Shown here in pieces: positions 1-33,250 of a DNA stretch of 33,250 bases. Location: assembly GCA_025056965.1 (NCBI GenBank), contig JANWVF010000054.1:1-33250 (forward strand), read 5' to 3'. The translations under genes and the position numbers were made by a program. Origin of the DNA: Thermoflexales bacterium (GTDB lineage Bacteria; Chloroflexota; Anaerolineae; J036; Brachytrichaceae). The stretch's first letter is position 1. Each line of letters begins with the position of its first letter. The notes under the pieces were generated by a model. The model was given only the letters and a program-made list of their open reading frames with translations, had not been told where the DNA came from and searched no databases.

Positions 1-122
1 CGTTGAACTTGCTCAAGCTGGAGAAGACGGCCAAAGACAGCTTGGCGGGGAAGCGACAGCGTGCGGGGTGGGACAACGACTACCTGCTCAAAGTGCTCCA
101 AGCGGGCGCGACCTTAAAATGA
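1..122 (+). pseudogene. ISAs1-family transposase, C-terminal end (cut by window edge)
   Basis: The frame starting at base 3 reads about 39 residues to a TGA at 120-122. It contains LNLLKLEKTAKDS followed by AGWDNDYLLKVL, which matches the conserved C-terminal end of ISAs1-family (DDE) transposases as I know them. The gene runs off the left edge, so whether the full copy is intact cannot be judged. The sequence just after the stop (124-139, TGATGCGTTTCCCCTG) looks like the right terminal inverted repeat of such an element. A near copy of bases 1-41 recurs at 486-526 with two mismatches. Family assignment is from motif memory. It is fairly secure, but the subgroup is unknown. Confidence 0.7.
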
Positions 123-123
123 G

Positions 124-310
<187 letters not shown>

Positions 311-343
311 CGAAGTAATTTAAGCTTACGAGTAGGCTAATCA

Positions 344-529
344 TTGGGGCATGACTCCGATCTGCACAGGCTTGGAAAGCTACCCGGACGAGCTAACAGG
401 CCCCCGCCGAGATCGCGGCAAGCAATACCTGCTATTGCGCAAGTGGGCTTTCAGGCCGCGAACTTTGCCGTAGTGAGACATGTTGTGTTGAACTTGCTCA
501 AGCTAGAGAAGACGGCCAAAGACAGCCCA
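344..529 (+). pseudogene. Second ISAs1-type transposase remnant, internally deleted and truncated
   Basis: Only the part from about 455 to 526 is recognisable. It reads NFAVVRHVVLNLLKLEKTAKDS, the same motif as the fragment at the left edge. Bases 486-526 match 1-41 at 39 of 41 positions. Upstream of NFAVVRH the expected reading is disturbed: bases around 425-440 look like the usual D-A-C-R-I-R stretch in a different frame, which suggests a frameshift. After base 526 the match to copy one stops abruptly. The final AGWDNDYLLKVL tail is missing, and a hairpin-rich tandem repeat follows within about 20 bases. The distance from the putative left end (298-310) to the motif is far too short for a full transposase gene, so most of the element has been lost. 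Not functional. Confidence 0.65.
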
Positions 530-547
530 CCGGGCCTGCCTGTTCGC

Positions 548-812
548 CGACCCGAGGTCGGCGGGACAGGACGGCTCGTACCACCGGGCTCCGCCCGGTC
601 ACTGACCTAAGGTCGGCAAGTACGGTCGGGCTCTGCCCGGCATGCACATGCACCGACCCGAGGTCGGCGGGACAGGACGGCTCGTACCACCGGGCTCCGC
701 CCGGTCACTGACCCGAGGTCGGCACGTGTGGTCAGGCTCTGCCCGGCATGCACATGCACCGACCCGAGGTCGGCAGGACAGGACGGCTCGTACCACCGGG
801 CTCTGCCCGGTC
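548..812. repeat. 106-bp tandem repeat, about 2.5 units, rich in short hairpins
   Basis: Units begin with CGACCCGAGGTCGG at 548, 654 and 760, an exact 106-base spacing. The third unit stops near 812, about half way. Each unit alternates two small palindromes: A, GACC-CGA-GGTC with flanks, and B, GGGC-TCY-GCCC with flanks. The order is A-B-A-B, so the unit is itself a diverged double of roughly 50 bases. Units differ at only a few positions, which implies recent amplification. The open frames across this block read mostly through the palindromes and look like no protein. It abuts the broken transposase at about 527-547. REP/BIME-like extragenic palindromes are the nearest known kind of element. 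Confidence 0.85.
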
Positions 813-1177
813 CTAGACTTTGGCACTTTTCATAGTGGCGATGTGTGCACAAGGGCAAGCACGTCTGCCCTGCTACAGCGCAAGCCTCGTAGTGCGAAGG
901 CAAGACTTAACTTGGACCCTCCAACGCCCGAAACATGGTCTTGGGATACTGCTCGTGACACTCACGAGTCGCTGGCTGGCTACTCTGCCTTTATCCCGAA
1001 GCCGCTACCACCGGATCCCCGATTGATCTCAGCGATTCCCTTCAGACGCTGTTGTCTAAAGCTGACTATGCTTAGGGACGACTCGACAGCGCCATCCTCA
1101 CGCTCCTTAACCCGGGTTTAAATGTAGTCTGGCAAGGAGCTCAATAGAGTGGGAAACTGCATGTGTGAGCCCTGAGA
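813..1177. other. Gene-free stretch, nothing recognisable
   Basis: Between the tandem repeat and the first convincing gene I see no coding frame with recognisable motifs on either strand and no RNA gene. Base composition is more AT-rich than in neighbouring genes (29 of 60 G+C at 1021-1080). Together with the transposase debris to its left, this suggests decayed insertion-sequence or other accessory DNA. Short plus-strand open frames here lack clear ribosome-binding sites and resemble nothing I know. Confidence 0.5.
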
Positions 1178-1879
1178 TCACCGCCGCCCCAGCACACGCC
1201 CGGAGACGAGCTTGATCGCGCGCAGCGGTGAATCGGCTTCCTTGCCCATGCCTCGGTAGTCGTATGAACCGTTGCTCTTGGCCAGATATTCCTCTAGGTC
1301 GGCCTTCAGCGTCGTCAGGATGTCCCGCTCGATCTGCAAGAGCAGGCGCAGGCGATCGGTTGACAGGCCGCGCATCTGGAGCAGGATCTGCACGTGGGGC
1401 AAGCACAACCCCGACGAGCCTGCGAAAGCTCGGCGCAGCAATTCGTCGTGAATGGCGTCGGTCAAGGCATGCAGCAGCACACGTTCCTGATCGCGCTCGT
1501 ATTCGCACAGCGGGCAGATGCGCTTCGGCCGGATAGCGTCCAACACGGCACGGCGCAAGGACGCGCCGATGAGCCAGAGTCGCCGGGCATGCGCCTCGGG
1601 CAGGAGGCGATTCATCTCGCGCAGCACGTCGTTGATCACGTCGTGTTGGACGATGGCGACGCCGAGCATGCGGGCATGGCCGGCCAGCAACGCACCGTGC
1701 GCCGAGCAATAACCGCGCGCTGCGCGAATCTCCGCGCGCCGCTCGACGTTGGTGATGTTCTCGTAGAAGAACACGTCCACATACTGCCGCACGGCGCGAT
1801 CCACCAGCCGGCAGATCGGGCAGCCCGGCTGGGACATAGCTTCGACCAGCTCATAGTAAGCGCCGCTCTTGGTGCGCAT
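1178..1879 (-). CDS. DUF6062-like protein with paired Cys motifs
   Basis: This is a 233-residue soluble, helix-rich protein. Four cysteine-containing motifs are spaced through it: C20-P-I-C23, C58-S-A-H61, C122-P-L-C125 and C159-L-P-H162. The arrangement is a duplicated CPxC plus CxxH pair, which could form two zinc or metal sites. This pattern fits the DUF6062 family seen in Firmicutes and Chloroflexi, whose function is unknown to me. The ATG lies only three bases after the stop of the upstream alpha/beta hydrolase gene, so the two are almost certainly co-transcribed. The C-terminus (about 205-233) is basic and probably disordered. Metal binding is inferred from the motifs only. Confidence 0.75.
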   Translation of the reverse strand: MRTKSGAYYELVEAMSQPGCPICRLVDRAVRQYVDVFFYENITNVERRAEIRAARGYCSAHGALLAGHARMLGVAIVQHDVINDVLREMNRLLPEAHARRLWLIGASLRRAVLDAIRPKRICPLCEYERDQERVLLHALTDAIHDELLRRAFAGSSGLCLPHVQILLQMRGLSTDRLRLLLQIERDILTTLKADLEEYLAKSNGSYDYRGMGKEADSPLRAIKLVSGRVLGRR

Positions 1880-1882
1880 GAC

Positions 1883-3715
1883 TCAACCATCCGAGGGCGG
1901 TGAAGACTTGGAAGCCCTTGCTTGACGATGCGCTCGTGAGTCGAAATCGGCGTGAGCACCCGTCAAGTCGGCCAGAAAGTCTAGGATAGCGCGCTGAGTC
2001 TCTGCGGGGCATTCCTCGTGGACGAGATGACCGGCGCCGGTGAGCACACACAAGCGGGCGGCAGGCAGGATGTGCGCCAGCCTGTGGCCGTCGCCGACCG
2101 GGAAGACCGGGTCACGCTCGCCCCAAAGCAACAGCGTGGGGTGGTCAATCGCGGCGAGGTTGTGCGGCACCGGCTGAATACCGTCCTTGGGCGAGCGCGC
2201 CTGCCACACCTGAGCCAGCGCCGAGCCGCGCACGTGCAGCGGGCCGGCGTAGCCTTTCACCACCGCGGGGGTGATCCAGTTATGCTTGGCCGAGACAAAA
2301 CGCAGGCCCGGTCGCACCAGCCAGGGCGATGTGGAATAAAAGGCCAGCACGTAGCCGAGGACAGGCAAGCGCACCCAGCGCGCGATGCCGGGCCGGCCAG
2401 TCGCGAAGGCTTCTGGAGCCAGCGCAACCAACGATCGCACGCGCTCCGGCGCAAGGATGGCGACCTGCATAGCGACGCGCCCGCCGAACGAATGCCCGAC
2501 GAAGTGGGCACGTCGCACGCCCAGCGCATCCAGCACGCCCAGGATCAGCTCGGCCTGCGTCTGCGTCGTGTAGATCGGTTCGGCCGGGCGGGCCGATGCG
2601 CCGTAGCCGAGTTGATCCACGGCGATCACGCGGTAGCCGGCGGCAAGCAGCGCCGCCTTGACATGCCGCCAGGTGAAGACCGAGGCGGCGAAGCCGTGGA
2701 TCAGGACGACGACCGGTGCGTCGTGCGGCCCGTCATCGGTATAGTGGACGGCGTAGCCATTCACCCACACGAATTGATCGTCGCTGGCGAACTCGCGCAG
2801 GTTCAGGCGCTCGCGCAGCGGCGTTAGGATGTATGCGCCCCACACCACTGCGCCGGCCAGCGCCAGCGCAACGACGCCAGCGATCGAGAAAGTCATCGCA
2901 ATCTGCGGGCCATAGCCGGTGGTCTGCTGGGCCACCAAAACAACGAACGTCGCGGTCAAGCCGGTTAGCGCAATCGCGACGGTGATCTGTTCGTATTGGC
3001 GGATCGGCCTGCGCCGAGCTAACCGGCGCATCAGCCAAAGCAGTGCAACGGCGATCAGCGGCGGCACGAGCAGCGCCGGCCAGTGGCCCCATTGCAAATA
3101 GTCGCGCACCTCCCACCAATTGATCGGATAGCGCGCCAGCACGTGCGGGGCGAAGTTCTCCATGATGCCGATGTCGAGCGCATAGCGCGCTATGCCCACC
3201 GGCTCGCCCCACACCGCCACATAGTAGCGCCCGGTCTGCGGCATGACCACCTCGATCTTGGCGCGCGGGAAATACACCATCTGGGTGAAGATATCGAAAT
3301 AGTCGAACGTGCCGTCGCTGGTAGCGATGACGGCGCCCATCCCTTCGGGGATCTCGAACGGGAGCTGCTCGGCCGGCCGAGGCAGGCCAGGGCCGATCAG
3401 CGCGATGGTGGGGTTGAACGCGCGCAGCTCTTCGTGGCCCGGAATGAAGATCTCGGCCTTGAAGCGATCGCCAGCCTTGTAGTCGAACCGGGTCATGTCC
3501 ACGTCGTCCGCCGACGATAGCTCGCCCAGCACGAACCACATGAACCACGGCTCCGATACATACTGGCCTTCCTCGAACAGGCCATAGTCGCCGCCCGGCG
3601 CATTGGTCTCTAGGATCGGCACTTCGGCGCGCGCCGTTCGCCGATCGGCGATCAACGACGCCACGAGAGCGAGGATCAAGGTGGGCGCGAGGACGAGCAT
3701 GCGGGCGAACTTCAT
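1883..3715 (-). CDS. Membrane-anchored alpha/beta hydrolase with extracytoplasmic N-terminal domain
   Basis: The 610-residue protein has three parts. Residues 7-24 form a signal peptide or anchor. Residues 30-205 form an extracytoplasmic beta-rich domain with no motif I recognise. Residues 212-296 hold about three membrane helices. Residues 312-585 are a classic alpha/beta hydrolase: HGF oxyanion strand at 340-342, nucleophile elbow GHSFG with Ser409, acid Asp535 in GERDPVFP, and His563 in GAGHLVHEE. All three catalytic residues are present, so it should be an active esterase, lipase or C-C hydrolase; the substrate is unknown. With three helices after the N-terminal segment, topology depends on whether residues 7-24 are cleaved, so the side on which the hydrolase lies is uncertain. 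It is followed after three bases by the DUF6062-like gene. Pairing this hydrolase with a secreted sensor-like domain is unusual. Confidence 0.8.
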   Translation of the reverse strand: MKFARMLVLAPTLILALVASLIADRRTARAEVPILETNAPGGDYGLFEEGQYVSEPWFMWFVLGELSSADDVDMTRFDYKAGDRFKAEIFIPGHEELRAFNPTIALIGPGLPRPAEQLPFEIPEGMGAVIATSDGTFDYFDIFTQMVYFPRAKIEVVMPQTGRYYVAVWGEPVGIARYALDIGIMENFAPHVLARYPINWWEVRDYLQWGHWPALLVPPLIAVALLWLMRRLARRRPIRQYEQITVAIALTGLTATFVVLVAQQTTGYGPQIAMTFSIAGVVALALAGAVVWGAYILTPLRERLNLREFASDDQFVWVNGYAVHYTDDGPHDAPVVVLIHGFAASVFTWRHVKAALLAAGYRVIAVDQLGYGASARPAEPIYTTQTQAELILGVLDALGVRRAHFVGHSFGGRVAMQVAILAPERVRSLVALAPEAFATGRPGIARWVRLPVLGYVLAFYSTSPWLVRPGLRFVSAKHNWITPAVVKGYAGPLHVRGSALAQVWQARSPKDGIQPVPHNLAAIDHPTLLLWGERDPVFPVGDGHRLAHILPAARLCVLTGAGHLVHEECPAETQRAILDFLADLTGAHADFDSRAHRQARASKSSPPSDG

Positions 3716-3804
3716 GATGTGGACCGGTTGGCCGGATTATCGCATTAGCTGCCCGTGAGCGGTCGTCCATCGCGTCGGCAGCTCCGATTGCGCCGTTCTT
3801 TACA

Positions 3805-3890
3805 TATACTGTGCTCCGCAAGTCTCATCCGCACTTCAACAAGAGGTCGAAGCCACCTTCACAAAGAACAGGCCGATATTCACGAGGAGG
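3805..3890 (+). promoter_or_regulatory. Candidate -10 box and strong ribosome-binding site for the S74 protein gene
   Basis: TATACT at 3805-3810 is a good -10 match, but no convincing -35 lies 16-18 bases upstream, so the promoter is tentative. GAGGAGG at 3884-3890, six bases before the ATG at 3897, is one of the strongest Shine-Dalgarno sequences in the window and fixes the start. Most neighbouring genes lack such a site, which suggests high expression of this secreted protein. Confidence 0.5.
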
Positions 3891-3896
3891 AAAGAA

Positions 3897-5276
3897 ATGA
3901 GCCGCACCACTAGGGCGCTGATCGCATCTGCATTAGCAGCAGGGTTAACGCTGATGCTCTCGTCTGGCCAATTGATGGCACAGTTCAATACATTCAGCTA
4001 TCAGGGCCGGCTGACCAACAACGGCGTGCCGGTGAACGAGACGTGTGACTTTCAGTTTGGCCTATGGGACAACAGCACTCTCAGCACACAGATCGGCACA
4101 ACACAGACGCTCACTGTGACCGTGACGGGCGGTTACTTCACCGTGCCGGACCTAAATTTTGGGGCGGGTAGCATTACCGGCCAGCCACGCTGGCTGGCGA
4201 TCGCCGTGCGCTGCCCAACGGGCAGCGGAAGCTACACCCCACTGAATCCGCGCCAAAGGCTGACGCCGACGCCGCATGCCTTAGCCCTACCGGGCTTTTG
4301 GACTCGGCCAAACATCACTAGTCCCAACATCATTGGAGGATACACGGATAACCAGGTAGCGAATGGGGTGGTCGGCGCGACGATCAGCGGTGGAGGCACA
4401 AACGGAGGACTCAACCAGGTCACCGACGAGTACGGCACGGTAGGAGGCGGCACGAGCAATCGGGCAGGCAATGCCTCAGGGTCATTGTCGGACGCATGGT
4501 ATGCCACCGTCGGTGGTGGGCGATCCAATCTCGCCAGGGGTAGCTATGCCACAGTGGGCGGCGGCTTTTACAATTCCGCGGGCGGCCATACTGCTTTCAT
4601 CGGCGGGGGCAGCACGAACACGGCAGACGGTGACTATGCTACTGTGCCCGGTGGCGTCGAGAACAGAGCCGACGGTGATTACAGCTTTGCCGCTGGCAGA
4701 AGGGCAATCGCGCTGGCCGCCGGCATGTTCGTATGGGCCGACAGCCACGACGAGAATTTCTCCGGCAGCGCCCCTAACTCTTTCATCGTGCGCGCTTCCA
4801 ACGGCATCTTCTTCGGCAAGTGCATCACCTGCACCGGCGCATCATCCGGTAAATACATTGATACGTGGACCGGCGCGCACCTGACTAACGGCGGAGCGTG
4901 GGTCAACGCCAGCGACAGGGCGATCAAGGAGAACTTCGCAATTGTAGATGCGCGCCGCATCCTGTCCGGCGTGATCAGCCTGCCGATTCAGACGTGGAAC
5001 TACACCGTCGAGAGCGACACGATTCGCCACATCGGACCGACGGCACAAGACTTCTACGCCGCATTCAGCGTGGGCGCGGACGATAAGCATATCGCCACAG
5101 TGGATGCCGACGGCGTAGCGCTGGCGGCCATTCAAGGCTTGCACCAGCTTGTGCAGGAGAAAGACGCCCAGATGGCCAGCCTACAAGCGCAAAACGCTGC
5201 GCTCCAAGCCAAGCTCGCCGTCCTAGAGGCGCGCCTGGCGGCGCTAGAGCAGCACATTGCAGGAGGGCAGCGATGA
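3897..5276 (+). CDS. Secreted YadA-head-like protein with C-terminal peptidase S74 (intramolecular chaperone) domain
   Basis: The 459-residue protein starts with a signal peptide (about 1-28, cleavage near LMA-Q). Residues 30-130 form a beta-rich domain. Residues 160-270 carry repeats of the type ATVGGGxxNxAxGxY, as in the left-handed beta-roll heads of trimeric adhesins such as YadA. Residues 339-410 match the S74 domain of phage tail spikes: SDRAIK at 339-344 and IGPTAQDFY at 379-387. In endosialidase this domain drives trimerisation and then cuts itself off using a Ser and a Lys five residues later; Ser339 and Lys344 keep that spacing. Residues 411-455 are a strong coiled coil. The mature product is probably a surface trimer released from its chaperone, which is inference. 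The stop overlaps the next gene's ATG. Confidence 0.8.
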   Translation: MSRTTRALIASALAAGLTLMLSSGQLMAQFNTFSYQGRLTNNGVPVNETCDFQFGLWDNSTLSTQIGTTQTLTVTVTGGYFTVPDLNFGAGSITGQPRWLAIAVRCPTGSGSYTPLNPRQRLTPTPHALALPGFWTRPNITSPNIIGGYTDNQVANGVVGATISGGGTNGGLNQVTDEYGTVGGGTSNRAGNASGSLSDAWYATVGGGRSNLARGSYATVGGGFYNSAGGHTAFIGGGSTNTADGDYATVPGGVENRADGDYSFAAGRRAIALAAGMFVWADSHDENFSGSAPNSFIVRASNGIFFGKCITCTGASSGKYIDTWTGAHLTNGGAWVNASDRAIKENFAIVDARRILSGVISLPIQTWNYTVESDTIRHIGPTAQDFYAAFSVGADDKHIATVDADGVALAAIQGLHQLVQEKDAQMASLQAQNAALQAKLAVLEARLAALEQHIAGGQR

Positions 5277-5542
5277 AGCGGCTTGTCATTCTGATCGCAG
5301 CCGCGCTGTGGCTGGGCGCGAGCGCCGCCACTGCGCAAGTCGGTGGCAGCTACAACTTAACGTGGAACACGGTGGACGGTGGCGGGGCGACCTTCAGCAC
5401 CGGCGGAACGTATAGCCTAGGTGGGACGATTGGCCAAGCCGATGCGCAGCCACAGGCAAGCGGGGGAACGTATGTCCTGCAGGGCGGCTTTTGGTCACCG
5501 CCCGGCTGGCTGGTCCACATGCCTGTTACGCGCAAGCCATAA
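5273..5542 (+). CDS. Small secreted GGFW-motif protein
   Basis: An 89-residue protein with a signal peptide (about 1-21, ending in ATAQ). The mature part is a short Gly/Thr-rich beta repeat: WNTVDGGGATFSTGGTYSLGG, then GTIGQ, then GGTYVLQGGFW. I recognise this pattern from secreted proteins of Chloroflexi and other environmental bacteria, but no function is known to me. The ATG overlaps the stop of the S74 gene (ATGA), so translation is coupled and the two products are probably made together. Residues 75-89 (WSPPGWLVHMPVTRKP) do not look like a membrane anchor or sorting signal. A role on the cell surface beside the adhesin-like protein is inferred from context only. Confidence 0.65.
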   Translation: MKRLVILIAAALWLGASAATAQVGGSYNLTWNTVDGGGATFSTGGTYSLGGTIGQADAQPQASGGTYVLQGGFWSPPGWLVHMPVTRKP

Positions 5543-5559
5543 GTGACCTTCCCGGCCTC

Positions 5560-5579
5560 TTCTCCCAAAAGGGGGAGAA
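5560..5579. terminator. Hairpin between convergent genes
   Basis: TTCTCCC at 5560-5566 pairs with GGGAGAA at 5573-5579 around a six-base loop. It lies between the plus-strand small secreted gene (stop 5542) and the minus-strand VWA gene (stop 5609), where a bidirectional terminator is expected. There is no long T tract, so its strength is uncertain. Confidence 0.45.
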
Positions 5580-5608
5580 AGGGCTAAGGCTGAGAGGTGA
5601 GGGCGCGG

Positions 5609-8536
5609 CTATTCCGCCTTGTCGTCGGCAGCTTTGGCCGCGCCTTCGGTCTGAGCGCGCTGTCTGCGTCGGCGCAGCAACTCCGAGGCGGTAGCGGTGG
5701 CCTGCTGCGATGCAGGCGGCTGCGTCCCGGCGGCCTGAGATGAAGATGACGGCGTCTGCGCCGACCGGCGCGATGCGATCTGCGCCCCCGGCTCGCGGGT
5801 GACGCGCGCCTTGGCGCGCAGCAGTTGTTCCACGCGCGCGCGCGATTCCAAGCTGCCGGCCGGCATCAACTTCTCGGTGGATGCACCGAATAGCCGACGA
5901 AGGCCAAACACGATTCGCCGCACGCCGACGTCGAAAGGCAGCAGCAAGGCTGCCAGCGCCAACAGCAGTGGGAAAAGGTCGGCGCGCGAGGCCACAACCG
6001 GTGCATTCAGAGCGAAGGCCTGGGACGGCGCGGCCAATGCTTCGCCGCCGCCGAGCAGCGCCCAGTCACGCAGGTTCTCCTCGCCACCCTCCACCTGCGC
6101 GTACTCCGGCGAATATGGCCGCACGTAGGCGATGACCGCCTCGGCCAAGCCGTCCGATGGCCGACGCTCATCCACCGCCGTCACGGTCGGGGCGACGCGC
6201 ACGAAGTACGCGCCGGCCTGCTCGAGGTAAGTCTCTGCCTCGTAGCGGCCCGGCGCGATCTGCGTCAGCGCAAGCTCGCGCGTCAGGCCGTCGCCATCAA
6301 TCACGGTCGCCGTCAGCTTCAAGTCTTCGGCGATCTGAGCCTCCGGCACGTCGGCGACGATGACGGTGCGCTCATCGCGCTGCTGCACGTTCACCTGGAT
6401 GGATGATGAACCGCGCTCCAGGATCGTCCAACGGATGGCCTGTGCCCAGAATTTGGGGAAGCCGTTCCAGCGCACCCAGTTCTTGGCCCAACGGCCGGTT
6501 GCATCTGAGGTGAATGCCACGGCCCGACCCAGGCCGTATTGCCAGGCTGCGAGCAGTGGATCGCTCTCGTTGGCGCGCAGGATGACCTGCGCAGCCGGCT
6601 TGGCCACGCTGGCGACATAGCCCTGCAGGGCAGGCACTTCGCTGATGCCGCTCAGGATCGGGCTGGCCATGCCCAGTTTAGGGAAGAATGGCTGCTCGAC
6701 GATGTAGCTGCGCTGCGCGAGAGCAGCTTCCTCGGTGAAGATGGTCGGCAGGTTGGCAGCCTTGTCGGTGAAGTGGTAGCGGCCCTTGCCGATGGCCGCG
6801 ATGCGCTTGAGGAAGGGAACGTCGGTTCCGTCGCCGAAGGCCACGACGCTCAGCGTCGTGTTGTACTTGTCGCGCATCCTCTGCACCAGTTCCGGGACAC
6901 CCTCCTGGCGCTCCGCATCGTTGCCGTCGGCCAATAGGATGATGAACTTAGACAGCTTACTGGAGCGGGCGACGATTTTCTCCGCCTCCAGCAGGGATTC
7001 ATAGACGTAGATGCCGCCGCCGCCCGGCGCGATGCTCAGGATCTGGTTGATGTACTTATTCTTGTCGCGTCCCTGGAACGGCCCGATCAGGTCCACCAGC
7101 TCGGTGTCGAAGCCGATCACGGTCACCTCGTCATCGTCATTCACTAACTCGGCGACGCGCGCGGCGGCTTCGGCTGCCAAGCGCATCTTGGTCACGCCGT
7201 TCTCGATGGCGCTCATGCTGCCGCTTTTGTCCATCACTACTACGATGGACACCGAGGGGAAGCGCTTAGGGTCTTTGACTTGCATCTCCACGGGCAGCGT
7301 CTCTTCCAACGGCGTCTTGAAGTAGCCGCCGACGCCGTAGCTATTCGGGCCACCGATGACCACCAAGCCGCCGCCGATGTCGCGGACGTAGCTCTGCAGC
7401 GAATACATGGCGCGCAGCGAGAGCTCGCGCGCCGGAACGTTGACCAAAACTACGGCCTGATAGCCGGCCAGCGACTGGATCTCGCTGGGCATCGCGCGCG
7501 GCGAGACCACGTCATACTCGATGCCGGCGGCGGCGAGCGCCTCCTTCAGCGCGCCTACTTCGTCCACGCCGGCAGAAGAGAATTCGGGCGGCGTCGCGAC
7601 GAGCAAAACGCGCGGCGGCCCGCCGATGATCACAGCCGATGACAGCGCGTTGTTTTGCGGGCGCACGTCGGCTTCTGGCGCAATTTGAGCGCGGAAGACG
7701 CCGAAGCCGGTGCGCGTCGCGTTGGCGCGCACGCTGAACTCGTTGAGCCCAGGAGTGAGGTTGACGACTTCCTGCGCCACGACATCCGGCCCAGAGAGCA
7801 CAGTGAGCTGTGCGCGCATGGCCTGGTTGGCGCGCACGACCACTTGCAGTGGGATGATCTGGCCGGCCGAGGCGCGCTGCGGCGCATCCACACGCTCAAC
7901 GGCAGCGTCCGGCCCCTGCACCGACGGCAGCGGCACAACGTCCAGCCGAATGCCAGCAGCGCGCACCAGGCGGGCAGCAGACTCGGCATCGCCGATGTTC
8001 TGCTTGCCATCGCTCAGCAGCACGATGCGCTTGGCAGCGTCAGACGGCAAGAGCGACATGCCCAGCCGAATGGCTCCTTCCACGTTGGTGCCGCCCGACC
8101 GCACCTGCGCACTGATTGGCGACAAGTCGCGCAGGTCGGACATGGCGCGTTCGATGTGAGCGTCGGCGCCGAAGACGACTACGGCGGCTTGGTCGTTGCC
8201 GTCGGCGCGCATGTGACGCAGCGCCTCGCGCACGAACTGCGCAGCCTGTTCTACGCCCGCTGGCCCGACGCTGTCCGAGGCATCAATCAGGAAGACCACA
8301 GCCAGCTTGCCGGTGAACTGAACAGCCTGCGCACCGGCGAGGGCGAAGATCAGCGAAGTGAGCAGCGCCCAGCGCACCCCAAGCGCGGCAAGCGCCGACT
8401 TATCCAGCCGCCGCCTCCAAGCCAAACGCTCGCCAGCCACCCTGCGCCGTGTCACCAGGCGCGGCAACGCAATCAGCGCACTGATCGGCAGAAGCGCCAG
8501 CAGGATCAGAAAGATCGGCTGGCCGAACGACAGCAT
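5609..8536 (-). CDS. Large membrane protein with two VWA domains and a glutamine-amidotransferase-like domain
   Basis: This 975-residue protein is of the BatA/YfbK-like membrane VWA type. Two N-terminal helices (about 5-27 and 52-70) precede a first VWA domain with MIDAS residues DASDS (85-89), Thr150 and Asp176. A class-I amidotransferase-like Rossmann fold follows (about 305-415, with GGGLVVIGGPNSYG at 388-401). A second VWA starts at DKSGS (436-440) with Asp537; its mid-domain MIDAS Thr is replaced in GGGGIYVYE (505-513). Residues 640-790 include a beta-sandwich. A C-terminal helix (about 854-870) and a low-complexity tail rich in Ser, Ala and Gln (900-975) end it. It probably binds Mg2+-dependent partners at the cell surface or envelope; the partner is unknown. 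No AAA (MoxR) gene is adjacent. Confidence 0.8.
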   Translation of the reverse strand: MLSFGQPIFLILLALLPISALIALPRLVTRRRVAGERLAWRRRLDKSALAALGVRWALLTSLIFALAGAQAVQFTGKLAVVFLIDASDSVGPAGVEQAAQFVREALRHMRADGNDQAAVVVFGADAHIERAMSDLRDLSPISAQVRSGGTNVEGAIRLGMSLLPSDAAKRIVLLSDGKQNIGDAESAARLVRAAGIRLDVVPLPSVQGPDAAVERVDAPQRASAGQIIPLQVVVRANQAMRAQLTVLSGPDVVAQEVVNLTPGLNEFSVRANATRTGFGVFRAQIAPEADVRPQNNALSSAVIIGGPPRVLLVATPPEFSSAGVDEVGALKEALAAAGIEYDVVSPRAMPSEIQSLAGYQAVVLVNVPARELSLRAMYSLQSYVRDIGGGLVVIGGPNSYGVGGYFKTPLEETLPVEMQVKDPKRFPSVSIVVVMDKSGSMSAIENGVTKMRLAAEAAARVAELVNDDDEVTVIGFDTELVDLIGPFQGRDKNKYINQILSIAPGGGGIYVYESLLEAEKIVARSSKLSKFIILLADGNDAERQEGVPELVQRMRDKYNTTLSVVAFGDGTDVPFLKRIAAIGKGRYHFTDKAANLPTIFTEEAALAQRSYIVEQPFFPKLGMASPILSGISEVPALQGYVASVAKPAAQVILRANESDPLLAAWQYGLGRAVAFTSDATGRWAKNWVRWNGFPKFWAQAIRWTILERGSSSIQVNVQQRDERTVIVADVPEAQIAEDLKLTATVIDGDGLTRELALTQIAPGRYEAETYLEQAGAYFVRVAPTVTAVDERRPSDGLAEAVIAYVRPYSPEYAQVEGGEENLRDWALLGGGEALAAPSQAFALNAPVVASRADLFPLLLALAALLLPFDVGVRRIVFGLRRLFGASTEKLMPAGSLESRARVEQLLRAKARVTREPGAQIASRRSAQTPSSSSQAAGTQPPASQQATATASELLRRRRQRAQTEGAAKAADDKAE

Positions 8537-8578
8537 TGCCCGATTTTACGGGATGCAGATGATCTGCGCCTGAGCGTC

Positions 8579-9898
8579 CTAGCCTCCGCCGTATTGCGCC
8601 ACGAAGTTCCTTGCTATGTCGCGCACCGCTTGCGGGATGAGCGTAGTAGGGTCAATCAACCGTTTCACCAAGGCGGTGTTCTCCCGCGCGTCACTTAGCC
8701 ACCGATCAAAGGCGCGGCGCTGCTCGTTGACGAGTTCACCTTCGGAGAGCGGCCGATCCTCTCGACCGAGCGGGAACAAGATATAGAAGCTGCCGAAGGC
8801 CGACGTGATGATCGGCGTTGGCGTGCCGAGCGGTGCGTCGGTCAACCGGTCGGCGATGTCTGCACCGAAGCGGTCCTGGACGCTCGGCCGGCTGATCCAG
8901 TCTACGCTCGCGCCATTGCCGATCGGCGCGGGCTGAGTGATTGCGTTGGTCTGCGAGATCAACGTCGTAAAGTCGAGTTCCCCGCGCGCCAAGCGATCGG
9001 CCGCTTTCTGCGCTTCATCCAATGAGTTGAAGCGGACGTAGTCGAATTTGTAATGGAGGGCACGCTTCGGCACTTCCTGGGCAAAAGCCTCTTGCAGCCG
9101 TCGGCGGTATAAACCGGCGGCAATCAACTCGCGCAGGTCCTGTTCGGTGATGCCAAGAGGTTGGTAATCGGCGAGCGTGTTCTGCAGGAGCAGGCGGAAG
9201 TCGCCCTCGGTGATAGACGTCGGTTGGAGACGCGGCGTCGCCGTGGGGAGGATCGGCGTTGGCGTAGGGGCGACGGTCGGCGTGATGCCGGTCTCCGAGG
9301 TCACGGTAGCCGCGGCGGTGGGGGTGGGCGCAGGCGTGTCGGGGGTTACCGGCGTATAGGTCGGGAAAGGCGTCAGCGTCTTGCGGTAGAAACCGAAGCC
9401 GCGCTCCAGCTCCTCGGTTACCTCGTCTGGCGAGACGGTAATACCACGTCGGCTCGCTTCTTGACGTATGAGCAGGTCATCAATCAGCGCGCTCAGCGCT
9501 TCTTGCGCAATTCGTTCGGCGCTGCTCTCTTGGACGATCTGTTGGAGCTGTTGTTGATAGAACTGCTGGAAGAACGACGCGCTGGGATCGTTGTTTTGCT
9601 GGAATTGTGCGACCTCCTGCTGAAGCTGATTGAAGCGCCCGATCAACTGCGCCTGATCGTAACGCATGCGCTTCTGCAATTGCTGGACGCTGATCACCTG
9701 ATCGCCAACGCTGGCGACCGCGCGCTGAGGTTGGACGATGAAGATGTCCACTAGCGCAGCGGCGACCAGCACGACGGTCACCAGCGCGAGCAGGAGGCTA
9801 CCGACGATGATGATTTGGCGCTGACGGCGCTCGCGCTCATAGCGGGACATCGGCGTTCGCATGAGGCGCGCGCCGATCGGTTCGCTTCTCTTGTTCAT
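8579..9898 (-). CDS. SurA/PpiC-like extracytoplasmic peptidyl-prolyl isomerase
   Basis: The 439-residue protein has a cytoplasmic basic N-terminus, one membrane helix (about 29-52), and a SurA-type N-terminal helical domain with long Gln-rich helices (60-165). A low-complexity linker of Thr and Pro (about 172-225) interrupts it. A parvulin (PpiC) region follows (about 275-375), with weak conservation around FTTLISQTNA and FGSFYILF. It would fold or guard secreted proteins outside the membrane. It lies about 41 bases behind ssb in the same orientation, so it may share the rpsF promoter. No clear Shine-Dalgarno precedes the ATG at 9898; Met13 or Met17 are possible alternative starts. Active-site residues cannot be assigned by eye, so isomerase activity is not certain. 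Confidence 0.75.
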   Translation of the reverse strand: MNKRSEPIGARLMRTPMSRYERERRQRQIIIVGSLLLALVTVVLVAAALVDIFIVQPQRAVASVGDQVISVQQLQKRMRYDQAQLIGRFNQLQQEVAQFQQNNDPSASFFQQFYQQQLQQIVQESSAERIAQEALSALIDDLLIRQEASRRGITVSPDEVTEELERGFGFYRKTLTPFPTYTPVTPDTPAPTPTAAATVTSETGITPTVAPTPTPILPTATPRLQPTSITEGDFRLLLQNTLADYQPLGITEQDLRELIAAGLYRRRLQEAFAQEVPKRALHYKFDYVRFNSLDEAQKAADRLARGELDFTTLISQTNAITQPAPIGNGASVDWISRPSVQDRFGADIADRLTDAPLGTPTPIITSAFGSFYILFPLGREDRPLSEGELVNEQRRAFDRWLSDARENTALVKRLIDPTTLIPQAVRDIARNFVAQYGGG

Positions 9899-9939
9899 AC
9901 TTCAAGAAGGTGGACGGTAGGGCACGCGCGGGGCAGCGT

Positions 9940-10332
9940 TCAGAAAGAGAGCGACTCCTCGTCGGTCGCTTCGGAGTTCGGATGATTATCGTGGTGTGAC
10001 CGGCGATCGCCCAGCACCAGCATCTCATTCGCAACGATCTCAGTGCGGTAGTGGCGCCTGCCCTCGCTGTCTTCCCAACCGCGCGTTTGCAGCCGGCCTT
10101 CGATGTATACCTGTTGGCCGCGCGAGAGATGCTGTTTACAAATCTCGGCCAGGCTGCCCCAAGCGATCACGTTGAACCATTCGGTCTCTTCGTGCCGCTG
10201 TCCGTCCGGTGTCGTCCAATCCCGGCGCGTCTCTATGGCGAACGAAGTCACAGCCTTGCCGCTAGGCGTGTATCGAATTTCGGGGTCACGTCCTAAGTGA
10301 CCGATGATCATGACTTTATTCAGTCCGCGCAT
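9940..10332 (-). CDS. ssb: Single-stranded DNA-binding protein
   Basis: A 130-residue SSB. The OB fold spans about 1-105 (LNKVMIIGHLGRDPEIRYTPSG, then TEWFNVIAWGSLAEIC and GQQVYIEGRLQTR). A short hydrophilic tail ends in DEESLSF, an acidic, aromatic-ended tip like the DDDIPF partner-binding tip of other SSBs. It coats single-stranded DNA in replication, repair and recombination. It follows rpsF after 72 bases on the same strand, the common bacterial rpsF-ssb order. The usual next gene, rpsR, is absent here and a PpiC-like gene takes its place. The tail is short for the family. Confidence 0.95.
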   Translation of the reverse strand: MRGLNKVMIIGHLGRDPEIRYTPSGKAVTSFAIETRRDWTTPDGQRHEETEWFNVIAWGSLAEICKQHLSRGQQVYIEGRLQTRGWEDSEGRRHYRTEIVANEMLVLGDRRSHHDNHPNSEATDEESLSF

Positions 10333-10404
10333 CCTGCTCGCACTCCACCTACGCGCATCTGACCTGCGTCGTTCCGCGTCATCCGTCGCACGTCACACCG
10401 GTCG

Positions 10405-10827
10405 TCAAGGCGTCGTCATCGCTGCGGGCGCGTCGGGGCGCGCTTCCGACGCAGCCGATGGTTGGCCGGATTCGCTGGCGTTTGTGGCCTCGACTTCTGC
10501 GCCGCCCATGATGTCGGGCGCATCCGCCTCTGCACTGTCGCGCTCATCAGCGCGCACGAGCAGATAGCGGATGACGTCTTCGGTCAAGCGCAGCCGCTGT
10601 TCGATGCGCGCCAGGCTTGACGCTTCAAGCTTGACGATGGTGAAGATGTAGTGTCCCTCGCGATATTTGCGGATCGGATAAGACAACGGACGCAGGCCCC
10701 ATTGCGTCGTTTCCACCACGGCGCCACCTTCGGCCGTCACGAAGCTGTTAATGCGTTCGATCAATGCGGCCAGCGCGTTCGCATCGAGATCCGGTTTCGC
10801 GATGTAGGTCAGTTCATACTTGCGCAT
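10405..10827 (-). CDS. rpsF: 30S ribosomal protein S6
   Basis: A 140-residue S6. The ferredoxin-like core (1-97) begins MRKYELTYIAKPDLD and contains WGLRPLSYPIRKYREGHY, the standard S6 signature. It binds the central domain of 16S rRNA together with S18. Residues 98-140 form an Ala/Glu-rich, probably disordered extension, longer than in Escherichia coli. An AGGAG on the minus strand (10846-10850) lies 18 bases before the ATG, which is far for a Shine-Dalgarno; no in-frame upstream start looks better. A good sigma-70-like promoter sits about 125 bases upstream. It is the first gene of an rpsF-ssb-ppiC-like run. Confidence 0.95.
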   Translation of the reverse strand: MRKYELTYIAKPDLDANALAALIERINSFVTAEGGAVVETTQWGLRPLSYPIRKYREGHYIFTIVKLEASSLARIEQRLRLTEDVIRYLLVRADERDSAEADAPDIMGGAEVEATNASESGQPSAASEARPDAPAAMTTP

Positions 10828-10951
10828 ATTGAATCGTATGTGTTGCTCCTTTCCTCGGGATAGCTGCCCTTGTTTCGCGGCATAGATCGCCGTTGCAAGA
10901 GCGGAAAGCCGGTCGCATCGAGACGTTCGTGCGGCCGTGAACAGGCTGGAT

Positions 10952-10981
10952 AATATATCACGAGTCGGGTTTGATTTACAA
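10952..10981 (-). promoter_or_regulatory. Candidate rpsF promoter
   Basis: On the minus strand TTGTAA (10981-10976) and TATATT (10957-10952) are separated by 18 bases, a fair -35/-10 pair with five of six matches in the -10. The predicted start lies near 10943, giving a leader of roughly 115 bases before the rpsF ATG. Such a leader could hold ribosomal-protein autoregulation, but I could not establish a structure. The divergent gene at 11021 shares this intergenic region. Confidence 0.45.
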
Positions 10982-11020
10982 TCGCCACGATCGTCGGTTT
11001 CGTCGCCCTTTCATCCGCCT

Positions 11021-12175
11021 ATGAGCAGTTCCATCGTCATCTCAGAGTGTCGCACGCCCCGCGAGCGCCGACAGTTCATCGAGTTCCAATGGGAGATTTA
11101 TAAGGACAACCCGTATTGGGTGCCGCCCCTGCTGAGCGAGCGCATGGCGTTTTACGACAAGACGAAGAACCCTTTCTTTGAGCACTCCGACGCCGCCATG
11201 TTCGTCGCGCAGCGCGCCGGGCGCATCGTCGGCACCATCGTCGCGATTCAGAACAACCGACACAACACTTTCCATAACGAGCAGACCGGCTTCTTCGGCG
11301 GTTTCGAGGCGATCAACGATTACGAAGTGGCTGCTGCGCTCTTCGACGCGGCGCGCGATTGGGCAAAAGCGCGCGGCATGAACGTGCTGCGCGGTCCGGC
11401 CACGCTCAGCCTGAACGATGAGTGTGGCTTGCTGGTGGACGGCTTCGACAGTGAGCCGATGGTGTTGATGCCATACAATCCGCCCTACTATGCTGCGCTG
11501 ATCGAACGCTACGGCTTCCGAAAGGCGATGGACTTATGGGCATGGTGGGTCTCCACCGAGACGGCGCAGCGGATCATCGGCGAGCGGCTGGAGCGACTGA
11601 CCAAGCTGGTTGAGAGGCGCGGTCGCTTCACCGTGCGCACGGCGGATTTCAATCACCTGGCGCGCGAGGTACAAGCCCTCAAGGCAGTTTACGCCAGCGA
11701 ATCCGGCGCGTGGCGCGAGAACTGGGGCCACGTGCCGATGACCGATCACGAACTCGATCACGTGGTCAACAACCTGAAGCAATTCGCCGACCCCGATTTC
11801 ATCCTGATCGTCGAGTCGCAGGGCAGACCGGTTGGCATCGGCATCGCGCTGCCCAACGTCAATCGCCCGCTGCGCAAAGCGTATCCTCACCCGCGCACGC
11901 CGGAATGGTGGACGTTGCTCAAGTTCCTCTACTATCGCCGCAAGATGGTGAACGCGGTGCGCGTGATCTTGGTCGGGGTGCTCAAGGAATACCGCGCGTC
12001 CGGCATCGAAGCTGTGCTGATGCTGCGCATGTTGCAGACCGGCATCGCCAAGGGGTATATCGGCGGCGAGATGTCGTGGATTCTGGAGACGAACGACGCG
12101 ATGAACCGGATCATCGCCGAAGTCGGCGCAACGGTTTACAAGACTTATCGCATCTATGATCTCCCCATCGGTTGA
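11021..12175 (+). CDS. GNAT-superfamily N-acetyltransferase-like protein
   Basis: From the ATG at 11021 the product is 384 residues and begins SSSIVISECRTPRERRQFIEF, the start seen in homologues I recall. An ATG 84 bases upstream is in frame, but that extension looks like leader DNA. Residues 15-200 form a GNAT-like fold (FVAQRAGRIVGTIVAI is the beta4 region), and 230-380 form a second one ending in ETNDAMNRIIAEVGATVYKTYRIY. These double-GNAT proteins are widespread, and their substrate is unknown to me. The last 20 bases overlap the sugar transferase gene, so both are likely co-expressed. A role in lipid or cell-surface polymer acylation is context-based inference. Confidence 0.75.
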   Translation: MSSSIVISECRTPRERRQFIEFQWEIYKDNPYWVPPLLSERMAFYDKTKNPFFEHSDAAMFVAQRAGRIVGTIVAIQNNRHNTFHNEQTGFFGGFEAINDYEVAAALFDAARDWAKARGMNVLRGPATLSLNDECGLLVDGFDSEPMVLMPYNPPYYAALIERYGFRKAMDLWAWWVSTETAQRIIGERLERLTKLVERRGRFTVRTADFNHLAREVQALKAVYASESGAWRENWGHVPMTDHELDHVVNNLKQFADPDFILIVESQGRPVGIGIALPNVNRPLRKAYPHPRTPEWWTLLKFLYYRRKMVNAVRVILVGVLKEYRASGIEAVLMLRMLQTGIAKGYIGGEMSWILETNDAMNRIIAEVGATVYKTYRIYDLPIG

Positions 12176-13640
12176 GGCCGCTTCGCGCAGGCCAGACGAG
12201 GCTGCGCAGTCGCGCCGCAAGGCGCGCACCGGACTGCGCAGGCTGCTGGTCTTCCTCAGTGACGTCGTGCTGATCAACGTCGCGTTCGTGCTGGGCTACG
12301 TGGCGCGCTACCATTGGCAGCTCTTCCGAGACATTGAATACAACGCCACCCTCGGTGACTACTGGCCGATCCAGGTGCTGTTCATGCTTGCGGTGCTGGC
12401 GTTTTTCTGGTTAGACGGCGTGTATGCGCCGCATCGCGCGCTCTCCTGGCTCGATCAGATCTGGACGATCACCGGCAGCGTGCTGAAAGCGATGTTCATC
12501 GTGTGGGTGGCGATCTTCATCTACGGTCCGGCTGTGTACTCCCGTCTGCTGATCGCCGAGGCTGGGGTTTTCTTAGTCGCTATGCTCGGCGTCTCGCGCG
12601 CCATCAAAAATGCCTACGAGGCGCGGCGGCGCGCGCAAGGCATCGGCGTCGCGAACGTGCTGATCGTCGGCGCCGGCGAGCTGGGCCGAGCCGTCATGCG
12701 CACGCTGTTCGCCCGGCCGGAGCTTGGGTATCGTTGCATCGGCTTCGTAGATGACGATCCGCAGCGCGGCCACACCGACATCGGGCGCTTCCCGGCGCTG
12801 GGCGAGGTCAGCATGCTGCCGGATCTGCTGCAGCGCTACCAGGTGGATGAAGTGGTGATCACGCTGCCGTGGTCGGCACAGCCGAAAATCCTAGAGCTGA
12901 TCGAGGTCTGCCGGGCGCATCGCGTGCGGGCGCGCGTCGTGCCGTCGCTGTTGCAGATCAATCTGCGCAACCTGGACGTGGATGACTTCGGCGGCATCCC
13001 CATGCTCAGCCCGCGCGACGCCCAAGATGGCATCGGCGGCGTGAACTGGGTAATCAAGCGCGGCATGGATCTCGTGTTCGGCGGACTGTTCCTGCTGCTC
13101 GGCCTGCCCGTCATCGGCATTGCCTGCCTGGCCATCCGGCTGGAATCGCCGGGGCCGGTCATCTTTACACAAGTGCGCGCTGGCAAGAACGGCAAGCCGT
13201 TCAAACTCTATAAGCTGCGCTCGATGTACAAAGACGCAGACCAGATGCGTGAGCAATTGATGGCGATGAACGAAGCCCGCGGGCCGCTCTTCAAGATCAA
13301 GGATGATCCGCGTCGGACAAGGGTCGGTCGCGTGCTGCGCAAGTTGAGCATAGATGAATTGCCGCAGTTCTGGAACGTGTTGAAAGGCGACATGAGCATC
13401 GTCGGGCCACGCCCCGCGCTGCCGTCCGAGGTGGCGCAGTATGCCGATTGGCATCGCGAGCGGTTGCGCGTGCAGCCCGGCATCACCGGCCTGTGGCAGA
13501 TCAGCGGACGCAGCGAACTGTCGTTCGACGAGATGTGCCTGTTGGACGTGTATTACATCGAGAACTGGTCGCCCTCGCTCGACCTCAAGATCATGTTGCG
13601 CACCATTCCATATGTGCTATCCGGACGTGGAGCATATTAA
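12156..13640 (+). CDS. Polyprenyl-phosphate sugar-1-phosphate transferase (exopolysaccharide initiation)
   Basis: A 494-residue polyisoprenyl-phosphate hexose-1-phosphate transferase of the WbaP/CpsE kind. Four N-terminal membrane helices (about 28-50, 71-88, 106-124, 130-148) precede a Rossmann-like domain (GAGELGR at 172-178). The catalytic bacterial sugar transferase domain (about 290-494) includes a membrane-entering helix and the motifs KLYKLRSMYKDAD, DELPQFWNVLKGD, SIVGPRPALP and PGITGLWQISGRSE. It transfers a sugar phosphate to undecaprenyl phosphate, the first step of a capsule or exopolysaccharide. No glycosyltransferase cluster follows; a restriction-modification pair intervenes on the opposite strand with its stop three bases away. 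The ATG overlaps the GNAT gene. Confidence 0.92.
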   Translation: MISPSVEAASRRPDEAAQSRRKARTGLRRLLVFLSDVVLINVAFVLGYVARYHWQLFRDIEYNATLGDYWPIQVLFMLAVLAFFWLDGVYAPHRALSWLDQIWTITGSVLKAMFIVWVAIFIYGPAVYSRLLIAEAGVFLVAMLGVSRAIKNAYEARRRAQGIGVANVLIVGAGELGRAVMRTLFARPELGYRCIGFVDDDPQRGHTDIGRFPALGEVSMLPDLLQRYQVDEVVITLPWSAQPKILELIEVCRAHRVRARVVPSLLQINLRNLDVDDFGGIPMLSPRDAQDGIGGVNWVIKRGMDLVFGGLFLLLGLPVIGIACLAIRLESPGPVIFTQVRAGKNGKPFKLYKLRSMYKDADQMREQLMAMNEARGPLFKIKDDPRRTRVGRVLRKLSIDELPQFWNVLKGDMSIVGPRPALPSEVAQYADWHRERLRVQPGITGLWQISGRSELSFDEMCLLDVYYIENWSPSLDLKIMLRTIPYVLSGRGAY

Positions 13641-13643
13641 GCC

Positions 13644-14408
13644 CTAACCCCTCATTGGCTGCGGAAGACTTCTAGCAGAGTTGTATTCCAAGATTCTGCG
13701 CCAGTTTAGACGCCCGTCAGATTCACAGAACTTGTCCAGTAACTCCTTCGTAAACTTGTTAACCAGACTGCTATAGAGTTGCTGGAATTCCTGATTAGGT
13801 TGGTGAGCCTGTTGGCCAAGTGGCTCGATAATGTCGGCGTAAAGCGAATCAACACCCGAAATAAAGTGCCAGAATGCCTGGCCGCAAAGTTTGCGGTAAT
13901 CACCCTTGTCTTCGTTGATCTCACGTCCATAGCAGCAGCCATTCACGGCTTCAATCATGCGTCGTGGTGCGTTCGTACGCAACACTGCTTTCGCCTTCTT
14001 AAAGTTGTCGAGCATGCGAGCGATCTGCTGGCTGTTGCCCCAGTTAGGTCCTGACTTGATAGCAACTATGTAATACACATTATCTCGTTCAAACTCTAGG
14101 TCAATACCGGCAGCTGCCGACTTACGCCCACCATAGGCCAAGTTACAAACATAGATAGCCAAACCTTCGAGGAAGGTGCCGAACATTCCCTCTTCCTGGG
14201 AAGAAAGATAAGCGTCGAGTATGCTCCTTACAAATGGCTCAGCAGTCTGTATGTCCTTTGCCCGATACAAATAGGGATTCTTCCGCAGCAGGATATCCTG
14301 CAGCTTTAGTCGCGACAAACGATCCATGCGCGCCTGATGAAACTTACGGATGTTCGGCTCTATGTATTTGGTGAGCTGATCTACCGTTATCGGCGACATA
14401 CTGTTCAC
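13644..14408 (-). CDS. Type II restriction endonuclease (PmeII-like)
   Basis: A 254-residue protein whose central block, IDLEFERDN then YYIVAIKSGPNWGN (about 102-125), matches the PmeII-type family of type II endonucleases as I remember it. Asp103 and Lys118 (with Glu81 or Glu105) form a plausible PD-(D/E)xK nuclease site. The AVNGCCYG motif at 154-161 is also typical. Its start lies inside the methyltransferase gene, overlapping by 65 bases in another frame; Met4 is the alternative, but the first 27 residues look like family sequence, so the overlap is real. G+C is clearly lower than in the neighbours (23 of 60 at 14041-14100 against 37 of 60 at 13141-13200), a sign of transfer. Recognition site unknown. 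Confidence 0.8.
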   Translation of the reverse strand: MNSMSPITVDQLTKYIEPNIRKFHQARMDRLSRLKLQDILLRKNPYLYRAKDIQTAEPFVRSILDAYLSSQEEGMFGTFLEGLAIYVCNLAYGGRKSAAAGIDLEFERDNVYYIVAIKSGPNWGNSQQIARMLDNFKKAKAVLRTNAPRRMIEAVNGCCYGREINEDKGDYRKLCGQAFWHFISGVDSLYADIIEPLGQQAHQPNQEFQQLYSSLVNKFTKELLDKFCESDGRLNWRRILEYNSARSLPQPMRG

Positions 14409-15240
14409 TGGGTTCTAAGAGGGCCAATTTGGAAGAGCTAAGGCGCGACCGCGCCAAGCTCACATACTCCTGCTTGATATCAATCCCCACCGAATTGCGC
14501 CCCAGCTTCTGAGCGGCTTCGCAGGTTGTGCCTGAGCCGACGAAAGGATCGAGCACCCAGTCCCCTGCCTCGGTGAAGAGCTTGATAAACCATTCCGGTA
14601 GAGCCAAGGGAAAGGCAGCGCTGTGATTTTTATTCCCCGTCTCCGTAGCGAGGTGGAGGACGTTGGTCGGATAGGCGAGGTCGCGATTGAGCCAGTTAGC
14701 AATGTTCTTGCCGAAGCCGCTGCCTACTCGCGAGTCGAAGCGCACGACGTCGTTCTTGCCGAGCGACTTCAGGCGCGTCTCCGCCCATTCGCCCATCGGG
14801 ACGCGGACGGCATCCTGGAACATCTTGAACTTCTTCTGCTTGTTGAATTGGAGGCAGCGTTCCCAGGCATCCCGAAAGCGATTCGGCCATTTACCGGGAT
14901 AGCAATTCTTTTTGTGCCAGATGTATTCCTCGGTCCACAACCAGCCTTGACGACGCAAAGCCAAGATCAGCTCCAGCACATACGTATGCCGCTCGCCGTT
15001 CACAACCTTCTCTTTGATGTTCAGGATGAATGTGCCGCTCGGCTTGAGCACGCGCATGAACTGTTCGGCGCGCGGGAGGAACCAATCCACATACGCATCT
15101 GGATGAATGCCGCCGTATGTCCTGGCCCTGCTGTCCGCATACGGCGGCGAAGTGATGATCAGGTCAAAGGACTCGTCGGCGAATGACCGCAGCACCTCGA
15201 GGCAATCGCCATGAATCAGCTCGGTCTTGATCTCGCGCAT
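14344..15240 (-). CDS. Type II DNA methyltransferase, beta-class, probably N4-cytosine
   Basis: A 298-residue methyltransferase with motif IV TSPPY (30-34) near the N-terminus and the S-adenosylmethionine motif DPFVGSGTT (231-239) near the C-terminus, the beta-class order. An SPPY motif usually indicates N4-cytosine, but N6-adenine cannot be excluded. The target-recognition region should lie around residues 80-215. It protects the site cut by the endonuclease encoded just downstream; their genes overlap by 65 bases, so methylase is translated first. TATAGT lies about 21 bases upstream of the ATG on the minus strand and may be its -10 box. No controller (C) protein gene is present. Confidence 0.88.
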   Translation of the reverse strand: MREIKTELIHGDCLEVLRSFADESFDLIITSPPYADSRARTYGGIHPDAYVDWFLPRAEQFMRVLKPSGTFILNIKEKVVNGERHTYVLELILALRRQGWLWTEEYIWHKKNCYPGKWPNRFRDAWERCLQFNKQKKFKMFQDAVRVPMGEWAETRLKSLGKNDVVRFDSRVGSGFGKNIANWLNRDLAYPTNVLHLATETGNKNHSAAFPLALPEWFIKLFTEAGDWVLDPFVGSGTTCEAAQKLGRNSVGIDIKQEYVSLARSRLSSSKLALLEPSEQYVADNGRSAHQIHRAEHP

Positions 15241-15279
15241 GTTTCTGGATGGAAAGCGACTATACCGCGAATGCGGCGA

Positions 15280-15513
15280 TTAATCACCCATCAGCCGATA
15301 AGCCGATGCATAGCCGGCCACCAACCCGAGCGCCAGCATCGCTAAGCCAAAGAGGCGATATAGGCGCAAGGTGAACTTCTCGCCGCGCCGCTCGAGCAGG
15401 CGTTTGCCCAGCGGATCGTATTTCACCAGCTCGTCCAACGGCCGGCGCAATGCCGCGAAGCCGTTGACGAGCAAAATAAAGGAAATCAATACCCCGACGA
15501 TTCCAATGATCAT
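15280..15513 (-). CDS. Small two-helix membrane protein
   Basis: A 77-residue protein from the internal ATG at 15513, which begins MIIGIVGVLISFILLVNGF. A longer version from 15561 adds 16 residues of unlikely sequence. Two hydrophobic segments (about 2-20 and 53-70) flank a basic cytoplasmic or loop segment (KYDPLGKRLLERRGEKFTLR). No motif or function is recognised. It is followed by the divergent restriction-modification cassette upstream-facing on the same strand and by hemW on the opposite strand, so neither neighbour suggests a role. Confidence 0.5.
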   Translation of the reverse strand: MIIGIVGVLISFILLVNGFAALRRPLDELVKYDPLGKRLLERRGEKFTLRLYRLFGLAMLALGLVAGYASAYRLMGD

Positions 15514-15622
15514 GTCGGCTCTACCCGGCTCAAGTAAACCATAAATCGGCGCAGGCGTCACTCACGATAGCGAAGCAGCGCATGACGATAGAATGAACAT
15601 CGTTCACCCGGCTCAATCTGCG

Positions 15623-16765
15623 ATGAACACCGGCATTTACCTGCACATCCCTTTTTGCCGCGCGCGGTGCAGCTATTGCGACTTCAACACCTACGTCGGC
15701 TTGGAAGCGCTGTTCGAGCCGTACGTCCGCGCGTTGCAACAGGAGATTCGCGCTCAGGCTGAGGCAGGCGGGACGCGGGCTCGCCCGCCGGCCAGCACGA
15801 TCTTCTTCGGCGGCGGCACGCCTTCGCTCTTGAGCGCCAGCCAGATCGGCGACTTGATACGCGCCTGCCGCGAGACCTTCGACTTGCCCGAGCATGGTGA
15901 AATTACGGTAGAGTGCAACCCCGGCACGGTGAGCGTGGACTACTTATGCGCCCTGCGCGTCGAGGGCGTCAATCGCCTGAGCTTTGGCGCACAGAGCGCC
16001 GACCCCGACGAGCTGCGCCTGCTTGGCCGTGAGCACGGCTGGGATGAAGTATGCGCGGCGATCGCAGCTGCACGCGCAGCCGGTTTCGACAACGTCAACC
16101 TCGACTTGATCTTCGGCCTGCCATACCAATCGCTTGAGTCTTGGCAGCGCACGGTCGAGGCAGCGCTCGAACTGGCCCCCGATCACATCTCGCTCTACGC
16201 CCTCACCATCGAGGTCGGCACGCCGATGCACGATTGGACGCGCCGCGGTGAGGTTCCCCTGCCCGACCCAGACCTAGCCGCCGACATGTATGCGTTTGCC
16301 GAACAGGCCTTGGGCACGGCCGGCTTCGAGCACTACGAGATCTCGAACTGGTGCAAGCCCGGCCGCGCATGCGCGCACAACCTGATCTACTGGCGCAACG
16401 AGCCATACTACGGCTTGGGCGCTGGGGCGCATGGCTCGACGATCAGACGGCGCTACTGGAAGGTCAAGCGGCCGGCCGACTACATCGCGCGCGTCATGCA
16501 GGGCGCGCCGGTTGAGCTGGGCAGCGAAGAGATTGACGAAGCGACCTCGCGCGGCGAGACGATGATGCTCGGGCTGCGCTTGCTCAACGAAGGTGTGGAT
16601 CAGGCGCGCTTCGCCGCACGCTACGGCGCGCCGATCGCTCACTTCTATGCGTCCGCGCTGGAGCAAGGTGTCGCGTTAGGCCTGCTGGAAGTGACCGACG
16701 AACGCATCCGCCTGACAGAGCGCAGGCGGTTCATCAGCAATCAAGCCATGCGCCTGTTCCTATAG
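15623..16765 (+). CDS. hemW: Radical SAM heme chaperone HemW
   Basis: From the ATG at 15623 the protein has 380 residues and opens MNTGIYLHIPFCRARCSYC, the typical HemW start. An ATG ten codons upstream is possible but adds an unlike sequence. The CxxxCxxC cluster (Cys12, Cys16, Cys19) binds 4Fe-4S, and FFGGGTPSLL follows. HemW binds heme and passes it to acceptor proteins; older annotation calls it oxygen-independent coproporphyrinogen oxidase-like. The extra C-terminal helical part (about 290-380, with ETMMLGLRLLNEGVD) belongs to HemW. It points plus strand after a short gap from a divergent small membrane gene. Confidence 0.92.
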   Translation: MNTGIYLHIPFCRARCSYCDFNTYVGLEALFEPYVRALQQEIRAQAEAGGTRARPPASTIFFGGGTPSLLSASQIGDLIRACRETFDLPEHGEITVECNPGTVSVDYLCALRVEGVNRLSFGAQSADPDELRLLGREHGWDEVCAAIAAARAAGFDNVNLDLIFGLPYQSLESWQRTVEAALELAPDHISLYALTIEVGTPMHDWTRRGEVPLPDPDLAADMYAFAEQALGTAGFEHYEISNWCKPGRACAHNLIYWRNEPYYGLGAGAHGSTIRRRYWKVKRPADYIARVMQGAPVELGSEEIDEATSRGETMMLGLRLLNEGVDQARFAARYGAPIAHFYASALEQGVALGLLEVTDERIRLTERRRFISNQAMRLFL

Positions 16766-16833
16766 CCTGCGGCGACGCGACGGGCGCACATTGCCTAGGG
16801 CTGCCGGCAGCAAAAGGCGAGCCTGTAACTTTT

Positions 16834-18180
16834 ATGGAAGAAAGGTTGTTGATCGAGCGCGTTGATGCCTGGCTCGACGCGCACACCGAAGAGCTGATCG
16901 AGACGCTCAGCGCGCTCGTGAGCATTCCCAGCGTCGTCGGCCACGAGGCCGAGGCCCAGGCCTTCATGCAGGATCGCTACTCGGCAGCCGGGCTGGATGT
17001 GGACGTCTTCGAGGCAGACCGCGAAGTGCTGCGCCGGCATCCGGCATTCGTGGATTCGGGTTTGCCCTTCGATGGACGGCCGAACGTGGTTGGCATATGG
17101 GCCGGCGCGGGCGGCGGGCGGTCGCTCATCCTCAACGGTCACAGCGACGTCGTCTCCCCCGAACCGCTGAGCGCTTGGCTGGTAGATCCGTTTGCCGGGC
17201 GAATCCTTCCCGCCGACGGGTCGTCGCAAGTTGCGGGGTCATCGGTGGGCAGCTATGGCCGTCTATACGGTCGCGGCGCGCAGGACATGAAGAGTGGGCT
17301 GGTCGCCAATTTGTTCGCGGTGCGCGCGCTGAAGGAAATCGGCGTCCGCCTGCAGGGCGACTTGATCCTCCAGAGCACGATTGAAGAGGAGGCCGGCGGT
17401 GGCGGCGGCACGCTGGCGTGCTTCGTGCGCGGCTACTTGGCCGACGGCTTCATCGCGACCGAGCCGCACTGGCACGACATCGCCATCGCTCACCCCGGCA
17501 TCCTGTACTTCCGCGTCGTAGTCGAAGGCCGGAGCGCTCACGCCGGCCGAGCGCACCACGGCGTGAACGCCGCCGTTGAGATGGCGCCGATCATCAGCAT
17601 GTTGGGCGAGTGGGACCGCGAGCGCGCCGCCACCCGGCACCACGAGCTATTCGAGCGGCTCGATCCCACTGCCCGGCGCTCTTGCCACCTGAACGTAGGC
17701 GTAGTGCGCGCCGGGGACTGGCCTTCGACGGTGCCCGGGCGCGCCGAGATCGAGGTGCGCATGTCGTTCATCCCCGGCGAGACCGAGGCGAGCATTAAGC
17801 GCGAGATTGCCGAACGGGTCGGCGCGGTCGCGCAGCGCAGCGCTTGGCTGCGCGACCATCCGCCGCGCATCGAGTTCTTTGGCTGGCACACCGATCCGTG
17901 GTTGCAGGACGAACGCCACCCGTTCGTCCAGGCGTTCGCCGAGTGCGTGCGCGAGATGCGCCGCTCGGTCGGCCGGCCACCGCCAATCATCGCCGGCATC
18001 ACCGCCGGGCTGGACACCCGCTTCGCCGGCCAGTTCGGTGTGCCGGCTCTGGCCTGGGGACCGGACGGCGCCGGCCTACATGGGGCGAACGAATACGTCG
18101 AACTGGACTCAGTGATTGAGGTCACGCGAACCCTGGCGATTTTCGCTGCGCGCTGGTGCGGCATAGCCCATGCGAGTTAA
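16834..18180 (+). CDS. M20-family metallopeptidase (ArgE/DapE/acetylornithine deacetylase type)
   Basis: A 448-residue dizinc hydrolase. Metal ligands in expected places: His103-Ser-Asp105, Asp151 in GRGAQDMKSG, catalytic Glu185 and metal Glu186 in STIEEEAGG, Glu210, and a C-terminal His in GLHGANEYVEL. The middle part (about 225-330, from RVVVEGRSAHAGR) is the dimerisation or lid domain. It removes acyl or N-terminal groups from amino acids or peptides. Resemblance to ArgE, DapE and carboxypeptidases is about equal, so the substrate is left open. It lies 68 bases after hemW on the same strand and its end overlaps no gene, although the next gene starts 20 bases later. Confidence 0.88.
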   Translation: MEERLLIERVDAWLDAHTEELIETLSALVSIPSVVGHEAEAQAFMQDRYSAAGLDVDVFEADREVLRRHPAFVDSGLPFDGRPNVVGIWAGAGGGRSLILNGHSDVVSPEPLSAWLVDPFAGRILPADGSSQVAGSSVGSYGRLYGRGAQDMKSGLVANLFAVRALKEIGVRLQGDLILQSTIEEEAGGGGGTLACFVRGYLADGFIATEPHWHDIAIAHPGILYFRVVVEGRSAHAGRAHHGVNAAVEMAPIISMLGEWDRERAATRHHELFERLDPTARRSCHLNVGVVRAGDWPSTVPGRAEIEVRMSFIPGETEASIKREIAERVGAVAQRSAWLRDHPPRIEFFGWHTDPWLQDERHPFVQAFAECVREMRRSVGRPPPIIAGITAGLDTRFAGQFGVPALAWGPDGAGLHGANEYVELDSVIEVTRTLAIFAARWCGIAHAS

Positions 18181-18200
18181 CGGCAACGCTTGATCCAAAG

Positions 18201-18725
18201 ATGACCACGAGCTTTAGGGCGATCCTAGGTGACCATATACAGCGCTATCCCCTAATGCAGGCGGAAGACATCTACAAACTGCTGCACCAGGCATGTCTGG
18301 GCAGCGAGCATGCCGTGCAGGATTTAGACGGCGTCCGGCGCTGGCTGACGCGCGAGCTGGCAGAGATGGACACAGGCCCGGATGACCCCCTGATTGATCC
18401 TATCTCGCCCGACGGGCGTATCGTGCGCATACACTTGCGCCCCTATGTGGCCGCCGGCCTCGATCCGGCGCATCTTTTAGAAGCGTTCGTGCGCACCGCC
18501 AACCACTATCGCGGGCCACGCGACGAGCTAGAGCGCGCGCTGGAGGAGGCGATCGCGCTGGCCGAAGCTAGAGTGCTGCCATGCGACGCGAGGCATCTGC
18601 GCGAGCTGAGCCGAGGATTGGCGGCGCAGGGCTTCCCGGCCATCCACCATTCAGACGTCTACGTGCACGCATATCGTCCGGCCTATCGCGTGGTCGCACG
18701 GGCATATCTGCGCGCGCTGGGATGA
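18201..18725 (+). CDS. Uncharacterised conserved 174-residue protein
   Basis: Translation from the ATG at 18201 gives a 174-residue soluble protein beginning MTTSFRAILGDHIQRYPLMQ. An earlier ATG at 18156 would add 15 residues and overlap the M20 gene. Its strongest stretch, about 16-38, reads YPLMQAEDIYKLLHQACLGS and continues EHAV. The end (about 145-167, FPAIHHSDVYVHAYRPAYRVV) is also ordered and rich in aromatic residues, two His and Tyr. I recall similar sequences in Chloroflexi and Bacteroidetes but no function. The last 43 bases overlap the convergent LysR gene. It may be co-transcribed with the M20 peptidase upstream. Confidence 0.65.
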   Translation: MTTSFRAILGDHIQRYPLMQAEDIYKLLHQACLGSEHAVQDLDGVRRWLTRELAEMDTGPDDPLIDPISPDGRIVRIHLRPYVAAGLDPAHLLEAFVRTANHYRGPRDELERALEEAIALAEARVLPCDARHLRELSRGLAAQGFPAIHHSDVYVHAYRPAYRVVARAYLRALG

Positions 18726-19636
18726 GGCCGGCGCGCGTGCGCATCGTGCACGCAAGCATCGGCAAAGGTCAGGAAGGCACGCGCGATCGGCGAGAGCGGC
18801 GACGACTTGTCCCACACCGCCCGGAGCGCGCGCGTGAGCAGGACATCCGTGTGCAACGCCCGCAGCGAACCGGCCTGTAACTCGGCGCGCACGGCATAGG
18901 CCGGCAAGACGGCGAGCGCTGCGCTGCCGATCACCGAACGCTTGATCGCCTCGAGGTTATCGAACTCGGCAGCCACGCGCGGGCGTGCGCCGTGCGCCTC
19001 TAGGACATGATCCAACCAGAGACGCGACTGACTGCCGGGTTGGCGCATCACGAATGCCTGGCCGTCCAGCTCGTGCAGCGCGACCGACTCACGCGCCCAG
19101 AACGCATGTTTAGGCCCGACCAGGACATACTGCGGCACCTCGCACAACACCTCGGCATCTAGCCGCGCGGCATCGGCGGCGTCCAAGTCCCCTTCAACAA
19201 AGCCCAGGTCTAGCAGGCGAGCAGCCAACTGCGCGGCAATACCGGGGGTCGTCGCCGTCTGTGCCGTCACAACAAGTTGCGGGTAGCGCTCCTGAAAGTC
19301 GCGGATCCAGTCGGGCAGCAGGTATGCGCTGACGCCGGGGGTCGCGCCGATGTTCAGTTGGCCGCCGGCGAGGTTCGCCACGTTGAGCACGGCGCTTTTC
19401 GCCTCGGCGACCAGCGCGAAGATGCGCTGTGTGTAATCGAGTAGGGTGCGCCCTTCAGCAGTGAGCGCGACACCGCGCCGCCCGCGCCGGAACAGTCGAA
19501 CGCCTAATGCGTCCTCTAGCTCACGAATGTGCTGGCTGACGGCCGGCTGCGACATCAGCAAGCGCGCAGCTGCTGCGCTAAAGCTGCCTGCTTGCGCCAC
19601 CTGCGCGAAGATTTGTAGTTTGTGGAGGTCGAGCAT
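18683..19636 (-). CDS. LysR-family transcriptional regulator
   Basis: A 317-residue LysR-type regulator. The N-terminal winged helix-turn-helix (about 1-60) reads LDLHKLQIFAQVAQAGSFSAAA, then LLMSQPAVSQHIRELEDALG. A helix links it to the periplasmic-binding-like effector domain (about 90-295). It resembles CysL/CbbR-type regulators, but the effector is unknown. It is transcribed divergently from the MocA-like gene, and the 89 bases between them hold a near-perfect palindrome, so it probably controls that gene and itself. The C-terminal 15 residues are basic and low complexity, and the stop lies inside the convergent uncharacterised gene. Confidence 0.9.
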   Translation of the reverse strand: MLDLHKLQIFAQVAQAGSFSAAAARLLMSQPAVSQHIRELEDALGVRLFRRGRRGVALTAEGRTLLDYTQRIFALVAEAKSAVLNVANLAGGQLNIGATPGVSAYLLPDWIRDFQERYPQLVVTAQTATTPGIAAQLAARLLDLGFVEGDLDAADAARLDAEVLCEVPQYVLVGPKHAFWARESVALHELDGQAFVMRQPGSQSRLWLDHVLEAHGARPRVAAEFDNLEAIKRSVIGSAALAVLPAYAVRAELQAGSLRALHTDVLLTRALRAVWDKSSPLSPIARAFLTFADACVHDAHARRPHPSARRYARATTR

Positions 19637-19696
19637 CCTTGATGTTCCCAGCCTCGCATCGCGCCGAGTTCACCTCGGCTTAGCCGTCGGCAGGCT

Positions 19697-19717
19697 GCCG
19701 ATTCTATAGAATTCGGC
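19697..19717. promoter_or_regulatory. Candidate LysR operator: near-perfect palindrome
   Basis: ATTCTATAGAAT at 19701-19712 is a perfect 12-base palindrome. It extends to GCCGATTCTA and TAGAATTCGGC with a single extra base on one side. TAGAAT reads as a -10 box on both strands, so divergent promoters may overlap it. It sits 13 bases before the MocA-like ATG (19726) and about 65 bases from the LysR ATG (19636). The site fits the usual dyad architecture of LysR targets, though an exact T-N11-A is not evident. Confidence 0.5.
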
Positions 19718-19725
19718 TTAGCACA

Positions 19726-20343
19726 ATGCCATTCAAGCCCATTGCGGCGATTGTCCTAGCTGCCGGCACCTCATCGCGCTATCAGGGTGCGAATAAGCTA
19801 TTGCTACCCTTCAAGGGCAGCACGGTGATCCGCAACACGGTTCAGGCCGCTCACGACGCCGGCATAGCGCACCTCGTAGTCGTCACCGGTCATGAGCGCG
19901 AACGCATCGAGGCGGAGTTACGAACGCTGCCGGTGACGTTCGTGCACAACTCGCACTACCTTGAGGGCGAGATGCTCTCTTCCGTCAAGGCCGGCTTGGC
20001 TTACTTGGAAGGGAGCGACGTCCAGGCAGCGTTCATCACGCCCGGCGATCAACCGTTGTTGCCGGCCTGGCTCTTCCGGCGCATGCGACAAGCCTTCGAG
20101 CAAGGCTGCGGCGCGATCATCGCACCGAAGTTTGGCGAGCGACGAGGGCATCCGGTGCTCATCGGACGGCAATGGTGGCCGGCTGCGCGCGCGCTGCCCG
20201 AAGGCGCGCAGATGCGCGCGCTGCTGCGCGACCATCCACAAGCAGTAGCGCATATCCTGGTCAACACCGACGCCGTGCTGCTGGACGTAGACACACCTGA
20301 AGCATATCGGCAAGCCCTGGAACGTTCAAGATCCGAGCGCTAA
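19726..20343 (+). CDS. MocA-like molybdenum cofactor nucleotidyltransferase
   Basis: A 205-residue NTP-transferase of the MobA/MocA type. The motif LAAGTSSRYQGANKLLLPFKG (12-32) binds nucleotide; Lys25 fits the conserved lysine. FITPGDQPLLP gives the metal-binding Asp. RGHPVLIG is typical of MocA. It would transfer CMP (or GMP) to molybdopterin to make the cofactor form. No Mo-enzyme gene is in the window, so substrate and role are inferred from family. It is the likely target of the divergent LysR regulator and is transcribed toward cofC, which ends 21 bases away on the other strand. Confidence 0.8.
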   Translation: MPFKPIAAIVLAAGTSSRYQGANKLLLPFKGSTVIRNTVQAAHDAGIAHLVVVTGHERERIEAELRTLPVTFVHNSHYLEGEMLSSVKAGLAYLEGSDVQAAFITPGDQPLLPAWLFRRMRQAFEQGCGAIIAPKFGERRGHPVLIGRQWWPAARALPEGAQMRALLRDHPQAVAHILVNTDAVLLDVDTPEAYRQALERSRSER

Positions 20344-20363
20344 CACCGAACGGCTCACGCCGG

Positions 20364-20993
20364 TCACCACTGCCCCAAATACAGCTCTAGATCATCGGGC
20401 AGATCCAGGTCGAGACAGATCGAGTCGGAGCGAAACCAGATCGGTTGAATGCCGCGGGCCAGAGCGCGCCGGGCGTGCCGCAGCGCACTGTTCGCTCCGA
20501 ACCCGAAGTCAATCACGTCGGGCGGCTTGAGCAAGAGCGCGTTGGTGCCGCGGCCGTGGCGGTCGGGCGCGATCACGACGCAGCGCCCGTCGGCCTGCCG
20601 AGCAGCCGACACGATCGCCTGCACATCCGCGGTGCTCAGCGCAGCCAGGTCGGAAGGCAACACTAACACCGCCGCAGCGTGCGCATATTGCGCGCGAGCC
20701 TCGCGCAGCGCCGCGTTCAAGCCGCGCCGGTGCTCGCGCAGGTGTGCCACCCGCCAACACGCAGCCCATGCCGCTACTTGCGCATCGCGGCTGATGATGA
20801 CGATATCAGCGACGCCCGGAACAGCTCGCAACGTGTATACGATGTGCCGAAGCGAGTCATGCGTCAGCTCGACTCGGCGCGCCAGGTCGAGCTGCTCCTT
20901 TAAGCGAGACTTGGCGTGGATCAGCGGCTTGACCGGAATGAAGGCCGTGACGCTGAAGCCGACTTCATCGCAGGTGGCGTCATCGGTCTGCAT
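20364..20993 (-). CDS. cofC: 2-phospho-L-lactate guanylyltransferase (F420 synthesis)
   Basis: From the ATG at 20993 the product is 209 residues, opening with [13 protein letters not shown] followed by FIPVKPLIHAKSRLKEQLD, where IPVKxL-x-AKSRL is the CofC signature. An earlier ATG at 21035 is possible, but it overlaps cofD by 56 bases and adds low-complexity sequence. It activates 2-phospho-L-lactate (or phosphoenolpyruvate) with GTP for F420 assembly. VLPSDLAALSTADV holds the metal-binding Asp. The start overlaps the end of cofD by 14 bases, so cofD-cofC is one unit, supporting the assignment. Confidence 0.9.
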   Translation of the reverse strand: MQTDDATCDEVGFSVTAFIPVKPLIHAKSRLKEQLDLARRVELTHDSLRHIVYTLRAVPGVADIVIISRDAQVAAWAACWRVAHLREHRRGLNAALREARAQYAHAAAVLVLPSDLAALSTADVQAIVSAARQADGRCVVIAPDRHGRGTNALLLKPPDVIDFGFGANSALRHARRALARGIQPIWFRSDSICLDLDLPDDLELYLGQW

Positions 20994-21996
20994 GGGTCGG
21001 TTGGCTGGAGGGTGATTGCGCGGGCGTGGGCGCATTCAGCTTGCAGCCACCCATCTTCTCGGGACGCAAGCGATCGGCAAAAGTGATGACCTCACAGGCC
21101 AAGCGCGCGCGGTCGTCGGCGTCCCGCATGAGCGTGTCAGCCAGTAACACTCCTATGCCCATCGCTTCGATGCGGGGTTGAAATTCGGCATCCCGCTCAT
21201 CGAGCACGAAGCCGTTGAGGAACTCGGCGTAGTGCTGCGCGACTGCCGCCGCCGAGGCCTCGCTGCCGAGCTCGCGCATTAACTTGGCAGCCGGACCTTT
21301 CACCGCCTCGCCGGCGATGATCGGTGTGACAGCGATGATGGGCGCGCTTGCGTTCATCACGGCATCGCGCATGCCCGGGATGGCCAGGATCGGGTCTATG
21401 CTGAGGTACAGGTTGGACGGAGCAATGACGATTGTGTCGGCGGTCTCGATAGCCCGCAGCGCGTCCGGCAGAGGCTCCGCTTCCTCGGCGCCTTCGTAGA
21501 TCAAGCTGCGCACCTCCGGTTGCCACTTCAGCTTGACGAAGTATTCCTGGAAGGCATAGAGCCCCTCGTCGGTATCCACTACGGTGCGCACGCGATCATT
21601 GGTCATCGGCAAGATGCGCGCCTTCACACCTAGGCGTCGGGACAGCGTATGCGTCACTTCGGCGAGGGTAGCGCCGTTGCGCAACATCTGCGTGCGCAGC
21701 AGATGGGTCGCCATGTCTCGATCGCCGATGCGAAACCACGGCGACACGCCGTAGCGCGCAAGCATCTCGAAGTTTTGAAAGGTGTCCCCCGCGATTCCCC
21801 ACCCAGTCTCGGGATTAGCAATGCCGGCCAGCGTATACATCACCGTGTCTAGATCGGGAGAGATATACAGGCCGTACAACTCAAAGTCATCGGCGGTGTT
21901 GACGATGATGGTGAGCGACGCGTCATCCGTGCTGCGCGTCATACCGTCGGCCAGCTTCGCACCACCCACACCACCGGCAAAGACGACGACATTCAT
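20980..21996 (-). CDS. cofD: 2-phospho-L-lactate transferase (F420 synthesis)
   Basis: A 338-residue CofD. The N-terminus [17 protein letters not shown] binds the nucleotide, and [20 protein letters not shown] is the characteristic CofD motif. [11 protein letters not shown] and [15 protein letters not shown] follow in the usual order. It joins the lactyl-2-diphospho-5'-guanosine made by CofC to 7,8-didemethyl-8-hydroxy-5-deazariboflavin (Fo), giving F420-0. Together with the overlapping cofC this indicates the cell makes F420. cofE (glutamyl ligase) and cofG/cofH (Fo synthase) are not in this window. The C-terminal tail (about 318-338) is low complexity. Confidence 0.95.
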
Positions 21997-22092
21997 GAGT
22001 TCGATTGTGCGCCAGGCCGGTTAATCGCGCAAGCAAGCATACGGAGTCCGATGTATGGCCCGGGCTTGCATCCGCAGCTCGGCAAGCGCCGA

Positions 22093-23391
22093 TCATCGCA
22101 GCGTGCAGTCGGCATCCAGGAGATTCTGGGCCTGAGTCTGGGCCACCAGAAGCGTATCCTCAAGCGGCTGGCCTTCGATGATCCGACGCAGCGCGCCGGA
22201 CAGTTCGGCCTGCACGCACGGCCAACCGCTGAACAGAGGCACCGGACGGGCAAGCGCCGCGCCGCGCTGCAGCAGCTTGGCGCGCAGCGCGTCGAGCGGC
22301 TGTTCCGGATTCGGCCGCATCAGGGCGAGCGCGGAGAGGCGTGCCGGGATCTCTCCGGTTTCGGTGGCCCAGTATGCCGTCTGCTGCGGCTCCAGCAACC
22401 AGCGCAGGAATTTCCATGCGACGCGCTGGCGATCGCGAGTGCGCTTTGGCACCACCCACAGCGGCGCGCGAATCGAGGCAGCCGGCGTGTTCGTCATCGC
22501 AGGCAACGTCCCTACGTCCAACTCAAAGTTCGCGCGCGCTTGCACGGCGCGCGCAAAGTCGCCGAGCTGGTCGGTGGAGACAAAGGCGAACAGCACACGT
22601 GCCGCGGCGAAATCATCGCGGCTGCGTTCCGTTGAGATGATGAGATATGCCTGACCGGATTGCAGATCATCCAGCAGCGACGTCAGCGCCGACACGGTGG
22701 CCGAGGAGGGAATTTGGAGTTGCGTCGTAGCCGGGTCGTAGATCGGCGCGCCGCGGGCATACAGCCAATCTATAGCCGAGCCGTCGTTGGGGTTAAACCC
22801 ATAGCATGCCGTGCCGAGAATCCGATCGGTCGCGTCTTCACACACCTTGTCGAAGGCTTCCCAGTTCGTCGGCATGTCGGCCTGGCCTAGGGAATTCAGC
22901 CAGTCGCGGTTGCCCAGCAACACCTGCGTCACGCCACCGAACGGCACGCCGAGCAGTTGGCCCTGCGGCGTGCGCCCTGCCTGCTGAACGAACGGGAACA
23001 GATCCGCTCGGTCGCCGGCATCCCAGTTCACCGTCGGATCGTCGCTATCGGCGTAAAGGTCAAGCGGAGAGAGCAAGGCGCGCCGGGCATAGAGCGCGGC
23101 TTCTTCCGGCAGGACGAGGGCAAGATCGGGCAGCAGACCGGTCGTCGCGCCCGCCAACAACGCGCGATGCTGCGCGGCAGGCTCACGCCGTTCGGCGATG
23201 ACGATAACGCCTTCGTCATTCGTCTGGTTCCAGCGATCCACGAGCTGAAGCAAGGCGCGTTCGCGCGCCTCGCTCAGCGTGTGCCATGCCACGATCACGC
23301 GGCGCGGCCAAGGGTCGGCGCATGCAGGAAGGGCGAGCGCGCCGATCATGGCCAGCATGCACGCGAGCCGGCGCTTGACGGCGCTGCTCAT
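22093..23391 (-). CDS. Extracellular solute-binding protein (ABC-type, sugar-binding class)
   Basis: A 432-residue solute-binding protein of the SBP_bac_1 class. A signal peptide or lipoprotein signal (about 1-24, ALPAC with a lipobox-like LPAC) is followed by the typical WHTLSEARERALLQLVDRWN and the folded domains. It delivers a ligand, probably a sugar, to an ABC transporter. No permease or ATPase gene is adjacent, so it is an orphan or belongs to a distant transporter. Its ATG overlaps the stop of the metallo-hydrolase gene upstream (ATGA), so the two are coupled. The ligand is unknown. Confidence 0.8.
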   Translation of the reverse strand: MSSAVKRRLACMLAMIGALALPACADPWPRRVIVAWHTLSEARERALLQLVDRWNQTNDEGVIVIAERREPAAQHRALLAGATTGLLPDLALVLPEEAALYARRALLSPLDLYADSDDPTVNWDAGDRADLFPFVQQAGRTPQGQLLGVPFGGVTQVLLGNRDWLNSLGQADMPTNWEAFDKVCEDATDRILGTACYGFNPNDGSAIDWLYARGAPIYDPATTQLQIPSSATVSALTSLLDDLQSGQAYLIISTERSRDDFAAARVLFAFVSTDQLGDFARAVQARANFELDVGTLPAMTNTPAASIRAPLWVVPKRTRDRQRVAWKFLRWLLEPQQTAYWATETGEIPARLSALALMRPNPEQPLDALRAKLLQRGAALARPVPLFSGWPCVQAELSGALRRIIEGQPLEDTLLVAQTQAQNLLDADCTLR

Positions 23392-24302
23392 GCTAACGTG
23401 CCTCCGTCTTCTGGCGAGACAACCGAGAACAACCCTTTGTCGTTGCGCGCCAGGCGGCCCACCGGCCGAAGCGTATCATGGCAAGAGACCAGTGTTGCGC
23501 CCTGCTGGAACGCCCAGAGCTGCCACCGGCGCTTGGTCTCGATGGTCACCATCGGCAACACGTCGTAGGCCGTGACCCACGGTAGGCGCTCGAAATGAAT
23601 CATGTAAGGGGCGAGATCGCCCAAGAGGAACACCGGCGGAGTGGTTCCCTCATCGGTGGGAGGCGCGACGATCACGCTTTGGTGGCCGGCAGTGTGACCG
23701 GGCGTGGGCACGACGCGCACGCAGGGAGTGATGCACGCCTCACCGTCCAGCAGGGTCAAGACGCCATGCTGCATGAGCGGAACGAAGTTCTCGGCAAAGT
23801 AGGTGTTGCGCGTGCGCTCGTTCGGATGTGTCGCATCCTCATACTCCCGGCTCTGCACATAGTAGCGCGCCCGGGGGAACGTCGGCACAACAGCGGGACG
23901 AGATGACTGCGTATCTTGGCAGAGCGTAGTCGCCCAGCCGGAATGGTCGCCGTGCAGGTGGGTGAAAATCACGATGTCAATGTCTTCTGGGCCCAGGCCG
24001 CACCGCGCGAGGTCATCGAGGAGCGTGCCGCGAGGCCGGCGCACGTCATACTGCGTCGCGATCAGGTCGTTCGGTTTGTCGCCCACCCCGCAGTCCACCA
24101 GGATGCGCTGACCGTCGGCCTCGATTAACACACAGCGCAGCTCCTGCGGGACGCGATTGAGCTCATCGGGCGGTAGCAGTTTCATCCATCGAGTGCGCGG
24201 CACCAGGCCGAATGTGCCACCGCCATCCCAGTAGGATGTGCCATCGCTCAGCAAGTGGATGCGCGCCGAACCGCAGTGTAGTGTGATGGGATTTACATCC
24301 AT
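23388..24302 (-). CDS. Metallo-beta-lactamase-fold hydrolase
   Basis: A 304-residue MBL-fold protein. Metal ligands are HLHGDH (His115, His117, Asp119, His120), His203 in PTPGHTAGH, Asp229 in LLGDLAPY and His275 in SCHDTLRP, all in the expected order, so it should bind two metals. Known members with similar layout are lactonases and related hydrolases; the exact substrate cannot be told. Its stop overlaps the ATG of the solute-binding protein gene. It is the first gene of a minus-strand run that leads to cofD and cofC. The divergent trxA gene begins 149 bases away. Confidence 0.85.
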   Translation of the reverse strand: MDVNPITLHCGSARIHLLSDGTSYWDGGGTFGLVPRTRWMKLLPPDELNRVPQELRCVLIEADGQRILVDCGVGDKPNDLIATQYDVRRPRGTLLDDLARCGLGPEDIDIVIFTHLHGDHSGWATTLCQDTQSSRPAVVPTFPRARYYVQSREYEDATHPNERTRNTYFAENFVPLMQHGVLTLLDGEACITPCVRVVPTPGHTAGHQSVIVAPPTDEGTTPPVFLLGDLAPYMIHFERLPWVTAYDVLPMVTIETKRRWQLWAFQQGATLVSCHDTLRPVGRLARNDKGLFSVVSPEDGGTLA

Positions 24303-24380
24303 ACTTTATTCGCCAGCCAGCTACTATAGCGTGAGCCGTACTTCAGCGCCCTCTCTTATGCTCCGGTAATCTCACCGCGG

Positions 24381-24447
24381 TATGATCACGATTCTAGAAA
24401 GAATGGCCGGGTCGCCCCGGGCTAATGAATTCAACTGAGGAGAAAGG
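24381..24447 (+). promoter_or_regulatory. Candidate trxA -10 box and Shine-Dalgarno
   Basis: TATGAT at 24381-24386 is a fair -10 match without a convincing -35. GAGGAGAAAGG at 24437-24447, three bases from the ATG at 24451, is a strong ribosome-binding region. The leader of about 60 bases otherwise shows nothing. Confidence 0.35.
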
Positions 24448-24450
24448 ATC

Positions 24451-24777
24451 ATGGCAAAACCAATCGTTCTGACCGACGCCACCTTTGAGGATGTAGTGGA
24501 GAAGAGCAAGGGTGTAACGCTCGTGGACTTTTGGGCTGAATGGTGCGGCCCTTGCAAGATGATCGCACCGATCGTCGAGCAGATCGCCGAAGAGAACGAA
24601 GGCAAACTCGTCGTCGGCAAGCTCGACGTGGACGCGAACAGCGAGACCGCAATGAAGTTTGGCGTGATGAGCATCCCGACGCTGATCCTCTTTAAGGATG
24701 GTGAGCCGGTAGAGCGCCTCGTCGGCTATCGCCCCAAGGAACAGCTCATGGCCAAGATTCGCCCGCATTTGAGCTAA
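24451..24777 (+). CDS. trxA: Thioredoxin
   Basis: A 108-residue thioredoxin with active site WCGPC (Cys32, Cys35) and the cis-proline motif SIPT (Pro76). [18 protein letters not shown] is textbook. It reduces disulfides in cytosolic proteins, fed by thioredoxin reductase, which is not in the window. It is single-gene, plus strand, with strong ribosome-binding site, and faces the mreC gene in convergent orientation across a hairpin. Confidence 0.96.
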
Positions 24778-24802
24778 GTGCCCCCTCGCTCGTCTTAATT
24801 CG

Positions 24803-24838
24803 CCGTTCCGGGCGCCGACATATTTGCGCTCGGAACGG
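24803..24838. terminator. Bidirectional terminator-like hairpin between trxA and mreC
   Basis: CCGTTCCG (24803-24810) pairs perfectly with CGGAACGG (24831-24838), and GGCGC inside it pairs with GCGCT including one G-U, for 13 base pairs around a 10-base loop. It lies between convergent stops at 24777 and 24873. No T tract follows, so it may act as a hairpin-only or factor-assisted terminator. Confidence 0.55.
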
Positions 24839-24872
24839 TCACTTGCTCGATTGCGCCGCTTCACAACAGCAG

Positions 24873-25796
24873 CTACGGCGCCGTCGAGATCGGCGGGGTC
24901 GCTTGTGAGGCGAGCGGTCGCGTGATGACCAGGACGGTCTCAAGCTTGTCGAAATCCACGCCCGGGCGCACGATCGCTTGGCGCGATGTCTCGACATCCT
25001 GGCTAATCACGCGCTCAACGACGCCTACCGGCAAAGCCTGAGGCAAAGTGCCGCCCAGCCCGCTGGTCACGATCAAGTCGCCCGGCTTCAACTCCTCGGT
25101 CTGTAGAACGTTCTGCAATAGCAAGACTCCTTCGCTGGTGCCGGCTACTGTGCCCGAGGCGCGCGACTCGACCAAGCGGACGTTAATAAACGACGCCGGA
25201 TCGGTGAGCAGTTGCACCTGCGATGTAGCGTAGCTTACCTCGCCAATGCGCCCCACCAGCGCCCCGCCCCCCGCGACCACCGGCATACCGATGCGGATGC
25301 CGTCGCGCTCGCCTACGTCTATGGTCACGTAGCGCAGGAATGGGCTGACCTCACCGGCGATCACGTTGGCGCACTTGCCGGCATCCGACGCCGTGGGCGG
25401 CGTGTCCTTGCAGCGGATGGCGTCACCGATGCCGATTACATCAGCGCCCACCAGCTCGTAGGCAGGGTTGTCGTTGGCAAACTTCAGCAGGTCGCGATAT
25501 TGTCGAACCTCAGCCTGGAATTCGCGCAAACGAATATTCTCTGCCCGCAGCGCGCTCACTTCGCGCTGGAGCGCCTCGGTGCGGGCGCGCAAGTCCACCA
25601 ACCCCTCCGCGGAGCGGAAGAAGTTGTTGAAGGCGCGCGCGACGTCGCTGACGGCACGTTGGAGCGGCCCGACGACGATGGAGAGCGGCCCTTGGGTGAT
25701 CGGCGTGCGCGATAGAAAGTTCAGCATGAGCAAGATCACGCTGATCGCCAGAAGCAAGCTAACCAGGATCGGAGACGCCGAGCGAGGACGACCCAT
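24873..25796 (-). CDS. mreC: Rod-shape protein MreC
   Basis: A 307-residue MreC. A membrane helix (about 10-28) follows a short cytoplasmic tail, then a coiled coil (about 62-105, with ARTEALQREVSALRAENIRL). The extracytoplasmic beta domain carries VTIDVGERDGIRIGMPVV and GLGGTLPQALPVGVV. A short stretch with two Cys (IRCKDTPPTASDAGKC) is inserted near 129-144, unusual for the family. MreC scaffolds the elongasome that links MreB to cell-wall synthesis. It lies 61 bases after mreB; mreD, normally next, is absent at this site. Confidence 0.9.
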   Translation of the reverse strand: MGRPRSASPILVSLLLAISVILLMLNFLSRTPITQGPLSIVVGPLQRAVSDVARAFNNFFRSAEGLVDLRARTEALQREVSALRAENIRLREFQAEVRQYRDLLKFANDNPAYELVGADVIGIGDAIRCKDTPPTASDAGKCANVIAGEVSPFLRYVTIDVGERDGIRIGMPVVAGGGALVGRIGEVSYATSQVQLLTDPASFINVRLVESRASGTVAGTSEGVLLLQNVLQTEELKPGDLIVTSGLGGTLPQALPVGVVERVISQDVETSRQAIVRPGVDFDKLETVLVITRPLASQATPPISTAP

Positions 25797-25857
25797 AGGG
25801 CTAAGGGATTAAGCACCGGCCGGCACAGCCGAGCATCAACTCTCGCGATCGTCGCAT

Positions 25858-26949
25858 TTAGGCGACGCGCCGCAAACCGCCTGTCGCCGCTTGGGAGGTG
25901 CTGTTGCGCTCCAGGCCGATCAAAACGGGGCGCAACTCATCGAGGTTCGACAGCACGACCTCTGCGCCACGCGCCACGCACGTAAGGGCGTCTTCGGCGA
26001 CCCAGGTGTGAATGTTGGTCTCGTCGGCGATGCGCTCGACCAGCCCCTGCAATAGCGCGCCGCCGCCGGCCAGCGCGATGCCGGTCTCCATCAGGTCGGC
26101 CACCAATTCCGGCGGCGTCTCATCCAGCGTGCTGCGCACCGTCTCGACGATCGTGTTGACCGAGTTCGAGAGCGCCTCGCGAATCTCAATCGAAGACACC
26201 TCGACCGATTCCGGCAGCCCCGTCACCAGGTTGCGACCGCGCAGCGTCATGGTCTTCTCCTCGGGCAACGCGAAGGCCGATCCGATGGCGATCTTGATCT
26301 TCTCTGCCATGCGCTCGCCGATCAGCAAGTTGTACTTTTGGCGCGCGTAGTTGATGATGTCCTCATCCATCTCGTCGCCGGCAACGCGGATCGAGCGGCT
26401 GACTACGATGCCGCCCAGGGCGAACACGGCCACCTCGGTTGTGCCGCCGCCGATGTCCACCACCATCGAGCCGTGCGCCTCGGTCACCGGCAAGCCGGCG
26501 CCGATGGCCGCTGCCATCGGCTCCTCGATCAGATACACTTCGCGCGCACCGGCAGAAAGCGCCGCATCGTAAACTGCCCGCTTTTCCACTTCTGTCACGC
26601 CGGAGGGGATGCCGATTACCACCCGTGGCCGAGGCACGTTGAACAGGTTGCGGCTGTGCGCCTTGCGGATGAAGTAATCGAGCATCGCCTCGGTGATTTC
26701 AAAGTCGGAGATCACACCATCACGCAGCGGACGGATGGCGACGATCTTGGCAGGCGTACGTCCCACCATTTCCTTGGCCTCAGCGCCGACCGCGAGCACT
26801 TGGCGCGTCTTGCGGTTGATGGCAACCCATGACGGCTCGTTGATCACAATCCCCTTGCCGCGCACGGCGACCAGCGTATTGGCCGTGCCTAGGTCAATTC
26901 CTAAGTCGAGCGAAAACAGCCCGAGAAACCTGTCTATGATGCTCGGCAT
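25858..26949 (-). CDS. mreB: Rod-shape determining protein MreB
   Basis: A 363-residue bacterial actin. Nucleotide motifs: DLGIDLGTANTLVAVRGKG near residue 15 and MVVDIGGGTTEVAVFALGG near 160; AGGGALLQGL near 295 completes the set. It polymerises on the membrane and directs lateral wall growth. It is followed by mreC. The C-terminus (about 345-363) is a little longer than in Escherichia coli. Its start is confirmed by the family sequence beginning around SIIDRFLGLFSLDLGIDLGT. Confidence 0.96.
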   Translation of the reverse strand: MPSIIDRFLGLFSLDLGIDLGTANTLVAVRGKGIVINEPSWVAINRKTRQVLAVGAEAKEMVGRTPAKIVAIRPLRDGVISDFEITEAMLDYFIRKAHSRNLFNVPRPRVVIGIPSGVTEVEKRAVYDAALSAGAREVYLIEEPMAAAIGAGLPVTEAHGSMVVDIGGGTTEVAVFALGGIVVSRSIRVAGDEMDEDIINYARQKYNLLIGERMAEKIKIAIGSAFALPEEKTMTLRGRNLVTGLPESVEVSSIEIREALSNSVNTIVETVRSTLDETPPELVADLMETGIALAGGGALLQGLVERIADETNIHTWVAEDALTCVARGAEVVLSNLDELRPVLIGLERNSTSQAATGGLRRVA

Positions 26950-27248
26950 GTCTCAGTCCTCACCTACTAGGGTGCCCTTAAGCGTTAAACACATATTGAG
27001 CCCTCTCCCTTACGCTCCTCTCTCGATTTCTTCATCACAGGGAGGATACGCGCATCTCACGCCTGCGCTCGTCGTCCATCTCGATTCGATTCACCTACGC
27101 TCAACCCTCTTCAATGGGGGAAGGCTAGGTAACAGCACACCGCGTTCTCGCAGTGGGCTATCCCCGTCCATCGTTCGTCCGGGCAGCAGCCTCAGGCGCA
27201 TTTAGAATCGCTGCGCGATTCCGGGATGTTCAACGCATCTACCTCTAT

Positions 27249-27254
27249 ATTATA
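27249..27254 (-). promoter_or_regulatory. Candidate -10 box upstream of mreB
   Basis: A perfect TATAAT on the minus strand about 300 bases upstream of the mreB ATG. The matching -35 is poor, so this is a weak candidate only. A long mreB leader would be implied. Confidence 0.35.
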
Positions 27255-27436
27255 GTTGACCCGCCGCAAAAGCCCTAAGATCGGTGCGTTTTGCCGGGAG
27301 CCGGCGCGTGTGAACATGGGACGCGGCCTAGAGGACTGCGCTGCCGACGGCCAGCACAGTCGGGAAACGCGCGTCCGGCCAAACTTATCCTCGGCAAACG
27401 TTCCTTTGGGCATTTGTCGGATGACAAGTTATCCAC

Positions 27437-27441
27437 AGGAG
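27437..27441 (+). promoter_or_regulatory. Shine-Dalgarno that decides the proC start
   Basis: AGGAG lies 12 bases before the ATG at 27454. The ATG at 27421 lies upstream of this site and has no such signal, and the family sequence (FIGGGVMGEAMIKSLL) begins six residues after 27454, so 27454 is preferred. Confidence 0.55.
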
Positions 27442-27453
27442 ATTCACAGGACT

Positions 27454-28293
27454 ATGCTCTTCAATTCACAAGTCGCGTTCATCGGCGGTGGCGTCATGGG
27501 TGAGGCCATGATCAAAAGCCTACTGCGCTCCGGCACATTGCAGCCCGAGCAGATTACGCTCTCCGAACCGAACACCGACCGGCGCAGCTTGGTCAGCGAT
27601 CAATACGGCGTGCACGCCTACGCCGACAATGCCAGCTGCGCGCAGCAGGCTGACGTGATCGTGCTGGCCGTCAAGCCCCAGGTGATGGATCGGGTGCTGG
27701 AAGACTTGCGCGGGGCGATTCGCCCGGACGCGCTGGTCTTCTCAATCGCAGCCGGCATTTCGATCGCCACACTGCGCGAAGGTCTAGGCGGCCACGACCG
27801 CATCGTGCGCGTCATGCCCAATACGCCGGCGCAGATCGGTCAAGGCATCTCGGTTTGGACTTGCACCGATGCGGTCACCGACGTGCAGCGCGAGCAGGCC
27901 ATCCTCATCCTGAAGGCCATGGGCGACGAGATCTTCGTGGAAGACGAGGAGTATCTCGACATGGCGACGGCCCTCAGCGGCACCGGCCCGGCCTATGTCT
28001 TCCTGTTCATGGAAGCGTTGATAGACGCCGGCGTTCACATGGGCTTCTCGCGCCCCATCGCCGAGCGGCTAGTGATCCAGACCATCCGGGGCAGCATCGA
28101 ATATGCGGCCGTCTCCAAGCTGCACGCCGCGCAACTGCGCAACCAGGTCACCTCGCCGGGCGGCACAACGGCCGCCGCGCTCTACCAGCTCGAGAAAGGC
28201 GCTTTCCGCACGGTAATCTCGAAAGCGGTGTGGGCCGCCTACGAGCGCAGCCTTCAACTCGGTCGCAAGAAAGGAGGAGTTGGACACGACTAG
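27454..28293 (+). CDS. proC: Pyrroline-5-carboxylate reductase
   Basis: A 279-residue ProC. The NAD(P)-binding motif FIGGGVMGEAMIKSLLRSG lies at about residues 8-26. Later motifs are VLAVKPQVM, RVMPNTPAQIGQG and TALSGTGPAYVFLFMEALIDAGV. LRNQVTSPGGTTAAALYQLE near 228 is the dimer-forming, substrate-binding stretch. It catalyses the last step of proline synthesis. Two further upstream ATGs (27256, 27421) give unlike sequence. It converges on the GroEL-like gene, whose stop lies five bases away, so their transcripts may collide. Confidence 0.93.
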   Translation: MLFNSQVAFIGGGVMGEAMIKSLLRSGTLQPEQITLSEPNTDRRSLVSDQYGVHAYADNASCAQQADVIVLAVKPQVMDRVLEDLRGAIRPDALVFSIAAGISIATLREGLGGHDRIVRVMPNTPAQIGQGISVWTCTDAVTDVQREQAILILKAMGDEIFVEDEEYLDMATALSGTGPAYVFLFMEALIDAGVHMGFSRPIAERLVIQTIRGSIEYAAVSKLHAAQLRNQVTSPGGTTAAALYQLEKGAFRTVISKAVWAAYERSLQLGRKKGGVGHD

Positions 28294-28298
28294 CGACC

Positions 28299-29981
28299 TC
28301 AAGGGTGAGTCGCAGTGGCCGGCTTGCGGTGGTGCACCACAGCGTCGGTCGTGATCACGGTCGCCGCCATGCTGCCGGCCACGCGCACCGCGCGCTCGAT
28401 CACCTCTGCCGAGTCTACGATGCCTGCGGCCAACATGTCCACGACGCGGCCGCTCCGCACGTCGAATCCCGCATGCGCGCGCGCATCGGCATCTAGCGCC
28501 GCGCGCACCTGACCGGCGACGTCGGAGGGATCGAAGCCGGCATTTGCGGCGATCGTCATCAGCGGCGCTTCGAGAGCAAGGGCTAGGCAGCGCATGCCGA
28601 AGGCGACGTCGTCATCCTTTCGCTCGTGGTTGCTCAATAACGCCTGGGCAGCTTTGAAGAGTGCCGCGCCGCCGCCGGCTACGTAGCCGCGCCCGGCGGC
28701 CATCTGCAGCGATCGGGATAGGCGCACCGCCTCGTCGCGGCGGCTCTCCTGCAGCTTATTGGTCGCTGCGCCGACCCGCAGGATGGCCAGCCCGCCGCAC
28801 AGCCGACCGAGGCGCATGCGCAGCTCGGCAACCTCTTCCAGGTCTCGGGTTTCGTCAATCTTCCGGCGCACCGAGGCAATTGCATCGCGCAGCGCGATCG
28901 GATCGCGTTTGCCGCCGATGATCCCGAACTGGCGCGCCGTTGCCCAGGCTCGCCGCACATTGCCGACATCCTCCGGCGTCAATTTGGCGAGCGCGGCCGA
29001 GTTGCCCATCAGAATGCGCGCGCCGGTAAGGGCCGACAGATCTTGCAGGGCGATGGCGCGCTTGGCGTCGAAGCCCGGCGCCTTGACCGGCAGGACGCTC
29101 AGCGCGCCGCTCAACTTAGCCTGGATCAGCACGGCTTTGGCCTCGTCGCTCAGGTCGCCGGCCACGATGAGCGCGCTGCGGTGGCCGAAATTGTAGAGAC
29201 GCCGCAAGCCCTCCAGCACATCCACCGCCGCGTCAAGCTTGCCGTCCAGCAAGATCACGGCAGCATCGAAGATGCGGGCCACGGACTGCGCAGGGTCGGT
29301 GGCAAAGCCAGCTGCCAACCACGGCGCGTCCCACATCGCGCCCTCGATGTATTCGCGATCTATGCGGCGCGCCTCGTTGTTGACGACGTGAATCGCACCA
29401 TCCGGGCCGAGAATCTCCACTACCTCCACCAACATATCGCGCAGCTCGGCGTCGTGGCAGACCGACTTGGCCAAGGCCGCTAGCATCTCGCGGTTGCGCC
29501 GTCCGCTCGTCGGACGCAGCGTGAATGTGCGCAGCAGCGCGGATGCCCGCGCTACACCCTGTTCAATGCCCTTGCGCAACAGCGCCGGATGCGCGCCGGC
29601 GGCGATGGCGCGCACCGCTTGCTGCACCAGCGCCTGGGCAATCGTCGCCATGGTGGCCGACCCATCGCCGCAGGTCTGATACATGCGCCAAAGCGCATGA
29701 CGCATCATCATCAAGCCGACGTCCGCGGTCGGATCGGCAATCTCGATGATGCGGCGGGCAATGGTCGCGGCATCGTCGAGTAACTCCGGCGGGCGGCTGC
29801 GCATCATGGCTTCGATGCCGACGTGGCGCGGCAGCGGGCCGAGCGTTGGCTTCACAGCTTCGGCGAGCAAGTTAATGCCGTCGAGGAGATTAGGGTGAAA
29901 GACGACCGAGGGACGAATGCGATGGTTGCGCCGGCGGGTCGTCTGCGCGCGTGAAGTCAGGAAGCGATGCGACTTGGGCAT
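28299..29981 (-). CDS. Divergent GroEL-like (cpn60/TCP-1 family) protein
   Basis: A 560-residue protein with chaperonin fold motifs but far from standard GroEL. KPTLGP (44-49) and CGDGSATMAT (104-113, for GroEL GDGTTTAT) keep the phosphate loop and Asp106; Asp69 may replace Asp52. GYVAGGGAALF (432-442) and LRVGAATNKLQ (401-411) match the lower equatorial region. The catalytic Asp398 of GroEL has no clean counterpart: the nearest acids are Asp416 and Glu417, with about three extra residues before GGG. The C-terminal GGM tail is absent and the first 30 residues are basic and extended. No groES is adjacent. A second, specialised chaperonin-like protein is likely; folding activity is unproven. 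Confidence 0.85.
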   Translation of the reverse strand: MPKSHRFLTSRAQTTRRRNHRIRPSVVFHPNLLDGINLLAEAVKPTLGPLPRHVGIEAMMRSRPPELLDDAATIARRIIEIADPTADVGLMMMRHALWRMYQTCGDGSATMATIAQALVQQAVRAIAAGAHPALLRKGIEQGVARASALLRTFTLRPTSGRRNREMLAALAKSVCHDAELRDMLVEVVEILGPDGAIHVVNNEARRIDREYIEGAMWDAPWLAAGFATDPAQSVARIFDAAVILLDGKLDAAVDVLEGLRRLYNFGHRSALIVAGDLSDEAKAVLIQAKLSGALSVLPVKAPGFDAKRAIALQDLSALTGARILMGNSAALAKLTPEDVGNVRRAWATARQFGIIGGKRDPIALRDAIASVRRKIDETRDLEEVAELRMRLGRLCGGLAILRVGAATNKLQESRRDEAVRLSRSLQMAAGRGYVAGGGAALFKAAQALLSNHERKDDDVAFGMRCLALALEAPLMTIAANAGFDPSDVAGQVRAALDADARAHAGFDVRSGRVVDMLAAGIVDSAEVIERAVRVAGSMAATVITTDAVVHHRKPATATHP

Positions 29982-30075
29982 GACATGCGCATTTTACAAA
30001 CACCTCACCGACAGGCGGCAGTTTGGCGCGCTTGACGCGCGCCAGCCAAACGCCCACCCGACTACAATCCGGCAC

Positions 30076-31182
30076 ATGTACGATCCTCGATTCAACAAAA
30101 TGGCGCAAGTCATCGTCAATTATTCGATCGAAGTCCAACCCGACCAAGTGGTCTATGTCTGGAGCCAAACGACGGCCGCGCCCTTGATGCTGGAGATCTA
30201 CCGCGAGATTTTGAAGGCCGGCGGCCATGCTTTCCTGCGCGCCGATCTGCCCGGCGCCCAGGAGATTTTCTACGCGCACGCGCAAAACGCGCAGCTCGAT
30301 TTCATCTCGCCGGTAGATCGCATCTCGGTCGAGGAAGGCGAGTTCGACGCCTACATTCGCATCGGTGCCGAGACCAACACGCGGCGGCTCTCCAACGCCG
30401 ACCCGGCCAAGATTCAGCGCCATCAGGCTGCGATGAGCCCGATCCTGGCCAAGCGCATGCGGCGCAGCGCCCAGGGCAACTACAACTGGTGCGTGACGCA
30501 GTTCCCCACCGAGGCCTACGCGATGGACGCCGACATGAGCCTGGCCGAGTACACCGAGTTTGTATTCAGCGCGTGCTTGCTCAACGACCCCGACCCAATT
30601 GCCCGCTGGCGCGAGGTCGGCGCGAACCAGCAGCGCTACGTGGACTTCCTGAGCGACAAGAAAGTGCTGCGCGTACAGGGCGCAAATGCCGACCTGACCC
30701 TGCGCATCGAGGGGCGCACCTGGAAGAACAGCCAGGGCAAGCGCAACTTCCCGGACGGCGAGATCTTCACCGGCCCGCACGAAGACTCGGTCAACGGCTG
30801 GGTGCGCTACTCGTATCCGGCGATCTACCAAGGCCGCGAGGTGAGCGGCATTCAACTCTGGTTCGAGAACGGCCGTGTGGTGAAAGCGACGGCGGATAAG
30901 AACGAGGACTTCCTGCACCAGGTGCTCAACACCGACCCCGGCGCGCGCTACGTGGGCGAGTTCGCCATCGGCACGAACTACGGCATCACTCGCTTCTCGC
31001 GCAACATCCTATTCGACGAGAAGATCGGCGGCACCTTCCACATCGCAGTCGGCGCCGGCTATCCCGACACCGGCTCGACCAACACCAGTGCCGTGCACTG
31101 GGACATGATCGCCAGCGCGCACGACGCCGAGATCAGCGCCGACGGCGAGGTGTTCTACCGCAACGGGCAATTCCTCATCTGA
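30076..31182 (+). CDS. M29-family aminopeptidase
   Basis: From the ATG at 30076 the product is 368 residues and begins MYDPRFNKMAQVIVNYSIEV, the usual start of this family; a much longer open frame from 29917 reads through promoter DNA and overlaps the GroEL-like gene. FPDGEIFTGPHEDSVNG and GEFAIGTNYG carry the conserved metal-binding glutamates, and NTSAVHWDMI gives the C-terminal His and Asp. These are two-metal exopeptidases that trim N-terminal residues in the cytoplasm. It leads a tight plus-strand run with the TSUP permease and mutY (gaps of 25 and 12 bases). Confidence 0.92.
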   Translation: MYDPRFNKMAQVIVNYSIEVQPDQVVYVWSQTTAAPLMLEIYREILKAGGHAFLRADLPGAQEIFYAHAQNAQLDFISPVDRISVEEGEFDAYIRIGAETNTRRLSNADPAKIQRHQAAMSPILAKRMRRSAQGNYNWCVTQFPTEAYAMDADMSLAEYTEFVFSACLLNDPDPIARWREVGANQQRYVDFLSDKKVLRVQGANADLTLRIEGRTWKNSQGKRNFPDGEIFTGPHEDSVNGWVRYSYPAIYQGREVSGIQLWFENGRVVKATADKNEDFLHQVLNTDPGARYVGEFAIGTNYGITRFSRNILFDEKIGGTFHIAVGAGYPDTGSTNTSAVHWDMIASAHDAEISADGEVFYRNGQFLI

Positions 31183-31207
31183 CCGACCCTACGGGCGACA
31201 ACTCACG

Positions 31208-32005
31208 ATGACCTTCATCGAGCCCCTCATCGGACTCGCCTTCCTGTTCGTCGCGGCGTTCATCGGCGGCGCGATCAATTCGGTGGCCGGCGGCGGCAGC
31301 CTGATCGCCTTCCCTGCCCTGGTGGTGTTCGGCATAGACAAAATCATCGCCAATGCCACCAACACCGCCGCGCTCTGGCCAGGCACGGTCGGCAGCGCGT
31401 GGGCCTATCGCGAGGATCTCAAGCCGCTGGTCAACCTGCTGGTCCTGCTGATGCTGCCCAGCCTCGTCGGCGGGCTGCTCGGCGCGCTGCTGCTCACGCG
31501 CACGCCGCCGGAGCTGTTTGGGCGCATCGTGCCGCTGCTGGTGCTGTTCGCCACGCTGATCTTCGCGGCGCGCGATGCCTTCAACCGCATCGCCGCGCGC
31601 AGCCTGGAAGCCATGCGCCGCGCCGACGAAGGTCATGTGTCGCTCGGCGCGCGCATCTGGGGCATCCTGTTTCAGCTCTTCGTGGCCACCTACGGCGGCT
31701 ACTTCGGCGCCGGCATCGGCATCCTCATGCTGGCCTCGCTCAGCCTGATGGGCCTGCAGGACATTCACCGCATGAACGGGTTGAAGACTGCTTTGGCGTT
31801 CATCATCAACGGCGTAGCGCTGGCCTTCTTCGCGGTCAGCGGCATCGTGAATTGGCCGCTGGCTTTCCTCATGGGCAGCGGCGGCTTGCTCGGCGGCTAC
31901 CTCGGCGCCCGCTACGCCAAGCGCGTGGACCAGCGCTATCTGCATGCCTTCGTCGTGGTCATGGGCTTGGTCGCGACGGCCTACCTTTTCACGCGATCGC
32001 TCTAG
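31208..32005 (+). CDS. TSUP-family (TauE/SafE) membrane permease
   Basis: A 265-residue membrane protein with about eight helices. FIGGAINSVAGGGSLIAFPALVV near residue 17 and TYGGYFGAGIGILML near 161 are the duplicated TSUP signatures. Members export or import sulfite, sulfoacetate, taurine-derived anions and similar. The substrate here is unknown. It sits between an aminopeptidase and mutY with gaps of 25 and 12 bases, which suggests a shared transcript without an evident functional link. Confidence 0.88.
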   Translation: MTFIEPLIGLAFLFVAAFIGGAINSVAGGGSLIAFPALVVFGIDKIIANATNTAALWPGTVGSAWAYREDLKPLVNLLVLLMLPSLVGGLLGALLLTRTPPELFGRIVPLLVLFATLIFAARDAFNRIAARSLEAMRRADEGHVSLGARIWGILFQLFVATYGGYFGAGIGILMLASLSLMGLQDIHRMNGLKTALAFIINGVALAFFAVSGIVNWPLAFLMGSGGLLGGYLGARYAKRVDQRYLHAFVVVMGLVATAYLFTRSL

Positions 32006-32017
32006 AACGGCGCGCCG

Positions 32018-33157
32018 ATGTCTCGCGCAACGCTGGCCTCCCGATTGCTGCATTGGTTCGACCGGAACAAGCGCGACCTGCCCTGGCGCCGTGAGCCGCG
32101 CGATCCGTATCACGTCTGGCTCTCCGAGGTAATGCTGCAACAGACGCAGGTGACCACGGTCATCCCCTATTTCGAGCGCTGGCTGCGGCGCTTCCCGACC
32201 CTCGAGGCGCTGGCCGCAGCACCGCTCGACGAGGTGCTGAAGCTATGGGAGGGGCTGGGGTATTACGCCCGCGCGCGCAACCTTCACGCTACCGCGCAGA
32301 TCATCGCGCGCGACCATGGGGGACGCCTGCCTGAGACGGTTGAGGCACTGATGGCGCTGCCGGGGATCGGACGCTACACGGCAGGCGCGATCGCCAGCTT
32401 GGCTTTCGGCGCGCGCGTGCCTGCGCTCGACGGCAACGTCCGGCGCGTGCTCAGCCGCGTCTTCGGGCTACGCCGGCCAACCCAGGCCGAGCTGTGGGCG
32501 CTGGCCGAGTCGCTCTTGCCGCATCGCCGCGCCGGGGCGTTCAACGAGGCGTTGATGGAGCTGGGCGCGACGGTCTGCGCGCCGCGCGCCCCGCAGTGTC
32601 CGACCTGCCCGCTGCGCGCCATGTGCCGCGCCTATAGCGAGGGTAATCCCGAAGCCTATCCGGCCAAGCCGGCCAAGCGGGCGACGCCGAGCTATCGGGC
32701 GCTGACCGTGCTGCTGGTGGACGAGGCCGGCCGAGTGCTGCTAGGCCGGCGTCCGCGTCACGGGCTGCTCGGCGGCCTCTGGGAGTTCCTCAGCTCTGAG
32801 CTGCGCGCACCAACCGCAGATGGACAGCTGAGCCGAGCCTACCAACCCATCCGCCCAACCGCTGCACGTGCTTTCACCGACGACGCGCCCGACCTGGCCG
32901 AACTGATCTTCCACAGAACCGGCTTAAAGGTTACGCCGCGCCGAGCCGCTCGGCTCGGCGTCGTCAAGCATGCCTTCACACACTTCAAACTGACCCGCCA
33001 GGTATGGCTCATCCGGCTGCCGTCGCCGGGGGCGCAACCTCGGCAGGTGAACGGCTATGAACGGTTGATCTGGGCCGCGCCCGAAGAAGTCGAACGACTC
33101 GCGCTCACGCGCAGCGATCGGCGCATCTGGGAGCTGTATCGCGCACGGTCGCCATAA
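32018..33157 (+). CDS. mutY: A/G-specific adenine glycosylase
   Basis: A 379-residue MutY. Helix-hairpin-helix glycosylase domain (about 1-200): Glu37 in VWLSEVMLQQTQV is the catalytic acid, LPGIGRYTAGAI (114-125) is the HhH, and Asp138 in ALDGNVRRVL activates the attack, at the same numbers as in Escherichia coli MutY. A 4Fe-4S cluster is bound by Cys187, Cys194, Cys197 and Cys203 (C-x6-C-x2-C-x5-C). The C-terminal NUDIX-like domain (about 225-375, GLLGGLWEF) recognises 8-oxoguanine. It removes adenine paired with 8-oxoG. It ends the M29-TSUP-mutY run. Confidence 0.96.
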   Translation: MSRATLASRLLHWFDRNKRDLPWRREPRDPYHVWLSEVMLQQTQVTTVIPYFERWLRRFPTLEALAAAPLDEVLKLWEGLGYYARARNLHATAQIIARDHGGRLPETVEALMALPGIGRYTAGAIASLAFGARVPALDGNVRRVLSRVFGLRRPTQAELWALAESLLPHRRAGAFNEALMELGATVCAPRAPQCPTCPLRAMCRAYSEGNPEAYPAKPAKRATPSYRALTVLLVDEAGRVLLGRRPRHGLLGGLWEFLSSELRAPTADGQLSRAYQPIRPTAARAFTDDAPDLAELIFHRTGLKVTPRRAARLGVVKHAFTHFKLTRQVWLIRLPSPGAQPRQVNGYERLIWAAPEEVERLALTRSDRRIWELYRARSP

Positions 33158-33250
33158 GGCCACTCTGCAGAACAAATGCGACCCGATCTCGAACACGCGG
33201 CGCTTCCGCGCCGTCGCACCGGTTGCGAATGATTCACAAGAAAGGCGGGC

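Follow-up and report, generated by a model that had tools for sequence, protein, structure and literature searches.

The locus described here belongs to an Anaerolineae (Chloroflexota) bacterium and encodes a secreted protein with a YadA-type head and an S74 chaperone domain, followed by an overlapping gene for a small secreted protein carrying a GGFW domain. This raises the question of how such a fibre would be retained at the cell surface, and whether the small protein has a part in it.

Gene arrangement and expression signals

The window (the whole 33,250-nucleotide stretch of DNA that was analysed) is contig C158 of a 3.13-Mb genome that is 99.4 % complete. Both ORFs lie where a sequence-only reading of this DNA had placed them, with the ATGA overlap that it described (Table 1). 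No further gene accompanies the pair, which is flanked by a divergent gene (1883–3715, minus strand) and a convergent gene (5609–8536, minus strand). The fibre ORF is preceded by a strong Shine–Dalgarno sequence (gaggagg), and the second such sequence, at its 3′ end, together with the overlap makes translational coupling of the two ORFs likely. A search for a sigma-70 promoter and a terminator of the pair gave no convincing candidate. Overlaps of the ATGA or GTGA type were present at 28 of 112 GGFW genes, 25 of the 28 with an embedded Shine–Dalgarno sequence. Two further copies of the pair were found in the window genome (contigs C47 and C154), both without a full S74 domain.

Table 1. Features of the fibre gene and of the small gene that follows it (positions in the window).
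Feature	Position	Strand	Content or basis
Fibre gene, 459 aa	3897..5276	+	Signal peptide, NTD, YadA-head beta-roll, S74, coiled coil
Predicted Sec signal peptide, aa 1-29 (...LSSGQLMAQ)	3897..3983	+	Sequence; residues 3-21 helical in the model
NTD, aa 32-129, Ig-like beta-sandwich	3990..4283	+	Alignment, model
YadA-head-like beta-roll repeats, aa ~161-304	4377..4808	+	UspA1 match; alignment to BoaA head
Peptidase_S74, aa 339-390; predicted self-cleavage before Ser339, with Lys344	4911..5066	+	Pfam match
C-terminal helix/coiled coil of chaperone end, without transmembrane tail	5106..5273	+	Model
Shine-Dalgarno GGAGGG in last codons of fibre gene, and ATGA overlap	5261..5276	+	Sequence
Small secreted GGFW protein gene, 89 aa	5273..5542	+	Overlaps fibre gene by ATGA
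Parts of small protein: signal peptide to ~aa 21; GGFW domain aa ~24-74; C-terminal tail LVHMPVTRKP aa 80-89			

Domain organization of the fibre protein

The S74 domain and YadA-type head proposed in the sequence-only reading were both recovered. Peptidase_S74 (PF13884) was matched at E 2e-7, with 31.6 bits against a gathering cut-off of 22, and the domain keeps the S-D-x-x-x-K pattern with Ser339 and Lys344 five residues apart. Residues 169–319 matched the YadA-type head of UspA1 at E 2e-19 (phmmer), and in the AlphaFold model, a monomer built with 24 relatives, the beta-roll at about residues 160–300 aligned to the YadA-like head of BoaA with a Z score of 6.0. The coiled coil expected after S74 appeared in the same model as a single long helix at residues 404–455. 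The S74 region itself was poorly modelled and of low confidence, as expected in a monomer because the domain folds as a trimer. Whole-chain fold matches among viral models include pithovirus YadA-head and S74 proteins.

A domain of about 100 residues at the N-terminus (NTD) had not been separated out in that reading. It is common to all fibres of the family, carries the motif YQGRL...LxPRQxLTPTPxAL and was modelled as a confident beta-sandwich of six strands (residues 32–122, pLDDT about 80–94). The closest solved folds to the NTD were generic Ig/FnIII-like beta-sandwiches (Z<7), which is uninformative.

The catalytic residues are highly conserved, with Ser in 30/30 and Lys in 31/31 of the S74 relatives in which that position aligned. 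A divergent relative, L106, has Asn there, with a shorter spacing. The fibre probably trims itself.

Of 29 Chloroflexota S74 fibres, 24 carry a single transmembrane-like helix and a basic end beyond the S74 domain and coiled coil; the window fibre has no such helix. Such C-terminal helices were seen in bacterial S74 fibres at loci L060, L061, L067, L088, L094, L106, L137 and L171, the last being Haur_5099 of Herpetosiphon aurantiacus. In these relatives, by analogy, the chaperone would stay in the membrane while self-cleavage released the fibre from it. The arrangement is that of MYRF, a membrane-tethered S74/ICA protein in which S74 frees the released part, there a transcription factor (PMC3742443); the window fibre, without the helix, differs from MYRF in this respect. 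No description of a MYRF-like topology in bacterial S74 fibres was found in the literature, and literature searches on S74 in Chloroflexi, on Herpetosiphon and on the YLP-box (see below) gave nothing relevant.

Association of the NTD with the small GGFW gene

Models were built for the NTD (A2) and the small protein (A1), and both were searched across the same 60 related genomes, giving 103 NTD places and 90 GGFW places after fragments had been left out. Of the 103 NTD genes, 68 were followed on their own strand by a GGFW gene at no more than 5 kb, against an expectation of about 0.35, and in six further cases the GGFW gene lay directly upstream. Both domains were present in 27 genomes and neither in 17, with 10 having only the NTD and 6 only GGFW (Fisher p 0.0005, without correction for kinship). 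In a count of GGFW domains over the wider genome collection, an NTD gene adjoined the GGFW gene, or was separated from it by a single gene, in 56 of 83 cases, with several of the others at contig ends. Some NTD fibres, that of Herpetosiphon included, had no GGFW neighbour.

Distances between NTDs and between GGFW proteins were correlated over 76 pairs (r 0.46), a value reached in 37 of 5000 trials when partners were shuffled among paralogues of the same genome. This comparison of sequences shows that NTD and GGFW pairs stay together, a co-divergence that linkage alone could produce.

The adjacency predicted by the sequence-only reading was thus recovered in other genomes, and its pairing of an S74 fibre with a small secreted protein stood as far as the recurrence of the pair is concerned. 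It did not stand for the S74 domain: the consistent companion of the small gene is the NTD. GGFW was located 213–357 bp downstream in 12 of 21 S74 places, and the same NTD, with the same partner, also bears a 'GHAMKA...GKAM' tip, a phage-like sandwich (found within the genus of the window itself, at L054) and others. Since the partner is shared by fibres with other tips, the pairing is one of NTD with GGFW and not of S74 with GGFW. The conserved unit, as read from these gene neighbourhoods, is NTD plus GGFW, with S74 as one of several fibre tips.

The 'GHAMKA' tip is an unnamed C-terminal domain ('GHAMKA..RAxGAILGKAM..LVLVNLQ') standing in place of S74 on NTD fibres of several phyla, among them L059:14149-15687, L074:1741-3282 and L116:2687-4291; it had no Pfam match on those fibres that were scanned. 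Between fibre and GGFW there is often a gene for a secreted protease of C10, trypsin-like or M12B type, giving operons of NTD fibre, protease and GGFW in that order at L059 (12687-14135), L074 (3373-4962), L075 (7689-9317), L081, L108, L109 and L158. Several of these proteases share a terminal segment resembling 'PFNTVxEG...VRIGAP'. Also at L059, one fibre has its NTD and its S74 region in different overlapping frames (9820-11031 and 10595-11998), probably due to a frameshift or assembly error.

The small GGFW protein and its C-terminal tails

The GGFW domain was found in a genome collection in Chloroflexota, Armatimonadota, Planctomycetota, Krumholzibacteriota, Verrucomicrobia and one gammaproteobacterium. 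The AlphaFold model of GGFW alone was poor (pLDDT 57.7) and was left out of the fold search. The domain is constant, and the segment that follows it varies with the phylum. Chloroflexota GGFW proteins usually end in YLPLVLR, the YLP-box, for which NCBIfam has a curated model as a putative sorting motif (NF050076); this model matched 12 of 32 GGFW members at E<0.1, in L167 and L137 at or over the cut-off. A YLP-type end was present on 17 of 22 GGFW proteins versus 19 of 659 other ORFs from these loci, on none of 374 ORFs from other phyla, and on none of 91 fibres. In Planctomycetota (Phycisphaerales and others) the tails are dockerin-like, with dockerins over the cut-off in L128 and L140; Armatimonadota have weak dockerin-like ends, and the Krumholzibacteriota member L151 has a FlgD/T9SS-like tail with FlgD_ig over the cut-off.

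The small protein of the window shares the position but not the recognized form of the YLP-type tail carried by most Chloroflexota members, as it matched neither YLP model and was unlisted at E<=1. Its tail can be aligned to the YLP motif and to the tails VIYAPIARKP and LAHVPIARRP of genus-mates, and on this alignment is a diverged version not captured by the YLP models. A DNA pattern for tails of this type gave nine matches in the window genome, against four for a reversed control; of the matches that were read back, those at ends of long ORFs were two GGFW tails, from the window and from C47, and that of a DUF11 protein. A scan of the genomes with NF050076, a model of 11 positions only, gave no match, and none for the positive control either, so this negative does not indicate that the motif is missing. 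The DUF11-repeat protein, which is surface-like (L174:2-937, on C47), ends in AFVPLARRP, resembling the GGFW tails of the window genome, and ends of this type may represent a YLP-box variant specific to the lineage.

At loci where no NTD gene was detected, GGFW also occurs alongside secreted proteases and FG-GAP proteins. At two loci it is fused N-terminally to a large surface protein (L123:5923-9300 and L150:6001-10191), these fusions comprising Ig/DUF11 repeats ending in YIPLVFRN and an M4 peptidase with Kelch repeats.

A model for surface retention and its alternatives

Our leading interpretation, to which we give roughly even weight, is a surface-fibre operon in which a trimerizing, self-trimming S74 fibre is retained by a small GGFW anchor. 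In this two-gene operon of the Anaerolineae bacterium, both proteins would be exported through Sec, and folding of the fibre trimer would be templated by the C-terminal S74 domain and coiled coil. The cut before Ser339 would then remove the chaperone end and leave a mature fibre of NTD and YadA-head beta-roll; the coiled coil would not be the stalk of the mature fibre because it belongs to the part that cleavage would remove. Coupled translation from one mRNA would yield the small GGFW protein, held at the cell surface by its C-terminal tail, and this protein would keep the fibre in place, with the NTD as its most likely binding site. We infer trimerization, cleavage, NTD–GGFW binding and surface retention from sequence, together with continued function of the window's divergent tail as a sorting signal.

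The partner rather than the fibre bears the apparent retention signal, since the tails are on GGFW proteins and YLP tails were absent from the fibres scanned. The weakest step is the one from a tailed partner to an anchor that binds the NTD. Because proteases and FG-GAP proteins are also among its companions, GGFW may act as a dock of broader use, and NTD binding is possibly not its sole role.

Those same associations with unrelated large secreted proteins, along with the small size of the protein and the overlapping genes, would also suit a transient helper in secretion or folding of the fibre, its tail directing the small protein to the envelope. We consider such a helper unlikely, given that S74 fibres bring their own chaperone and that different surface-retention modules recur on GGFW across phyla, which suits a resident protein better than a transient one. 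Less likely still is that GGFW is a building block of the fibre itself, such as a cap, tip or pilin-like subunit comparable to the CPR pilus protein PamT. The GGFW domain does resemble the N-terminal part of PamT (NCBIfam NF058579), which 19 of 32 members matched with a best E of 2.7e-8, but the window protein reached only 15.8 bits (E 0.007) against an equivalog cut-off of 240, and no other pilus-system component was seen beside the window pair.

The two genes might also be merely co-regulated, with no contact between their products and with the fibre shed or held through its NTD on another element. The absence of GGFW from 10 of 37 NTD-bearing genomes is in keeping with this, and the transmembrane helix at the S74 end of many relatives could hold an uncut fibre. 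We nevertheless regard this as no more probable than the building-block reading, because the adjacency is about 200 times that expected by chance, extends over many genera and several phyla and occurs in both gene orders.

Relation to known systems

The head beta-roll repeats are shared with the trimeric autotransporter adhesins YadA and UspA1, but a YadA autotransporter was ruled out. The YadA anchor barrel (PF03895) was absent from the protein and from the 99.4 %-complete genome, with a positive control in E. coli, and no Omp85 was found in that genome, in line with the earlier suggestion that outer-membrane autotransporter machinery is lacking. A phage or prophage origin was likewise rejected: no relative of the fibre, NTD or GGFW was present in viral contigs, and phage records matched only the S74 end. 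The fibre shares the S74 family and catalytic Ser–Lys spacing with the intramolecular chaperones of phage endosialidases and tailspikes; unlike these, the window pair is a chromosomal operon with signal peptides.

The closest architecture is that of the mosaic adhesive trimeric (MAT) proteins of Bdellovibrio, which have a signal peptide, a conserved beta-rich N-terminal domain of about 130 aa and a trimeric beta fibre with swappable tips, some ending in S74 with SDxxxK; the surface element bound by the N-terminal domain was stated to be unknown (PMC10769870). The GGFW protein is a concrete candidate for the element left open in that study, being encoded alongside MAT-like fibres across several phyla and bearing a tail of each phylum's own retention type. 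A general two-part display can be proposed, although only tentatively and with less confidence than the anchor at this locus: an S74 fibre, membrane-tethered in most relatives, would cleave itself after trimerizing and be caught by a small GGFW dock with a phylum-swapped sorting tail. If true, this would hint at the means by which MAT-type N-terminal domains are retained on cells, and an anchor role would supply a function for both the unnamed GGFW domain and the putative YLP-box motif.

The window family resembles MAT in having a beta-rich domain directly after the signal peptide and in its mosaic build, with a conserved N-terminal end and variable tips with and without S74. It differs in that the body of the window fibre is a YadA-head roll and that a conserved partner gene follows. 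We therefore call the family MAT-like rather than MAT, the likeness seen being one of architecture. Bdellovibrio 'cell wall anchor' proteins also start with a TYQGR motif, which is a lead only.
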